Shown here: positions 1 to 64,000 of the stretch, in pieces
Layout: every line of letters begins with the position of its first letter
Numbering within the stretch: the first letter of the stretch is position 1
From: an uncultured Pelagibacteraceae bacterium
GTDB lineage: Bacteria; Pseudomonadota; Alphaproteobacteria; Pelagibacterales; Pelagibacteraceae
Direction: 5' to 3'
DNA length: 64,000 nucleotides
Assembly (NCBI GenBank): GCA_902540785.1
Contig: CACBOA010000001.1
Coordinates: 1-64,000 of the forward strand
Notes under the pieces: generated by a model
Told to the model about the DNA's origin: nothing
What the model saw: only the letters and a program-made list of their open reading frames with translations
Databases searched by the model: none
Program-made: the position numbers and the translations under genes

Positions 1-1
1 A

Positions 2-523
2 TCTAGAACTGGCATTGTAACTATTTTAAAAAAAATGGGCGTGAATATAATTTTTCAAAATAAAAAAGTTTATAAAGGAGAGGAAATTGCAGATATCAAA
101 ATTAAAAGTTGCAAATTAATTAAGCCAATTAATTGCCCTGTTTCGTTAAACGCTCGAGCCATAGATGAATTTTTAGTGATTTTTTTAATGGCAGCTAAAG
201 CAAATGGAGTTTCATATTTTAAAGGACTATCTGAATTAAACAAAAAAGAAAGCCCAAGACTAAAATGGGGCTCTAAAATTTTAAGTGAGATAGGTATAAA
301 AAATTTTGCAACGAAAAATTCAATTAAAATTTTCGGAAATCCAGATTTAAAAGTTGACAAAAAAATAATCATAAATAATTATCTTAACGACCATAGAGTA
401 TTTATGACTAGTGTAATAGCTGCATTGTCATTTGGTGGATTATGGAAAATACATGATAGTAAATCTATAAGAACTTCTTTTCCAGACTTTTTAAAGATAA
501 TAAATCAATTAAAAAAAAAATGA
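2..523 (+). CDS. aroA: 3-phosphoshikimate 1-carboxyvinyltransferase (EPSP synthase), 3' part
   Basis: C-terminal part of EPSP synthase, which joins phosphoenolpyruvate to shikimate 3-phosphate in the chorismate pathway. The frame is open through the left edge; its first residues (SRTGIVTILKKMG) match the conserved run before the last third of the enzyme, so the gene begins outside the window. Visible landmarks are RAIDE (catalytic Asp), a KES-R stretch that reads ELNKKESPRL where most family members have ELR-KESDRL, the DHR triplet, and the C-terminal TSFPDF. The stop overlaps the cmk start by 4 bases, indicating translational coupling. The identity is secure; the Asp-to-Pro change in the KESDR motif is unusual. 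Confidence 0.9.
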   Translation, partial: SRTGIVTILKKMGVNIIFQNKKVYKGEEIADIKIKSCKLIKPINCPVSLNARAIDEFLVIFLMAAKANGVSYFKGLSELNKKESPRLKWGSKILSEIGIKNFATKNSIKIFGNPDLKVDKKIIINNYLNDHRVFMTSVIAALSFGGLWKIHDSKSIRTSFPDFLKIINQLKKK

Positions 524-1188
524 AAAGGAAAAAAAAGATAATCAAAATAGCGATTGACTCACCAGCTGCAGCTGGCGCAGGTACACAAGCAAAACTAATT
601 TCTAAGCATTATAACTTATTGCACCTTGATACAGGTCGCTGTTACAGATATATTGCCAACATTAAGATTTCAAATCCTTTGAGGTATAGTTTCAAATATA
701 TAGAAAAAAAAATTAAGAAATTAAGAATTGAAGATTTACAAAGTAAAAAACTTTTAACCGATAAAGTTGCAACTGTCGCTTCAATTATAGCTAAAGATAA
801 AAAAATAAGAAAATTAGTTCACTCATTTCAATTAAATTGTGCTTATAATCCTCCAGCAAAATATGATGGGTCATGTTTAGATGGAAGAGATATTACTTAT
901 AAAATAATACCAGACGCAGAGTTTAAATTTTTTATTACAGCTAATATTAAGACCAGAGCAAGAAGAAGATATAGAGAGTTAAAACGTTTAAAAAAAAATA
1001 CTAATTATGATGAAGTGCTAAAAAGCATCAAAATACGCGATAAAAATGACTATTCTCGTAAAATTTCACCGCTAAAGAAAACAAAAGATTCAGTATTGAT
1101 TAACACAACAAATTTATCTAAAAGAGCGTGTTTTTTAAAAATAAAAAAAATTATAGATAGAAAATTAAAACCTAATGGAAATATATAA
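520..1188 (+). CDS. cmk: cytidylate kinase with altered P-loop
   Basis: CMP/dCMP kinase of pyrimidine salvage, 222 aa, the usual family length. Family marks are LDTGRCYR near residue 36 (nucleotide site), LDGRDI and the PDAEFKFFITA stretch followed by the Arg-rich lid (RARRRYRE). The order aroA-cmk-rpsA-ihfB is a standard alphaproteobacterial block and supports the call. The odd point is the phosphate-binding loop at residues 13-22: it reads DSPAAAGAGT where family members have DGP-x-GKGT, so the Walker A lysine is an alanine (A20) and the first glycine a serine. Either another residue does the job or catalysis is changed. The gene overlaps aroA by 4 and rpsA by 14 bases. Confidence 0.9.
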   Translation: MKRKKKIIKIAIDSPAAAGAGTQAKLISKHYNLLHLDTGRCYRYIANIKISNPLRYSFKYIEKKIKKLRIEDLQSKKLLTDKVATVASIIAKDKKIRKLVHSFQLNCAYNPPAKYDGSCLDGRDITYKIIPDAEFKFFITANIKTRARRRYRELKRLKKNTNYDEVLKSIKIRDKNDYSRKISPLKKTKDSVLINTTNLSKRACFLKIKKIIDRKLKPNGNI

Positions 1189-2902
1189 AGATTTATCAAA
1201 TCCAGACAATCAACAATTCGAACAGCTATTGAATAGCCAATTATCAAAAATTAACATTGAAGAGGGTAAAATTATCGAAGGTAAGGTTAACAAAATAACA
1301 GAAAAATATGTTTTCTTGCATGTTGATGGTCTCAAGTCTGAACCTGTTTTAGATATAAATGAGCTTAAGACTATGGGATTGAGTGAAAAAATAAAAATTG
1401 GTGAAAAAATATCGGTTTTATTGGAAAAATTAGAGGATAAAATGGGTGAAGTTGTAGTTTCAGCGAGTAAAGCTCAGAAAATTAAGGGGTGGGATAAATT
1501 AGTTCAAGCTTATGAGAATAAGGAACCAATTATGGGAAAGATCACCTCTAAATGTAAAGGGGGCTGTATCGTTGAACATATAGATACCGGATCTCTAATG
1601 TTTTTACCAGGTTCACAAATAAGTGATAAACCTCTTAAAGATATAAGCCATTTGATGAATGAGCCACAAAAATTTGCTTTAATCAAACTAGACAAGATTA
1701 GAGGTAATGCTTGTGTATCAAGAAAAGAAATTATCTCTTCTTTTAAAAAAGAGGATAAGGCTAAAATAATAGACAAATTCAAAGTCGGAGACATAATTAA
1801 AGGAGCTGAAGTAAAAGGTTATAGCACTTTTGGATGTTTTTTTAATGTTAATGGCGAACTAGATGTTTTGGTACATCTACAGGAGATTTCTTACTCACGA
1901 GTAAACCATCCTGATGAGGTTTTTAACATAGGTGAAAAACACGATTTAAAAGTGATATCTGTTGATAAAGAAAAACTACAAGTTGGATGCTCAGTTAAAC
2001 AAATGTCCCCAGATCCTTTTGAACATATTGAGAATTATGAACTTAACAAGATCTATAAAGCTAAAGTTTCAAAAATTATGGATTTTGGTGCTTTTTGTGA
2101 ATTAGAACCAGGTTTGACTACTCTTTTACACTCAAGCGAACTTAGTTGGACAAAGAAAAATGTTTCCGCAAAAAAAATGTTTAAAGTCGGAGATGAGATT
2201 GACTGTGTGATAACTGAAATAGACAAAGAGAAAAGAAGAGTGGCAATTTCTCATAGATTAACGCTGGAAAATCCATTTGAGGTATTTAATAAGAGATACC
2301 CAGTTGGGTCCATTGTTGATGGAGAGATAATCAATAAAAATGAATACTCTTTATTTGTTAAAGTTGAAGATATAAACGTGGATACTTTCTTGCATTGTAA
2401 CGATCTTACTTACCTAAATAATGGGGAAGAGGAATTAACGAAATATAAAAAAGGCAATAAAATAAAAGTTAAAGTATTAGAAATAAAAGTAGATGAACAA
2501 AAAATCAGGGTTGGTTATAAGCAAACACAAAAAGATCCTTTAGATTGGTTTAAAGATAAGAAAAAAAACCAAACTATTACTGTAAAAATAATTTCAACAG
2601 ATAATAAAGGATTAATTGTAAGACCAGAGGGATGTGAAATGGATTTTGTAATTAAAAAATCTCAAATAGCGATCAATTCAGCAGATGCCAGACCATCAAG
2701 ATTTACTGGAGGTGAAAAAATTGACTGTGCAATTTCTGAGATCGACTTAGAAAAACGTAAGATTTCTTTAAGTATGAAGCTTTTAGAGGAAATTGAAAAA
2801 AGAGAAGCCCTAGAAAAATATGGGGCAGAGGGATCAGGAAAAAATCTTCCTTTTTCATCTTTGTCCGATGACTTAAAGAAAAAAGATAAGGATAAGTCGT
2901 AA
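1175..2902 (+). CDS. rpsA: 30S ribosomal protein S1
   Basis: Ribosomal protein S1, 575 aa, which binds mRNA and helps the 30S subunit start on structured or weakly Shine-Dalgarno-dependent messages. Consecutive S1/OB-fold repeats are visible, with typical phrases such as GKVNKITEKYVFLHV, GAFCELEPG, LLHSSELSW and VGDEIDCVITEID, and a charged C-terminal tail. The ATG at 1175 gives a normal S1 N-terminus and overlaps cmk by 14 bases, so the two are probably translated from one message. ihfB follows, as in most alphaproteobacteria. Nothing in the protein is unusual. Confidence 0.96.
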   Translation: MEIYKDLSNPDNQQFEQLLNSQLSKINIEEGKIIEGKVNKITEKYVFLHVDGLKSEPVLDINELKTMGLSEKIKIGEKISVLLEKLEDKMGEVVVSASKAQKIKGWDKLVQAYENKEPIMGKITSKCKGGCIVEHIDTGSLMFLPGSQISDKPLKDISHLMNEPQKFALIKLDKIRGNACVSRKEIISSFKKEDKAKIIDKFKVGDIIKGAEVKGYSTFGCFFNVNGELDVLVHLQEISYSRVNHPDEVFNIGEKHDLKVISVDKEKLQVGCSVKQMSPDPFEHIENYELNKIYKAKVSKIMDFGAFCELEPGLTTLLHSSELSWTKKNVSAKKMFKVGDEIDCVITEIDKEKRRVAISHRLTLENPFEVFNKRYPVGSIVDGEIINKNEYSLFVKVEDINVDTFLHCNDLTYLNNGEEELTKYKKGNKIKVKVLEIKVDEQKIRVGYKQTQKDPLDWFKDKKKNQTITVKIISTDNKGLIVRPEGCEMDFVIKKSQIAINSADARPSRFTGGEKIDCAISEIDLEKRKISLSMKLLEEIEKREALEKYGAEGSGKNLPFSSLSDDLKKKDKDKS

Positions 2903-2923
2903 ATTTAAAAAAGAAGTAATAAA

Positions 2924-3217
2924 TTGGGAATTGTAAAGTCAAAACTTTTAAAACAGGTCTCCAAAAGCTTCCCAAACTTCCTTAAAAAAGATATTGAAAA
3001 AATTGCCAGTATAATTTTATTGGAGATAAAAAAAGCTCTTAAGAGAGGCGAAAGGGTTGAAATTAGGGGTTGGGGTTCTTTTAGTACTCGAAACCAAAAA
3101 TCATCAATAAGAAGAAATCCTAAAACAGGTGATAAGATTGCAGTACCCAAAAAAAAAGTAATTTATTGGAAAATGAGCAGAGAAATGTTTAAAAAGATTA
3201 ACAATGAAAAAGAGTAA
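2924..3217 (+). CDS. ihfB: integration host factor beta-type DNA-bending protein
   Basis: HU/IHF-family protein of 97 aa. IHF bends DNA sharply at specific sites in replication, transcription and recombination. The signature GWGSF at about residue 48 and the beta-arm RRNPKTGDKIAVPKKKV are present; G-W-G-S-F, rather than HU's G-F-G-x-F, together with the position after rpsA points to IHF-beta. The start is a TTG at 2924 preceded by a purine stretch (AAGAAG); no ATG gives a full N-terminus. It overlaps pyrF by 14 bases. The alpha subunit gene is not in the window. Confidence 0.9.
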   Translation: MGIVKSKLLKQVSKSFPNFLKKDIEKIASIILLEIKKALKRGERVEIRGWGSFSTRNQKSSIRRNPKTGDKIAVPKKKVIYWKMSREMFKKINNEKE

Positions 3218-3878
3218 AATATTTATTGCCTGTGATACAACAAAAATATCAAAAATAAAAAAAATTATAAAAGAAACTAATAACACTGAATTAAAAATTG
3301 GATATAAATTGGGTTTAGAGTTCTTAAACTCTAAAAATGGTAGAAATTTTTTAACTAAATTAAAAAATAAGATAACTTTTGCAGATTTAAAACTTCATGA
3401 TATTCCTAATACATGTAAGTCAACTATTAAAGCTATAAAAGATTTAAAAGTTAATTATGTAACAATACATATAAGCTCAGGCTTAGAGGCTCTTAAGGCT
3501 GCAAAAAAAGCATCAGGTAAAATAAAGTTAATAGGTGTAACAATTCTTACTTCTTTAAATAATAAAGCATTAAAAGAGGTCGGATTTGACAGAAATGTAA
3601 AAAAATTAGTCCTTCATCAAGCAAAGTTGGCTAACAAAGCAAAATTGGATGCCATTGTTTGTAGTGCACAAGAGATTAAATTAGTAAGAAAAATATTTAA
3701 AAGAGAAATAATAACTCCAGGGATTAGATTTACCCAAAAAAAAAATGATCAAAAAAGAGTTCTGACACCTATAGAAGCTTATGCAAATGGGGCCGATTGG
3801 CTCGTTATAGGTAGAGATTTAACTACAGGCAATATTAAAAAAAATACACAAATATTAATTGATCACTTAAGTAAATGA
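3204..3878 (+). CDS. pyrF: orotidine 5'-phosphate decarboxylase
   Basis: Decarboxylates OMP to UMP, the last step of de novo pyrimidine synthesis. The 224 aa chain is a TIM barrel with the catalytic DLKLHDIPNT motif at about residues 61-70 (Asp-x-Lys-x-x-Asp), the GVTILTSL strand, TPGIR near residue 173 and the C-terminal GADWLVIGRDLT phosphate-binding turn, all close to consensus. It sits between ihfB and trpF and overlaps both (14 and 4 bases). The ATG at 3204 gives the expected short N-terminus before the first barrel strand. Confidence 0.94.
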   Translation: MKKSKIFIACDTTKISKIKKIIKETNNTELKIGYKLGLEFLNSKNGRNFLTKLKNKITFADLKLHDIPNTCKSTIKAIKDLKVNYVTIHISSGLEALKAAKKASGKIKLIGVTILTSLNNKALKEVGFDRNVKKLVLHQAKLANKAKLDAIVCSAQEIKLVRKIFKREIITPGIRFTQKKNDQKRVLTPIEAYANGADWLVIGRDLTTGNIKKNTQILIDHLSK

Positions 3879-4498
3879 TCAAAGGTATTAAAATTTGTGG
3901 GGTTTCAGATCCAAAAACTTTAACTTATATTGTTGATCACCCTTACCCACCTCAATTTGTAGGTTTTATTGTAAATTGGAAAGCGAGCTCACGTTATGTC
4001 GAACTTGATAGATTAAAAAAACTTTTAAATATAGATAAAAAAAAAAGTAAATACGTAGCTGTTATTGTAAAAAATGATAAGTCTACTCTTGAAAAAATAA
4101 AGGATTTACCTTTTGATTACTATCAAATGTATGACTGTTCTCCAGAAGAAATATTTAAAATTAAAAAAAAATATAATAAAAAAATAATTGCTGCTCTTAC
4201 TGTTGAAAATAAAAAAGATGTAAGAAAATATAAAGATTATGAAAATATATCTGAGATAATTTTATTTGATAGTAAAGGTTATGAGAAATCAATGAGTTTT
4301 GATCATAATTTACTTGATGAGGTAGAAGATCACATAAAAAAAATGATTGCAGGAAATATTAAAATAGAAGATGTTGTCGATTTTAAAAATAAACCCTATA
4401 TATTGGATGTAAGTGGAAATTTAGAAAGCTCAAAAGGAGTTAAAGATATTAATAAAATTGATAAGTTTTTAAATACAGTCCATGATATAAATTCTTAA
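3875..4498 (+). CDS. trpF: phosphoribosylanthranilate isomerase
   Basis: Third enzyme of tryptophan synthesis, an Amadori isomerase with a TIM barrel, 207 aa. The catalytic Cys lies in KICGVSDP (residues 6-13), and a candidate catalytic Asp in ILFDSKG (about residue 130); the C-terminal ILDVSGNLESSKGVKD is the phosphate-binding turn. The usual QLHG stretch reads QMYDCSPEE, so the sequence is divergent. Position supports the call: it overlaps pyrF by an ATGA and is followed by trpB and trpA. Confidence 0.85.
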   Translation: MIKGIKICGVSDPKTLTYIVDHPYPPQFVGFIVNWKASSRYVELDRLKKLLNIDKKKSKYVAVIVKNDKSTLEKIKDLPFDYYQMYDCSPEEIFKIKKKYNKKIIAALTVENKKDVRKYKDYENISEIILFDSKGYEKSMSFDHNLLDEVEDHIKKMIAGNIKIEDVVDFKNKPYILDVSGNLESSKGVKDINKIDKFLNTVHDINS

Positions 4499-4513
4499 AA
4501 ATTTACAAACGAT

Positions 4514-5764
4514 ATGAAAATACCTCCATTTAAAGAATTAAATCCACCCAACTCTTTGGGTTATTGGACAAATAAAAAAACAGGGGAAAAATATGGAGGG
4601 CAATACATAAGCCCATTACTTATTCCTAACCTTAAAAAAGTAGAGTCTGGATTCAAAAAAGCCATGAAAAATAAAAAGTTTATATCAAACCTTGAGGAAC
4701 AGTTAGTAAATCATATTGGAATCGTTACACCAATTTTAAGAAGTAAAGAATTAGAGAATATGATTGGAGGAGAAAAAAAAATTGGAAAAATTTTTTTAAA
4801 AAGAACAGATTTACATCACGATAGTTCACATAAACCTGTTAGTGCTTTCAGCTCAGTATATTTTGCAAAACATATTCTAAAAGCAAAAAAAATTATAACA
4901 GAAACAGGAGCTTCGATGAATGCTCGAGCTGTTGCATCAGCCTGTGCTAAACTTGGTTTAGAATGCGAAGTTCATATAGGAGCTGTCGATGCTGAAAAAG
5001 TAAGTCTTAACAAAGATATAACAGAACTATATGGGGCAAAAATAATTGAATGTCATGACTCGACTAAGACTTTGTTACCAGCAATGGCAGCTGCACTTCG
5101 TAGTTGGCAAAGTGATCCATCTGCTATGTATGTAGTTGGATCATGTTGTGGACCACACCCTTATCCACTTATGGTGAGAACTTTTGCTAGTATTATTGGA
5201 AGAATTGCAAAAAAACAAATGCAAGAATTAACCGGAAAATTACCATCAACTGTATTTGCAGTATGCGGAGGTGGATCAAATCTTTCTGCAATTAGCTATC
5301 CATACTACAAAGAAAAAAAAGTACATATTTTTGGAATTGAGTCAGCAGGAAAAGGAATATCTTCTGGTGCTCATGCAGCAACAATCACTGGTAAGGCTCC
5401 TATAGGAATTTTATTAGGTGCACGTTCTAACGTTTTAATGGATGAGGATGGTCAAATAAATGAAAGCCATACCGAGGCATCAGGACTTGATTTCAGTGGA
5501 ACTGGTCCGGAAATTTGTTACATGGCAAGCACTGGAAAAATAAAATTTCGGGCAACTACTGATAAAGAGGCACAAGAAACCTTTTTAATGATGTGTAAAA
5601 AAACTGGTATCTTACCTGCTATAGAAGCTTGTTATGTTATTAATGCTGCACTTAAAGAAATTAAAAAAAGAAATAATCCAAGAGAAAATCATTTAATTCA
5701 TCTTTGTGGCTCAGGGGAATCAAATGTTGGAAGAATGTTAAAATACAAAAGAGATAATGAATAA
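4514..5764 (+). CDS. trpB: tryptophan synthase beta chain, divergent
   Basis: PLP enzyme that condenses indole with serine, 416 aa, directly before trpA. The fold is recognisable: YGGQY near residue 27, a Lys aligned with the Schiff-base lysine (K107 in SSHKP), the Glu of ETGA (E130), GPHPYP, the PLP-phosphate loop GGGSN, GLDFSGTGPE and PAIEA. Several near-invariant motifs differ: NHTGAHKIN is HHDSSHKPV, ETGAGQHG is ETGASMNA, GSVxGPHP is GSCCGPHP, and the serine that meets the PLP ring nitrogen (S-G-R-G-D) is cysteine (C398 in LCGSGES). It may be a fast-evolving TrpB or a shifted-specificity paralogue; the adjacent trpF and trpA favour TrpB. Confidence 0.82.
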   Translation: MKIPPFKELNPPNSLGYWTNKKTGEKYGGQYISPLLIPNLKKVESGFKKAMKNKKFISNLEEQLVNHIGIVTPILRSKELENMIGGEKKIGKIFLKRTDLHHDSSHKPVSAFSSVYFAKHILKAKKIITETGASMNARAVASACAKLGLECEVHIGAVDAEKVSLNKDITELYGAKIIECHDSTKTLLPAMAAALRSWQSDPSAMYVVGSCCGPHPYPLMVRTFASIIGRIAKKQMQELTGKLPSTVFAVCGGGSNLSAISYPYYKEKKVHIFGIESAGKGISSGAHAATITGKAPIGILLGARSNVLMDEDGQINESHTEASGLDFSGTGPEICYMASTGKIKFRATTDKEAQETFLMMCKKTGILPAIEACYVINAALKEIKKRNNPRENHLIHLCGSGESNVGRMLKYKRDNE

Positions 5765-6578
5765 AACTTTTCAAAAAGTGTTTGCAAAAGCAAAATCAGA
5801 AAATAGATCTTGTTTTGTCGCTTTTGTTACAGGTATGGATCCAGACTACGAGAGTTCTAAACAAATTTTGATAGAACTATCAAAGAATTGTGATGTAATT
5901 GAAGTTGGAGTAAGTTTTAATACCTCGACGTCAGATAGTTCAATTATAATGAGTGCAAATGATAGAGCAATAAGATCTGGGGCTAAAACTAAAAAAATAT
6001 TTCAACTTATTAAGGAGGTAAAAAGTGAAATAAATAGCGACACTGCATTTGTAACTATGGGATACTTAAATCAAATACATGTCTATGGAATAAATAAATA
6101 TATAAATGATTGTAAAAAAAGCGGAGTAGATGGATGTATAGTGGTTGATAGTAATAACGAGTCACCTGAAGATGATCAAATTTTTAAAGGCTTGACTAAA
6201 AATAACATGGCTTTTATTAAGTTAATTGCTCCAACTAATGACAGTAATTATATTAAAGAGAGTTTAAAAAAAAGTTCGTCTTGGCTATACATAGTTTCTT
6301 ACGCTGGAGTGACAGGATCTAAAGATGTAAATTTGGCTAATGTAAAAAAATTATCTAAGATGATCAGAAAACAATCGAAGATACCAATCGGTGTAGGATT
6401 CGGAGTCAAAAATTATGATGATGTAAAAAAAGTTTCTAAACTCGCTGATTTGGTTGTTTGTGGAAGCTCAATAGTTGAAAAAATTAAGGAAGGTAGTCAA
6501 AAAGGTCTATCTAATCAAAATTTAGCCCAATTTGTTGGAGAATATGTTAAAGTATTATCAGAAGGAGTAAAACATTGA
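5757..6578 (+). CDS. trpA: tryptophan synthase alpha chain, divergent
   Basis: Cleaves indole-glycerol phosphate and passes indole to TrpB; 273 aa TIM barrel. The two catalytic acids are present at canonical numbering, E49 in IEVGVSF and D60 in STSD, and the substrate-phosphate strand SYAGVTG is kept. The loop between the acids is rewritten: the usual PFSDPLADGP reads SFNTSTSDSS, and the subunit-contact motif (DLPPEE in typical enzymes) reads DSNNESPEDD. These changes parallel those in the adjacent TrpB, which suggests the pair co-evolved. It overlaps trpB by 8 bases and accD by 4. Confidence 0.84.
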   Translation: MNKTFQKVFAKAKSENRSCFVAFVTGMDPDYESSKQILIELSKNCDVIEVGVSFNTSTSDSSIIMSANDRAIRSGAKTKKIFQLIKEVKSEINSDTAFVTMGYLNQIHVYGINKYINDCKKSGVDGCIVVDSNNESPEDDQIFKGLTKNNMAFIKLIAPTNDSNYIKESLKKSSSWLYIVSYAGVTGSKDVNLANVKKLSKMIRKQSKIPIGVGFGVKNYDDVKKVSKLADLVVCGSSIVEKIKEGSQKGLSNQNLAQFVGEYVKVLSEGVKH

Positions 6579-7522
6579 ATTGGATAACGCGTATCAGATC
6601 AGCAGCTGAAAGGATCAAAACTGCTGTACGTAAAAGAGCTTCTAAAGCTGAAATAGCTGCTTCGAAGTACATTAGTTGCCATGGTGTTCCAGTTGAGAAA
6701 AAAATAATTGAGCAAAATAATTTTGTTTGCCCAGAATGTAATAAACACCATTTAATGAGCCCATCTCAGAGATTTAATATGATGTTTGGCGAAAATAATT
6801 GGAAAAAAATAAATTCTCAAATGGTTAAAGATCCAGACGTTTATAATTGGGTAGATACAAAAAAATATACAGATCGATTAAAAGAAGCAAAAAAAATAAC
6901 AGGGCAAGACAATGCTATTTTATCTTGTGAAAGTAAAATTAATGATATTGATGTTGTGGTTAGTGCTGTTAATTTCAGATTTATCGGTGGTTCAATTTCA
7001 ATGGATGAAGGTGAAAATGTACTTGCATCAGTTCAAACTGCAATAGATAAAAAATGTCCCTATATATTTGTGAGCGCCTCGGGGGGCATGAGAATGATGA
7101 CTAATATGCTGAGTTTAATGCAAATGACACGTATGACGATAGCAATAAATGAATTGAGAAAAAACAATCTTCCATACATTGTGGTTATTACAAATCCCAC
7201 AACTGGTGGCCTGTCTGCTAGTATTGTTTCAACTTCAGATATTTGTATTGGTGAAGGCGGTAATCAAGGCGGTGCGACTTTTGCTTTCGCAGGCCGTAGA
7301 ATTGTAGAAACAACTACAAAAGGCGAATTACCCACTGACTTCCAAACTGTAAGTTGGCAACAATCTAAAGGTCAAGTTGACATGGTTCTAGATAGAAAAG
7401 ATATAACACATACTATCGGAACTTTATTATCAATTTTGTTAAAAAAACATAAATCTGAAAATATTGAAGAAAATAACTCCTTAATCAAAGACCCTGTCCA
7501 AGAAAATAAAGAAGCATCTTAA
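6575..7522 (+). CDS. accD: acetyl-CoA carboxylase carboxyltransferase subunit beta, divergent
   Basis: Beta half of the carboxyltransferase that makes malonyl-CoA for fatty acid synthesis, 315 aa. The TTG start at 6575 gives the typical MNWI N-terminus, has AAGGAG about 8 bases upstream and overlaps the trpA stop. The N-terminal zinc ribbon has only C35, C52 and C55; the partner of C35 in the first CxxC is missing (CHGV). The crotonase-like core shows SASGGMRMM (usually SGGARMQEG), SLMQM and NPTTGGLSAS. After ICIGEGG a few residues are inserted, and FAFAGRR replaces GFAGPR. trpA-accD-folC synteny makes the assignment firm; accA is not in the window. Confidence 0.85.
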   Translation: MNWITRIRSAAERIKTAVRKRASKAEIAASKYISCHGVPVEKKIIEQNNFVCPECNKHHLMSPSQRFNMMFGENNWKKINSQMVKDPDVYNWVDTKKYTDRLKEAKKITGQDNAILSCESKINDIDVVVSAVNFRFIGGSISMDEGENVLASVQTAIDKKCPYIFVSASGGMRMMTNMLSLMQMTRMTIAINELRKNNLPYIVVITNPTTGGLSASIVSTSDICIGEGGNQGGATFAFAGRRIVETTTKGELPTDFQTVSWQQSKGQVDMVLDRKDITHTIGTLLSILLKKHKSENIEENNSLIKDPVQENKEAS

Positions 7523-7541
7523 TAGTTAAATCAAATTAATA

Positions 7542-8798
7542 ATGCTTACATCCGAGATTTACTACAATTCATTACAGAAGAAATATAGTCGTAAAATAAC
7601 TTTAGGATTATCAAGAATAAAAAAGGCTCTTTCCCTTCTGGGTAACCCTCATTTAGATCTTAAACGACCTTGTAATATTCTAGGTTCTGACGGAAAATTT
7701 AGTTGTCTTACCTCACTTAAATATTTTATTGAGGCAAATGGACAGACAACCACAACCTTCATAAGTCCTCACTTATATGACCTTCGCTCGAGAATATGGT
7801 TAAAAAATAGATACATATCTTTAAATGAAATAAAAAAGTACGAAAAACAAATAAGCAAATTAAAAATTAAATTAAGTTTATTTGAGGTATTAACTTTAAT
7901 ATATGTTTTGGCTGCTGCTAAATCAAAAAGTTCGTATAATCTCTTAGAGAGTGGTTTGCTATTCAAAAAAGACTCATCAAACCTCTTTAAAAAGCCTCTC
8001 TTTCAAGCTTGTACAAATATCAATAAACAGCATTTAGAGTGGATTTCACCAAAAACAATTAATGAAATATGTAAACAAAAAGTTGGTTACCTAAGTAATC
8101 AAACCCATATCTATATAGGTAAGCAAAGTCCAAAAACTTTAAAAATAATTCGACGAATATTAAAGAAAAACAAAAGTAACATTACCTACCCTTCTAATTG
8201 GAAAATAACTAGTAAAAAACAAGGCCTCTTTTATAAGGACAGTAAATATATTATTAGAATCAGATCAAATTATATTCATAGCAAAGGATTAATAGAAAAT
8301 TTGGGTCTAGCAATTAAAGTGGCTTTAGATTTAAATATCAAACCAAGTATAATTGAAAAAACTATTCCTAAAATATTTTTTGAGGGGAGATTGCAATATA
8401 TCAATAAAGGGAAATTAAGAAAATACGTTCACAAAAATGAGAGGATTTTATTAGATGGTGCACATTCAAATGCATCAGGTAGAAATCTTTACAATTACCT
8501 AAAAACATTAAAACAACCAATATATTGCATATGGGGGATGCAAAAAAATAAGTTTCCAAAAGATTTTTTAAAAAATTTCAAAGGAATTTTTAAAAAGATT
8601 GTAACTGTGAAAATACCCAATGAAAAAAATGCTTGTTCTGCAGAAGAGTTAAAATTTATTGCAGAAAAACAAAAATATAATGTTGAAAAAGCTATTAATT
8701 ATAAAGAAGCAATAAAAAAATTAACTTCAAGTAAGCCTAAAGTTATTTGTTTTTTAGGAAGTCTTTATTTTATAGGATCTGTATTAAAAGAAAATTAA
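7542..8798 (+). CDS. folC: folylpolyglutamate/dihydrofolate synthase, divergent
   Basis: Mur-ligase-type enzyme adding glutamate to dihydropteroate/folate, 418 aa. The N-terminus carries the usual LGNPH, then a P-loop GSDGKFS (residues 48-54; family GTNGKGS, Lys and Ser kept), SPHL at about 76 and a PGRLQ-like EGRLQ. The C-terminal domain has LDGAHSNASG where DGAHNPxGA is expected. The loop normally reading GLGGRLDATN is GLLFKKDSSN, and the IGLDH metal-site motif is hard to recognise (NINKQHLEWI). Synteny accD-folC-trxA supports the name. The stop overlaps the trxA stop by 4 bases, convergently. Confidence 0.82.
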   Translation: MLTSEIYYNSLQKKYSRKITLGLSRIKKALSLLGNPHLDLKRPCNILGSDGKFSCLTSLKYFIEANGQTTTTFISPHLYDLRSRIWLKNRYISLNEIKKYEKQISKLKIKLSLFEVLTLIYVLAAAKSKSSYNLLESGLLFKKDSSNLFKKPLFQACTNINKQHLEWISPKTINEICKQKVGYLSNQTHIYIGKQSPKTLKIIRRILKKNKSNITYPSNWKITSKKQGLFYKDSKYIIRIRSNYIHSKGLIENLGLAIKVALDLNIKPSIIEKTIPKIFFEGRLQYINKGKLRKYVHKNERILLDGAHSNASGRNLYNYLKTLKQPIYCIWGMQKNKFPKDFLKNFKGIFKKIVTVKIPNEKNACSAEELKFIAEKQKYNVEKAINYKEAIKKLTSSKPKVICFLGSLYFIGSVLKEN

Positions 8799-9112
8799 AT
8801 ATTTTTATCTAAAAATTCTTTCATATGACTTTCAGGAACCCCACCAACTTTCCTATCTATTTCGACACCTTTTTTATAAATAATAACTGTGGGAACGCCA
8901 CGAATACCAGCAAATGAACCTGTATTTATTCCTGAGTCTTCAATGTCAGTAATATAAAAATTTGCACGATCTTTGTATTCATCAGATAATTTATCCATAA
9001 CAGGTTTCAAAGTCTTACAAGGTGAGCACCATGACGCTGAGAATTGGATTACAGAAATATCTTCTTTTTTAATTTTGTTTTCAAAATCTTCATCTTTAAA
9101 TTCAATAAGCAT
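8795..9112 (-). CDS. trxA: thioredoxin
   Basis: Small cytoplasmic dithiol protein, 105 aa, with the complete thioredoxin fold. The active site is WCSPCK (residues 28-33), with Ser in place of the common Gly, and the cis-proline loop is GVPTVIIYKKG. No signal peptide is visible, so it acts in the cytoplasm. In many alphaproteobacteria trxA stands between folC and addA/addB; here the genes on its upstream side are the unrelated nuclease island. The ATG at 9112 follows an AT-rich gap of about 100 bases that can hold its promoter. Confidence 0.93.
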   Translation of the reverse strand: MLIEFKDEDFENKIKKEDISVIQFSASWCSPCKTLKPVMDKLSDEYKDRANFYITDIEDSGINTGSFAGIRGVPTVIIYKKGVEIDRKVGGVPESHMKEFLDKNI

Positions 9113-9209
9113 AATTTTCCTATTTGTTAATTTTATTAAGTAATATGATTTTTTATCTTAAAGTCAATTTAGTAATATTAATTAAACTTTATATCTATGT
9201 TGATAACTA

Positions 9210-9680
9210 TTAGGATTTTTTTAATTTTTCTAGTTTTGAGGATCTTTTTTCTTCTAAAATTCTTCTCACCAACTTTCTATTACAGGGTACCCCTAATAAT
9301 TTTGAAACTTTAGTTGCAATTGAAGTTTTTGACTCTTCTTTATTTTCTGCTTCATCAAATATTTGCAGAATCTTCTTTTCTTTTTTTTTAACAAGTTCTA
9401 ATCCTAGAACACTGTTATTATTATACATTAAACTTAGTCTTATTTGTTCTATCTTTGTGTCTGTAGGTATTTTATAGGCGGTTGGAGTAGAACCACCTGA
9501 ACCTTCACGCTTAAACTTAACCATTTGAATACCATGATTTTCACAAAATCTAGGTAAATTATCTTTTCTTTTTACAAAAATTTTTTTTCTTTTAAAAAAT
9601 TCAAATATTTGATCAGTGTCATAAAAACCTTCTGGCTTCTCATCACGAGTTTTTCCGAGCTTATATTTGTCTTTATCCAT
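9210..9680 (-). CDS. hypothetical protein, last gene of the nuclease/helicase operon
   Basis: Not recognised. A basic protein of 156 aa rich in Lys and Glu, with no signal peptide or membrane segment. The middle (KFKREGSGGSTPTAYKIP) looks like a turn-rich strand region, and the C-terminal 60 residues are predicted helical (TSIATKVSKLLGVPC, then a Lys/Glu-rich tail), which could be a small DNA- or partner-binding module. I chose the ATG at 9680 rather than the in-frame TTG at 9695 because AGGA stands 8 bases before the ATG. It lies 29 bases after the helicase gene on the same strand and is probably co-transcribed with it. Confidence 0.6.
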   Translation of the reverse strand: MDKDKYKLGKTRDEKPEGFYDTDQIFEFFKRKKIFVKRKDNLPRFCENHGIQMVKFKREGSGGSTPTAYKIPTDTKIEQIRLSLMYNNNSVLGLELVKKKEKKILQIFDEAENKEESKTSIATKVSKLLGVPCNRKLVRRILEEKRSSKLEKLKKS

Positions 9681-9709
9681 CAATAAAATCCTCAATTAAT
9701 CTTATATAA

Positions 9710-12700
9710 TTATGCTGCATATTTCATTAATTTTTGAAAATAATTCATTAGCTTAAATTCCTCATAATCATTAGGTGCTGACTCTAATAATTTTGGATTA
9801 AGCAAAATAACTGATGAACATTGGGCTCTTGAGATTGCAACATTAAGTCGATTTCGATTAAAGAAAAATTTTTTATTTCTCGGGAGATCGTCGACTGAAG
9901 AACTTGTCATACTTATAATTGTTATAGGTGCCTCCATTCCTTGAAATTTATCTATTGTCCCACATCGAGCTCCTTTATTTAATCTTGCTTTCAAAAAATT
10001 TACCTGAGCATTAAACGGGCTTACGATTAAAATGTCATCTATACATATTTTCCTCTCAGTTTTATCAAAATCAATAAACTTACAGCCCATGACCTGATCC
10101 ATGATTTTTTTTATAATTTCAAACTCCTCAATACTTGTTTGTGATCTGTCTTGGTGTTTCATTAGTACTGTATGTATGCCCTCATTTTTAATAATACTAT
10201 TTTTTTTGTACTCGATTTTTCTATTAATATTATTTTCATTTACCAATAATCTATTTTCGTAAAAATTTTCAGAGGTAAACAAATTAATGTTTGGATGAAG
10301 CCTAAAAGTTTTATTTAAAAAAATACCCTTCTCTGGAGAAATGGTATCGCTGTCTTCTAATAAATAATCTAAAACTGATTTTCCAGAGTCATTTGGATGA
10401 CTTCCTTGTGTTGGCTGACCAAGTTGTTGCTGATCTCCAACTAGAATAATATTTTTTGCAATTCCTCCTAAAGCAATTAAATCTGCAACAGAAATTTGAG
10501 AAGCCTCATCTACAAAAAGATAATCTAATTTATTTTGATAATACCATTGAGATAAATGATATTTTGTTCCTGCATAAAGTAAAATTTTATTATCTTTTAA
10601 CCCGTCAATGTAATGTTTTTCGTTTTTATCAGTTTTAATCAAATTTCCATTGTAGAATGTATCCTCATTATCTGGATTACCCATTTTCAATCCTTTAAAT
10701 ACATAATTCTGATTATTAGCTAAATTTTCCACTCGCTCTAAAAGATTATGAATTACTTTATGGGAATTAGCTGTTACAGCAATTTTTTTATTATTTTTAA
10801 GTAATTCAATTATAGCATTGCTTGCTTGAAATGTTTTCCCAGAGCCAGCTGGACCTTGCAGATAAAGATATGAATTTTGTAAATTTAAAATGATTTTTGG
10901 AATTTCATCTTTAAAGTTTTCTGTTTTAATTATTTTTTCTCCTCTTTTAATTCCTTTTATTTTAGGAGTATATCTATTAATAAAATCTTTGATTGCATTA
11001 TATCCATCTTTTTTTTCCAAAAAGTTGTCACAAAATCTATAAATATTTTTATTTAAATTTTCAAAACGAGCATGTTCCATGACTTTTTCACCAATAGATA
11101 AAATTTTTGGTAATTGCTTGTCCTCTTTGGAGACTCCTTTTCTAAGTAAAAGTGATCGTTTAATTTGATCTAATTCTTGAATTTTACCCGCATAATCACT
11201 TCTTTCTGGATCTGTATTATTTGCAATTATGCATGTTCTTCCCTCTTTAAGTTTATATTCTTGCTCTGGAAAAATATATTTGTAAAGAAGTGATCTTTTG
11301 TCTTTAAAGACTGATACAAGTTTCATATTTCCTATACATTCTCTATCGTCCATAAGATCACTATCTGATAAATCTTTTCTATCGAAATGCTGTCGCCATT
11401 GTGGTTTTTGTTCTCTATTATAAAAACCAATTACATCTGAAAGTAATTTTGAAATTTTATTATGTTTTGATTTAAAATTTTCAAATTTCTTTTGATATTC
11501 CAATAAAGATTCTTCAAAAGGTCTTAGTTCTATTTTTTCTTTTTCAGGGACAAACCATTTTGTTTGCTTGGGTTTTATTCGCAATAGCCATTTTCTAAGT
11601 CTAAAAGTAGACTCACAATCTTGTTTATTATAATCCTCAATCTTATCTAAAAGTCTCTTATCATTATTATGCATCCATTGAATATAAAATTCCTCAGATA
11701 CATCTCCTTTTAGAATTTCACCCGTTCTTTTAAAATCGTAATACTTTTCAATATCTTTAATAGAATAACTTTTTTGGGATACGTATATGCCTTGTTTGAC
11801 TACTCTAAATAAATCTACGAATTTTCCAAGGTTTAAATAATGATCATAATCTACTCCGTGAACTTTATGTATTGAGGTTAATCTTTCTAAAGCAGTGATT
11901 TCATATGGTGCGTAATGATAAATTTTTGCCTTTGGATATTTTTTAAAATGAACTTTTGTAAATTCAAAAAATTTAATTAAACTTTGTTTTTCCTCTTCTC
12001 TACTGTGTGCCCAAAATGGTTTGAAAACTTTCTTTTCATTTTCTTCATAAAAAATACCAAATAAGTATTCTAATCGTCCAGAATAAACATAATCTTGTAC
12101 ACCTTCTAGGTCGAAAAAAAGATCACCCGGAGCTGGTTCAGGTAAAAGATTAAACCCTTTATTTAAAGCGAAATTTTCCTCCACAAATTTGAACTTAATT
12201 ACTCCTTCTGTGTGTGCATCTATTTGTAATTTTGCTTGATTGATTAACTTAATTTTTGTCTCATCTTTTAAACCTTCAATTTTTTTTTTTGGATCTAATT
12301 TTGAAAGCTCCGTAAAGTTTTTTATACCAGCCTCATTCAATCTTTTAATATTATTTTTATTGTTTCCTAATACTTGATTTAAATGCTTTTTATTTGTCCA
12401 TTCTTTTTCACAAAAAATTTGTAAATCTCTAAGAGAACAATTGCTTACTTTTTCTAATTTTTTTCTATTTAAATCATTCTTTGCAAAATTCTCAAAAGAT
12501 AATTTTTGTTCTAAAAAAATATCATATACCTCACTAAGCCTAACCATTTCTTTTTTTTTATCTTTTAATAAAATATAAAAGTTTTTAGGAAGAATTCCTT
12601 GAGCTTCTTTAAGTAGAAAGGAATATAAACTTATTTGATAAATATGATCTTTTTTTACTTTTGCACTATTTTTAGTGTCAATAATTTCATAACTCCAATC

Positions 12701-13069
12701 ACCAAAATTAGATTTGACAGTTTTATTAATTTCTAGAAAGTCTAGTTCTCCTCTCCAATTTCCTGATGCTAACCACCCTCCATAAACTAGTTCATATCCA
12801 TTTTTTAAAGCTTGAATTGTTTCTTTAATTTTTTCTTCTTTGGATAAATCTTTTAACTTTTTGATATTTTTTACTTTTTTATATTTTTTGGTTAACTCTT
12901 TAAAATATTCTTTTTCATGAATTAGACCCTTTTCTAACCTTAAATTTTCTGCGATTGTTCTCTCTGATCTTTTTAAGTTTAAAATTTCATCACCGAATTC
13001 ATCTGTAATGAAATGCTTTAAATTAACGTAATTTACAAGCATTGTAGGTGAATAGAAATTTTTATCCAT
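9710..13069 (-). CDS. RecB-like nuclease / RNase H-like / SF1 helicase fusion (TM0106-type)
   Basis: A 1119 aa three-part DNA-processing enzyme. (1) An N-terminal PD-(D/E)XK domain of RecB/TM0106 type, with GELDF near residue 106, IIDTKNS near 130 and a following QISLYSFLL helix. (2) A central RNase H-like exonuclease domain, with FFDLEGVQDY near 320 and YNKQDCESTFRLRKW near 480. (3) A C-terminal SF1 helicase, with Walker A GPAGSGKT near 740, DEASQIS near 855 (motif II) and NVAISRAQCS near 1080 (motif VI). Such fusions belong to the Dna2/UPF1-like superfamily and are thought to resect or unwind DNA or RNA ends; the exact role is not established. It sits downstream of rmuC with a 56-base gap, next to trxA where addAB often lies. 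Confidence 0.85.
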   Translation of the reverse strand: MDKNFYSPTMLVNYVNLKHFITDEFGDEILNLKRSERTIAENLRLEKGLIHEKEYFKELTKKYKKVKNIKKLKDLSKEEKIKETIQALKNGYELVYGGWLASGNWRGELDFLEINKTVKSNFGDWSYEIIDTKNSAKVKKDHIYQISLYSFLLKEAQGILPKNFYILLKDKKKEMVRLSEVYDIFLEQKLSFENFAKNDLNRKKLEKVSNCSLRDLQIFCEKEWTNKKHLNQVLGNNKNNIKRLNEAGIKNFTELSKLDPKKKIEGLKDETKIKLINQAKLQIDAHTEGVIKFKFVEENFALNKGFNLLPEPAPGDLFFDLEGVQDYVYSGRLEYLFGIFYEENEKKVFKPFWAHSREEEKQSLIKFFEFTKVHFKKYPKAKIYHYAPYEITALERLTSIHKVHGVDYDHYLNLGKFVDLFRVVKQGIYVSQKSYSIKDIEKYYDFKRTGEILKGDVSEEFYIQWMHNNDKRLLDKIEDYNKQDCESTFRLRKWLLRIKPKQTKWFVPEKEKIELRPFEESLLEYQKKFENFKSKHNKISKLLSDVIGFYNREQKPQWRQHFDRKDLSDSDLMDDRECIGNMKLVSVFKDKRSLLYKYIFPEQEYKLKEGRTCIIANNTDPERSDYAGKIQELDQIKRSLLLRKGVSKEDKQLPKILSIGEKVMEHARFENLNKNIYRFCDNFLEKKDGYNAIKDFINRYTPKIKGIKRGEKIIKTENFKDEIPKIILNLQNSYLYLQGPAGSGKTFQASNAIIELLKNNKKIAVTANSHKVIHNLLERVENLANNQNYVFKGLKMGNPDNEDTFYNGNLIKTDKNEKHYIDGLKDNKILLYAGTKYHLSQWYYQNKLDYLFVDEASQISVADLIALGGIAKNIILVGDQQQLGQPTQGSHPNDSGKSVLDYLLEDSDTISPEKGIFLNKTFRLHPNINLFTSENFYENRLLVNENNINRKIEYKKNSIIKNEGIHTVLMKHQDRSQTSIEEFEIIKKIMDQVMGCKFIDFDKTERKICIDDILIVSPFNAQVNFLKARLNKGARCGTIDKFQGMEAPITIISMTSSSVDDLPRNKKFFFNRNRLNVAISRAQCSSVILLNPKLLESAPNDYEEFKLMNYFQKLMKYAA

Positions 13070-13125
13070 TAATACTCATCTTTTATAATTAACCAGCCTT
13101 GGAATGATTACTTATAGGTTTAAAG

Positions 13126-14307
13126 TTAATTTAATTGATCTTTATTTTCATCCTCAATTTTGTTTTTTACATCTTCAAATTCCATCAATTTATCTTGTAC
13201 GGGGGTAGTTTTTTTAATTGGAGTTTTTGATCTTATTCCATGATCTCGAAGTTTTTCTATTCTCTGTTCTAAACTATTCCTACCAGCATAAATTCCATTT
13301 ATTACTTTTTTTAAATTTTCACCATGAGAGTTAAAACTGTTCATTGTTCTAATTAGATTTTCTTTAATTATGGAATATTTCTCCATTAAATTGCTGGCAA
13401 CATTAGTTATCTCATTAACACTATTTATTTGTTTCTCTTTATCTCTAATAGTTTGAACTATTGATATTACGGCAAGTATATTTTTGGGGCCACAAAGTAA
13501 AATATCTTTATTGTATGCATACTCATAAAGCTCAGGATCTTTTTCTAATGCTGATAGATAAGCAGCTTCATGACACATGAACATTATTACTTTTTGAAAT
13601 ACTTGTTTCTTTAAATTTTTAACATAATCTCTTTCGGCTAAATCATCGATATGTTTCACAACTGCATCGTAATGTTTATTAAATTGGTCTTTTTTAACTT
13701 CATCATTCTCTGCATTAACAAATTTTTTAAAATTATCTAAACTTACTTTTGAGTCACAAATTATATGAAAGTTGCCTAAATTTAATACAATATCAGGTTT
13801 CGTTGTTTTAGATCTATCTTCTTCAACATCGTAAACCTCTTCTTTTTTTTGTTTTGTATAATCAATACCTAGTTTAAATCCTGCAAAATTTAATATTTGT
13901 TCAAGGAATTTCTCACCAAAATCTCCTTGATATTTTGCGTTTCCAGTCAACTTATCTATGAATTTTTGTTGCTTCTCAATCATTTGTGAATACTCACCCA
14001 TATTAGTAGTCACTGAAGTTTTAAAGGCGTCAACTTTTCCTAATGTCTCAAGTTGTTTAGAAGTGGTCTCCCTCTCTTTCATCAACGTTTCATTAAGATT
14101 ATTTTTTTCTATTAAAACACTATTCAGTTTTTCGTTTAGTATTTTTAAATCACTTTCATGCTGAAGTTTAATCAAATCTAACTCATGTTCTTTATTTTTG
14201 ATTTCGTCAACGTATTGCGAAGAGTCCTTTTTTTTAACAAATTTAGAATACACAATTCCTAGCGCTAAAATAACTGCTGCAGTAATTAATATAGTCAAAA
14301 TATCCAT
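13126..14307 (-). CDS. rmuC: RmuC-family DNA recombination protein
   Basis: RmuC homologue of 393 aa. RmuC proteins limit inversions and rearrangements at short repeats and have a nuclease-like core. The first 24 residues are a membrane anchor (ILTILITAAVILALGIVYSKF). A long coiled coil follows to about residue 110 (many Lys/Glu/Leu, SQMIEKQQKFIDKL), then the RmuC domain with GDFGEKFLEQIL, KPDIVLNLG and HIICDSKVSLDNF, the last being the restriction-endonuclease-like D-x-K site. It lies in one operon with two small genes upstream and the helicase downstream (spacings 13 and 56 bases). Confidence 0.88.
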   Translation of the reverse strand: MDILTILITAAVILALGIVYSKFVKKKDSSQYVDEIKNKEHELDLIKLQHESDLKILNEKLNSVLIEKNNLNETLMKERETTSKQLETLGKVDAFKTSVTTNMGEYSQMIEKQQKFIDKLTGNAKYQGDFGEKFLEQILNFAGFKLGIDYTKQKKEEVYDVEEDRSKTTKPDIVLNLGNFHIICDSKVSLDNFKKFVNAENDEVKKDQFNKHYDAVVKHIDDLAERDYVKNLKKQVFQKVIMFMCHEAAYLSALEKDPELYEYAYNKDILLCGPKNILAVISIVQTIRDKEKQINSVNEITNVASNLMEKYSIIKENLIRTMNSFNSHGENLKKVINGIYAGRNSLEQRIEKLRDHGIRSKTPIKKTTPVQDKLMEFEDVKNKIEDENKDQLN

Positions 14308-14320
14308 TTAAATGATTCCT

Positions 14321-14695
14321 CTATTGTATTGTATTATTTGATGCATCTAATTTCAACTCAGGTGATTTTTCACTCAAATATTTAGACATATTTTCAGTAA
14401 CCTCATTCGTAGAAGATTTATCGGCTGCTTTAAATAGAGGATATGAAACTCTATGTATTGTTCTTTGTTTTAAGTGAAATAAGAAATGATAATATGTCAT
14501 ATCGGTATCCATTTTACATTCTGTAACATACTGATCAATTTCATCGCACAATTTTCGTGCAAATATATTTGTTCTTTCACGTTCTTGTTCTTCTAAAGTT
14601 AACAAGTTTTCAGTATTTTCTGATTGAACAAGATCTCTTTTCAAAGGAACTACATTTGATGATTTCTTTTTGTTAGTTTTCTTCATTTTAGGCAT
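14321..14695 (-). CDS. hypothetical protein upstream of rmuC
   Basis: Not recognised. 124 aa; the first 25 residues are very basic (MPKMKKTNKKK, KRD) and could touch nucleic acid, the middle is helical and acidic (LTLEEQERERTNIFARKLCDEID), and the tail is Ser/Asn-rich and probably disordered. AGGAG stands 7 bases before the ATG at 14695, which decides the start. It lies 2 bases after the preceding gene's stop and 13 bases before rmuC, so it belongs to the same operon. No catalytic motif is visible. Confidence 0.6.
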   Translation of the reverse strand: MPKMKKTNKKKSSNVVPLKRDLVQSENTENLLTLEEQERERTNIFARKLCDEIDQYVTECKMDTDMTYYHFLFHLKQRTIHRVSYPLFKAADKSSTNEVTENMSKYLSEKSPELKLDASNNTIQ

Positions 14696-14697
14696 TT

Positions 14698-14997
14698 TTA
14701 ACTCCTATTATTGATTTGTTTTTTGTTGTATTTGTTTATTTCTTCCTCGAGCACCTCAATCTCACTTAAAACTCTGTTATATTCAGAGTACTCATTGATT
14801 TTTACTAGGAAGTTAATGATCGCTGTTGGAAGATTAATTATACTGTAAGTTGTAGACAAAAGAATATTTCTATTAAATCTTCTTTTAAAAGCTTCCTCTT
14901 TTAATGACTTAAATCGCAGATAGTTATTCTGGTATTTCAACCAGTCCTTTCTACTCAAAAGACAACGCCTTAAAATATAATAAAATTCATCTCTCAT
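14698..14997 (-). CDS. hypothetical small protein, first gene of the minus-strand operon
   Basis: Not recognised. 99 aa with a basic N-terminal third (YYILRRCLLSRKDWLKYQ), a hydrophobic middle (LLSTTYSIINLPTAIINFLV, residues 46-65) that could dip into or cross the membrane, and a coiled-coil-like C-terminus (LSEIEVLEEEINKYNKK). GGAG stands 7 bases before the ATG at 14997. It is the first gene transcribed leftwards from the divergent region that holds the twin palindromes, so it is probably controlled by the repressor encoded on the other side. Confidence 0.5.
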   Translation of the reverse strand: MRDEFYYILRRCLLSRKDWLKYQNNYLRFKSLKEEAFKRRFNRNILLSTTYSIINLPTAIINFLVKINEYSEYNRVLSEIEVLEEEINKYNKKQINNRS

Positions 14998-15121
14998 TAG
15001 CTGTCTCCATCAAATTGAAAATTGAGCTCAATAACCTCCTAGAAAGAAAGGAGAATGATAAAGAAAAGGTTAAAGAACCCAATTTCAATTGTTTAAACAT
15101 AAAAACAATATATACAATAAT

Positions 15122-15138
15122 CACTTTTTTGTAAAGTG
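15122..15138. promoter_or_regulatory. palindromic operator 1 in the divergent region
   Basis: Perfect dyad CACTTT-N5-AAAGTG between the leftward small-gene/rmuC/helicase operon and the rightward repressor gene. It overlaps the proposed -35 of the repressor promoter. A second copy with the same half-sites and spacer lies 42 bp downstream, about four helical turns, so dimers on both sites would face the same side of the DNA. This is the arrangement expected for autoregulation by the adjacent LexA-fold repressor; the pairing is inferred. Confidence 0.6.
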
Positions 15139-15157
15139 TTTTTTATAAAAAAATAAT
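15129..15157 (+). promoter_or_regulatory. candidate promoter of the repressor-exonuclease pair
   Basis: TTGTAA (15129-15134), 17-base spacer, AATAAT (15152-15157). Transcription would start near 15164 and give a leader of about 29 bases before the ATG at 15193. The two palindromes flank it exactly, one over the -35 and one over the start point. A later TATATA near 15183 would put the start inside the codon region and is less likely. Confidence 0.4.
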
Positions 15158-15163
15158 ATTGAT

Positions 15164-15180
15164 CACTTCATAAAAAAGTA
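15164..15180. promoter_or_regulatory. palindromic operator 2 in the divergent region
   Basis: CACTTC-N5-AAAGTA, the same 6-5-6 architecture as the site at 15122 with one mismatch between the arms. It covers the predicted transcription start of the repressor gene. Two sites of equal design in under 60 bp are unlikely by chance even at this AT content, but the assignment to the neighbouring repressor is inference. Confidence 0.55.
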
Positions 15181-15192
15181 TATATATAAAGT

Positions 15193-16332
15193 ATGAATCG
15201 GCAAGTAAAATCAACAATAAATGAGGCTTCTAAGGATTTATTGCTTAAATTATTGAGGTCCGCAAGACTAACAAAGGTCCAAAGTAAGATTTATTTAGGA
15301 AAACATAGACATTCTTTAGATACATATCTTTACAGATTTTTTGAGCCTAATTTTCCTCCAAGTTTTGCTTATTTTTTTTTAAATGCAATTGCTTCATCAA
15401 GGCCTCTCTCAAAAAATAGTAAAAGTAAATCAAAAAAATACGCTTTTCTTGATGATCTTAAAAATGCTGAAAAAAATAGTTTTCACAAAATTATTGAAAA
15501 ATATAAAGATTTTAACATTAATCAAAAGCTAATTTTACCTTGTTTAGAATACCACTGCACTATTCACATTAAGCTATCAAATTCAAAATTTATACATGAT
15601 GAAGAGAATTATGTTAAACGATATGTCGACGAAGTTCTACCAGGATTAAGAGAAGAGGTTGAAGAACTTAAAAATTATCAACCAGATGAACCGGAGACAT
15701 ATGATAATCTTTCTGAGGTAATGAGACTTTTAGATGCACAAACATTAATAGAGTCTATTGAAGACTTTTACCCCCATTTGGAAATTTTAAGAAAAAAATA
15801 TATGCCTAATTTTGTTGCTCCAAATGAGACTTTTAAATTACCAGTGGTTAATTCTAATGAAAAAATACTGTTCTCAAAAGATTTTGTAAAAAGAAATCTA
15901 AATTTAAATAAATATGATGATCTTATTTTATTAAATGTAAGTGAAGATAATATGCATGGTACGATAAACTCTGGCGACATCGCTTTAATAATTAAATTTC
16001 ACAATAAAAAATTTAAAGATGTAGTTTTTAATAATGGTATTTATGCAATCAATCTAAATGGAAGAATTTGCATAAGAAGACTTCAATTTCTAAAGTTAAA
16101 ACAAAGAACTCTTGTTCATATAATATCAGATAATAAAAAATATAGAGATGATGCAATAGATTTTGTTGAATTGATTCCGATGATTTATGGTGAAGTGGTG
16201 TGGAGATCTAATAATTTTAAAGATATCGAGTTTCTTAAACATGAAACGACAGAGCCAAATTTATTTGGTGAAAAAGCAGAAGATTTTGAAGTTCCACTAT
16301 TCATCGATAAAGACAAAAAAGAAATTGCATGA
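15193..16332 (+). CDS. LexA/S24-fold transcriptional repressor lacking the protease dyad
   Basis: 379 aa. Residues 15-50 form a helix-turn-helix-like segment (ARLTKVQSKIYLGKHRHSLD). A long helical linker follows. Residues 225-340 match the LexA/phage-repressor C-terminal domain: LLNVSEDNMHGTINSGD, IYAINLNGRICIRRLQ, HIISDNKKY and IYGEVVW. The nucleophile serine of GDSM is Asn (N253) and the general-base lysine before RL is Arg (R295), so RecA-stimulated self-cleavage should not work; induction would need another signal. It stands beside two palindromes in its own promoter and overlaps the exonuclease gene by ATGA. No Shine-Dalgarno is visible, and no internal ATG gives a better start. Confidence 0.72.
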   Translation: MNRQVKSTINEASKDLLLKLLRSARLTKVQSKIYLGKHRHSLDTYLYRFFEPNFPPSFAYFFLNAIASSRPLSKNSKSKSKKYAFLDDLKNAEKNSFHKIIEKYKDFNINQKLILPCLEYHCTIHIKLSNSKFIHDEENYVKRYVDEVLPGLREEVEELKNYQPDEPETYDNLSEVMRLLDAQTLIESIEDFYPHLEILRKKYMPNFVAPNETFKLPVVNSNEKILFSKDFVKRNLNLNKYDDLILLNVSEDNMHGTINSGDIALIIKFHNKKFKDVVFNNGIYAINLNGRICIRRLQFLKLKQRTLVHIISDNKKYRDDAIDFVELIPMIYGEVVWRSNNFKDIEFLKHETTEPNLFGEKAEDFEVPLFIDKDKKEIA

Positions 16333-17777
16333 TGTCAAAACCAAATTTCATATTTTTTGATACAGAAACAAGCGGTGGAAGAGGTTTAGCAGATATATTA
16401 ACTATCGATGCTATTTTCTATGATTATAATTTTAATAAATTGGATGAGTTTAATTGTAAAGCAAAATTAAGAAAATCAAGAGTGTATGAGGTAGACAGTT
16501 TTTTGGTTAATGGAATAGATCCATTTGAAATGGATAAATGGTCTAATACAAATTTTGACTTAACAAAACAAACAAATGAAAAATTTATCTCTTGGATAAA
16601 TAAAGGTGATGTGTTCTTTTGTGCACATAATGGTTATAATTTTGATTATATGCTTACAAGTCAGCATTTGTTTTCAAATTTATTTACCTGGCCATGGATT
16701 TTTTCTACAGGAAATGCTAGACAATTAGACTCTCTTCCGATAGTCCAAAACTTCGATTTTTATGCGCCAAATAAAATTTCATTTGAATTAAATGAAAAAA
16801 ATAACAAAGTTTATCGTCTCGGATCGCTTGCAAAAGCTAATGGATTTGAAATAAAGGATTTACATAGTTCAAAAGGAGATACTGAGGGTTTAGTGCGTTT
16901 AATGAACTTATTAAAAGAAAAAGATCCAGGTTTATTTAGACAATCACTTAGTTTTACAAATAAGAAAGATGTTTTAAGTAAAATTGAAAATACCGATTAT
17001 TTTTGTCATCCAGAAACGTTCTATAGTCGTACTAGACAATTCACATCAACATATTTATGTGAACATCCGATTTATAAAGGCTATCATCTTGTATTTGATT
17101 TGAAGCATGATCCGGAATTAATTTTTTCTGAAAAATCTAATACTGTATTAAAAAAAACACTTTCTGCTGCTCCAAAGAAATATAGGACTATTAAAATTGG
17201 AAAGAATCCATTCATTCAAGATAAATCTTTTGCAACTAAATTTGATGATGAATACTCCACTTTGGGACACGAAATACTTAAAAAAAGAGCTGACTTTATA
17301 ATCAAAAATAGAAAAGAATTAGCTAATAGGGTGAGTTTAATCATCAGTGACCAGTTTGAAGATAATTCAATTGATCAAACCGAGCTAATACCTGAACAAA
17401 TGATATTTAATCTAAATCCGTCATCAAATGACAAATCATTAATGAATGATTTTGTTATGACTAATAACAAAGATGAACAGAAAAAAATTCACAAAAGATT
17501 TAATGGTCCACTTAAACATTTATCAGAAATGGTCTTACTGGATAAGTGGGGTAAAGACGGTTTTGATAGTAATGAAGAATATAAAAAAGTTCGAAAAAAT
17601 ATAAGTCGTAGATTGCTTTCCACTAATAAAGAGGTTTTTCCAACTATACCTGATGGCATGGCGCGTATTGATGTTTTAAGAGAGGAAAAAAAAGATGATA
17701 AAGAAGTTTTAGAAAAAGTTGAAACAATCAACTCCCATTTAGAGAAATTAGCATCCGAGCATGAAAACTATTTATAA
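16329..17777 (+). CDS. ExoI-like DEDDh 3'-5' exonuclease
   Basis: 482 aa protein resembling exonuclease I (SbcB), which degrades single-stranded DNA from 3' ends and works with recombination repair. The exonuclease core shows all five catalytic positions: D11 and E13 in FFDTETSG, D106 in AHNGYNFDYML, and H179/D184 in the H-x4-D motif HSSKGD. The remaining 290 residues are compatible with the SH3-like and helical parts of ExoI, but weakly conserved; the C-terminus is a charged coiled coil. Translation is coupled to the repressor by an ATGA overlap, so the two are regulated together. I give no symbol because homology beyond the nuclease domain is uncertain. Confidence 0.75.
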   Translation: MMSKPNFIFFDTETSGGRGLADILTIDAIFYDYNFNKLDEFNCKAKLRKSRVYEVDSFLVNGIDPFEMDKWSNTNFDLTKQTNEKFISWINKGDVFFCAHNGYNFDYMLTSQHLFSNLFTWPWIFSTGNARQLDSLPIVQNFDFYAPNKISFELNEKNNKVYRLGSLAKANGFEIKDLHSSKGDTEGLVRLMNLLKEKDPGLFRQSLSFTNKKDVLSKIENTDYFCHPETFYSRTRQFTSTYLCEHPIYKGYHLVFDLKHDPELIFSEKSNTVLKKTLSAAPKKYRTIKIGKNPFIQDKSFATKFDDEYSTLGHEILKKRADFIIKNRKELANRVSLIISDQFEDNSIDQTELIPEQMIFNLNPSSNDKSLMNDFVMTNNKDEQKKIHKRFNGPLKHLSEMVLLDKWGKDGFDSNEEYKKVRKNISRRLLSTNKEVFPTIPDGMARIDVLREEKKDDKEVLEKVETINSHLEKLASEHENYL

Positions 17778-17779
17778 TT

Positions 17780-18487
17780 TTAATTCTCTCTTTTTAAATT
17801 GTAATATTGCTCTACTCTGTTCATTGCTTCCTTTTTTAATTTTTCGAACTCCTGGTCTTTAAATTCAAACTTTTGGAATATTAAATTTGGTGTGCACATT
17901 AAAATTTCCGTTGATTTAATCTTGGTTCCAAACATATTGTCGTGAGCAATTGAATATAATGCTAATTGAAGTCCATACTCATTTATCACAGAATACTCTC
18001 TTTTTTTTGGCTTATTAGATTGTTTAAAGTCTAAAATTTTGATTTCATTATCTGAAGAATTTATTACCGCATCAGCAGTACCAGCAAACTTTAAATTTCC
18101 ATCATAATACAACACAGCTTCACACCCATAAACTTCGCTGATTTGATTATTTATTCCGTTGTCCACAATTGTTTCTGCCATTTTTTTTGGTAAATTAACT
18201 TCTTCCAATAATTCTCCATTCATTTTATTTAACAAAATTGACTCTAAGTATTGGTGAAGAGTAGTTCCCCTTTCTGAACTCTGTTTAGAAATTATTGCTG
18301 CCTCCTTAAACCCAATATCCTTTTTCCATCTATTGAGGGCATCCTTATCCTCTTGACTCTTAGTTTCTGCAAGTATGTTTGTTACACTTGGATACTTATC
18401 TCCCCCTACATCATAATGTCTGGATCCCTTATAAATAGATCTCATTGATTTTGGATAAGTAAACTTATTATTTATTTTCCATGGCAT
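17780..18487 (-). CDS. PD-(D/E)XK exonuclease, MGME1/RecB-like
   Basis: 235 aa single-domain nuclease. PSVTNIL (33-39), ERGTTLHQYLE (72-82), E123, GTADAV with D139, ILDFKQS (D153-x-K155) and YGLQLALYS (Q174, Y178) are the ordered motifs of the RecB-like family that includes mitochondrial MGME1 and phage exonucleases. These act on single-stranded ends or flaps. It faces the ExoI-like gene tail to tail with only 2 bases between stops and is divergent from the next HTH gene across 42 bases. It is a plausible partner of the helicase in end processing (inferred), or an old phage acquisition. Confidence 0.72.
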   Translation of the reverse strand: MPWKINNKFTYPKSMRSIYKGSRHYDVGGDKYPSVTNILAETKSQEDKDALNRWKKDIGFKEAAIISKQSSERGTTLHQYLESILLNKMNGELLEEVNLPKKMAETIVDNGINNQISEVYGCEAVLYYDGNLKFAGTADAVINSSDNEIKILDFKQSNKPKKREYSVINEYGLQLALYSIAHDNMFGTKIKSTEILMCTPNLIFQKFEFKDQEFEKLKKEAMNRVEQYYNLKREN

Positions 18488-18529
18488 CTATTTATTTCTA
18501 TACCAAAAGTATATAAAATATTAAGTTAA

Positions 18530-19045
18530 ATGAGTAAAAAGAAAGAAATTAAAAAAACAACTTCTAATATAACTCCAAGGGTTGAAAAAAGAATAATAGA
18601 ACTACATCAAAAAAATAAATTAGGTGCACAAGCTATCGCTGATAATTTATCAAAGGAATTTACTATTAAATTTAGTAGAGCGCCTATCGGTAAAAGATTA
18701 ACTAAACTAAAAAAAGAGGGAAAAATTAAAGCTATCCCATACAAAGAAAGACAGGCTTCAAAAAATATGAGGGGACAATATTATGGAAAAAAAAGAAACA
18801 CCTATTTAGATATAAGGCCTATTACAGATATAGATAGAAAGACTCGTGATTTATCAACAGGTAAGCTTAAATATAATATTCCTATTGATGCGAAATTTAA
18901 GATCGATTTTAAAAATCCCACAGCGAGTGGTGCAATCACAACAAAAATACCAAAAGAGTTTTTAGGTATTCAATATTTTAGAACAAAGAAAGATGCTATA
19001 AGGGCAATCACTAAAAACCTTAAAAGAATTAATAATGATAATTGA
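18530..19045 (+). CDS. hypothetical protein with helix-turn-helix-like N-terminus
   Basis: 171 aa, strongly basic. Residues 14-58 (VEKRIIELHQKNKLGAQAIA to GKRLTKLKKEG) read like a resolvase- or winged-helix-type DNA-binding unit. The C-terminal half is unrecognised (PITDIDRKTRDLSTGKLKYN, then FRTKKDAIRAITKNLKR). No nuclease or catalytic motif is seen. It is divergent from the PD-(D/E)XK exonuclease across 42 bases; the intergenic region contains AAAAGTATATA (18505-18515), also present beside the repressor start, which may hint at shared control. Confidence 0.55.
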   Translation: MSKKKEIKKTTSNITPRVEKRIIELHQKNKLGAQAIADNLSKEFTIKFSRAPIGKRLTKLKKEGKIKAIPYKERQASKNMRGQYYGKKRNTYLDIRPITDIDRKTRDLSTGKLKYNIPIDAKFKIDFKNPTASGAITTKIPKEFLGIQYFRTKKDAIRAITKNLKRINNDN

Positions 19046-19154
19046 AGTTCTTATAATTATAGCTTTAATGATCAGTATTTATACAATAATAAGAAATCTA
19101 GATATAATTAGAATTATTTTAAATTATTGGAAAGATTTAATTTTTAGAAAGTAA
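19035..19154 (+). CDS. possible 39-aa membrane peptide
   Basis: Short ORF starting 11 bases before the stop of the preceding HTH gene, an overlap suggesting coupled translation. The peptide has one hydrophobic helix (VLIIIALMISIYTII, residues 5-19) followed by a basic tail. Its 3' end overlaps the hisG 3' end by 18 bases on the other strand. At this AT content a hydrophobic ORF of 39 codons can arise by chance, so only the overlap supports it. Confidence 0.3.
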   Translation: MIIEVLIIIALMISIYTIIRNLDIIRIILNYWKDLIFRK

Positions 19155-19838
19155 TTTTACAAATTTTTTAACTTCTCTTTTTTTAATAGAATTCTTATTA
19201 GAGCATAAAATAGCTGATGAATTTAATATTACTCCATCATCTTCTAATAACTTCAAATTATTTGCTTTTGCAGTATCAAAGCTAGTTGCAACGTCTACTA
19301 CTAAATCAGCTTTTCCCAATCTTGGAGCCGCCTCGGTCGCACCCTCACTGCCAATTATTTCTACCATATTAATTCCACGTGATTTACACCATTGCTCTGT
19401 TAGAAGTTTAAACTTGGTTGCTATTCTCATTAATCTCTTCTTTTTATAAAAAAATTCCCATGAAACCTCCTCAAGATCTGTAGGATTTACAGTATCCAAC
19501 CAAAATTTAGGTAGTAATACACAAAGTTGACATTGGCCAAACTCATATTTTTTTTCAATTGATATTCTTGATTGTATATTTGGTTCTGAGTTTTTAAGTA
19601 AATCAAGTGCACCTATACCAGCATCAAGCACTCCTGTTCCAACAGATTCAATTATTTCCTTAGGACTCAAAAACCATATACGTACATTTTGAAATTTTTT
19701 ATCTTTAATATAACCAAATAAGTCTCTTTCACCTGATTTTTTATAAATTTTTAATTTATTTTTTTTAAATATCTTTTGCGCACTTTCCATCATTCGTCCT
19801 TTAGAAATTAAACCAATATTTATAAAATCACTTTTCAT
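19137..19838 (-). CDS. hisG: ATP phosphoribosyltransferase catalytic subunit, short form
   Basis: First enzyme of histidine synthesis; joins ATP and PRPP. 233 aa is the short HisG form, which needs the HisZ regulatory subunit encoded immediately upstream. Visible are GLISKGRMM at the N-terminus, GTGVLDAGIGALDLL, the FGQCQLCV strand, and the PRPP-binding stretch GSEGATEAAPRLGKADLVVD. ILNSSAILCSN ends the domain as expected. It overlaps hisZ by 4 bases. Short HisG enzymes receive histidine feedback through HisZ, since they lack the C-terminal regulatory domain. Confidence 0.93.
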   Translation of the reverse strand: MKSDFINIGLISKGRMMESAQKIFKKNKLKIYKKSGERDLFGYIKDKKFQNVRIWFLSPKEIIESVGTGVLDAGIGALDLLKNSEPNIQSRISIEKKYEFGQCQLCVLLPKFWLDTVNPTDLEEVSWEFFYKKKRLMRIATKFKLLTEQWCKSRGINMVEIIGSEGATEAAPRLGKADLVVDVATSFDTAKANNLKLLEDDGVILNSSAILCSNKNSIKKREVKKFVKLLSKN

Positions 19839-20872
19839 ATTGTTAAATTAACTGCAGCGCCGACAGCTTCAGTTTTTTTATATCCTAAATTTCTTAATAA
19901 GTTTGAATATCTTCCACCTGATATATAAATCTGAGGTTTTAATTTCGATTTTACCTCAATACTAAATACCATATTAGTATAATAACTTACATTTCTTCCA
20001 AGGTCTGAGACATAAAAAACTCTCACATTGTTTATATTATTTTTATCGATCGGAAAATAATCATCGCTGATAACTAAATTAATCTTATTCTTTTTAAAAA
20101 AATTATTTAAAACATTTGAAGCATTCTCAATATTGCATTCTATTTTTAAAAAATTTTTGATAATTTTCACGTCTTTTTTTGAAGACTCATCACGAGGTGA
20201 CCTCATTTTATTATCAAATCTCTCAAGAATTGATTTTAAACTTCGTCCACCATAAACTTCCTCTTGATTAAGCTTTCTTAGCTTGTTGGCTAATAGTTTA
20301 TCCTTTACTACTTTTTTTTCATCAATATCATAGTTTGTTTCAAGTTTTTTTAATAACATATTAAAATAATCTTTTCTAAAAAAGTGTCGAACTAATCTAT
20401 CTTTGTACCTTGAACTTAAGTTTGGTAAACGATTAATTAATGATACAAATATTTCTAAGTTACCGATTTTTAATTTACATCCTTTAAATTTTGTATTCTT
20501 TAAAATTTTAAGTGAAGTTTCTATAATCTCTTTATCATCTTTGTGCTTATTTTTTGAGTTGAATATTTCCCAACCAAATTGAGAAACAATTGGTAAATCA
20601 TTATTTTTTGTAGGCTTACGATATGCCAAACCACTATAAAAATATTTTTTTTTCAAATTAGTTTTTTCTTCAGCAAACTTTAGTGCTGCAGACAAGCTTA
20701 GATCAGGACGAAGAGAAATTTCTTGGAAATTTCTGTCGTAATAAGAAAACATATTTCTTCTAATGTCACCACTTCTTTTAAGTACTTTCATGGAAGGAAT
20801 AACATGACTTAATTCTATTTTCTTAAACCCTTTGGATCTAAGAATCTTATCAAAGGAATTTTTTAACTTCAT
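19835..20872 (-). CDS. hisZ: ATP phosphoribosyltransferase regulatory subunit
   Basis: HisZ, a paralogue of the histidyl-tRNA synthetase catalytic core without aminoacylation activity, forms a complex with short HisG and carries the histidine-sensing site. 345 aa. LRPDLSLSAALKFAEE is the remnant of class II motif 2 and SGGRYSNLLRNLG the remnant of motif 3; the anticodon-binding domain of HisRS is absent, as expected. It overlaps hisS by 23 bases and hisG by 4, so hisS-hisZ-hisG is a single coupled operon reading leftwards. Confidence 0.88.
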   Translation of the reverse strand: MKLKNSFDKILRSKGFKKIELSHVIPSMKVLKRSGDIRRNMFSYYDRNFQEISLRPDLSLSAALKFAEEKTNLKKKYFYSGLAYRKPTKNNDLPIVSQFGWEIFNSKNKHKDDKEIIETSLKILKNTKFKGCKLKIGNLEIFVSLINRLPNLSSRYKDRLVRHFFRKDYFNMLLKKLETNYDIDEKKVVKDKLLANKLRKLNQEEVYGGRSLKSILERFDNKMRSPRDESSKKDVKIIKNFLKIECNIENASNVLNNFFKKNKINLVISDDYFPIDKNNINNVRVFYVSDLGRNVSYYTNMVFSIEVKSKLKPQIYISGGRYSNLLRNLGYKKTEAVGAAVNLTI

Positions 20873-22241
20873 TTACTAATTTTTCTTTTGGGATCGAGAT
20901 TTGATTCTCTCCTTTAATTCCTTGGAGATTTTTGATCGTAATCGTATTGTTGTTAAATTCATTTTCACCGCAGATAATAGCTAAAGATAGACCTCTTTTA
21001 GAAGCATATTCAAGTTGTCGAGAAAGTTTTTTCTTTGAATCTAAATAAATTTCTGAACAAATATCATTGTCTCTTAAAACTTTTAAAATTTCATAATATT
21101 CATTTAAATTTTTTTCCTCCATCAAGCAAATCAGCACTGGTTTTTTTTCTTCAATCTTTATATTATTTTTTTGTGAAAGTGCCCACGCAAGACGATCACT
21201 TCCAATAGAGACACCGCATCCAAGAAATGGATCTCCCTTGAATTTAGTAATTAAATATTCACCACCACTGCACATAGCGCCAGGATCAATTACTTTCCCC
21301 TTTGGGTTTTTTACCTCAAATTTCAAATTGGTTTCAATTACATTTCCCGTGTACATATCCATACCACGTACAATTGAACTATTGAATTTTACTTGATCCG
21401 CGTATTCTCCGTAACTTAAGATTTCTGATAGTTCCTCCAGTTCTTTTATTCCTTCATTAGTTAACGGATTATCAATTTTTTGTTTAAGTTCATTGATGTC
21501 TTTAATCTTTAAGAAATCAATAATTTTAGATGATTGATCATCATTCAAATTCGCACCTTTAACAACTGCTCCGCTTTGATCGCGCCTTTCTTTTTTTAGT
21601 AAATCTTCGACACCTTTAAAACCAAACCCAGGCTTATCTAGTTTGTCGATTGCTCTTAAAACTTTTTGTTTTTGATTTTGATTAACAATTTTTAATTGGT
21701 CCATTAAACCTTGAACAATTTTTCTATTACTCACATTAATTACGAACTCTGATTTTTTTAAAAATTCGGTGAAAATGCTTCCAATGATAGAACATAAATC
21801 TGCATTAGCTTGCTTAACTTCAAAATTTCCAATGATATCAACATCACATTGTCCAAAAGATTTATACCTATTACTTCCTGGCTTATCCCTTCTAAAGACT
21901 GTACCAATCTCATAACGCTTATATGGATTTGGTAAATCCATATAATTTTGTTTATAAAAATTAATTAAAGGTTGAGATAAATCATATCTTAAGGAAACTT
22001 CTGATCCCTCATCAGAAAAAGTATAGATATCTGACATTGGGTTTTTCTCATCCTCTGATAAGGAATTTCCAATTATTGAGCTGAATTGCATAGGACTAGT
22101 TTCTAAAGGAGAATAACCAAATTTAATAAAGTTTTTCTCAATTACTTCTAATAATCTCTTTTTTACAAGTAAAGAGCTACCCCATTTATTTTGAAATCCT
22201 TTTGGTAGATCAGCTTCTAATAATTTAATTTTTTTATTCAT
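20850..22241 (-). CDS. hisS: histidyl-tRNA synthetase
   Basis: Charges tRNA-His; 463 aa class II synthetase. Motif 1 region ETSPMQF, motif 2 RYDLSQPL and FRRDKPGSNRYKSF followed by GQCDVDIIG, the RGMDMYTG histidine-binding strand and motif 3 GVSIGSDRLAW are clear. The RDKPGSNRYKSFGQCDVD stretch resembles the variant HisRS of alphaproteobacteria, which use a tRNA-His without the extra G-1 and with A73. The tRNA-like element upstream has A73 and no encoded G-1, which fits. The ATG at 22241 is 7 bases after a hairpin that would hide its ribosome-binding region. Confidence 0.94.
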   Translation of the reverse strand: MNKKIKLLEADLPKGFQNKWGSSLLVKKRLLEVIEKNFIKFGYSPLETSPMQFSSIIGNSLSEDEKNPMSDIYTFSDEGSEVSLRYDLSQPLINFYKQNYMDLPNPYKRYEIGTVFRRDKPGSNRYKSFGQCDVDIIGNFEVKQANADLCSIIGSIFTEFLKKSEFVINVSNRKIVQGLMDQLKIVNQNQKQKVLRAIDKLDKPGFGFKGVEDLLKKERRDQSGAVVKGANLNDDQSSKIIDFLKIKDINELKQKIDNPLTNEGIKELEELSEILSYGEYADQVKFNSSIVRGMDMYTGNVIETNLKFEVKNPKGKVIDPGAMCSGGEYLITKFKGDPFLGCGVSIGSDRLAWALSQKNNIKIEEKKPVLICLMEEKNLNEYYEILKVLRDNDICSEIYLDSKKKLSRQLEYASKRGLSLAIICGENEFNNNTITIKNLQGIKGENQISIPKEKLVNEVKKFL

Positions 22242-22247
22242 TCAATT

Positions 22248-22269
22248 AAGACACTTTTCTGAGCGTCTT
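22248..22269 (-). promoter_or_regulatory. hairpin directly upstream of the hisS start
   Basis: Inverted repeat AAGACGCT / AGTGTCTT (8 bp with one G-U) around a 6-base loop, on the hisS-sense strand. It begins one base after the CCA end of the tRNA-like element and ends 6 bases before the hisS ATG. No U-tract follows, so it is not a classical terminator; it could mark the tRNA 3' processing point or block initiation of hisS. Confidence 0.5.
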
Positions 22270-22270
22270 G

Positions 22271-22344
22271 TGGTACATTAGGTAGGTTACGCTCCTACGA
22301 CTTCGGATCCACAAACCGACGTGATACTATTTCACCACTAATGC
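22271..22344 (-). tRNA. tRNA-His(GUG) or tRNA-His-like hisS leader element
   Basis: A 74-base cloverleaf with encoded CCA. Acceptor GCATTAG/CTAATGT (7 bp, one G-U), D stem GTGA/TCAC, anticodon stem TCGGT/TCCGA (4 pairs plus U-U) with loop TTGTGGA, giving anticodon GUG for histidine, and T stem GTAGG/CCTAC. The discriminator is A73 and no G-1 is encoded, as in alphaproteobacterial tRNA-His. However, the D loop (AATAGTA) lacks the GG pair and the T loop is AGCGTAA, not TTCRANN, so the usual elbow contacts are missing. The other three tRNAs here are normal. It lies between a His-rich ORF and hisS, on the same strand. It is either a degenerate functional tRNA or a regulatory mimic. Confidence 0.65.
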
Positions 22345-22382
22345 ATATTAGTTTGTTTTATATTATTTAACGTGGAATTAAA

Positions 22383-22412
22383 ATTATAATATGTATGATT
22401 ATCTGCTAGCAA
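22383..22412 (-). promoter_or_regulatory. candidate promoter for the tRNA-His-like element and hisS operon
   Basis: On the minus strand TTGCTA (22412-22407), 18-base spacer, TATAAT (22388-22383), about 38 bases before the 5' end of the tRNA-like element. It overlaps the end of the His-rich ORF. If used, the tRNA-like element and hisS would be transcribed without the ORF. Confidence 0.35.
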
Positions 22413-22518
22413 CGCCAGCATGAAAATGATGAGAATGCACACCTTTATTAGTTCCTCTAAGAATTATTCTTTGAGTACTTTTGTATGCATTTAATTTATT
22501 TTCATTTTTATTCATCAT
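22399..22518 (-). CDS. short His-rich ORF upstream of hisS, possible leader peptide
   Basis: A 39-aa reading frame (ATGATG start; 38 aa from the second ATG) ending HSHHFHAGVASR, with four histidines in six codons. It stands between the cspA terminator and the tRNA-His-like element, in the direction of hisS-hisZ-hisG. His-rich short ORFs upstream of his genes act as attenuation leaders in enterobacteria (hisL); here no terminator with a U-run follows, so classic attenuation is not shown. The middle (RIILRGTNKG) is not low-complexity and could equally belong to a small conserved protein. The Shine-Dalgarno is weak. Confidence 0.5.
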   Translation of the reverse strand: MMNKNENKLNAYKSTQRIILRGTNKGVHSHHFHAGVASR

Positions 22519-22562
22519 CAGCTTTTTAGACAAAAATATTACTTTTGCAACCTATAAATTAA

Positions 22563-22600
22563 AAAGGACGTTTATCTTTTTCTCAGATTAAACGTCCTTT
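22563..22600 (-). terminator. Rho-independent terminator after cspA
   Basis: A perfect 12-bp stem AAAGGACGTTTA/TAAACGTCCTTT around a 14-base loop. On the minus strand the stem is followed by TTTTTAATTT. It begins 13 bases after the cspA stop, so it ends the cspA transcript and insulates the hisS leader. Confidence 0.85.
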
Positions 22601-22613
22601 AAATTTCAAGCAA

Positions 22614-22825
22614 CTAATCAACTTTTTTTAAGTTAACTGCTGCTGGTCCTTTGGGTCCATCTTCCAGAGTAAACTCGAGCTTATCGCCCTCGTTTAAGTA
22701 CCTCATTCCGGCCGCTTTAACGGCCGATGCATGTACAAACGCGTCTTTCTCTTTATCCTCTCGTTCAATGAACCCAAATCCTTTTTTCCATTGAACCACT
22801 TGACGGTCCCACGTAGCGTAGTCAT
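22614..22825 (-). CDS. cspA: cold shock protein, split by a -1 shift at A AAA AAG
   Basis: CspA-type OB-fold RNA chaperone. Reading from the ATG at 22825, which has GAGGA 8 bases upstream, gives MTTLRGTVKWFNGKK, the family N-terminus with RNP1 beginning. At the A6 run 22782-22787 the frame must move back one base to continue with GFGFIERED, FVHASAV and the normal C-terminus ending at 22614. Without a shift translation stops after about 40 aa. The shift point is GGA AAA AAG, the same heptamer A AAA AAG in the same phase as the dnaX frameshift site. A one-base deletion or homopolymer error explains it equally well. A second-frame GTG at 22799 would give only a truncated 61 aa OB fold. Confidence 0.8.
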
Positions 22826-22860
22826 TTTGGTTTCCTCATATTTGTTACTTAATTAATTAA

Positions 22861-22889
22861 AATTTAATAATAAAAATTTTGAAATGCAA
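22861..22889 (-). promoter_or_regulatory. candidate cspA promoter
   Basis: On the minus strand TTGCAT (22889-22884), 17-base spacer, TAAATT (22866-22861), leaving a short AT-rich leader before the Shine-Dalgarno GAGGA and the cspA ATG at 22825. It lies between tRNA-Phe and cspA. The -10 is poor, so confidence is limited. Confidence 0.35.
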
Positions 22890-22901
22890 GATGAAATTTT
22901 G

Positions 22902-22978
22902 TGGTGGCCGAAACGGGATTTGAACCTGTGACACACGCCTTTTCAGGGCGCTGCTCTACCGGACTGAGCTATTCGGCC
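22902..22978 (-). tRNA. tRNA-Phe(GAA)
   Basis: A 77-base standard cloverleaf with encoded CCA. Acceptor GGCCGAA/TTCGGCC, D arm AGCTC-GAGC with the GG pair in its loop, anticodon stem GCGCC/GGCGT with loop CTGAAAA (anticodon GAA), T loop TTCAAAT. It lies 6 bases after infA on the same strand and is probably cut from the infA transcript. Confidence 0.95.
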
Positions 22979-22984
22979 ATTTTT

Positions 22985-23200
22985 TTATCCCCTAAAGATA
23001 ATTCTACCTTTAGTAAGATCATAAGGGGTCATTTCGACAGTTACCGCATCGCCTTGAAGAACACGTATTCTATTTTTTCTTAATTTTCCGGCCGTATGGG
23101 CGGTCACTGTATGACCATTTTCTAATTGCACTCTAAACATTGCGTTCGGTAAAAGGTCTATAACTTTTCCCTTAAATTCGAGCAAATCTTGTTTAGACAA
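22985..23200 (-). CDS. infA: translation initiation factor IF-1
   Basis: 71 aa OB-fold factor that occupies the ribosomal A site during initiation. The chain matches the family throughout: [40 protein letters not shown] and the ending [12 protein letters not shown]. It follows hisD by 2 bases and precedes tRNA-Phe, an arrangement seen in other alphaproteobacteria (hisD/infA neighbourhood). Confidence 0.97.
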
Positions 23201-23202
23201 TT

Positions 23203-24486
23203 TTACTTTCTCCTTATCCTTTTTTCTACGGATTTAGCATGTGCTTGTAATCCTTCAAAATTAGCAAAGTTTATAATTGATGGACCAATAGTTTCAATAC
23301 CTTTTTTACTTAAGTTTATAAACGATATCTTTTTAATAAACTCTGAGACACCTAAACCGCTTGAATATTTGCTAGCGCCATTTACAGGTAAGATGTGATT
23401 TGTACCCGGCAAACCATAATCGGTACAAGCCATTACTGCAAATTTACCGCAACATACTGAGCCTGCATTCTTTATTTTTGGAATATAAGATCTATAATTT
23501 TTCACAGTTATCTCCAAGTGTTCAGGTCCAATTTTATTTGAGATTTCTATAATTTTTGCATCGGAGTTGACATACATGAGTATTCCGTTTGTCATCAGAC
23601 TTTTTTGTGCAATTGAAGATCTTGGTATCTCTTTCAATTGTTTAAAAATTTCCTTTTTAGTTTGCTCTAAAATTTTTTGATCTTTTGAAATTAAAATACA
23701 TTGAGCGAACGGATCATGTTCTGCTTGACCTATCAAATCACTTGCTATCCACTCAGGATTTGAAGTTTTGTCGGCAATTATTAAAATTTCCGAAGGACCA
23801 GTCATTGCATCAATTCCAATATCTCCAAATACTTCTTTTTTCGCTTCAGCAACATAAAAATTACCTGGGCCTACAACTTTATTTACTGGTTTAATTTTTT
23901 TTGTTCCATAAGCTACAGCCGCAACTGCTGACGGGCCACCAATAGAATATATTTCTTTAATACCACATCGTCTTGCCGCATATAGTACAGCAGGATTTTG
24001 ATTTCCTTTATACCCGGGATTGATCATTACAATTCTTTTTACCTGAGCCACTATAGCTGGAATTGCAGACATTAGAACACTAGAAGGATAAGAGGCTGTA
24101 GAACCAGGTACATATATTGCAACAGATTCAAGAGGTAAATGTTTATAATAAATTTTATTATTATATCTATCTTTATAAGAGATATTTTTGAACTTTTGTA
24201 GAGAGTGAAATTTATAAATCCTATCATAAGCATCATCAATTGTTTTTTTAACTTTTTTATCTAAAGATTTAATTGAATAATTAATTTGTTTAGACGATGG
24301 TGTAATAATATTATTTTTGTTAAATTTTCGCTCATATTTAAGCACAGCTTTATCGCCATTTTTCTTTACATCATTAATAATCCTAGATACAGAGACAGAG
24401 CTTGACTGAAGTTTTTTTCTTCTTTTTAAAAGAAAATTATCTAATAATTTGTCAAAATTTCTCTGTTTAATATCTAATGTTAACAT
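23203..24486 (-). CDS. hisD: histidinol dehydrogenase
   Basis: Zinc enzyme that makes the last two oxidations to histidine, 427 aa. [43 protein letters not shown] and [10 protein letters not shown] are the family's signature stretches and carry the NAD site, catalytic Glu/His and zinc ligands. The C-terminal [16 protein letters not shown] is also present. It is in a leftward block with murA, the DUF2948 gene and infA, typical for alphaproteobacteria; it is not beside the other his genes but only about 1 kb from hisS. Confidence 0.95.
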
Positions 24487-24488
24487 AT

Positions 24489-24881
24489 TTATTTAATTTC
24501 GTTTTGATCTTCTAATCTTACTTCAATTGTTTCTGTAGTCAAAACAATGTGGCTATTATTATTAAAAATTAGATTTATTTCATAGTCTTCTTTGTTTTTC
24601 AAATAATCGATACCAATTAATTCTAAAGTTTTTTCTGAATTTGACTGGTCAATATTTTTAGCTTTAACTTTATCTACAAAATCAAACCTACATATACTAT
24701 TAATTTTCTTATTTATTTGATCAGATTCAATTTTAGTCCTTTCAACTGATACCAAAAAAACTTTGCTGGATGAAAGATATTTAATATTATCAACTTTTGT
24801 TTTTGAACCAGAGATACAAGCTGAAATCATTTGTAATCCTTCCTTATCCATCGCAATAATCTTTGCTAGATATTTGTTCAC
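24489..24881 (-). CDS. DUF2948 family protein
   Basis: 130 aa protein of unknown function found next to murA and hisD in many alphaproteobacteria. Visible: the N-terminal MDKEGLQMISACISGS, VDNIKYLSSSKVFLVSVER (the family's PRERRF-like strand) and CRFDFVDKVKAKNID. No signal, membrane segment or catalytic motif. It overlaps murA by 4 bases, which implies coupled translation. The family name is assigned from length, position and the ISA/CRFDFV pattern. Confidence 0.7.
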   Translation of the reverse strand: MNKYLAKIIAMDKEGLQMISACISGSKTKVDNIKYLSSSKVFLVSVERTKIESDQINKKINSICRFDFVDKVKAKNIDQSNSEKTLELIGIDYLKNKEDYEINLIFNNNSHIVLTTETIEVRLEDQNEIK

Positions 24882-26140
24882 TTTTTAAGTCTTTTTATTT
24901 TAACGCCAATTTTTTTTAATTTTATCTCTAAATTTTCATATCCTCTATCTAAATGATAAATTCTATTAATAGAAGATTTACCATTTGAAATCATTGCCGC
25001 TAGAACAAGCGCGACTGACGCTCTTAAATCACTAGACATTAATTCTGCACCAATAAATTTTGTATTTCCGTTAATAAAAGCTTTATTCTTCTTAATTTCG
25101 ATATTTGCACCAAGTCTTTGAAGTTCTCCAACGTGAAGAAATCTGTTTTCAAAAATATTTTCAGTAATTGAACTTTTACCATCTGCCCTACACATTAAGA
25201 CCATTAATTGTGATTGCATATCAGTGGCTACACCTGGCCATTCTCTTGTTTTAATATTTTTAATAGGTTTTATTTTTTCAGGTCCAATTACTGTTAACTT
25301 ATTGCTATCAATTTTAATTCTTGCTCCAACTTTTCTTAATAACTCAAGCTCTGCTTTGATAATATCGGGATTAAAATTTTTTATTTCAAGATTACCTTTA
25401 GTGAGAGTTGCAGCTACACAAAAAGTACCCGCTTCTATTCTATCAGCCATAACTGTATATTCAGTTTGATTTAATGAGTCAGTACCCAGAATTTTACACA
25501 TTCTTCCAGACCATCTAATTTTTGCGCCTGCTGAATTTAAAAAATTTGTGAGATCTTTTATCTCGGGTTCTATAGCACAATTTTTTAAAATTGTTTTACC
25601 TTTTGCTAAACATGCTGCAATAATTGAATTTTCCGTCGCACCGACGCTTATTTTAGGAAACTTTATCGTATTACCTTTGAGTCTTCCTTTTGTTTTGGCT
25701 AAAATGTATCCATCTTTAATTTTATAATTCATACCAAGTTTTTTTAACGCTGAAAGATGATAGTTTACAGGTCTAGCACCTATTAAACATCCTCCGGGTA
25801 ATGAGGTTTTGGATTTATAAAATTTTGAAATTAATGGACCTAAAACTAAAATTGATCCTCTCATTGTTTTTACAAGTGAATAACTTGCAAAAGTTTTCAT
25901 CTTTTTTTTATTAATAATCTTTACAGTTTTTCTATCTTTGGATAGAATTATTTTAGATCCAAGAGATTTTAATAAACTTAGCATAGTTTTTATGTCTCTT
26001 ACCCTCGGTAAATTCTTAATAATTACCGGCTTATCAAACAGAAGAGTCGCAGCAAGGATTGGAAGCGATGCATTTTTGGAACCTGAAATTGAGACTTTGC
26101 CCTTGAGTTTACAAGGACCATTGATCAGAAATTTATCCAT
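24878..26140 (-). CDS. murA: UDP-N-acetylglucosamine 1-carboxyvinyltransferase
   Basis: First committed enzyme of peptidoglycan synthesis, 420 aa, transferring enolpyruvate to UDP-GlcNAc; target of fosfomycin. The N-terminal GSKNASLPILAATLL, the catalytic-loop cysteine in LPGGCLIGARPVNYHL, RIEAGTFCVAA, TREWPGVATDMQSQ and DLRASVALVLAAM are all canonical. The Cys predicts the usual fosfomycin-reactive form. It lies 3 bases after dcd and overlaps the DUF2948 gene. Confidence 0.96.
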   Translation of the reverse strand: MDKFLINGPCKLKGKVSISGSKNASLPILAATLLFDKPVIIKNLPRVRDIKTMLSLLKSLGSKIILSKDRKTVKIINKKKMKTFASYSLVKTMRGSILVLGPLISKFYKSKTSLPGGCLIGARPVNYHLSALKKLGMNYKIKDGYILAKTKGRLKGNTIKFPKISVGATENSIIAACLAKGKTILKNCAIEPEIKDLTNFLNSAGAKIRWSGRMCKILGTDSLNQTEYTVMADRIEAGTFCVAATLTKGNLEIKNFNPDIIKAELELLRKVGARIKIDSNKLTVIGPEKIKPIKNIKTREWPGVATDMQSQLMVLMCRADGKSSITENIFENRFLHVGELQRLGANIEIKKNKAFINGNTKFIGAELMSSDLRASVALVLAAMISNGKSSINRIYHLDRGYENLEIKLKKIGVKIKRLKK

Positions 26141-26143
26141 AAA

Positions 26144-26704
26144 TTACTTTTTTATTTTAGCAACTTGAATAGTAGTTTGTCCCTGATATTTACCATTTTT
26201 TGATTTATAAGTTGTTTCCGGTTGTGTGTCAGATTTAAAAAATAAAAATTGAGCTATCCCCTCATTTGAATAAATTTTTGCGGGGTTAGGAGTTGTATTG
26301 CTTAACTCAATAACAATATTACCCTCAAACTCATTTTCAATAGGAGTAACATTACATATAATTCCTGTTCGGGCATAAGTACTTTTACCAACACAAATAC
26401 AAAGCACATCTTTTGGTATTCTAAAATATTCAACAGTTTTTGCTAAAACAAATGAATTTGGTGGAATAATACAATAAGGTCCTTTTCTCTCTACAAAATT
26501 ATCGTCAGAGAAGTTTTTTGGATCAACTAAAGAGCTATTTACATTCGTAAATATCCTGTATTCATCAGATATTCTTACATCATACCCCATGCTACTTAAT
26601 CCATAAGATATTTTTCCCTCGGAAACCTGGTAATCTAAAAATGGCTCAATCATCTTATGCTCTTCACACATTTTTTTAATCCAAGTATCTGGCTGTATAG
26701 ACAT
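26144..26704 (-). CDS. dcd: dCTP deaminase
   Basis: Converts dCTP to dUTP, the precursor of dTMP, 186 aa. [35 protein letters not shown] (catalytic region), [17 protein letters not shown] and GIAQFLF are the conserved dCTP deaminase/dUTPase-fold stretches. Its ATG at 26704 overlaps by one base the stop of a 33-aa gene (TAATG), and murA follows 3 bases later, so it sits inside a tightly coupled cluster. Confidence 0.95.
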
Positions 26705-26805
26705 TATTTTGTTTTCTTTTTATTTTTTTTCTGAAATTTTTTTCTCTTTTTTAAATTTTTTCTAAGCGCCAGAATTAAGCGCTCATCTTTATTCTTTGCA
26801 ATCAT
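26704..26805 (-). CDS. tiny basic protein coupled to dcd
   Basis: 33 aa ([20 protein letters not shown] then a Lys-rich tail). The start overlaps the previous gene's stop as ATGA, and its stop overlaps the dcd ATG as TAATG. Such double coupling is strong evidence that it is translated. The sequence resembles a short Arg/Lys-rich alphaproteobacterial protein often left unannotated (pattern RL-ALR-NLK-RK); function unknown, perhaps RNA binding. Confidence 0.6.
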
Positions 26806-27002
26806 TCTTTATTTGGATTTGTGAGGAAATCTAAAGTTATTGGTTTTGATGTATCCAAAACTTTGTCTTTATTATTATCTTTTTTAGGACCTTCCTTTGC
26901 TAATCTTTTTGCTTTTTTTTCAGCAAGCTTTTTCTCTCTTTTAGCTTGCTTTTCCATAAGCTTAGCACTTTTTGTAGATTTATAATCGTAATGAATTCCC
27001 AT
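26802..27002 (-). CDS. small charged protein upstream of dcd
   Basis: 66 aa. Residues 10-37 are an uninterrupted Lys/Glu/Ala helix (MEKQAKREKKLAEKKAKRLA), likely coiled coil or nucleic-acid binding; the C-terminus TLDFLTNP is a short hydrophobic end. No homologue of known function is recognised. It is the first gene of the leftward cluster ending in hisD/infA and overlaps the next ORF by ATGA. Confidence 0.6.
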   Translation of the reverse strand: MGIHYDYKSTKSAKLMEKQAKREKKLAEKKAKRLAKEGPKKDNNKDKVLDTSKPITLDFLTNPNKE

Positions 27003-27056
27003 AAAATTTCTTTGGTAAGATATAAATCATATTAATCAAAAAATTAAGGCAATAAT

Positions 27057-27086
27057 TTGAAAAAAATGCTTTATTATCAATATAAT
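27057..27086 (+). promoter_or_regulatory. promoter of tRNA-Thr
   Basis: TTGAAA (27057-27062), 18-base spacer, TATAAT (27081-27086), 16 bases before the first tRNA base. No other gene on this strand could use it. Confidence 0.65.
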
Positions 27087-27102
27087 TAGATTTGATTTAA
27101 AT

Positions 27103-27176
27103 GCTCCTATAGTTAAATGGTATAACGTGTCTATGGTAAGGATAAATTTCAAGTTCGATTCTTGGTGGGAGCACCA
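27103..27176 (+). tRNA. tRNA-Thr(GGT)
   Basis: 74 bases with encoded CCA. Acceptor GCTCCTA/TGGGAGC, D arm GTTA/TAAC with GG in the loop, anticodon loop ATGGTAA (anticodon GGU, reading ACC/ACU), T arm TCAAG-TTCGATT-CTTGG. The anticodon stem has two G-U pairs, so it is weak. The anticodon and loop fit threonine. It ends one base before the stop of the convergent TVP38-like gene. Confidence 0.85.
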
Positions 27177-27899
27177 CTAATTTTTATAAAACGATTTTCT
27201 TAGAAAAATTGTGGTTAAAACTAAACTAATAAAAGCTAACATTGGGATATATATTTCTGGTGAAAAAATTATTTCTGTTATTTTAGGTAATTCTGAATTT
27301 TGATCTATTATTTTTTCTAAACCACTTCCTATAGAAACTGCTAAAAAAATTTGAGGTACAATACCTATAAGGGATGCAAAGAAAAAATTTTTTATTTTTA
27401 CATTAAAAATTGTAGGCAAGATACAACTGAGCTGCCAAGGTATACCTCCAATAAATCTATAAATTAATAAATAGTAAAATTCTGAGTCTTTAAACTTTTT
27501 TTCAAGGTTTTGATATTTGCTTAAAAATTTTTCCCTAATTAAGTCTTTAAGAAAATAATTCCCGAATACATAAAGAAATGTTGCTCCTACACTTAAGCCA
27601 ATTACAACTATAACAGTTCCCAACCACTTTCCAAACATAAATCCACCAAGTAAAGCGATTGGTGAACCAAATCCTAAAAATGGAAATACCCACAATATTG
27701 TGAAAATTAAAAAACTTATAGATAATAAAAATAGATTAGAATTTTTAAGTTTTTGGAAATACATTCTATTTTCTTTAATAAAATCATAAGAAGTTATTTC
27801 TTGTACACTGAACTTTGAAAAAAACATTAATAAGAAAACAGATAATAAAAGTAGATAACATAAACCTATAATTATTTTAGTTTTTTTTGGTTTTTCCAT
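27177..27899 (-). CDS. TVP38/TMEM64 (VTT domain) membrane protein
   Basis: 240 aa integral membrane protein of the DedA-related VTT family, linked to lipid scrambling and envelope homeostasis. Hydrophobic helices lie at about residues 8-27, 52-70, 75-100, 163-190 and 210-232. The family hallmarks are FPFLGFGSPIALLGGFMFG and the central YRFIGGIPWQLSCILPTIFN (the R-x-x-P-type re-entrant motif of VTT proteins). The gene is alone between tRNA-Thr and the divergent rpmH operon. Confidence 0.85.
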   Translation of the reverse strand: MEKPKKTKIIIGLCYLLLLSVFLLMFFSKFSVQEITSYDFIKENRMYFQKLKNSNLFLLSISFLIFTILWVFPFLGFGSPIALLGGFMFGKWLGTVIVVIGLSVGATFLYVFGNYFLKDLIREKFLSKYQNLEKKFKDSEFYYLLIYRFIGGIPWQLSCILPTIFNVKIKNFFFASLIGIVPQIFLAVSIGSGLEKIIDQNSELPKITEIIFSPEIYIPMLAFISLVLTTIFLRKSFYKN

Positions 27900-27929
27900 T
27901 ATTGTTTATCGTATTTATAAATCTTCTAT

Positions 27930-27958
27930 TTGCTATTTATATATTTAATTATTATAAA
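27930..27958 (+). promoter_or_regulatory. candidate rpmH promoter
   Basis: TTGCTA (27930-27935), 17-base spacer, TATAAA (27953-27958), giving a start near 27965 and a leader of about 26 bases before rpmH. It lies in the 91-base divergent gap with the TVP38-like gene. The same -35 hexamer TTGCTA appears in the candidate promoter at the hisS leader. Confidence 0.5.
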
Positions 27959-27990
27959 GAGCGAAATTTTGTATATATTTAAGTGTATTT

Positions 27991-28152
27991 ATGAAAAGAA
28001 CATATCAACCCTCTCGAATAAAAAGAAGTCGTACACACGGTTTTCGCTCAAAAATGAAAACTAAAGGTGGAAGGAAGCTTTTGAAAAGAAGAAGAGCGAG
28101 AGGTAGAAAAAATTTAACAGTATCCTCTACTGTGAAAAGAAAAAGAAAATAA
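27991..28152 (+). CDS. rpmH: 50S ribosomal protein L34
   Basis: 53 aa, extremely basic, with the complete L34 sequence pattern: [20 protein letters not shown] at the start, then [21 protein letters not shown]34 is usually 44-46 aa; a short Ser/Lys-rich C-terminal extension is present here. It is followed after 10 bases by rnpA, the universal rpmH-rnpA pairing. dnaA is not on the other side; a TVP38-like gene is. Confidence 0.97.
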
Positions 28153-28162
28153 AACTTGTTCA

Positions 28163-28504
28163 ATGAAAAGCAAAATAGTTGCTCTTTCAAAAAATGAAGA
28201 ATTTAAATCATTACTAAAAAAGAAAAAAATATCTAATAAATTCGTTACCATCTTTTTCGGTCATTTAATTAAAAAAGATAATAAGAAATTAAATATTTCA
28301 TTTGTAACAAAGAAAAAAATTGGCAATGCTGTTAAGAGAAACAAAATAAAGAGGAGGCTGAGAAATATTATGAATGATGCTGTCAAAAGAATATCTTTAA
28401 AATATAATTATTCATATCTTGTTATTGCTAAGCCAACCATGTTAAATAATGATTTTAAAATAATAAAAGATACCTTATTTCAGGAATTTAAAAAAATTAG
28501 ATAA
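28163..28504 (+). CDS. rnpA: ribonuclease P protein component
   Basis: Protein subunit of RNase P, which removes tRNA 5' leaders. 113 aa; the RNR-type signature occurs as KKIGNAVKRNKIKRRLRNIM near residues 50-69 and is the RNA-binding helix. The rest is divergent but of normal length. It overlaps yidD by one base (TAATG). Confidence 0.93.
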   Translation: MKSKIVALSKNEEFKSLLKKKKISNKFVTIFFGHLIKKDNKKLNISFVTKKKIGNAVKRNKIKRRLRNIMNDAVKRISLKYNYSYLVIAKPTMLNNDFKIIKDTLFQEFKKIR

Positions 28505-28740
28505 TGAATATTTTTACAGAAACATTAATAAAATTTATCAAAGGATACAAATTTATTATAAGTCCATTACTTGGTAACAATTGTAGATATTTTCCAAGTT
28601 GTTCGGATTATAGTATTGAAGCATTGAGAACTTATGGTTTTTTCAAAGGATTATTTATGACAATTAAAAGAGTTTTATCATGTCATCCGTTTAAAGAGGG
28701 TGGAATAGATCCAGTAGAAAAAGAAATGGAAGAAAAATAA
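28504..28740 (+). CDS. yidD: membrane protein insertion efficiency factor YidD
   Basis: 78 aa, assists insertion of inner membrane proteins with YidC. Conserved CRYFPSCSDYSIEALRTYG and RVLSCHPFKEGGIDPV mark the family. An amphipathic N-terminus anchors it at the membrane. Starts and stops overlap those of rnpA and yidC by one base. Confidence 0.95.
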   Translation: MNIFTETLIKFIKGYKFIISPLLGNNCRYFPSCSDYSIEALRTYGFFKGLFMTIKRVLSCHPFKEGGIDPVEKEMEEK

Positions 28741-30419
28741 TGGACTCTAAGAATGTCATTGCTGCAATAGCACTATCTTCTGCAGTTATAGTTTTGTGGT
28801 CTTTGTTTTTTATTCCTGAACAACAAACTACAAATCAAGATCTTGCGCAAAAAGAAAAAATTGAAAAAAATACTGACACTCCATCTTTAGATCAAAAAGA
28901 AAAAGTGATTGTTTTATCAAGAGACGATGCATTAAAGCAAAATGAGAGAATTAAATTTGAAAATGAAAATGTTACTGGATCAATATCATTAAAAGGTGCA
29001 ACCATAGATGATTTAACCTTCAAAAAATATAAAGTGAGTTTAGATGAAGAAAAAAAAGTCACTTTGTTAGGACCAAGAAACATAACCAAGGGGTATCTAA
29101 TTGAGAGTGGTTTTGTAACTTCTGATAAAAACGTTGAGATACCGACATCAAATACAATTTGGTCATTAGAGGGTAATGATAAATTAACTACTCAATCACC
29201 TATCAGACTTTTTTGGTTGAACGAGCAAGGTTTAAGATTTGAAAAGGAAATATCAATTGACGATAAATATCTTTTTACAATAAAACAAAAAATAATTAAT
29301 CAAAGTAATAAAAAATACGATTTTTACTCTTATGGTCAGATAATAAGAAATGAAATTCCAGAGATTATTGATTTTTTAATACTTCATGAGGGTTTAATTG
29401 CAACTTTAGATGATGAATTAATTGAAGAAGATTATGATGATATTCAAGAAAAAAAGTTTTCTAGGGTAGCCAAAAAAGGTTGGTTAGGAATAAGTGATAA
29501 ATATTGGATCACATCTTTAATTCCCCCTAAAAATAAAGAATTTAAAACAACATTTGATTACAAAAATAAATTTAGAGCAAACTTTATAGCAACAGAACCA
29601 CTGGCGTTAAATGAGAATAGTTTTGTGGAGGAAGAATTGCAAGTTATTGTAGCAGCTAAACGAGTAGATGTGATTGATGGTTATGCGGAGTCATTAAACA
29701 TAGAAAAGTTTGATCTTGTAATTGATTGGGGTTTTTTATACTTCATAACGAAACCTCTTTTTTATGGAATAGATTATTTTTTTAAACTACTAGGAAATTA
29801 CGGTTTGGCTATTATCGCTATAACGATCTGTATCAGACTGGCTTTTTTTCCACTAGCAAACTTTTCATTTAGAAGCATGGCTAAGATGAAAGCCTTACAA
29901 CCAGAAATGGTTCGACTAAAAGAACTTCATAAAAATGACAAAATGAAACTCCAACAATCAATGATGGCCTTGTACAAAAAAGAAAAGGTTAATCCAATGT
30001 CTGGTTGTTTACCAATTCTTGTACAAATCCCAGTTTTTTTTGCTTTATATAAGGTTCTGTTCGTAACAATTGAGATGAGACAAATGCCATTCTATGGATG
30101 GATCCACGATTTAAGTGAGAGAGATCCAACAAGTGTATTTAATATTTTTGGTTTATTGCCTTATGATGTTCCAAGTTTTTTAGTAATTGGAGCTTGGCCA
30201 GTAGCGATGGGAGCTTCAATGTGGGTACAACAAAAATTGAACCCTGCACCTACTGATCCAATGCAAGCTAAAATTTTTGCTTTCTTTCCTCTCTTCTTAA
30301 CTGTAATACTTGCACCTTTCCCAAGTGGATTAGTTATTTACTGGACAGTTAATAATATCTTAACAATGGCTCAGCAAGTATTCATTATGAAAAGAACAAC
30401 AGTAAAAACGGCAACCTAA
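28740..30419 (+). CDS. yidC: membrane protein insertase YidC
   Basis: 559 aa Oxa1-family insertase of the inner membrane. An N-terminal membrane helix (residues 6-25) is followed by the large periplasmic domain of Gram-negative YidC, then the core of five membrane helices from about residue 340: ITICIRLAFFPLANFSFRSM (with the groove Arg), LPILVQIPVFFALYKVL, and the C-terminal helices ending near MAQQVFIMK. The length and Gram-negative domain layout are typical. argB follows after 24 bases. Confidence 0.95.
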   Translation: MDSKNVIAAIALSSAVIVLWSLFFIPEQQTTNQDLAQKEKIEKNTDTPSLDQKEKVIVLSRDDALKQNERIKFENENVTGSISLKGATIDDLTFKKYKVSLDEEKKVTLLGPRNITKGYLIESGFVTSDKNVEIPTSNTIWSLEGNDKLTTQSPIRLFWLNEQGLRFEKEISIDDKYLFTIKQKIINQSNKKYDFYSYGQIIRNEIPEIIDFLILHEGLIATLDDELIEEDYDDIQEKKFSRVAKKGWLGISDKYWITSLIPPKNKEFKTTFDYKNKFRANFIATEPLALNENSFVEEELQVIVAAKRVDVIDGYAESLNIEKFDLVIDWGFLYFITKPLFYGIDYFFKLLGNYGLAIIAITICIRLAFFPLANFSFRSMAKMKALQPEMVRLKELHKNDKMKLQQSMMALYKKEKVNPMSGCLPILVQIPVFFALYKVLFVTIEMRQMPFYGWIHDLSERDPTSVFNIFGLLPYDVPSFLVIGAWPVAMGASMWVQQKLNPAPTDPMQAKIFAFFPLFLTVILAPFPSGLVIYWTVNNILTMAQQVFIMKRTTVKTAT

Positions 30420-30443
30420 TTTCTTTAATTTTACAAAAAATCA

Positions 30444-31292
30444 ATGGACTTAAAAAAAATACTTCCTGAAAACGGGCCTCCAATAAATGAGGTTAGTAAA
30501 TATATTGAAAAATATAAAAATGAATTAATAGTAATTAAATATGGAGGAAATGTTTTAATTGATAGAAGTATTTTCGATAATTTTATTACTGATTTAAGTA
30601 TTTTAAATAAATTAGGACTCTCAGTTGTAGTTGTACACGGAGGAGGTCCGAGAATCAAAAGAGAATTAGATAAATCTAACATCCAGTCGAAATTTATAAG
30701 AGGACTAAGAGTAACTGATAAAAAGATTATAGATATTGTTGAGACAGTTTTAATAGATTTTAATAATGATATTGTTAGCTCTTTAAAAAAAAAAGATATA
30801 AAAACATTCTCAATTCACTCTAAAAAAGATAATATTATTGAGGTAATTCCAGAGTCAGAAGAGCTTGGCTTTGTTGGCCTCCCAAACAAAATCAATAACA
30901 ATATTTTATTAGATGCTATTAAACAAAATAGAATACCAATTATTTCTCCATTAGGCTTAGATAAAAATAATCAAACACACAATATCAATGGTGATACTGC
31001 TGCAATGGCTATAGCCAAATCTGTAAGGTCGAGAAGATTATTATTAATGACAAATGTTGATGGTGTTTTGAATAAAGAAAAAAAACTTATAGCTGAAATA
31101 TCTTCATCTGAGATTTTGGAAATGGTAAAAGATGAAACGATAACTGAAGGGATGATACCTAAAATTAATGCTTGTCTAGAAGCTGTTAATAATGGAGTTA
31201 CAGCGGCTGGTATAATTAATGGTACGAAACAACATTCTTGTTTGTGGGAAATTTTCTCAGACAAGGGATCCGGAACATTAATCAGAAAATGA
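30444..31292 (+). CDS. argB: acetylglutamate kinase
   Basis: Phosphorylates N-acetylglutamate, step two of arginine synthesis; 282 aa. VIKYGGNVLID (catalytic Lys), VVHGGGPRI, the substrate Arg in FIRGLRVTD, NINGDTAAMAIAKS, LLLMTNVDGVL and EGMIPKINACLEAVNNGV are all family motifs. The stop overlaps the start of the HAD phosphatase gene as ATGA. Whether arginine inhibits the enzyme is not evident. Confidence 0.95.
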   Translation: MDLKKILPENGPPINEVSKYIEKYKNELIVIKYGGNVLIDRSIFDNFITDLSILNKLGLSVVVVHGGGPRIKRELDKSNIQSKFIRGLRVTDKKIIDIVETVLIDFNNDIVSSLKKKDIKTFSIHSKKDNIIEVIPESEELGFVGLPNKINNNILLDAIKQNRIPIISPLGLDKNNQTHNINGDTAAMAIAKSVRSRRLLLMTNVDGVLNKEKKLIAEISSSEILEMVKDETITEGMIPKINACLEAVNNGVTAAGIINGTKQHSCLWEIFSDKGSGTLIRK

Positions 31293-31978
31293 ATTTAAAA
31301 GAAAAAAAATATCTGTTACTTGACCTTGATGGTGTTTGTTATGGTAAGCACAACAACTATTCATTAGAGCGTGTATTTGGTCAGGTTTCAAAGAGAATGA
31401 CACAATTTATTTCTGAAAAACTTAATATTGATAAAGATAAAGCTAAAGAACTACAAACTAATTACTTCTATAAATATAATACATCATTAAGAGGATTAAT
31501 GGTCCATAATGGAATATCACCAGATGAATTTTTGTCTTACGTCCACGAGATTGATTTATCATTTATGAAAGAAGATAAAATCATGAGAAACGAACTTCAA
31601 CAATTAGATATGGAAAAATTTATCTTTACTAATGGGAGTGCTGAACATGCTGCTAATATCTTAACTCATCTGGGTGTGTATGATTTATTTGGCAGAGATA
31701 AGGTTTTTGACATTAAAGATGCTGGTTATGTTCCCAAACCAGAAGCAGAAACTTTCGACTTAATGATTAAAAAATTTGGTATAAATCCAAAAGAGACTAT
31801 TTACATTGAGGATATAGCTAAAAATTTAAGTATAGGTCACGAACGAGGGTGTACAACTGTTTGGTTAATTAATGATGAGCATTTTGGAAAATTGGATGCA
31901 GATAAAGATTTTATTTCACACAAAATTGAAAATCTGTCTTTATTTCTAAAAGAAATAAGGTTATTAAAAAGTAATTAA
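31289..31978 (+). CDS. HAD-family phosphatase, pyrimidine 5'-nucleotidase-like
   Basis: 229 aa soluble HAD hydrolase. Motif I is [11 protein letters not shown] (residues 8-18, nucleophile Asp), motif [13 protein letters not shown], motif III Lys in [11 protein letters not shown], motif [10 protein letters not shown]. The cap and the YG-x-HN-YS start resemble the SDT1/PynA group that dephosphorylates UMP/CMP or modified nucleotides; the substrate is inferred. A longer upstream frame exists, but the ATG at 31289, overlapping the argB stop, is the natural start. dapD follows after 2 bases. Confidence 0.78.
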
Positions 31979-31980
31979 TC

Positions 31981-32808
31981 ATGTCTTTAGAAAAAATTAT
32001 CAATGATGCCTGGGAGAATAAAGATCAGGTGAATCCTAATTCAGACCAGTCTTTGAAGGATGCTATAAATCAAGTGATTGCAAATTTGGATAGTGGTGAA
32101 TCGAGAGTTGCTGAGAAAATAAATGGAGAATGGGTAACTCATCAGCACCTTAAGAAAGCTATAATGTTAAGTTTTAGAATATACCCAATGGAAAATTTAA
32201 ATGGTCCATATAGTAGTTGGTATGATAAATCGCATTTACTAAAAGGTAAAACTGCAGGATGGACCAAAGCTGATCATGAAAAAGCAGGTTTTAGAATGGT
32301 TCCGAACTCACCTGTAAGAAAAGGTTCATTTGTCGGAAAAAATGCTGTTTTAATGCCATGTTACGTGAACATTGGAGCATATATTGACGAGGGAACAATG
32401 ATAGATACTTTTGCAAGAGCTGGTAGTTGTTGCCAGATAGGTAAAAATTGCCATATCTCTGCAGGTTCTGGTGTCGGTGGAGTTTTAGAGCCTGCACAAG
32501 CTTTACCAACAATCATAGAGGACAATGTATTTCTTGGAGCGATGTCTGAAGTAGTTGAAGGCGTAATAGTTGGAGAAGGTTCAGTTTTAAGTATGGGTAT
32601 GTATATTGGTCAATCAACTAAAATAGTTGATAGAAAAACTGGAGAAATTTATTATGGTAAAATACCGCCTTATTCAGTTGTGGTTCCAGGCTCGCTACCT
32701 GATAAAAACAATTCTTCTGCACCCTCTTTGTATTGTGCAGTAATAATTAAACAAGTTGATGAAAAAACAAGATCTAAAACTTCTATTAACGACCTGTTAA
32801 GAGACTAA
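31981..32808 (+). CDS. dapD: 2,3,4,5-tetrahydropyridine-2,6-dicarboxylate N-succinyltransferase
   Basis: Left-handed beta-helix acyltransferase in lysine/diaminopimelate synthesis, 275 aa. Conserved stretches: [18 protein letters not shown], hexapeptide-repeat coils such as [19 protein letters not shown] and [17 protein letters not shown], and the end [18 protein letters not shown]. dapE follows immediately, so the succinylase branch is encoded here; dapC is not in the window. Confidence 0.96.
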
Positions 32809-32810
32809 AA

Positions 32811-33968
32811 ATGAAAACTTTAAATGAGTTAAAATTAGCTAAAGAGCTAATAAGATTTCCTTCCATTACACCTATTGACGCCGGAATAATGAAATTTTTA
32901 GAAAAAAAATTAAAAGAACTTGGTTTCAAAACAAGAATACTGGAATTTAAAGAAAAAGGATTTCATTCCGTGAAAAACCTGTATGCAAGATTTGGATCTA
33001 AAAAGCCAAATTTTATGTTTGCCGGACATGTTGACATTGTCCCCCCAGGAAACATTAAGGATTGGACAGTAAATCCATTTAAACCATCTATTAAAAAAGG
33101 CCATTTGATTGGAAGAGGTGCAAATGATATGAAAAGCTCTATTGCAGCTTTTGTATCTGCTGTAAGCACTTTTTTATCAAAAAATAGAAAATTCAATGGA
33201 TCAATAAGTTTACTTATTACAGGAGATGAAGAAGGTGATGCAATAAATGGCACCAAAAAAGTTGTAGATTATTTGAAAAAAAAGAAAGAGGAAGTTAACT
33301 TTTGTCTTGTTGGTGAACCAACAAATCCAAATAAATTAGGTGAAATGATAAAGATTGGACGTAGGGGTAGTTTAACTGGTAAGTTAACTATATTTGGTCA
33401 GCAAGGCCATGTTGCTTATCCTCATAGAGCTAATAATCCCTCAACTATAATCGTAAAAATTTTAAAAGAATTAAAAGACATAAAATTTGATAGAGGATCA
33501 AAAAACTTCCAACCTACAAACTTAGAGGTTACAAAAATAAACATAGATAATAACGCTGATAATGTTATTCCAGCAATGGCTGAGGCAACATTTAATATAA
33601 GGTTTAATAATCAACATACTTCAAATTCTATTAAAAATAGATTTGAAAAAATTTTCAAAAAAATAACCAAAAAAAATAAATCAAAATTTAAAATTGATTA
33701 TAGAGTTTCAGGTGAAGCATTTCTAACAAGGCCGAATGAAACAACGCACATGATACAAAATGTCATAAAAAAAGTTACCAAAATTAAACCAAAGTTATCT
33801 ACTACAGGTGGAACCTCAGATTTGAGATTTATAAGAAAAATATCACCTGGTCTAGAATTTGGACTTGTCGGAAAAACAATGCATAAAGTTGATGAAGCTG
33901 TGTCTTTGAAAGATTTGAAAAATCTTAAGAAAATTTATGAAAACATTTTAATTAATTATTTTAAATGA
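32811..33968 (+). CDS. dapE: succinyl-diaminopimelate desuccinylase
   Basis: Dinuclear zinc peptidase-family enzyme releasing LL-DAP, 385 aa. FAGHVDIVPPG, GRGANDMKSSIAAF, LITGDEEGDAINGT (Glu general base), GEPTNPNKLG, the lid-domain His in GQQGHVAYPHRANNP and TTGGTSDLRF are canonical. It has the lid domain at about residues 180-295. dapD precedes it and the HDAC-fold gene overlaps its stop by 4 bases. Confidence 0.94.
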   Translation: MKTLNELKLAKELIRFPSITPIDAGIMKFLEKKLKELGFKTRILEFKEKGFHSVKNLYARFGSKKPNFMFAGHVDIVPPGNIKDWTVNPFKPSIKKGHLIGRGANDMKSSIAAFVSAVSTFLSKNRKFNGSISLLITGDEEGDAINGTKKVVDYLKKKKEEVNFCLVGEPTNPNKLGEMIKIGRRGSLTGKLTIFGQQGHVAYPHRANNPSTIIVKILKELKDIKFDRGSKNFQPTNLEVTKINIDNNADNVIPAMAEATFNIRFNNQHTSNSIKNRFEKIFKKITKKNKSKFKIDYRVSGEAFLTRPNETTHMIQNVIKKVTKIKPKLSTTGGTSDLRFIRKISPGLEFGLVGKTMHKVDEAVSLKDLKNLKKIYENILINYFK

Positions 33969-34888
33969 AAACAGCAATTATCAATTCTGACTCTTATGAA
34001 AAACACGATACTGGTGATGGTCATCCTGAGCAGCCTAAAAGAGTAATTGCCATAAAAGAAAAATTAAAAAAAAGAAAAGACCTAATATGGGATAAGCCAG
34101 ATAATGTTCCTGATGATATATTGTCTATGACACATTCAAAAGACTATATAAATAATTTAAAAAATTCTTTTCCCCAAAGGGGCCTCAAGTTTCTAGATGG
34201 TGATACAGTTGTTTCACCCGAAAGTAAAAAAGCAGTTTTTGATGCAGCAGGTTCAACAATAAGAGCGATAGATGGGATAGAGAACGATCAATTTAAAAAT
34301 GCATTCTGTTTGGCGAGACCACCAGGTCATCATGCTGAAAAAAATAAAGCAATGGGATTTTGTTGTATATCAAACGCTGGTGTAGCAACAAACTATTTAA
34401 TAACAAAATATAAATACAAAAGAATAGCCTGTGTAGATTTTGATGTGCACTGGGGTAATGGAAATTATGATATTATGCGAGATAATAAAAATTCATTATA
34501 TATTTCTACTCATCAATATCCTTTTTATCCTGGAGGTGGAACAGATAAAGATAAAGGGGACTTTAACAACTCATTGAATATCCCTTTGCCTGCCGGGACA
34601 AACTCAGAAGAATACTTCAATGCATTCGATAGAGTATTAGAAAGATTGGTACAATATAAACCTGATTTTCTTATATTTTCAGCAGGTTTTGATGCACATA
34701 AAGATGATCCATTAGCTCAATTTCAACTAAGTTCAAAAGATTTTTATGAGATTACTAAAAGAACATTAACAGCTACCAATAAGTTTACTGCAGGTAAAGT
34801 TGTTTCTATACTTGAGGGTGGGTATGATTTAAATGCCTTAGCTGAAAGCGCTAATGAACATGTTAATGCCTTGGTAGAATTCAATTGA
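33965..34888 (+). CDS. HDAC-family (class II-like) deacetylase
   Basis: 307 aa arginase/deacetylase fold, related to AcuC and class II histone deacetylases; in bacteria substrates are acetylated polyamines or protein lysines. The catalytic pair is in RPPGHHAEKNKAMGFC, the zinc ligands in CVDFDVHWGNGNYD and FSAGFDAHKDDP, and the active-site Tyr in LEGGYDL. The gene is coupled to dapE by ATGA and stands 30 bases before the SET gene. Bacterial substrates cannot be read from the sequence. Confidence 0.88.
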   Translation: MKTAIINSDSYEKHDTGDGHPEQPKRVIAIKEKLKKRKDLIWDKPDNVPDDILSMTHSKDYINNLKNSFPQRGLKFLDGDTVVSPESKKAVFDAAGSTIRAIDGIENDQFKNAFCLARPPGHHAEKNKAMGFCCISNAGVATNYLITKYKYKRIACVDFDVHWGNGNYDIMRDNKNSLYISTHQYPFYPGGGTDKDKGDFNNSLNIPLPAGTNSEEYFNAFDRVLERLVQYKPDFLIFSAGFDAHKDDPLAQFQLSSKDFYEITKRTLTATNKFTAGKVVSILEGGYDLNALAESANEHVNALVEFN

Positions 34889-34918
34889 TAATTGTCTAGC
34901 TCATAATAAATCATCTTC

Positions 34919-35413
34919 ATGAAATTATACAAAATAAGAAAATCAAAAATTGATAATAAAGGTCGTGGACTCTATGCTACTAAAGATATCACAGAAGGTA
35001 CAAAAATTATTAATTACTTAGGAAAAATAATAACAAACAAAGAGGTTGAGGAGTCAGACAAATATGACAATAAAAAACCTATTTACCTATTTACTCTAAA
35101 TAAAAAATATACTTTGGATGGTGATTTCTCATTTAATATTGCTGGATTAGTAAATCATAGTTGCAATGCTAACGCGCGTTATGATGGTAAGGGTTTAAAG
35201 ATCTGGATTACAGCAGATAGAGATATTAAGAAGGGCGAGGAGATAACATGTGATTATGGCTTTAGTTTTGATAAAGAGGATTACAAACAATTTCCTTGTA
35301 AATGTAAATCAAAAAATTGTTGTGGTTTTATAATTCGTGAGGAAAGTAGATGGCGAATAAGTAAAAAATTTGCAATGAGTAATAAAAAAAAATTAATAAA
35401 TAACCCTCGTTAA
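34919..35413 (+). CDS. SET-domain protein (lysine methyltransferase fold)
   Basis: 164 aa, almost entirely a SET domain. GRGLYATKDITEGTKI opens it, NHSCNANARYD is the SAM-binding NHSC motif, and GEEITCDYGF holds the catalytic Tyr. A post-SET-like cysteine cluster follows (FPCKCKSKNCCGF), normally a zinc site. Bacterial SET proteins methylate ribosomal, histone-like or host proteins; the target here is unknown. It lies beside a deacetylase gene and its 3' end overlaps truA tail to tail by 21 bases. Confidence 0.88.
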   Translation: MKLYKIRKSKIDNKGRGLYATKDITEGTKIINYLGKIITNKEVEESDKYDNKKPIYLFTLNKKYTLDGDFSFNIAGLVNHSCNANARYDGKGLKIWITADRDIKKGEEITCDYGFSFDKEDYKQFPCKCKSKNCCGFIIREESRWRISKKFAMSNKKKLINNPR

Positions 35414-36133
35414 ATAAAGACCTTGCGGTGGTGCAGGTGGGGCACATAATGTTCTATTTTTAGAATTCATTACATTTATAAATTTTTTTAAAGTCCATTT
35501 TTTTTCTCCAACATACTTTAGACAACCAACCATGGACCGGACTTGTTGTTGTAAGAAAGATTGAGATCTAAATTCTATTTCTATCTTATCTTTTGTAGAT
35601 TTAATTTTTACCGATTTCATCGTTTTTATTGGACTTTTTGCCCGGCAACTCGATTTTCTGAAAGTACTAAAATCTTTAGTGCCAATCAATTTTCTTGCAG
35701 CACTTTTCATCAATTTTAAATCAAGATTTTTTATAATATGCCAACCTCTTTTTTCATCTAGAACTGGTCCACTGATCCGATTTATAATCACATAATTATA
35801 AATTCTCATTTTAGCTGAAAATCTAGCATGAAAATTATTCCCTTTTTTTTTAATTTTAAGTATTGCTATTCCATCTTTATTTAGAAAATGATTGATAGAT
35901 TTTAAAAATCTATCAAATTTGACAATTCTATTTTTACAATCAAAATGTGCTGACTGTTCTTTAGCATGTACCCCTGCATCTAATCTTCCAGCTCCATATA
36001 TTATAACCCTTTCTTTTAAAAGTTTTGAAATTTTATCTTGTAATAATCCCTGAACATTTTTGCTTTTTTTTTGAATTTGCCATCCACTAAAATTAGTGCC
36101 CACATACTCAACTAATATATGATATCTAAACAT
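35393..36133 (-). CDS. truA: tRNA pseudouridine(38-40) synthase
   Basis: 246 aa; modifies U38-U40 in the tRNA anticodon stem. The catalytic Asp lies in GAGRLDAGVHAKEQSAHFD (usually GRTDxGVHA; Thr is Leu here), with NHFLNKDGI, RKLIGTKDFSTFRKS and FLQQQVRSMVG as other landmarks. It overlaps fmt by 8 bases and belongs to the leftward def-fmt-truA operon. Confidence 0.93.
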   Translation of the reverse strand: MFRYHILVEYVGTNFSGWQIQKKSKNVQGLLQDKISKLLKERVIIYGAGRLDAGVHAKEQSAHFDCKNRIVKFDRFLKSINHFLNKDGIAILKIKKKGNNFHARFSAKMRIYNYVIINRISGPVLDEKRGWHIIKNLDLKLMKSAARKLIGTKDFSTFRKSSCRAKSPIKTMKSVKIKSTKDKIEIEFRSQSFLQQQVRSMVGCLKYVGEKKWTLKKFINVMNSKNRTLCAPPAPPQGLYLTRVIY

Positions 36134-37058
36134 TTAATAACTTTGAGCCTTTTTTTATTTGAGAGCCCAACATAAATTCGCTAATTTTTTGTGGCCTTTT
36201 TCCTTGTCTTTGAATTTCGAGAATTTTAATAGATTGATTGTTATTACATGCTACTTCTAACCGATTTGAAATTATTTTTCCCACTTGACCTATGCCGTTA
36301 CCAATTTCAGCTTTTAAAATTTTATATCTTTCTCCATTAAAACTAAAAGAAGCGCCTGGAGAGGGAAATAATCCATTTATTTTTCCAATTATTTTAGAGG
36401 CATCCTCATCCCAATTAATTTGGGACTCCTCTTTAAGAATTTTTTTTGCATAAGTTGCTTTTGAATGGTCTTGATCAATAAATTTTGCTTTATCTTCAAG
36501 TATGTCATCCACATTATCTAAAATTTTTTCTGCAGCTAAAGAAGACAGTTTTTCTGAAATTTCTTTAGCATTTTGATTTTGATCTATTTTAATTTTATAA
36601 ATATTACTTACGGGTCCACTATCTAATTCTTCATTTATCTTCATAATGCTTATGCCTGTTTCGGGGTCTAAATTCATAATTGATCTTTGAATCGGAGCTG
36701 CTCCGCGCCAGCTAGGAAGTATCGAGGCGTGAATATTTATAAAACCTTTTTTAGTTAAGTTCAAAAAATTTTTGGGAATAATTTGTCCATATGCACACAC
36801 TATTGCAAGATCAGCATTTAAATCTTTTAAAAATTTATACTCCTTGTTGTTATTCTTTAGGGTCTTTGGGGTTCTATATTCTATATTTAAAGTTTCTGAT
36901 ATGCTCTGAATTGGACTTTTATTTATTTTTTGTCCTCTTTGAGATTTTTGTGGAGGCTGAGTGTATACAGCTGTAATATTATAATCATTTTGATGAAGAG
37001 ATTTTAAGATAGGGACACAAAATAATGGAGTACCCATAAAGATAATCTTGTTTGCCAT
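36126..37058 (-). CDS. fmt: methionyl-tRNA formyltransferase
   Basis: Formylates initiator Met-tRNA, 310 aa. The catalytic core shows INIHASILPSWRGAAPIQRS (Asn/His of the active site), a GISIMKINEELDSGPV strand with the Asp, and the C-terminal OB-type domain near residue 210 onward. The gene follows def by 2 bases; the def-fmt-truA order is common in alphaproteobacteria. Confidence 0.95.
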   Translation of the reverse strand: MANKIIFMGTPLFCVPILKSLHQNDYNITAVYTQPPQKSQRGQKINKSPIQSISETLNIEYRTPKTLKNNNKEYKFLKDLNADLAIVCAYGQIIPKNFLNLTKKGFINIHASILPSWRGAAPIQRSIMNLDPETGISIMKINEELDSGPVSNIYKIKIDQNQNAKEISEKLSSLAAEKILDNVDDILEDKAKFIDQDHSKATYAKKILKEESQINWDEDASKIIGKINGLFPSPGASFSFNGERYKILKAEIGNGIGQVGKIISNRLEVACNNNQSIKILEIQRQGKRPQKISEFMLGSQIKKGSKLLNV

Positions 37059-37060
37059 CT

Positions 37061-37585
37061 TTAAACTACAATTCTATCTGGATTCTTTTTGATTTTTGAG
37101 ATTTTTTTTATAATAAAATCTTTTTTTAATTTTGATAAATGATCAATTATTAATTTTCCATCTAAATGATTAATTTCGTGTTGAACGCAAGTCGATAAAA
37201 GTCCGTCACATTTAAGATCTTTTTTTTGACCTTTTTCATCAATATACTCAATTTCACAAATTTTTGGTCTTTCAATTTCAATAAATGTTTCAGGAATTGA
37301 TAGACATCCCTCTTCATAAACTGACGTATCATTGCTTAATTTTTTGATTACTGGATTAATTAATGTTATTGGTTTTTTTTTTTCATCTTTATTTGAAACG
37401 TCAACAACTAAAACTCTCTTAGGTATACCCACTTGTACCGCTGCAAGACCAATCCCATTAAAGTGATACATTGTCTCAAATAACTCTGTTATTAATTTTT
37501 TTTCATTAATTCCAACTTTTTCTATTGGCTCAGAAACTTTTTTTAGTATTTCATTTGGGATAGTAATAATTTCTTTAATAGCCAT
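37061..37585 (-). CDS. def: peptide deformylase
   Basis: Removes the N-formyl group from nascent proteins, 174 aa. Three metal-site motifs: GIGLAAVQVG (I), EEGCLSIPE with the Cys ligand (II), and QHEINHLDG, the HExxH box (III). Asn replaces the common Asp in HEIDHL, but both His and the Glu are kept. It is the first gene of the def-fmt-truA operon. Confidence 0.95.
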   Translation of the reverse strand: MAIKEIITIPNEILKKVSEPIEKVGINEKKLITELFETMYHFNGIGLAAVQVGIPKRVLVVDVSNKDEKKKPITLINPVIKKLSNDTSVYEEGCLSIPETFIEIERPKICEIEYIDEKGQKKDLKCDGLLSTCVQHEINHLDGKLIIDHLSKLKKDFIIKKISKIKKNPDRIVV

Positions 37586-37608
37586 TAGCTAAATAAATAA
37601 ACTAATTT

Positions 37609-39372
37609 TTAAACTTTTAAAGGAAGAACTTTGAATAAAATTTTATTTCTTATGAAGTCTATATTTAGTTGGTTTAATGCACTAATTATAAAATAAATTG
37701 TATCTTCATCCATTCTCTCAAGTTTATCCTGACCAATAACTTCAACAATTCTTAATAATGCAGCGCCAGTCTCATTATTATTAATCATTATTTGTATGTC
37801 AGTCGGCATCTCATTTTCACTTATCGAGTACAAATCATCAAATTTTTCAGAAATCCTTACACCATCCGCTTTAAGGGACTCTAAAAATATCACATCTTTT
37901 TTAGAGAAAGAGTATTTTTTATTTTTTTTAATTTTCTTGAGAAAGTTATTAACATCTTTTTCTATTTTTGACTTTGCATAATCTCCGTTAAAATAATTTA
38001 TTAATTTTGATTGATGCATAACATCATTATTATATTTAATCTCATTTAGTGAATTATTATCTAATTTAATATTTGTATAATAAAAGCTTGTTAAATTATC
38101 CGGTATTTCTACAGGGTTCATTTTTTTTAGAAATTTTTTTAATTCCTTATCAAAAGCAGCATTTAAATTATCTTTGTCAAATGAACTCTTTAAAATCTTT
38201 AACAATTTTAATTTTTCTATCATTTCTGACTCTAGTAAAATTTTCTGATAAAGTAATGCTCTTGCCTCGATATTAGTTAAAGATTTGTGAGACTCTTTTG
38301 CATTTAGGAGTTGATTGATACTAAATTGAAATCTCATATAAATTTTAAATAACTCGTTTTCTGGGTAATTCTTATTATGAACCGCTTTTTCGATATTTGA
38401 GATCTTATCAAGTTCTGTAATCTCAATTTCTTTAAAAGATGATAGCAAATTTGCAGATGATAAATATTTCCAAATAATTTTAGATGTTTTTTCGTCTGGT
38501 TCAAACTTGAAATTAGGATTTGTTTTATGAGCAAGGTGAAAATCAAATATTGATTTTTCAGATATTGAGTCATCAATTTTTGTAGTATAGCCTAGTATAT
38601 AGTCAATTTTTTTTTCAAAATATTTGTCTTTGAAACCTTGTTCTTTTTTCAAGTCTAAAATTAACGACGCTTCTTCCGTCTTACCCGCATTTATCAAGCA
38701 ATATATGTTAATTTTAGAGAGATATTCATCTGTAATTGGTTTTAAGTTTTCCGAAAATATATTACAGGCTTTTTCCAAATTAGATTCAGACAGATAATGA
38801 TCGATAAAGTATTTAGATAGTTTTGGATTATCGTTAAGAATTCTGTTTTTTTTTAAGTACTCTTCGATTAAATCAAAATTTGAATTCTTTATTAACCATT
38901 CTGACTTAAGTCTTAAAAATTCTATCTCTGTGATATTTTTTTTAGGATAATGAGCATTTATTAAAATTGATATATTCATTAGCTCTGAGGCATCTTCGGA
39001 AAGATTTAGTTTAATAATTCTGCTAAATAGATCTTTTAATTGATCACCATCTGAATTAATCCACATATTTATATCTAAGTCATATTCTTGTGGATCATAT
39101 AATCCAGTAATTTTTATCTTCTTTGAGTTTAAAGATGTATCTTCTACAATATCTAAAGTCTCATCATTTGATTTTTTTTTATATATACTAATTTCTTTTG
39201 ACGAGTCATTAATTGTGTCGATTGTTACATTAGACTCAGAATTTTGATCATTTTTTTTTTCGTTTAATTTCCAAATATCTATCGGTTTATCTGATGAGTA
39301 TGATTTAAAAGGAATAAATAATATAAAAATAATAAGTAAAAGTTTTTTACTTAACAATTTTAAATTTTTCAT
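37609..39372 (-). CDS. large exported hypothetical protein
   Basis: 587 aa, not recognised. A clear signal peptide (KKLLLIIFILFIPFKSYSSD, cleavage after about residue 26) sends it to the periplasm. The rest is Asn/Lys/Glu-rich and almost all helical, with repeated hairpins such as SNLEKACNIFSENLKP and AGKTEEASLILDLKKEQG, which look like tetratricopeptide-type solenoid units, so a scaffold or lipoprotein-partner role is possible. No catalytic motif is seen. It begins inside the end of the upstream 59-aa gene (26-base overlap) and lies 23 bases before def. Confidence 0.7.
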   Translation of the reverse strand: MKNLKLLSKKLLLIIFILFIPFKSYSSDKPIDIWKLNEKKNDQNSESNVTIDTINDSSKEISIYKKKSNDETLDIVEDTSLNSKKIKITGLYDPQEYDLDINMWINSDGDQLKDLFSRIIKLNLSEDASELMNISILINAHYPKKNITEIEFLRLKSEWLIKNSNFDLIEEYLKKNRILNDNPKLSKYFIDHYLSESNLEKACNIFSENLKPITDEYLSKINIYCLINAGKTEEASLILDLKKEQGFKDKYFEKKIDYILGYTTKIDDSISEKSIFDFHLAHKTNPNFKFEPDEKTSKIIWKYLSSANLLSSFKEIEITELDKISNIEKAVHNKNYPENELFKIYMRFQFSINQLLNAKESHKSLTNIEARALLYQKILLESEMIEKLKLLKILKSSFDKDNLNAAFDKELKKFLKKMNPVEIPDNLTSFYYTNIKLDNNSLNEIKYNNDVMHQSKLINYFNGDYAKSKIEKDVNNFLKKIKKNKKYSFSKKDVIFLESLKADGVRISEKFDDLYSISENEMPTDIQIMINNNETGAALLRIVEVIGQDKLERMDEDTIYFIISALNQLNIDFIRNKILFKVLPLKV

Positions 39373-39526
39373 TTGGGATTATTTTTTGTATATCTTTTTT
39401 TGGTGTTGGAAATTCAATTTTATTTAAAAAGAAAACCATTCCAAGAATAATTAGTAAAATCATAGTCAATCTTGTTATTATTCCAATTAAACTTTTTCTT
39501 GAACTTGTTTTTTTATAAAAATGCAT
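39347..39526 (-). CDS. 59-aa single-pass membrane protein
   Basis: One hydrophobic helix (TRLTMILLIILGMVFFLNKI, residues 18-37) with a basic N-terminus, then a periplasmic-side tail FPTPKKDIQKIIPNEKFKIV. The stop lies 26 bases inside the following exported-protein gene, so translation is probably coupled. The start (ATG at 39526) is only 57 bases from the aroK start on the other strand. I recognise no function; a partner of the exported protein is inferred from the overlap. Confidence 0.6.
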   Translation of the reverse strand: MHFYKKTSSRKSLIGIITRLTMILLIILGMVFFLNKIEFPTPKKDIQKIIPNEKFKIVK

Positions 39527-39583
39527 ATAACTTTAAGTATTTTCAAATTAAGACATATTTGTGTTTTTTCAATAAAGAAACTT

Positions 39584-40108
39584 ATGGAATCAAAAGAAAA
39601 TATTGTTTTTTTAGGTATGATGGGATCTGGTAAAACCAGTATTGGGCTTTTAATTTCCAAAAAGCTAAATTTACAGTTTTACGATATAGATCAAATAATA
39701 GAAAAAGAATTAGAGATGAGTATTTCAGATATTTTTGAGAAAAAAGGTGAAAAATTTTTTAGAGATTTTGAAGAAAAAACTACGCTTAAAGTCTTAAAGA
39801 AAGAAAAAGGAGTTATTTCTTTAGGAGGAGGAGCATTTATTAATAAAAAGATAAGAGAAGAAATTTTGACAAATCACCTTTCTTTCTGGTTAAACTGGAG
39901 CTCAAAAACGTTAATCAATAGAATCCAAAAAAATACAAAAAGACCAATAGCTATCAAATCATCTGTTAGTGAATTAATTAATTTAATAAAGAGAAGGTCT
40001 ATAATTTATTCTAGATCAAAATATAAAATTAATTGTGAACAATTATCCAAATATGAGATAGTAAATAAAATTATTAATATATATGAAAATAAAAAGACTA
40101 TTAATTAA
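39584..40108 (+). CDS. aroK: shikimate kinase
   Basis: 174 aa kinase making shikimate 3-phosphate. P-loop FLGMMGSGKTSIG, DIDQIIEKE (Walker B/shikimate Asp), FFRDFEEKT (Arg) and SLGGGAF are present. The ATG at 39584 gives the normal N-terminus; the frame extends 63 bases upstream, but that part does not fit the family. It overlaps aroB by 26 bases, the standard aroKB operon. Confidence 0.93.
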   Translation: MESKENIVFLGMMGSGKTSIGLLISKKLNLQFYDIDQIIEKELEMSISDIFEKKGEKFFRDFEEKTTLKVLKKEKGVISLGGGAFINKKIREEILTNHLSFWLNWSSKTLINRIQKNTKRPIAIKSSVSELINLIKRRSIIYSRSKYKINCEQLSKYEIVNKIINIYENKKTIN

Positions 40109-41189
40109 CACAAATCACGAAAAATACCCTATATTTATTGGCTCAGGAATAATCTCAAATTTAAAAAAAATTATTAAAGATTTATCAATCGATTATATGA
40201 AATGTTTAATTGTTTTTGATAAAAATGTTCCAAACAAAAAGGTTGAAATAATAAAAAAAAAATTAAATAACAAAGAAGTTTATAACTACCGCTTAGAGGC
40301 AAATGAAAAAAACAAAAATCAAAAAACTATAAATCAAATTTTGGAAGTTTTGTTAAAAAAAAATTTTTCAAGAGATGATATTTTAATAAGTGTCGGGGGA
40401 GGTATAACTGGTGATATTGCCGGGTATGCTGCAAGTATATTCAAGAGAGGATTAAAATTTATAAATATACCTACTACTCTTTTAGCTCAAGTAGACTCAT
40501 CAATAGGTGGTAAAACTGGAGTAAACACAAGCCAAGGAAAAAACCTTATTGGAAGTTTTTACCAACCTAGATTGGTAATAAGCGATACAGATTTTCTAAA
40601 TACTCTTCCTAAAAGAGAAATTGTATGCGGCTATGGAGAAATTCTAAAACACTCCTTAATTTCTGATAGAAATTTTTTTAAATTTTTAAACAATAATTTT
40701 AAAAAAATTTTAGATTTCAAATCACCATATATTGAAAAAACTATTTATCATAGTTGCAGAATTAAAAAAAAGGTAGTTGAGAAGGACGAAAAAGAGAGAA
40801 ATTTGAGAAAAATTTTAAATTTTGGTCATACTTTTGCACATGCTTATGAAGCAAGCTTAAATTTTTCCAAGAAATTAAATCATGGTGAGGCTGTTATCTT
40901 AGGAATGACCTCAGCTCTTAAATTTAGTAAATCAAGTAATTTTTTACCAATTAATGAATTTAAAATTATATCTAACCATATAGAAAATTTTGGTTTACCT
41001 AGCGATTTGAAAAAGTACTTCTCATTGAAACATGTTGATAAAATTGTTTCATTTATGGCAAACGATAAAAAAAATAATTCAAATAAAATAAACTTAATTT
41101 TATTAAAAAAAATTGGAAATGTTTTGACGAATAAAAAATTTGACAAAAAAAAATTGAAAATATTTTTAAAAAAAGAGCTAAGTAATTAA
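40083..41189 (+). CDS. aroB: 3-dehydroquinate synthase
   Basis: NAD- and zinc-dependent cyclase of the shikimate pathway, 368 aa. SVGGGITGDIAGYAASIFKR, PTTLLAQVDSSIGGKTGVN, GYGEILKHSL, EKDEKERNLRKILNFGHT and LNHGEAVILGM carry the NAD-binding, metal-binding and catalytic residues. The tail is Lys-rich and overlaps the convergent bolA stop by 12 bases. Confidence 0.95.
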   Translation: MKIKRLLINTNHEKYPIFIGSGIISNLKKIIKDLSIDYMKCLIVFDKNVPNKKVEIIKKKLNNKEVYNYRLEANEKNKNQKTINQILEVLLKKNFSRDDILISVGGGITGDIAGYAASIFKRGLKFINIPTTLLAQVDSSIGGKTGVNTSQGKNLIGSFYQPRLVISDTDFLNTLPKREIVCGYGEILKHSLISDRNFFKFLNNNFKKILDFKSPYIEKTIYHSCRIKKKVVEKDEKERNLRKILNFGHTFAHAYEASLNFSKKLNHGEAVILGMTSALKFSKSSNFLPINEFKIISNHIENFGLPSDLKKYFSLKHVDKIVSFMANDKKNNSNKINLILLKKIGNVLTNKKFDKKKLKIFLKKELSN

Positions 41190-41438
41190 AATTTGTATAG
41201 AATGAATGTTGTTATTGAGTTCTGTATTTAAAATTTTATAAATTTTTTTATTACTTTGTATTCTGCTCATTTTTGACAGTTCTCTTGAATTTATCGTGAT
41301 TTTTAAGTGAAATTTTTTTTTATCATTACCCTTATGTCCAACGTGAAGGAATGATTTATCTTCAACCTTAATACTTTCTATGATAATTTCTTTTTTTAAT
41401 TTTTTTTTTACGATTGCAATTAAATCATTTATATTCAT
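41178..41438 (-). CDS. BolA-family protein
   Basis: 86 aa with the BolA fold: VEDKSFLHVGHKG (loop with the conserved His), FHLKITINSRELSKMSRIQSNK (helix-turn-helix-like helix) and IYKILNTELNNNIHSIQI. BolA proteins pair with monothiol glutaredoxins in iron-sulphur cluster handling or regulate transcription; the glutaredoxin gene is not in this window. It is divergent from the J-domain gene. Confidence 0.88.
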   Translation of the reverse strand: MNINDLIAIVKKKLKKEIIIESIKVEDKSFLHVGHKGNDKKKFHLKITINSRELSKMSRIQSNKKIYKILNTELNNNIHSIQILIT

Positions 41439-41455
41439 TATGTATTTATTATATC

Positions 41456-41983
41456 ATGAAAAATATTTGTGATTGGGATAATTGTAATGAGATTGGTGAA
41501 TACAAAGCACCAATTGAGAGAGATAATAGTAAAAAATTCAGAATGTTATGCTTAAAACATGTAAAAGAATTTAATAAAAATTGGAATTACTTTTCAGGCA
41601 TGAACGATAATCAAATAATGAATTTTTTAAAATCAGATATGACTTGGCATAAGCCTACTCAAAGCTTTAGCTCTTCAGATAATTTCTTTAAAGTATTATG
41701 GAATAATACCTTAAAAGATGAGTTTGATAATAAGAAAATTAAAAGTGATTTTAATTATATGCGTCAATTTAAATTTGATAATAAGGATATAAAAGCTTTT
41801 GAAATACTTGGTTTGTCAGTCGGTATGAAGTGGATGAAAATACATGAAAAGTTCAAAACACTTGTCAAAAAATTTCACCCTGATATGAATTTAGGAAGTA
41901 AAAAATATGAAGAAAAACTTAAATTGATAACATTAGCATATACACAATTAAAAACCACTTACAGAGAAAAAATTGACACCTAA
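41456..41983 (+). CDS. J-domain protein adjacent to cobST
   Basis: 175 aa. The C-terminal third is a J domain: [28 protein letters not shown] with the HPD motif, then helix [12 protein letters not shown]. The N-terminal half has Cys and His residues ([20 protein letters not shown]) that could bind a metal. J domains stimulate Hsp70 (DnaK). The ATG at 41456 is preferred; the frame runs 42 bases further upstream without support. Its stop overlaps the cobS TTG start by 11 bases, and this J-CobS-CobT order is found in many alphaproteobacteria. Confidence 0.85.
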
Positions 41984-42947
41984 TATAGATACACAACCAG
42001 ATATAAAAGTTTCAATCAAGCAAACTTTTGGAATAGAGTCCGAAATGGAGGTTGAGGCCTTTTCAAAAAAAAACGATTATGTACCTGAAATAGATAAAAA
42101 CTACAAATTCGATAGAGATACAACATTAGCCATAATTTCTGGATTTGCATTTAATAAAAGAGTCTTGGTTCAAGGTTATCATGGTACAGGTAAATCCACT
42201 CATATTGAGCAAATTGCTGCTAGATTAAATTGGCCTTGTATTAGAGTAAATCTTGATAGTCATATAAGTAGAATTGATCTAATTGGTAAAGACGCAATTG
42301 TTTTAAAAAATAGTAAACAAGTTACTGAATTTAAAGAAGGAATTCTTCCTTGGTCAATACAAAACCCCATCGCTTTAGTCTTTGATGAGTATGATGCTGG
42401 TAGACCAGATGTAATGTTTGTCATTCAGAGAGTGCTTGAGTCAGAAGGGAATTTTACACTTCTTGATAAAAATAAAGTTTTAAAACAAAATAAATATTTT
42501 AGATTATTTGCAACCTCTAATACTGTAGGGCTTGGTGATACGAGTGGACTTTACCATGGAACACAACAAATAAATCAAGGTCAAATGGATAGGTGGAATA
42601 TTGTAACAACTCTCAACTACTTAAGTTTAGATAAAGAAATGGACATTATATTAGCTAAAAATAAATCTTTAAATAATCCTAAAGGAAAAGAGAAAGTTTC
42701 AAATATGATAAAAGTTGCATCTTTAACTCGAAAAGGATTTATTACTGGAGATATAAGCACTGTAATGAGCCCAAGAACAGTACTGCATTGGGCTGAAAAT
42801 TCAGAAATATTTAAAGATGTAGGATACGCATTTAGAGTCACTTTTCTAAATAAATGTGATGAAATTGAAAAAAATACAATTGCTGAATACTACCAAAGAT
42901 GTTTTGGAGAAGAACTACCAGAGTCACTAGCAAATATTCAAATTTAA
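41973..42947 (+). CDS. cobS: CobS-like AAA+ ATPase
   Basis: 324 aa MoxR-type AAA+ ATPase close to the CobS subunit of aerobic cobaltochelatase. [20 protein letters not shown] is Walker [17 protein letters not shown] Walker B, then [20 protein letters not shown] with sensor 1. The start is a TTG at 41973, needed to include [17 protein letters not shown], the conserved CobS N-terminus. cobT follows directly. Since no cobN is nearby and SAR11-type organisms generally do not make cobalamin, a chaperone-like role for CobST on another target is possible (inferred). Confidence 0.9.
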
Positions 42948-44747
42948 ATGAAAAATAATAAGGTTGAAAACTTAAGAGAAAAACTTAAGCAAGCTTTAAC
43001 TTCAACAGCAAGAGTGATTTCTGATGATATTAGTCTTAAAAATATTGATGAAAAAAATAAAAAAGATTTTAATTTTATAAATATTGAAAATCTTAACTCA
43101 AAAGGAGATTTCATTAAAGCTAGAGCAGAGTCTGACTCGTCTGCCTTAAAAAAAAAGTTCTCAAATGATAGAATTTACAAAAAGAATTTACCTTTAAATT
43201 CCTCATATAAGTCTCTCTATTCTATCGCAGAAAAAGTAAGGTATGAATGCCTGGGCTCAAAAATGTTGAAAGGTATAGAAAAAAATCTAAAAGAAAATTA
43301 TGGTCAAATAATCCAGTTAAAAAGAAAAGACCATTTAAATTCAAAAGAAGATGTACCGGTAGTAGAGGCTTTTGAATTGTATATGTTAAAGAAATTTCTA
43401 AATGTCAAATTAAATACCTTAACCAATAATATGTTAAATTTTTGGGAGAAAGACTTCGATAAAGTAATGAACAAACACATTGAGTTTTTAAAAGAAAATT
43501 TAGAATATCAAAATGAATATTCTTCAAAGTTTTCGGAAATATTAAAAGAAATGGATATTTTTCAAAACGAGGACAATGAGGAAAACAGAGAAGAAAACCA
43601 AGATGATGGTCAAAATAATTCATCCAATGATGATCAGGACAGTAATTCTGATGACTTTAGAGATGAAAATGAAAATGAACAAACCGAAGCTAGTTTAGAC
43701 TCTGAATATGATGTAGACGAATACAAAATTGATGAGCAACTAATCGATAGTGAGTCTAATCAACAAAATAACGAGCAAATTATTCAAAAAAAAACAATTA
43801 ATGATTTAAATACAGACTATAAAATTTTTACGACTCAGTTTGATGAAATTACGAAGGCAGAAAATTTAGAAAACTCCGATGAAGCTTCAAAATTAAGAAA
43901 AACTTTAGATCAGCAATTAATAAGTTTCCAGGACGTTATCACCAAACTTGCTAACAAACTTCAAAGACAGCTGTTGGCAAAACAAAATAGAGCTTGGGAG
44001 TTTGATTTAGAGGAAGGGTTATTGGATAGTTCAAAATTACCAAGAATAATAATGGACCCTTATAATTCATTATCTTTTAAAAAAGAAAAAGATTTAGATT
44101 TTAAAGACACTGTCGTTACTCTTTTAATAGATAATTCAGGGTCTATGAGAGGACGTCCAATTACAATTGCTGCCATTTGCGCTGATATTTTATCAAGAAC
44201 CTTAGAAAGATGTTCTGTTAAAGTTGAAATATTAGGTTTCACAACTAAAAATTGGAAAGGTGGAAAAAGTAGAGAGTTTTGGAATAAAGAGGGTAAACCA
44301 AAAACACCGGGTAGATTAAATGATTTAAGACACATAATTTATAAAGAGGCTGACACACATTGGCGACAAAGTAAAAATAACCTTGGTCTAATGTTAAAAG
44401 AAGGATTATTAAAAGAAAATATTGATGGAGAAGCAATTTCTTGGGCATTTAATCGATTAAAAAAAAGAAAAGAAGAAAGAAAAATATTAATGGTAATTTC
44501 TGATGGTGCACCAGTTGATGACTCAACTCTGTCAGTCAATTCAGGAGATTTTCTTGAAAAACATTTAAAGAAAATTGTGAAATTTATCGAAGAAAAAACT
44601 GAAACTGAAATTTTAGCGATTGGAATAGGCCATGATGTATCAAGATACTATAATCGAGCGATAAAGATTACTGATGTCAATGAATTGGGAGATGTCATGA
44701 TTTCTCAATTGAGTGAGCTTTTTAAAAGTAAAAAAAATTTTCATTAA
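42948..44747 (+). CDS. cobT: CobT-like VWA-domain protein
   Basis: 599 aa partner of the CobS-like ATPase. The centre (about residues 205-245) is a long Asp/Glu/Asn-rich acidic linker typical of CobT, and the C-terminal 220 residues are a von Willebrand A domain with the metal-ion-dependent adhesion motif LLIDNSGSM and a later [10 protein letters not shown] strand and ISDGAPVDD. The start is adjacent to the cobS stop. CobS/CobT form a ring complex that activates CobN in B12 synthesis; here CobN is not seen. Its stop overlaps the regB stop by 4 bases. Confidence 0.88.
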
Positions 44748-46012
44748 AGATTGAACAAATCTTTATTTTTCCACTTTATTGTCACTTCAGCTCCACTTCT
44801 TGTTTGAGAATTCCAACAATTAACAGTGGCAAAATTTTTTTCTAGTAAAGTCTTTCCTATAAATAATCCTAAACCCAATCCACTATTTTTATCAGATGAT
44901 TTTAGATAAGGCTCTCCTATTTTTGAGAGAATGTCATTTGGATATCCCCCACCATCATCCTCAATGGTCACAATAGTATTTTCGATATTTGATTTTAAAT
45001 TTACATAAATTTTACTTTTGCAAAATTTATTTGCATTACCTATGAAATTTCTAAGACCATAAACTATTTCAATTGATTTAGTTATTTTTTTTGAGTGCGC
45101 GTCTTGCTCAAAATTAAAATTAAACTGATTTTTACTAGTTTCTCTAAAAGAGGATATTATCTCTTTAAGATAATCTCTCATAGTCGAGTCCTCATCAATA
45201 AAATTATCCTCTACATCAGGATTTAGTGATAGCTTTTTTAAAATTTGATTACATCTCTCAACCTGACTTGAGAGTAATTCAATATCCTGAATTACATCTT
45301 TTTGATTTTTTAATTGTTTTGTTAATTCTTGTGAAATTATTTTAATTGTCGATAAAGGCGTTCCAAGAGAATGGGCTGCTGCTGCTGCTTGACCTCCTAA
45401 AGATAACATTTCGTGTTCTTTTGCCATAATTTCTTCCATTTTGTTTAAAGCTTCTTTTCTTAATCTTGATTCTCGTCCAAAGATTATTGCAAAATAATTT
45501 AAAAATATTAATGCTATAATCAAAGAAACTGGTACTGAATAATAAATATAGTCACTTATGTGAAAGTGGTTAGCTAATGGATATGGCAAGTCACCTGCAT
45601 AAAATGTAAGAAAAATAATCATAAGACAGGTTATCAAAACTATTAATAAGTTAGTTTTTAATCCAAGATTGGTTGAAGCAAAAATACTTGGTATAATTAT
45701 AAAGATTATAAAAGGATTTTTTGCGCCTCCAGTTAAATAAATTAAAACAGTTAATTGAATAATATCAAAAAATAAAAATACTAAAGCTGACCTATCTGAT
45801 AGTTGAGTTTTTTTATAAATAAAGGTTAAATATAAATTACTTAATACCCCAAAAAAAATCGCTAAATTGGTAAGAAAAAAATCAAATTTGAAACCAAAAT
45901 AAAAATGAACTAAGTAAACAGAGATTAATTGACCAATGATTCCAATCCATCTTAAATTTATATATGTAGATTTTTTAAGAGAATAATACTTTGAGTCCTC
46001 AAAGAACCTCAT
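44744..46012 (-). CDS. regB: RegB/PrrB-type redox sensor histidine kinase
   Basis: 422 aa membrane sensor kinase. Six hydrophobic segments occupy about residues 25-185. The quinone-binding heptapeptide GGAKNPF (about 95) and the H-box [14 protein letters not shown] (about 212), both RegB hallmarks, are present, and the redox Cys follows in [10 protein letters not shown] near residue 250. The ATPase domain shows [17 protein letters not shown] and GLGLGLF. The partner response regulator RegA is not in the window. It follows gyrB by 2 bases. Confidence 0.88.
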
Positions 46013-46014
46013 TT

Positions 46015-48093
<2,079 letters not shown>

Positions 48094-48171
48094 TCAGGAT
48101 ATTTGTTGACTTATAATAAATTTATCTGACCAAAGTTATGAAATTATGGCCGGAAATATTAGCTTTTTAAA

Positions 48172-48261
48172 TGGCGGAGAGAATGGGATTCGAACCCATG
48201 AAAGAGTTTCCCCTTTACACGCTTTCCAAGCGTGCGCCTTCAACCACTCGGCCACCTCTCC
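48172..48261 (-). tRNA. tRNA-Ser(GGA)
   Basis: 90 bases with long variable arm and encoded CCA. Acceptor GGAGAGG/TCTCTCC, anticodon loop TTGGAAA (anticodon GGA), variable arm stem GGGG/CTCT-like, T loop TTCGAAT, all standard. Two bases separate it from the lepA stop, so it is likely processed from the lepA transcript. Confidence 0.94.
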
Positions 48262-48263
48262 AA

Positions 48264-50072
48264 TTATTTTTCTTTTGAAATTTTAAGAACACCAATAAAT
48301 GCCTCTTGGGGTATTTCCACTCTTCCAAATTGTTTTGATCTTGCTTTTCCTTTTTTTTGTTTTTCAAGTAGTTTTCTTTTTCTATCAGTAGCACCTCCAC
48401 CGTGAATTTTGGTCAATACATCTTTTTTAAATCCTTTGATTGTTTCTCTCGCAATTATTTTTCCACCAATAGCTGCCTGAACTGGTATCATAAAATTATG
48501 TCTTGGAATTAAATCTTTTAACTTTTCGCAAACCTCCCGTCCAGTTTTTTGTGCAAAATCTTTGTGTATCATCATTGCCAAAGCATCAACAGACTCACCA
48601 TTAACTAAAATACCAAGTTTTACTAAGTCACCTTCTCTGTGTTCAAGGATTTCATAATCAAAACTTGCATATCCACTTGTCATAGATTTAATTCGATCAT
48701 TAAAATCAAAAACTACTTCGTTCAAAGGTAATTCGTAAGAAATAACAGCTCTATTACCTGAATAACTAAGATTTATTTGAATTCCTCTTTTATCCTGACA
48801 TAATTTCATAATAGATCCTAAATAATTATCTGGAGTTATAATAGTTGCTTTAATCCAGGGTTCTTCAATAGATTGAATAAATGTTGGATCAGGTAAACTT
48901 GAAGGATTTTGTAAATCCTTAATTTCTCCATTGTTAAGCTTTACTTTGTAGACAACACCTGGAGTGGTTGTTAATAAGTTAACATCAAATTCCCTCTCTA
49001 ACCTCTCTGTTATTATTTCAAGATGTAATAATCCAAGAAAACCACATCTAAAACCTAACCCTAAAGCCGATGAGGATTCTGCCTCATAAGAAAAGCTGGC
49101 ATCATTAAGTTGTAACTTTGCTAAACCATCTTTTAATTTTTGATACTCAGAGCTATCAACAGGAAATAAGCCGCAAAAAACTACCGGTTTACTTGGTTTG
49201 AAACCTGGCAAAGCCTCAACTATTGGTTTTGAAGCATCACAGATTGTATCTCCAACTTTCGTGTCTGATAAAACTTTAATTCCAGTAGTTATAAATCCAA
49301 TTTCTCCGGAATTAAGTTCACTCACATCTTTTGCTTTAGGTGTAAACAAACCCACTTTTTCAACAATATAATCTTGATTAGTTGAAAGCATTTTAATTTT
49401 CATATTTTTAATAATTTTTCCATTAATAACTCTAACTAAAATTACAACCCCAAGGTATGTGTCGTACCAACTGTCTACCAGCAGACACTTTAAATCTTGA
49501 TCTAAATTGCCCTTTGGTCCAGGTAGCTGATTGACTATTTGTTCCAAAATGTCATCTATACCTTCACCTGTTTTGCCTGAACAAGGAATAGCATTTTCAG
49601 TTTCAATACCAATTACATCTTCTATTTGTTTTTTTGTTCTATCTAAATCTGATGCTGCTAAATCAATCTTATTTAAAACTGGAATAATTTCATGATTTAT
49701 ATCCATAGCTTGATAGACATTTGCTAATGTCTGTGCCTCTACACCCTGAGTGCTATCAACAATAAGTATAGAGCCTTCACAAGCATATAAAGATCTACTT
49801 ACCTCATAACTAAAGTCTACATGACCAGGTGTATCTATTATATTTAAAATATATTCTTTACCATTTTTAGATTTGTAATTAAGTTTAACTGTTTGAGCTT
49901 TGATAGTTATCCCTCTTTCCCGCTCAATTTCCATTGAGTCTAATACTTGAGCTTTCATTTCTCTTTCTGTTAATCCTCCACATCTGTGGATTATTCTGTC
50001 TGCTATTGTAGATTTGCCATGATCTATATGAGCAATTATTGCGAAATTTCTTATATGATCAATTGTGGTCAT
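48264..50072 (-). CDS. lepA: elongation factor 4 (LepA)
   Basis: 602 aa ribosomal back-translocase/assembly GTPase. G1 [17 protein letters not shown]3 DTPGHVDF, G4 [21 protein letters not shown] and the unique C-terminal domain ([35 protein letters not shown]) distinguish it from EF-G. It is downstream of pheT by 5 bases. Confidence 0.96.
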
Positions 50073-50077
50073 TTTTA

Positions 50078-52483
50078 TTAAGAACGTATTTTTGCACCAG
50101 TTTTATTTTCAACTGTTTTAATAATTAATTGATTTATCTTTTCTAAATCATTCTCATTTAGTGTTTTTTCTAGAGATTGGATTGTAACACTTATTGCTAT
50201 CGATTTTTGATTCTCAGGTATATTATCACCCTCATAGACATCAAAAACTTTTATATTACTAATCAAATTTTGATCTACACTTGCGATAGCATTAATCAAA
50301 TCTTGAGCATTAATATCTTTATTTATTATGAACGCAAAATCTCTTTCAGATTTTTGATAATCTGAAACATTAAATTTCTTTTTTTGATCATTTAAAGTTT
50401 TTTCTGATAATTTTAAGTTGTCTAAAAAAATTTCAAAACCTACTAAAGACTCTGTTTTCATACCAATTTTTTTAGTTATATTGGGATGAATTTCACCAAA
50501 ATAGGCTGCTACTAAGTCTGCTCCTTTTTTTAAAAATAATCTACCAGATTTACCAGGATGATAATAATTTGGCGTTTTGTTGTCTATAAAAAATTCTTCT
50601 GATCTATACCCTGCCTCAATTAAAGTTTGGACTACATCTTTTTTGACATCAAAGACATCAACATTTCTTTCTTTTTCAATCCAAGATAATCTTGATTTTT
50701 TTCCTGATGACAAACCACATGCTACTGTATTTTGTTCACCAGGCCTAGAACCAGTAAAAGTTGGGCCAATTTCATAAATCGATAAATCCTTAAAACCTCT
50801 ATCAAAATTTTTATTCATATATATTATCAAGTTTGAGAATATTGAATTTCTTAAAACATCTAATTCCGTACTTATTGGATTTACAATCTTAATTTCTTTT
50901 TTAGTGTCTCTGAAATAATTATTGTAATTTGAATCTGTAAATGACCAAGTGATTGATTCTAGATAACCTTTGGAGGCAATTGATCTCTGTAAAAAATGAA
51001 ATAATTTTTGGGATTTATTTAAAGTAGACTTCTTTCTTTTCTTGATTGGATCTATAATTCTTATTTTATCGTAACCACTTATTCTAACCAATTCCTCAAC
51101 AATGTCTATTTCTTGTGTGATATCAGGCCTCCATGATGGAACAGTTAATTCAAAAAAATTTTTTTTCTTTTTAAATTTGAAACCAAGATTTTCTAAAATT
51201 TTAAAAATTTCTTTAGTAGAAATTTTAAAACCTGCTACTTTTTCAACCAATTTTATATCAAATTTAACTTTTTTTGTTTTATGAGTTTCAATTTCTTGAA
51301 CATCAATTTTACTGATTTTACCACCACAAATTTCTTTAATTAATATTGCGGCTTTATTTAAGCCATCCTCAATTGATAATGGATCAATGCCTCTTTCAAA
51401 TCTAAACTTTGCATCAGTATCAAGATTCAACTTTTTTGCCGTGGTCCTTATTGATCCAGGTTTAAAATAAGCTGATTCTAATAATATATTCTTTGTATCT
51501 AATTCTGTTCCTGATCTTGTTCCACCAATAATTCCGCCCAGTCCTAAAACACCTTTGTGGTCACTGATTACACACATTCCATTTTCAAGCTTATAATCCT
51601 TATTATCTAAAGCAGAAAATTTCTCTCCTGATTTTGAATTACGAACAATAATACCCTTTTCGATTTTATCAGCATCATAAGCATGTAACGGACGATTAAG
51701 ATCGAACATTACATAATTTGTAATATCAACTATTGCAGAAATTGGTTTTTGGCCTATTGAAATCAATTTGTCTTTAAGCCATTGAGGACTTTCAGTATTC
51801 TTTACATCAGTAATAAGGCAACTACCAAATATGCTACATCCCTGGTTTTTTTCTTTTTTTATTTTTACTTTTAAAGAATGTTTATTATTTGATTTAATTT
51901 TTTTTTTCTTAAAATCAATCAATTTTCCAAAGCCTGAAGCGGCCAGATCTCTTGCAATTCCTCTTATACCAAGACAATCTGGTCTATTAGGTGTTATAGA
52001 TAAATCAATCAAGTTAGATTTTGATTTTGAAAAATAACTCTTGCCAATAATTTTTTTGTACCCTGATGATAGTCTAATTATACCATCACTCTTTTCAGAT
52101 AAATTTAATTCACACTCTGAGCAAAGCATTCCATAAGAAGTAACTCCTCTTATTTTAGCCACAACTAATTTTGTTTTAGTTTTTGGGATAATTGATCCTG
52201 GAGGTGCATATACTGTAATTAGTCCCTCAACTGCATTAGCAGCCCCACATACAACTTTTTTAAATTCTTTTTCTCCAACATCAACATCGCAAACTTTTAG
52301 CCGATCTGCATTTGGGTGCTTTATTGTTTTAATAATTTTAGCGACTTTAAAAAGTTCTTTATCTGAAGAAAGATTTTGTACTTCTTCTACCTCTAATCCA
52401 ACATTGGTAAGTTGTTCTAAAAGATTTTTTTCTTTTAAATTTGTTTTTAAATGATCTTTAAGCCAGTCAAATGTGATTTTCAT
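50078..52483 (-). CDS. pheT: phenylalanyl-tRNA synthetase beta chain
   Basis: 801 aa. The N-terminal tRNA-binding domain (EMAP-II-like) includes [15 protein letters not shown] and ITVYAPPGS; the B3/B4 editing domain follows ([31 protein letters not shown]), then B5, the catalytic-like domain and the C-terminal ferredoxin-fold anticodon-binding domain ([13 protein letters not shown]). The 4-base overlap with pheS supports the standard pheS-pheT operon. Confidence 0.96.
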
Positions 52484-53547
52484 CTACTCAAGCCTCTATA
52501 ATTTGTTGGTACATCCAAAGGATCAAATCCAAAATGATTTAACCACCTATAGTCACAATCGAAAAAAGCTCTTAAATCGTTAATTCCATACTTTAACATA
52601 GCCAACCTATCAATGCCCATCCCAAATGCATATCCTTGAAACTTTATTGGATCTACCTTAACATTTCTTAAAACATTTGGATGTACCATCCCACACCCCA
52701 AAATCTCAAGCCATTGATCGCCTTCACCAATTACTATTTTGCCATCCTTCATCTCGTACCCTATGTCAACTTCAGCAGATGGCTCTGTGAAAGGAAAATG
52801 ACTTGGTCTAAATCTCATTTTAATTTTGTCCAATTCAAAAAATTCCTTAATAAAATAATTTAAACATCCTTTTAAGTGTCCCATATTAATATCTTTGTCT
52901 ATATGAAGACCTTCAACCTGATGAAACATAGGTGCGTGTGTCTGATCGCTATCTGACCTATATGTTCTGCCAGGAGCTATTATTTTAAACGGCGGTTTGT
53001 CTTTTAACATTGTTCTAATTTGAACCGGAGAAGTATGAGTGCGTAATAATCTTTCTTTTTTTTCATCTAGATAAAATGTGTCATGCATATCTCTAGCTGG
53101 ATGGTTTTTTGGCGTGTTGAGTGCAGTAAAATTATTATATTCACTCTCAACATCTGGACCTTCCTCAACGCTGAAACCAATTTCAGAAAAAATCGAGGAT
53201 ATTTCATCTATTGTTTGTGACACAGGATGAATTTTGCCTCTTACAAATGGTCTCTCAGGCAGAGTAATATCAATTTTTTCTTTTTGTAACTTTTCTCTAA
53301 TTTCCTCTTTTTCAATTTCCTTTATTTTCACATTAATTAAATCTTGTAATTCATCTTTAATAACATTCAGTTCTGAGGCAAATTTTTTTCTCTCGGTTTC
53401 TGCGATGGTTCCTATCTTTTTAAATTGTGATGAAACTAATCCATTCTTACCAAATAAATCAGATTTCATTTGATTTACCTCTGACAAGTTTAATTTACTT
53501 TTCAGTTTCAAAAGAAGTTCATCTTTTATTTTTTTAAGATCTGACAT
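52480..53547 (-). CDS. pheS: phenylalanyl-tRNA synthetase alpha chain
   Basis: 355 aa class II catalytic subunit. An N-terminal coiled coil is followed by motif 1, [12 protein letters not shown], the motif 2 region [39 protein letters not shown] and motif 3 [18 protein letters not shown]. It follows rplT after 43 bases that contain a small hairpin. Normal length and residues. Confidence 0.96.
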
Positions 53548-53556
53548 TTTTACAGA

Positions 53557-53576
53557 TTATTTCTTCGGTGAAATAA
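53557..53576 (-). promoter_or_regulatory. small stem-loop between rplT and pheS
   Basis: Perfect 7-bp stem TTATTTC/GAAATAA around a 6-base loop, 9 bases before the pheS ATG at 53547. No U-run follows, so it is not a convincing terminator. It could affect pheS translation or the rplT-pheS read-through; the E. coli pheST leader is attenuated, but no leader peptide is seen here. Confidence 0.35.
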
Positions 53577-53590
53577 AACAATAGTGAAGA

Positions 53591-53947
53591 TTAATTTAGT
53601 GCAGATTGTGCTTTTTGGACAATAGTTTTGAAGGCTTCTGGACTATCATATGCTATCTCAGCAAGTATTTTTCTATCAATTTTAATTCCACACTTATTTA
53701 AGCCATTAATAAATTTGGAATAAGTTAATCCTTCAGCTCTTACACCTGCATTAATTCTTTGAATCCACAAAGATTTAAAATCTCTTTTTTTATTTCTTCT
53801 ATCTCTGTAAGCATATTGCATTGCCTTTTCCATGGCTTGTTTTGCAACTCTAATGGTATTTTTTCTTCGACCCCACTGACCTTTAACAGCTTTTAAAACT
53901 TTTTTGTGTTTTGCTCTACTTGTAACACCTCTTTTTACTCTAGCCAT
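53591..53947 (-). CDS. rplT: 50S ribosomal protein L20
   Basis: 118 aa, basic; [37 protein letters not shown] and [19 protein letters not shown] are the L20 hallmark stretches. In enterobacteria L20 also represses its operon; no such site is visible here. It is 1 base after rpmI. Confidence 0.97.
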
Positions 53948-53948
53948 T

Positions 53949-54155
53949 TTAACCTCTTAAACTATAAGGCATGTACGACTTAACAATTTTTCCATCTTGT
54001 TTTGACATTGTGGTAGTGCCTCTTAATTTTCTTATTTGTGAATTAGTTCTTTTAATCATTCCATGCCTTTTGCCAGCTTGGGCCATGATAACTTTTCCTC
54101 TGGCCGATATCTTAAATCTTTTTTTTGCTGAGCTTTTGGTTTTTAATTTTGGCAT
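53949..54155 (-). CDS. rpmI: 50S ribosomal protein L35
   Basis: 68 aa with the L35 pattern [20 protein letters not shown], then [19 protein letters not shown]. It lies in the infC-rpmI-rplT operon, 53 bases after infC and 1 base before rplT. Confidence 0.96.
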
Positions 54156-54208
54156 AGTTGAGCGAGGTTATACATACAAAGAAATAAATTTACAACCTAT
54201 ATTAAGGC

Positions 54209-54754
54209 TTATAAAGGCTGGATTACCATGATCATTTGTTTACCATCAAACTTTGGATGTAATTCTATTTTGCCAATTTCTTTCATATCCTCTTTAATTT
54301 TAGCCATAAGCTCGTTCCCAAGGTGAGAGTGTTGAAGTTCTCTACCTTTAAATCTTATTGTAAATTTTACTTTATCACCTTTAGCAATAAATTTTTTTGC
54401 ATTTTTTACTTTGAATTCATAATCATGGGTCTCTGTAACAGGTCGCATCTTTATTTCTTTCAATGAGACTATTTTTTGCTTTTTCTTTGCAAGGTTTGCT
54501 TTTTTTTGAGCATCATATTTGTACTTTCCCATGTCCATAATTTTACAGACAGGTGGATTGGCATTAGGAGATATTTCTATAAGATCCAATCCTTCTCTCT
54601 TAGCAATTGTAATTGCCTCATTTGTATTTAAAATTCCTAAATTATTTCCATCATTAGCAATTACCTGAACTTCTGGAGATGAAATTCTATTGTTAGATCT
54701 TGGACCACGATCTTTGGTTTTTCTTTGGAAATAATTTTGTTTGCTGTCTGCCAC
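54209..54754 (-). CDS. infC: translation initiation factor IF-3
   Basis: 181 aa; keeps 30S subunits free and checks the start codon. NNRISSPEVQVI, EAGL-like DLIEISPNANPPVCKIMDMG, YKYDAQKKANLAKKK and the C-terminal RFKGRELQHSHLG are the family's conserved parts. The start is GTG at 54754, rather than the rare ATT used in enterobacteria, so the known ATT-based autoregulation is not evident. It lies 6 bases after thrS. Confidence 0.95.
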   Translation of the reverse strand: MADSKQNYFQRKTKDRGPRSNNRISSPEVQVIANDGNNLGILNTNEAITIAKREGLDLIEISPNANPPVCKIMDMGKYKYDAQKKANLAKKKQKIVSLKEIKMRPVTETHDYEFKVKNAKKFIAKGDKVKFTIRFKGRELQHSHLGNELMAKIKEDMKEIGKIELHPKFDGKQMIMVIQPL

Positions 54755-54760
54755 TAAATT

Positions 54761-56674
54761 TTAAGATACATTATTTAATGCAGAAAAACTTTTTAAAAAT
54801 AAGTCTAATTTCATATTTTCTTGTTTATTAGAATCCAATCTTCTAATAGTTACACTCTTGGTGTCAACTTCTTTTTTACCACAAATCAGCAGAATTGGTA
54901 TTTTTGCTAAAGAATGTTCTCTAATTTTATAATTTAGATTATGTTTTTTTAAGTCAACAACTGAACTTATACCTGCAGCTTTTATTTTTTTAGTCACTTC
55001 TTTCGCATAGTTCTCAAAGTCCTCGGAGATAGGTATTACCACAGTTTGTAAAGGAGAAATCCAAAATGGGAATTTACCAGCATAATTTTCAATTAATATT
55101 CCAATAAATCTCTCAAGTGAACCAAACATTGCTCTATGCAACATGACTGGTACTTTTTTTGATCCATCCTTATCCACATAGGAAGCATCTAATCTCCCTG
55201 GTAAATTTAAATCGACTTGCACTGTCCCACATTGCCAATCTCTACCAATTGCGTCTCTTAAAACAAATTCAATTTTAGGTCCATAGAAAGCACCTTCCCC
55301 TTTATTGATGCTATATTCAAGTTTGGAAGCTTTCACTGCTTCCAACAAAGATGCCTCTGCTTTATCCCAAACATGATCTTCGCCAACTCTAATTTCGGGC
55401 CTGTCTGCGTATTTCAAAATAACGTTCTCAAATCCTAAATCTTTGTAAATATCTAAAATTAAATTTGTTACTTTTAAACATTCGCTTGTAATTTGATCTT
55501 CCGAACAGAAAATATGTGCGTCATCTTGAGTAAAAGCTCTAACTCTTAAAAGGCCATGAAGTGCACCCGAAGGTTCATATCTATGAACTTTTCCAAATTC
55601 CGTAATTCTTAATGGTAGATCTCTGTAACTTTTAAGACCTTGATTAAAAACCTGGATATGGCCTGGGCAATTCATAGGTTTGATGGCGAAAACTTTTTCA
55701 TCAGGTGTTTGAGACGTATACATATTTTCCCCATATTTTTCCCAGTGACCAGATTTTTCCCAAAGTAATCTGTCTAATACCTCTGGAGTATTTACTTCTT
55801 TGTATCCTGCTTTATCTTGTTTAGCTCTTAAATAACCAATAAGTTTTTGAAAAAGCGCCCAACCTTTTTCGTGCCAAAAAACAGAGCCAGGACTTTCCTC
55901 TCTAAAATGAAATAAATCCATTTCTTTACCTAATTTTCTATGATCTCTTTTCTCAGCTTCTTCAATTCTTCTTAAATAATCATCTAAGTCTTTTTTGGTT
56001 GCCCAACCAGTTCCATAGATTCTTTGAAGCATTTCATTATTAGAGTCGCCACGCCAATATGCCCCTGATACTTTAGTAAGTTTAAAAGCTTTACCAATTT
56101 TACCAGAGGATAACAAATGTGGCCCTCGACATAAATCATGCCAAGTATCACCGTGATGGTAAATTGAAAGCTCCTCACTTTCAGGAATACTTTCAATGAT
56201 TTCTGCCTTATATTTTTCTCCAATCTTTTTGAAATGCTTAATTGCTTTATCTCTATCCCAAACTTCTCTTCTTGTTTTTACGTCTTTGTCTATTATTTCT
56301 GACATTCTTTTCTCAATTTTTTTAAGATCTTCATCAGTAAATGGATCTTTTCTTGCAAAATCATAATAAAATCCATTCTCTATCACTGGTCCAATGGTAA
56401 CTTGGGTTCCAGGATAAAGTTCTTGTACAGCCATAGCCATAATATGAGCAGCATCGTGTCTAATGACTTCTAATCCCTCTGGATCTTTTGCAGTAAAAAT
56501 TTTTACTAAAGAGTCTTCTTTAATCAAAAAGTATAAATCTTTGAGCTCACCATTTACACTCATTATCAAGGCTTCTTTATAAAGAGATTTGCTTATTTTT
56601 TCTGCAATTTCTAAACCTGTGACCTCTTTTGGAAACTTAAGATTATTTCCATCTGGTAATTTTATTGTAAGCAT
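54761..56674 (-). CDS. thrS: threonyl-tRNA synthetase
   Basis: 637 aa class II synthetase. TGS domain (1-60), then the N2 editing domain with HDAAHIMAMAV and later a Cys/His pair, the catalytic core with KPMNCPGHI (zinc Cys), LHGLLRVRAFTQDDAHIF, and motif 3 HRAMFGSLERFIGI; the anticodon-binding domain ends the chain. It starts the thrS-infC-rpmI-rplT-pheST series and follows the glycosyltransferase by one base (genes touch). Confidence 0.96.
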   Translation of the reverse strand: MLTIKLPDGNNLKFPKEVTGLEIAEKISKSLYKEALIMSVNGELKDLYFLIKEDSLVKIFTAKDPEGLEVIRHDAAHIMAMAVQELYPGTQVTIGPVIENGFYYDFARKDPFTDEDLKKIEKRMSEIIDKDVKTRREVWDRDKAIKHFKKIGEKYKAEIIESIPESEELSIYHHGDTWHDLCRGPHLLSSGKIGKAFKLTKVSGAYWRGDSNNEMLQRIYGTGWATKKDLDDYLRRIEEAEKRDHRKLGKEMDLFHFREESPGSVFWHEKGWALFQKLIGYLRAKQDKAGYKEVNTPEVLDRLLWEKSGHWEKYGENMYTSQTPDEKVFAIKPMNCPGHIQVFNQGLKSYRDLPLRITEFGKVHRYEPSGALHGLLRVRAFTQDDAHIFCSEDQITSECLKVTNLILDIYKDLGFENVILKYADRPEIRVGEDHVWDKAEASLLEAVKASKLEYSINKGEGAFYGPKIEFVLRDAIGRDWQCGTVQVDLNLPGRLDASYVDKDGSKKVPVMLHRAMFGSLERFIGILIENYAGKFPFWISPLQTVVIPISEDFENYAKEVTKKIKAAGISSVVDLKKHNLNYKIREHSLAKIPILLICGKKEVDTKSVTIRRLDSNKQENMKLDLFLKSFSALNNVS

Positions 56675-57829
56675 TTAATTAACTAATTTTTTATATTCTG
56701 AATAAGTAGAAAAGCACATTTTTTCAACATTAAATTTTTTAACAATGTTTTTTCTACCTTCAATACCCATAGTTTTCAATAAGCTTTCGTCCATAGTTAA
56801 AGCTTGGATTATTTTTTTACTTAAAGATTTTGGATCTCCTGACTCAAACAATAAACCCGTTTTTTCATTAATCACAGTTTCATTTGATCCACCAATATTA
56901 CTAGCAATTATCAGCTTTTCCATTGATTGGGCTTCTACCGCAACTCGACCAAATGACTCTGGTTCAATTGATGCTGAAACAATTATATCTGAAACTTTAT
57001 AAGCTAAAGCCATATTTTTACATGAGTCAATAAATTTTATTTGATTAGAAATTTTGTATCGTTCACAAAGATGATGTAACTTTTTTTTATAAGCGTCTCG
57101 TCCTTGATCATTACCTAAGACTACTGCATAAAATGCTTCGTAACCTAATTCAATGTTAACCAAATTTATCGCTTCAATAAATAGTTCCTGACCTTTCCAG
57201 GATGTTAATCTACCAGGTAACAAAATAATCTTTTTATTTTCTAATATACCCCATTCGCTCAATAATTTTTTTTCATCCTTTTCTAACATTGTGCTGGCGT
57301 CAAAATAATCAACATTTATACCTCTAAATATTACAAGTAATTTTTTTTTTACATCAATGAGATTTGAATATTTTTCTTTAATGTGGGAAAAAATAAAATT
57401 AGATCCAGCTATAACAAGGTCTGACCTAACCATAACCGAATTATAAAATTTTTTGATTTTTCCATTAAAATTATATGTACCATGGAAAGTTGTTACGAAT
57501 TTTCTTCCCGTTAATTTAGTTGCAATTAAACAGGACCAAGCTGGTGCTCTACTTCGAGCGTGAACTATGGATATATTGTAAAATAAAATAATAAAAACTA
57601 AAATTATCGAGTTTAATAAAATTAAAAAAGGATTTTTGCTATGAACAGGTAATCTAATTAATTTTACTTTTTTCCTATCTATATATTTTGTTAGCTCACC
57701 ACCACTTGTAACTATGAAAGATTTACAGTTATTTTCTGGAAGATAATGAGCAATATCATAACAACCGGTTTCAGCTCCCCCGTAGCCTAGTTTGGGGATA
57801 ACTTGTAAAACTTTTAAATTAAATGACAT
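56675..57829 (-). CDS. GT4-family glycosyltransferase
   Basis: 384 aa retaining GT-B enzyme. The N-terminal domain starts VLQVIPKLGYGGAETGCYD, the acceptor-side loop of GT4 enzymes, with the TFHGTY strand; the C-terminal nucleotide-sugar domain has LLPGRLTSWKGQ and the donor-site EPESFGRVAVEAQSMEK (E-x7-E, near residue 290). The neighbourhood (thrS) gives no pathway, so the acceptor, perhaps lipopolysaccharide or exopolysaccharide, is unknown. It is first in the leftward operon. Confidence 0.85.
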   Translation of the reverse strand: MSFNLKVLQVIPKLGYGGAETGCYDIAHYLPENNCKSFIVTSGGELTKYIDRKKVKLIRLPVHSKNPFLILLNSIILVFIILFYNISIVHARSRAPAWSCLIATKLTGRKFVTTFHGTYNFNGKIKKFYNSVMVRSDLVIAGSNFIFSHIKEKYSNLIDVKKKLLVIFRGINVDYFDASTMLEKDEKKLLSEWGILENKKIILLPGRLTSWKGQELFIEAINLVNIELGYEAFYAVVLGNDQGRDAYKKKLHHLCERYKISNQIKFIDSCKNMALAYKVSDIIVSASIEPESFGRVAVEAQSMEKLIIASNIGGSNETVINEKTGLLFESGDPKSLSKKIIQALTMDESLLKTMGIEGRKNIVKKFNVEKMCFSTYSEYKKLVN

Positions 57830-57871
57830 TAGAATTAATTATATAATAATCGAAATAACTAATAAACTTTT

Positions 57872-58618
57872 ATGACTAAGTTTAAATACTTAAAACTAAC
57901 AAAAACTAAAAGAATAAGATATTTGATGAATTTTAAGAGGAAAAACACTTATCTTGTTTTTCTTCATGGTTTTAAATCAGACCTAGGGGGTCAAAAGCCC
58001 AAAACTTTTTTAAGATTTGCAAAAAAAAATAATTTAGGTTTTTTAGCTTTAGAATATTCCGGCCATGGAAAATCCTCAGGAAAATTTATTGATGGGAATA
58101 TAACCAAATGGACAAATGAAACTTCACAACTAATTAAAAAAATTGTCAAAAAAAATAACATAATATTAATTGGCTCAAGCATGGGTTCTTGGATTTCATT
58201 AAATCAATTTAAATATTTTAAGAAACAAATCGTAGGTTTTTTAGGAATCGGGTCTGCACCCGAATTTCTAGAACACTTAATGTGGAAGAAATTTACGAAA
58301 AAAATTAAATCGGAAATCATTAAAAATGGTATATATGCTCTTAAATATGGTGACTACACTTATCCAATTACTCACCAATTAATAAAAGATGGAAAAAAGA
58401 ACAAGGTTTTAAACAAAAAAATAAATCAAAATGTAAATGTAACAATGGTTCATGGAAGTAAAGATGAGTCTGTTCCTGTAATTTACTCAAAAAAAATTTT
58501 GAAAATGTTTAAATCGAAAAAAAAGAAATTAGTAATTGTGAAAAACGGTGATCATAGTTTGTCTTCACCCAAATGGCTTAAAATATTGAGAAGAGAGTTA
58601 AAATTAATAATTAGCTAA
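57872..58618 (+). CDS. alpha/beta hydrolase
   Basis: 248 aa, alpha/beta-hydrolase fold. Oxyanion strand VFLHGFKSDLGGQKP, nucleophile elbow IGSSMGSW (G-x-S-x-G, Ser near residue 109), acid in VHGSKDESVP and the His in NGDHSLSSP give a full catalytic triad. It resembles ABHD10/thioesterase-like hydrolases; no lid or signal peptide is seen, and the substrate cannot be told. The 3' end overlaps the gltB 3' end by 8 bases convergently. Confidence 0.82.
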   Translation: MTKFKYLKLTKTKRIRYLMNFKRKNTYLVFLHGFKSDLGGQKPKTFLRFAKKNNLGFLALEYSGHGKSSGKFIDGNITKWTNETSQLIKKIVKKNNIILIGSSMGSWISLNQFKYFKKQIVGFLGIGSAPEFLEHLMWKKFTKKIKSEIIKNGIYALKYGDYTYPITHQLIKDGKKNKVLNKKINQNVNVTMVHGSKDESVPVIYSKKILKMFKSKKKKLVIVKNGDHSLSSPKWLKILRRELKLIIS

Positions 58619-61600
58619 CTTTTTGTATTTTTGTTTTTGTAGAAATTGGATTTTTGAGCTTATCTATCATTTCTTTTGGACAAACCTGTACAAAATTCTT
58701 TAACTCGTTTTCAAAATCATCAATTATTTTTTTTGACAAATTAGATCCAGTTTCATTACTATGTTCGTGTACTAATTGTTTTAAAAATTTTGACCAATAT
58801 TCAGTCTCTACATTTTGCCATACAACTGAGTCAGGGTTTACTTTTTTTTCAAATTCTTTTGATTTATCATAAATAAAAGCCATACCCCCTGTCATACCAG
58901 CTGCAAAATTATCTCCAACATCTCCAAGAATTACTGCCGTTCCACCTGTCATATATTCACAACCGTTTGAGTCACAACCTTCAATAACAGTTATTGCACC
59001 AGAATTTCTTACTGCAAATCTATCCCCAGCTTGACCGGCTGCAAAGAGTTTACCTGAGGTTGCACCATAAAGAACTGTGTTACCAATAATAGTATTCTCA
59101 TTTGAAATCAAATTACTTTCATCAGGAATTTTTATTGAAATGGTGGCTCCTGATAAACCTTTACCAACGTAATCATTTGCATCACCTTTTAAATTAAGTT
59201 TAAGTCCTTTTGCCGTAAATGCCCCAAAAGATTGTCCAGCTGAACCTTTAAAATCCAGATTTAAAAAATTTTCCTCTAATTTTTCATAGCCATATTTTTT
59301 ATACAAGTGATGTGAAATTCTAGTACCCACAGCTCTATTTGTATTTTTAATTAAAAACTCATTATTTATTTTCTCAGAGTTATCTAAAGCCTTTTCTATT
59401 TGAGGCCAAATCTCTTGATCCAGAGTATCTGGAACTTCATTAATTTCTGATATCTCACAGTACCTCTTGTTATTACCAGGGTCAGCTTGAACAAATAGTG
59501 GATTAAGATCTAAATCATCTAAATTAGGCGATGCTTTACTTACCTGCATCAATAAATCTGTTCGACCGATAACTTCATTTAGAGATTTAAAACCAAGTGA
59601 AGCTAAAATTTCTCTTACCTCTGTAGCGATAAAAGTAAATAAATTTACTACTTTATCAGGAGTTCCAGTAAATTTTTCTCTTAGTTTTTCATCTTGTGTA
59701 CATACTCCTACAGGACAAGTATTAGAATGACATTGCCTTACCATAATGCAACCCATTGCTACTAAAGCTGTAGTTGCTACACCATATTCCTCAGCACCCA
59801 TCATGGCTGCAATAACTACATCTCTTCCAGTTTTAATACCACCATCAGTTCTCAAAGTAACTTTGTGTCTTAGATTGTTTAATGTTAAAACTTGATTTGC
59901 CTCTGTAAGTCCCATCTCCCAAGGAATACCTACATATTTTACACTTGTTTGTGGTGTAGCTCCAGTTCCTCCATTGTGTCCTGAAATTAAAATTATATCA
60001 GCTTTTGCTTTTGCCACGCCAGCTGCAATAGTACCTACTCCAGATGACGCAACTAATTTAACTCCAATTCTTGCCCTAGGGTTGATTTGTTTTAAATCAT
60101 AAATAAGCTGAGCTAAGTCCTCAATCGAATAGATATCATGATGCGGAGGTGGAGAAATTAATGTTACACCTGGTGTTGAATGTCTTAACTTAGCAATTTC
60201 ATCTGTTACTTTGAATCCTGGTAACTGACCACCCTCGCCAGGTTTTGCACCTTGAGCAATTTTAATCTCAATTTCATTACAATTGTTCAAATAATTAATA
60301 GTTACACCAAATCTTGCAGATGCAATTTGCTTTACTCTTGAATTGGCGCTATCACCAGAGTCCATGATCTTGAATCTATTTGCATCCTCACCACCTTCTC
60401 CACTACAGGATGCACCTTTAATCCTATTCATCCCAATAGCCAAAGTTTCATGTGCCTCCTTAGATAACGCTCCATGAGACATACTTCCACTACCAAATCT
60501 CTTTAATATTTTTTCTATCGGTTCAACTTCAGAAATTTGAATAGATGGACCTAATTTTTTTTTTCTAAAATCAATCAAATCCCTTAAATTAATTGGTGGC
60601 AAGTTATATATTCCCTCAGCATATTTTTTATATGCTGAATAAGAATTTGACCCCACCGCACTCTGTAATAAATGAATTAACCTACCTTGATATTGGTGTG
60701 TTTCTCCATTCTTTCGGTATCTATAAATACCACCAATAGGCAAAACCGTATCAGTACTCTCAAATGCCTCTTTATGTATTGCACGTATTTTTTTTTCGAT
60801 GCCTGACAATCCAATACCAGAAATTTTTGAGGTAACTCCTGGAAAATAATCGTCAACTATTGATCTGCTTAGACCAACAGTCTCAAAATTACATCCACCC
60901 CTATAGGAACTTAAAACAGAAATACCCATTTTTGACATGATTTTTAACAATCCTGCATTCACTGATTTGATATACCTTTCGACACATTCATCAAAACTAT
61001 ACTGACCAAATAACTTTTTCTCATGTCTTTGGTATAAACTATCAAAAGCTATATATGGGTTAACTGTAGTTGCTCCAACTCCTATCAATGTTGCAAAAGA
61101 GTGGGTGTCTAACGTCTCACCAGATTGAACATTGATTGAAACATATCCTCTCAATTTTTTATCAATTAAAAAAGTATTAATCGCACCAACGCATAACAAC
61201 ATTGGCATAGGCATTCTCTTATCCGAAATATCTTTGTCACTTAAAACTAATTGTGTCACACCCTGTCTAACAGCAATTTCTGACTCTTTTTGGATCCTTT
61301 TAATAGAGTCAAACAAATTTTGCTCATTTGAAAAAGTACAATCTATAGAAACCGAATTTTTTCCAAAAAAATTAATAAATTTGTTAAATTGTGAATTCGA
61401 TAATATTGGACTATTCAAAACATAAATATTTTCTTTTGTTAAGGTATCAAAATCTAAAATATTTCCAAGATTACCAAATCTAGTTTTCAAACTCATAACT
61501 TTATTTTCTCTTAAAGAGTCAATCGGTGGGTTAGTCACTTGGCTAAAATTTTGTCTAAAAAAATGGTAAAGTGGTCTGTATTTGTCTGACAAAACTGCTA

Positions 61601-63116
61601 AAGGCGTATCATCGCCCATAGATCCCGTTGCCTCTTTAGCATCTTCGGCCATTGGATGTAGAATTAACTCTAAATCTTCTAAGCTTATTCCAAAGGCGTG
61701 TTGTCGTCTTCTTAGATCTTCGCCATCAAAATTATGTTTCTCATTAGAAATGAATAATCTTTCATCTAAATCTATTATCTGAGAATTGAAATGTTTATAT
61801 TCTTTCGCCAAATAGTCTTTAATTTGATTATTCGTAAATACCTTACCTTTTTCAATTCTAACACCAATTATCTCACCGGGCCCTAGTCTACCTTTTGATA
61901 AAATTCTTTTCTCATTTAATTCAATCATTCCAGTTTCAGATCCAGCGAAGAGAAACTTATCTTTTGTTATTGCGTATCTTAAAGGTCTCAAACCATTACG
62001 GTCATTTGCTGCAATAACCCATTCATTATCTGTTGCAGCAATTGCTGCAGGACCATCCCAAGGTTCCATAGTGCTATTTAAAAAATTAAACAGTTGTTGA
62101 TGGTTTTTTGGTAGAGTTTTATTTCTTTTTGACCAAGCATCAGGGATCATCATTAATTTTGCTAAAGGAGCAGGTTGCCCTGATTTATTTAATAATTCAA
62201 AAACATTATCTAATGCTGCAGAGTCTGAAACTCCTTTTTGTATAACTGGCTTTAAATTTTCAATATTTTCAAAAAAAGGACTGCTCATCTCTTGTTCATG
62301 AACTCTCATCCAATTTTTGTTTCCTTTATAAGTATTAATTTCACCATTATGGGCGACTGCTCTAAAAGGTTGAGCCAAACTCCAGCTCGGAGCGGTGTTG
62401 GTTGAAAATCTCTGATGAAAGATTGCAAATCTTGAAATAAATCTCACATCTTTTAAATCCAAGAAAAAATCTGAAATAGCCTCAGCTAAAAACATGCCTT
62501 TATAGATAATTGATTTAGCGCTTATTGAACAAATATAAAAGTTATTTAATGATAAATTAAACGCTTTATTCTCAATTTTTTTTCTTGTTTCATAAATTTT
62601 TCTCTCAAGATCTTTATCAAGTAGATTTTTATTATTCGCTTTAAAAAGCACTTGAATTATCTCAGGCATTGTTTGAAGAGCCTTTTCTCCTAAAACTTTT
62701 GGATTAACAGGCACCTGCCTCCAACCATAAATACTAAAATCATTTTTGGTTAACTCACTTTCTACAATCGTTTTACAGCTTTCCTGTGAAGTATAATCAT
62801 TCCTAGGTAAAAAAATCATTCCAACACAAATATCAGAACCATCGTGTGTGTGACCTGTAACTTCTATTTTTTCTACAAAGAAATCTTTAGGTATTTCTAA
62901 ATGTATTCCTGCCCCATCACCCGTTTTTCCATCGGCATCAACAGCCCCTCGATGCCAAACGGCTTTTAAAGCTTCAATTCCATATTCTACAACTTCTCTT
63001 GATTTTTTTCCCTCTGTCGATGCGATTAACCCTACTCCACATGCGTCATGTTCCATTTCTTTAGAATAAACATTATTTTTAGTAAGTAATTCTAAATTTT
63101 TTTTATAAATACTCAT
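58611..63116 (-). CDS. gltB: glutamate synthase (NADPH) large chain
   Basis: 1501 aa; the class II amidotransferase and synthase part of GOGAT for ammonia assimilation. The N-terminal catalytic Cys is C26 in EHDACGVGLIA; amidotransferase motifs include RFSTNTAPSWSLAQPFR and HNGEINT. The FMN/synthase core has GGEGGEDANR-like residues near 920 and GHNGGTGATP; the [3Fe-4S] cysteines sit in CIMVRQCHSNTCPVGVC. The beta-helix C-terminus has GGTAVILGDVGDNFAAGMTGG. It overlaps the gltD stop by one base. Confidence 0.96.
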   Translation of the reverse strand: MSIYKKNLELLTKNNVYSKEMEHDACGVGLIASTEGKKSREVVEYGIEALKAVWHRGAVDADGKTGDGAGIHLEIPKDFFVEKIEVTGHTHDGSDICVGMIFLPRNDYTSQESCKTIVESELTKNDFSIYGWRQVPVNPKVLGEKALQTMPEIIQVLFKANNKNLLDKDLERKIYETRKKIENKAFNLSLNNFYICSISAKSIIYKGMFLAEAISDFFLDLKDVRFISRFAIFHQRFSTNTAPSWSLAQPFRAVAHNGEINTYKGNKNWMRVHEQEMSSPFFENIENLKPVIQKGVSDSAALDNVFELLNKSGQPAPLAKLMMIPDAWSKRNKTLPKNHQQLFNFLNSTMEPWDGPAAIAATDNEWVIAANDRNGLRPLRYAITKDKFLFAGSETGMIELNEKRILSKGRLGPGEIIGVRIEKGKVFTNNQIKDYLAKEYKHFNSQIIDLDERLFISNEKHNFDGEDLRRRQHAFGISLEDLELILHPMAEDAKEATGSMGDDTPLAVLSDKYRPLYHFFRQNFSQVTNPPIDSLRENKVMSLKTRFGNLGNILDFDTLTKENIYVLNSPILSNSQFNKFINFFGKNSVSIDCTFSNEQNLFDSIKRIQKESEIAVRQGVTQLVLSDKDISDKRMPMPMLLCVGAINTFLIDKKLRGYVSINVQSGETLDTHSFATLIGVGATTVNPYIAFDSLYQRHEKKLFGQYSFDECVERYIKSVNAGLLKIMSKMGISVLSSYRGGCNFETVGLSRSIVDDYFPGVTSKISGIGLSGIEKKIRAIHKEAFESTDTVLPIGGIYRYRKNGETHQYQGRLIHLLQSAVGSNSYSAYKKYAEGIYNLPPINLRDLIDFRKKKLGPSIQISEVEPIEKILKRFGSGSMSHGALSKEAHETLAIGMNRIKGASCSGEGGEDANRFKIMDSGDSANSRVKQIASARFGVTINYLNNCNEIEIKIAQGAKPGEGGQLPGFKVTDEIAKLRHSTPGVTLISPPPHHDIYSIEDLAQLIYDLKQINPRARIGVKLVASSGVGTIAAGVAKAKADIILISGHNGGTGATPQTSVKYVGIPWEMGLTEANQVLTLNNLRHKVTLRTDGGIKTGRDVVIAAMMGAEEYGVATTALVAMGCIMVRQCHSNTCPVGVCTQDEKLREKFTGTPDKVVNLFTFIATEVREILASLGFKSLNEVIGRTDLLMQVSKASPNLDDLDLNPLFVQADPGNNKRYCEISEINEVPDTLDQEIWPQIEKALDNSEKINNEFLIKNTNRAVGTRISHHLYKKYGYEKLEENFLNLDFKGSAGQSFGAFTAKGLKLNLKGDANDYVGKGLSGATISIKIPDESNLISNENTIIGNTVLYGATSGKLFAAGQAGDRFAVRNSGAITVIEGCDSNGCEYMTGGTAVILGDVGDNFAAGMTGGMAFIYDKSKEFEKKVNPDSVVWQNVETEYWSKFLKQLVHEHSNETGSNLSKKIIDDFENELKNFVQVCPKEMIDKLKNPISTKTKIQKVS

Positions 63117-64000
63117 TATGCAACTTTTGATTTTTTTAATTCTATATTTTCAAGATAAGATTTTATTGACGACGCAGCATCTCTTCCATCTTTTATTGCC
63201 CATACCACTAAAGATGCACCTCTTACAATATCTCCAGCAGCAAAAACACCTTTGATATTTGTCTCCATGGTATCAAAATCAGCTTTTATTGTTCCCCATT
63301 TTGTAACTTGTAACTCTTGTGCTTCAAATAATAATGGCAAGTTTTCAGGATCAAATCCTAAAGCTTTTATTACCATATCTGCTTTAATTTCAAATTCAGA
63401 TCCATGTTTAATTTCTGGTCTTCTTCTACCTGACTCATCTGGATCTCCAAGTTGGATTTGATCGACGATTAATTTTTCTATTTTATTTTTTCCTTTAAAT
63501 TCTTTTGGGCTGGACAACCAAACAAATTCAACACCTTCTTCTTCTGCGTTAGCTACTTCTCTTGCAGATCCAGGCATATTATCTTTATCCCTTCTATATA
63601 AGCATTTAACTGAGTTAGCTTTTTGTCTTACTGAAGTTCGAACACAATCCATCGCTGTGTCCCCACCTCCAATAACTACAACATCTTTACCTTCAGCATT
63701 TAATATACCTTTATCAAATAAATCAACTTCGTCTCCCAACCCTTTTTTATTTGATGCGGTTAAAAACTCCATAGCAGGAAAAATGTTATCTAAGTCATTC
63801 CCTGGTAGATTAATCTCTCTTGGTTTATAAACCCCAGTAGCAATTAAAATTGCATCATGTCTTTTTCTCAGTTGCTCTAAAGTTGCATCCTTACCAACTT
63901 CAAAGTTTTGTTCAAATTTAATTCCACCATCTTTCAACAATTTGGTTCTTCTCTCGACTACATGTTTTTCTAGTTTAAAATTTGGTATACCGTAAATTAA
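63116..64000 (-). CDS. gltD: glutamate synthase (NADPH) small chain, 3' part
   Basis: FAD/NADPH-binding partner of gltB; the frame is open to the right edge, where LIYGIPNFKLEKHVVERR is the conserved region before the substrate-facing loop, so about a third of the gene lies outside the window. The visible part has the FAD GxGxxG-type loop VIGGGDTAMDCV, YRRDKDNMPGS, a LGDPDESGRRRP stretch and GVFAAGDIVRGASLVVWAI with the FAD-binding end. It is coupled with gltB by a one-base overlap. Confidence 0.93.
   Translation of the reverse strand, partial: LIYGIPNFKLEKHVVERRTKLLKDGGIKFEQNFEVGKDATLEQLRKRHDAILIATGVYKPREINLPGNDLDNIFPAMEFLTASNKKGLGDEVDLFDKGILNAEGKDVVVIGGGDTAMDCVRTSVRQKANSVKCLYRRDKDNMPGSAREVANAEEEGVEFVWLSSPKEFKGKNKIEKLIVDQIQLGDPDESGRRRPEIKHGSEFEIKADMVIKALGFDPENLPLLFEAQELQVTKWGTIKADFDTMETNIKGVFAAGDIVRGASLVVWAIKDGRDAASSIKSYLENIELKKSKVA

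Follow-up and report, generated by a model that had tools for sequence, protein, structure and literature searches.

We consider it fairly probable that the chromosomal slot between trxA and hisG of SAR11 bacteria holds a core DNA-end-processing module in place of addB-addA. The shared member of this module would be the exonuclease ExoI, together with RmuC, to which the genus studied here would add a small nuclease resembling mitochondrial MGME1 (hereafter MGME). This reading is built on the absence of AddAB, on the position, conservation and distribution of the genes, on the phage affinity of MGME and on the intact catalytic residues of ExoI and MGME. In the listed titles and abstract openings of the literature on SAR11 repair, recombination and hypervariable regions, on ExoI and AddAB, and on the origin of MGME1, we found no description of such a module. 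SAR11 are among the most abundant bacteria, and the module supplies concrete candidates for their DNA-end processing.

The window, i.e. the entire stretch of 64,000 nucleotides that was analysed, comes from SAR11 (Pelagibacteraceae) and has nine genes between trxA and hisG. The gene set originally predicted for this slot was recovered by open reading frames and family matches, and all named genes are open reading frames at the following coordinates:

8795..9112, minus strand: trxA, thioredoxin, left border of the slot (Pfam Thioredoxin, E 1.4e-21); in AddAB-bearing Alphaproteobacteria it comes after addA
9210..9695, minus strand: s161, a small and conserved expanded-allele protein; no family match
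9710..13069, minus strand: HEL, fusion of a TM0106-type RecB-like nuclease, an RNase H-like domain and an SF1 helicase, optional accessory gene (TIGR03491, 2.7e-69; IGHMBP2 family, 4.9e-26)
13126..14307, minus strand: RmuC, expanded-allele form, 393 aa (Pfam RmuC, 4.9e-48; aligned with core RmuC)
14321..14695, minus strand: s124, small protein belonging to the expanded allele; homologous genes in L124-L128, in G022 and in G012, the G012 copy adjoining ExoI
14698..14997, minus strand: s99, small protein belonging to the expanded allele; in G010, a relative lies directly before HEL
14998..15192, no strand: divergent s99-S24 intergenic region, 195 bp, with presumed promoters (from gene layout; aligned in four loci)
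15193..16332, plus strand: S24, regulator-like protein with a LexA/CI fold, lacking the Ser/Lys pair (Peptidase_S24, 9.1e-8; CI-like repressor phrog_6201, 4.4e-13)
16329..17777, plus strand: ExoI, SbcB-type exodeoxyribonuclease I (NF008746, 2.3e-23, 82.6 bits; PDB 1fxx, 2.9e-9)
17780..18487, minus strand: MGME, MGME1-like RecB-type PD-(D/E)XK nuclease, PDDEXK_1 (phage exonuclease phrog_298, 1.5e-41; family profile against MGME1, 1.5e-16)
18530..19045, plus strand: s171, small gene at the hisG border, no family; present in two of the five variant loci, L124 and L125
19137..19838, minus strand: hisG, bounding the slot on the right in this genus (synteny); homologue in 48 of 61 relatives

The small proteins s161, s124, s99 and s171 gave zero matches in family-profile, phage-protein and defence-model scans. 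The island had been viewed as one set, a view we could not uphold, as it consists of core genes and optional cargo. Its G+C content resembles that of the surroundings.

Chromosomal position and the absence of AddAB

The premise that addAB lies beside trxA in Alphaproteobacteria is correct. Among 20 AddB-bearing loci (18 among the strongest addB matches, plus G282, which also has ExoI, and G120, a member of the G220 family), trxA follows addA by at most about 220 bp in 19, and in 16 a nucleotidyltransferase gene lies no more than 120 bp ahead of addB, a place taken by tsaE in two more. AddB is present in 268 of 289 Alphaproteobacteria and in none of the 61 genomes of the window's genus and order. 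Among the matches listed, the search for a full AddA returned only UvrD-sized frames of 678-755 aa in nine genomes of the genus and order and in G235, G311 and G143. The AddB-less genomes of the class number 21; 20 are listed, and the remaining one should be G345, because it is the sole genome missing from the lists. When these 20 were tested for AddA, 18 were left with only UvrD-sized frames, after G100 had been set aside for a fragment of AddA and G147 for a frame resembling AddA. RecC was found in none of 30 genomes (25 lacked AddB or belonged to the window's order), in a search that gave a signal in two of 14 controls (E. coli and B. subtilis), one of them above the cut-off. The genome-wide search proposed with the original prediction came out in its favour, with neither AddB nor RecC in the genomes covered and only UvrD-sized AddA frames in the order genomes tested. 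One report describes SAR11 as recombining widely, yet lacking RecBCD and, in some subclades, RecF (PMC12374537).

The place that addB-addA would hold is occupied by ExoI in several lineages. ExoI alone lies between the nucleotidyltransferase gene and trxA in the AddAB-less families f9 (three of three loci) and f62 (one of one), and it lies between tsaE and trxA in f41 (two of two), where the matches are weak (E 1e-11 to 1e-14), yet the frames that contain them adjoin trxA and span about 440 aa. In the order of families f1 and f2, ExoI adjoins trxA or RmuC intervenes. The surroundings of ExoI were inspected in 13 of the 16 AddB-less genomes that carry it (all except G205, G264 and G345): in ten, the window included, ExoI sits in the trxA slot, and in three (families f27 and f122) it lies away from trxA. 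Only f9 and f62 show a gene-for-gene replacement, because SAR11's own upstream genes differ; positional replacement of addB-addA by a nuclease module is well supported.

ExoI in genomes with and without AddAB

ExoI is found in 16 of 21 AddB-less genomes vs. 13 of 268 AddB-bearing ones, three of the latter (G241, G246, G343) with weak or fragmentary matches. The Fisher value of 1.5e-14 ignores kinship and overstates independence, because a five-gene tree sets the ExoI-bearing AddAB-less lineages apart from AddAB loci with a support of 100. These lineages are small-genome groups and may go back to a common ancestor or a single loss event. Among the 18 AddAB-less genomes, 15 carry ExoI, and an ExoI match is lacking in G102, G152 and G204.

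Could AddAB simply have been lost and ExoI have entered the gap, with ExoI, RmuC and MGME serving housekeeping tasks unrelated to double-strand ends? ExoI has no helicase and cannot do the job of AddAB alone, and it sits elsewhere in two AddAB-less families, both of which favour such neutral occupancy. Nevertheless, across the class sample ExoI goes with the absence of AddAB regardless of where it is located, and nucleases of three unrelated families are clustered at one place, so that we regard this explanation as quite improbable and retain that of an end-processing module.

The window ExoI is only about 22-34% identical to other ExoI proteins over full-length matches. It is named SbcB-type rather than SbcB, because its NF008746 score (82.6 bits) lies under the curated cut-off of 260, although its Exonuc_X-T_C domain exceeds the Pfam cut-off (31.4 vs. 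27). DEDDh is the catalytic motif of exonuclease I; the residues Asp-11, Glu-13, Asp-106, His-179 and Asp-184 are retained, and the DEDDh columns are invariant in all 11 rows of the alignment (A2). ExoI is predicted to be a 3'-to-5' exonuclease of single-stranded DNA. The SAR11 protein thus shares family match and DEDDh residues with E. coli exonuclease I (SbcB), from which it differs in scoring too low for the curated threshold of the E. coli-type model, in its occurrence mainly in AddAB-less genomes and in its linkage to RmuC and MGME. According to a 2005 survey, SbcB co-occurs with RecBCD or AddAB, just one genome without them having SbcB, and E. coli SbcB blocks RecFOR-dependent break repair when RecBCD is missing (PMC1193525); both points speak against the end-processing module. 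The distribution of ExoI in Alphaproteobacteria runs opposite to the trend of that survey and bears on the view that SbcB disappears where RecBCD or AddAB is missing.

The nuclease core and the phage affinity of MGME

In SAR11, ExoI is accompanied by RmuC, and by MGME as well in the window's genus. The genome scan behind the named SAR11 loci consists of the best 80 of 586 confirmed matches. In 72 of these 80, RmuC, MGME and ExoI are adjacent and face the same direction with no called gene between them, and in 25 of 74 loci from the same set MGME overlaps with ExoI. Pfam RmuC recognizes the window copy (164.2 bits) and a core copy (159.8 bits) well above its cut-off of 26. No complete AddAB or RecBCD came to light elsewhere in the genomes searched, and ExoI, MGME and RmuC are linked rather than scattered among relatives, as the original prediction would have it.

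MGME retains His-78, Asp-139, Asp-153 and Lys-155 as well as Q174hxxY178, and the motifs are invariant in 15 of 15 rows of the alignment (A1); QhXXY is a motif of MGME1 (PMC6237815). The only PDB relative of the SAR11 MGME profile at E<=0.001 is MGME1 itself (1.5e-16). SAR11 MGME is predicted to be a single-strand nuclease acting from either end. Mitochondrial MGME1 and SAR11 MGME have the catalytic motifs including QhXXY in common, whereas the SAR11 protein is bacterial, has about 230 aa, lies beside ExoI and RmuC, and has phage and viral sequences as the nearest relatives found. A bacterial nuclease of this type offers a comparison for mitochondrial DNA turnover.

In a tree of MGME from 17 of the 80 named SAR11 loci (best 80 of 586) and 30 of 80 viral loci (31 were picked and one with a stop codon was dropped), the SAR11 proteins group as a single clade (100/100) amid sequences from phages and viruses. 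The viral sample leans to close relatives, because from 518 confirmed viral matches only the best 80 were kept. MGME was probably acquired once, from marine phage; the direction of transfer from phage to SAR11 is unproven, because the tree has a midpoint root only. MGME was rejected as a general alphaproteobacterial gene, with matches in seven of 289 class genomes, four of them strong, namely G333 and three genomes of the window's genus. The copies in G333 are not counted as cellular, because their neighbours resemble phage genes (for tail spike, ribonucleotide reductase and virion protein) and because in the tree they cluster with sequences from jumbo phages, a grouping that the tree program flags as long branches meeting.

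RecJ, looked for in nine of the 39 genomes of the window's genus, was not detected in seven of them vs. two of 35 others, and therefore MGME may cover the role of RecJ too. Two observations count against this idea: G012 and G311 carry both MGME and RecJ, and G022 lacks RecJ with no MGME found in the slot, where it has another PDDEXK gene. Mitochondria also use an MGME1-type nuclease, and SAR11 would be a bacterial parallel if the RecJ-loss reading is true.

We infer what each enzyme does biochemically, how the work is divided, which way the phage transfer ran and how the genes are regulated. A helicase, with UvrD as a candidate, would open broken or linear DNA, separate nucleases would then trim or remove both strands, MGME could take over the 5'-end role of RecJ, and RecA loading would be left to RecO and RecR. 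The SAR11 module holds the place of addB-addA beside trxA and folC, and MGME and the N-terminal domain of HEL are, like AddA, RecB-type nucleases. Unlike AddAB, RecBCD and AdnAB, the module consists of separate small nucleases without a homologue of AddA or AddB, and its core trio has no helicase.

The expanded allele and its cargo

The window carries a rare, expanded allele, in which the three nucleases are rearranged and S24, s99, s124 and s161 are added. It occurs in five of the 80 named loci (best 80 of 586), and its ExoI and RmuC have strongly diverged from the core forms. The S24-fold regulator and ExoI would form an apparent operon, with s99, s124, s161 and RmuC in a divergent one, which HEL may have entered in some strains as a defence-type passenger.

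HEL (9710-13069) matches TIGR03491 RecB-like nuclease (234.3 bits vs. a curated cut-off of 97.45), RNase_H_2 and IGHMBP2-like SF1 helicase models, the combination seen in TM0106-type nuclease helicases, from which it differs by its insertion into some copies of the SAR11 nuclease module. It was found in four of 61 relatives, its own genome included, and in three of the 80 named loci (best 80 of 586) within the stretch inspected, which ends inside HEL in L124, L125 and L127; two of the five named loci with the same variant module lack it. On these counts HEL was rejected as a substitute for AddAB. Distant relatives in G038 and G010 lie near restriction-type genes (C5-methylase, AIPR or Z1). The proposal that a gene set stands in place of AddAB holds as far as linked, conserved nucleases beside trxA in an AddB-free group (0/61) are concerned; its other part, which puts the helicase fusion at the centre of the replacement, does not.

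The neighbours of the HEL relatives would also fit a slot that is an anti-phage hotspot, in which HEL, RmuC, ExoI, MGME, S24 and the small proteins degrade phage DNA under the control of S24. Between the core genes and hisG, other strains of the genus have Dnd/Pbe-type genes (G012) or genes for HerA and an AAA ATPase (G003 and G004); PADLOC models for RmuC and SbcB associated with reverse transcriptases are matched by RmuC and ExoI, and the divergence of the variant ExoI and RmuC points the same way. On the other hand, these PADLOC matches are single proteins or domains, the window's island contains no complete known system, and the core trio recurs through the genus as an adjacent unit, unlike patchy defence genes. 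We therefore hold a defence island to be unlikely.

Resemblance to phage proteins (MGME and S24) and the grouping of MGME with viral sequences would be expected if a prophage, now degraded, or another mobile element had inserted next to trxA. The order of the expanded allele is, however, retained in the five named loci though S24 identity falls to about 50%, no structural, integration or transposition matches were obtained, and scans of viral contigs with S24 and s161 confirmed no relatives. The prophage remnant was rejected as highly improbable; conserved vertical inheritance, which runs contrary to it, is largely seen. The predicted lack of integrase, capsid and transposase agrees with the scan of the island proteins, in which none was matched.

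Returning to the end-processing module, its putative regulator S24 had been described as a LexA-fold repressor, and the Peptidase_S24 and CI-like repressor matches agree with that description. The Ser/Lys catalytic pair is the mark of LexA-type self-cleaving peptidases, and here it is replaced by Asn-253 and Arg-296, invariant in all six aligned copies (three of them 94-100% alike), which amends that description. S24 shares the C-terminal match with LexA/CI repressors but differs from them in the Asn/Arg exchange and in an N-terminal part without family match; its structure model has a mean pLDDT of 54.5. The s99-S24 intergenic region (14998-15192), aligned in four loci, yielded no operator. 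It is conceivable, if somewhat doubtful as a whole, that streamlined Alphaproteobacteria including SAR11 process breaks without AddAB by a set around an SbcB-type ExoI in its place, that a phage-derived MGME1-like nuclease allowed the loss of RecJ, and that some strains regulate the set by a non-self-cleaving S24.

Homologues of s161 occur in G022, G012, L126 and L128. A fold search with its model (pLDDT 72.6) gave no match at E<=0.001; the best hits were winged-helix regulators, and our guess is that s161 may bind DNA.

Gene content of the trxA-hisG slot

Nine genes lie between trxA and hisG among the open reading frames of the window, and the domain assignments made for the island proteins in the original prediction were confirmed by family and domain matches.

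Genes of the slot and its borders in the window
8795-9112, minus strand: trxA, slot border
minus strand, within the slot: s161 (small frame without family match), HEL (TM0106-type RecB-like nuclease/RNase H-like/SF1 helicase fusion), RmuC, s124 and s99 (both small frames without family match)
plus strand, overlapping by 4 bases: S24 (Peptidase_S24, regulator-like) and ExoI (SbcB-type exodeoxyribonuclease I)
minus strand, facing ExoI: MGME (MGME1-like PD-(D/E)XK nuclease)
plus strand, within the slot: s171 (small frame without family match)
19137-19838, minus strand: hisG, opposite slot border

The genome of the window (933 kb) is about 81% complete; a gene missing from this genome by itself is therefore poor evidence of loss, and relatives were used instead. 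When named genomes were searched with the MGME alignment, the best 80 of 586 confirmed matches all came from records under the names Pelagibacteraceae, Pelagibacterales or Candidatus Pelagibacter, the top match being 99% identical to the MGME of the window.

ExoI at the place of AddAB

The original prediction was that the island could stand in for AddAB, the helicase-nuclease expected next to trxA in Alphaproteobacteria, and the genome searches bear out the absence of that enzyme. An alphaproteobacterial AddB model found AddB in 0/61 genomes of the window’s genus and order and in 268/289 genomes of the class, 237 of them above the cut-off; 5/14 controls also gave a match, one above the cut-off. 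AddA matches in the tested genomes of the order were only UvrD-like frames of 678-755 aa, and RecC was found in none of the 30 genomes searched. These results agree with section 12 of PMC12374537, where SAR11 is stated to lack RecBCD.

ExoI was found in 29/289 class genomes, namely in 16/21 AddB-less versus 13/268 AddB-bearing genomes (Fisher 1.5e-14). This association is opposite in sign to a 2005 survey, which reports that among bacteria without RecBC/AddAB only one had SbcB (PMC1193525). The ExoI-bearing lineages are not independent. When five genes from 24 loci were placed in an unrooted tree, 15 ExoI loci split from 9 AddAB loci with support 100; a single event in an ancestor, transfer or biased composition may account for the split. 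The positions of ExoI and addA were compared in six AddB-bearing genomes: in five (G334, G234, G302, G136, G252) they lie on different contigs, which in draft assemblies is weak evidence of distance, and in G282 they are ~82 kb apart.

In 19/20 AddB-bearing loci trxA lies at most about 220 bp downstream of addA. Upstream of addB, a nucleotidyltransferase gene is found within 120 bp in 16/20 loci and tsaE instead in two others; the retrieved sequence of one further locus stops at this side. Genome G068 reads tsaE, phosphotransferase, nucleotidyltransferase, addB, addA, trxA, folC. Two AddAB-less families, f9 (in 3 loci) and f62 (in one), read tsaE, phosphotransferase, nucleotidyltransferase, ExoI, trxA, folC, with ExoI alone filling the place of addB-addA. 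For these two families there is strong support for ExoI having replaced AddAB in situ. The order is tsaE, ExoI, trxA, folC in f41 (2 loci), ExoI-RmuC-trxA in f2, a family of the window’s order (3 loci), RmuC-ExoI-trxA in G143 from another genus of f1, and hisG-RmuC-MGME-ExoI-trxA as the core arrangement of the window’s genus; ExoI lies away from trxA in f27 (2 loci) and f122 (1). Conservation of order, also looked for on the basis of the original prediction, is evident in the named genomes, where RmuC, MGME and ExoI are adjacent and co-directional in 72/80 loci (best 80 of 586) and MGME and ExoI overlap in 25/74. Replacement of AddAB in SAR11 by an ExoI-based nuclease set is well supported. 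That this set does the work of AddAB is a reasonable, if unproven, reading; ExoI alone comes without a helicase and would need one.

The remaining AddB-bearing locus, L223 of G120 (f62), has AddAB separated from trxA by 4.6 kb containing other frames, possibly through regain or insertion. In another f62 genome, G220, it is ExoI that occupies the slot, and the five-gene tree parts these two genomes, labelled one family in the collection.

Origin of MGME and its relation to RecJ

MGME1-like is the most fitting description of the small PD-(D/E)XK protein: it matches the phage exonuclease family phrog_298 (1.5e-41), the PDB entries retrieved by its family profile at E<=0.001 are all of MGME1 (top hit 1.5e-16), and its RecB-type motif residues are invariant in 15/15 alignment rows. 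Human MGME1 is described in PMC6237815 as cleaving ssDNA from either end in vitro, and by analogy SAR11 MGME might do the same.

The 20 rows from SAR11 in an MGME tree of 58 form one clade (100/100) amid marine viral contigs and pelagiphage HTVC027P, with the variant MGME of the window inside it on a long branch. None of 80 viral MGME stretches (best 80 of 518) had a match to ExoI, RmuC or trxA, which makes them unlike misfiled pieces of the SAR11 chromosomal slot. The tree, whose root is set at the midpoint, suggests that SAR11 MGME goes back to one capture, probably in the direction from phage to SAR11. No MGME of cellular context was seen outside the window’s genus; inside it, the gene is present in the slot stretches of 24/26 other genomes, and the exceptions are G022, with no MGME in its slot stretch, and G013, whose contig stops short of the place of MGME. 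Genome G333 has two near-identical copies (L116:9336-10040 and L123:376-1080); the one checked has phage-like neighbours (tail spike, ribonucleotide reductase, virion protein), and the contig that carries it is probably of phage origin.

RecJ was not found in 7/9 genomes of the window’s genus, single-contig G235 included, and was found slightly below the model cut-off in the other two, G311 and G012; outside the genus it was found in 33/35 genomes (Fisher 3e-5, uncorrected for kinship). As G311 and G012 contain both MGME and RecJ, the gain of MGME may have preceded the loss of RecJ. G022 lacks RecJ and has no recognised MGME in its slot either, which is at odds with MGME simply having been exchanged for RecJ, unless the other PDDEXK gene of G022 fills that role.

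The variant allele and cargo of the slot

Five of the 80 named loci (L124-L128) have in common the arrangement MGME, ExoI reversed, S24, s99, s124, RmuC, with S24 identity falling to ~50% among variant loci. HEL follows RmuC in L124, L125 and L127, whose fetched stretches end within it; in L126 and L128, whose stretches extend to trxA, s161 comes next and HEL is absent. A rearranged form occurs in G022, where HEL has its place between folC and trxA and a different PDDEXK gene is present; relatives of s161 and s124 are carried by G012. The ExoI proteins of the window and G022 form their own clade (100/100), separate from other SAR11 ExoI. In our own reading of the alignment, variant RmuC has Asp-Ser-Lys where two core copies (L044:13098-14153 and L045:15358-16449) have Asp-Ser-His, and the core SAR11 copies with this motif may be catalytically altered. 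The Ser/Lys pair is missing from S24 in 6/6 copies, which makes a LexA-type self-cleavage switch unlikely.

The trxA-hisG slot is a hotspot: its cargo includes Dnd/Pbe-type genes in G012 and HerA and AAA ATPase genes in G003 and G004. Relatives of HEL lie near a C5 cytosine methylase gene in G038 (L040:4990-11888) and G010 (L041:8543-19252), together with AIPR in the former and a Z1-domain helicase gene in the latter, and from these neighbours we infer that HEL is a defence-type passenger. In G010 an s99-like gene immediately precedes HEL. The cargo of single-contig G012 (L067, L056) extends over ~29 kb between MGME and hisG.

Beside the island, trpB and trpA of the window (4514-6578) are 88-89% identical to the copies of G017 (L066) but share only ~27-38% identity with the copies in most other members of the genus, even though the genes around them are often more similar; two trpBA forms seem to have been exchanged at one place.
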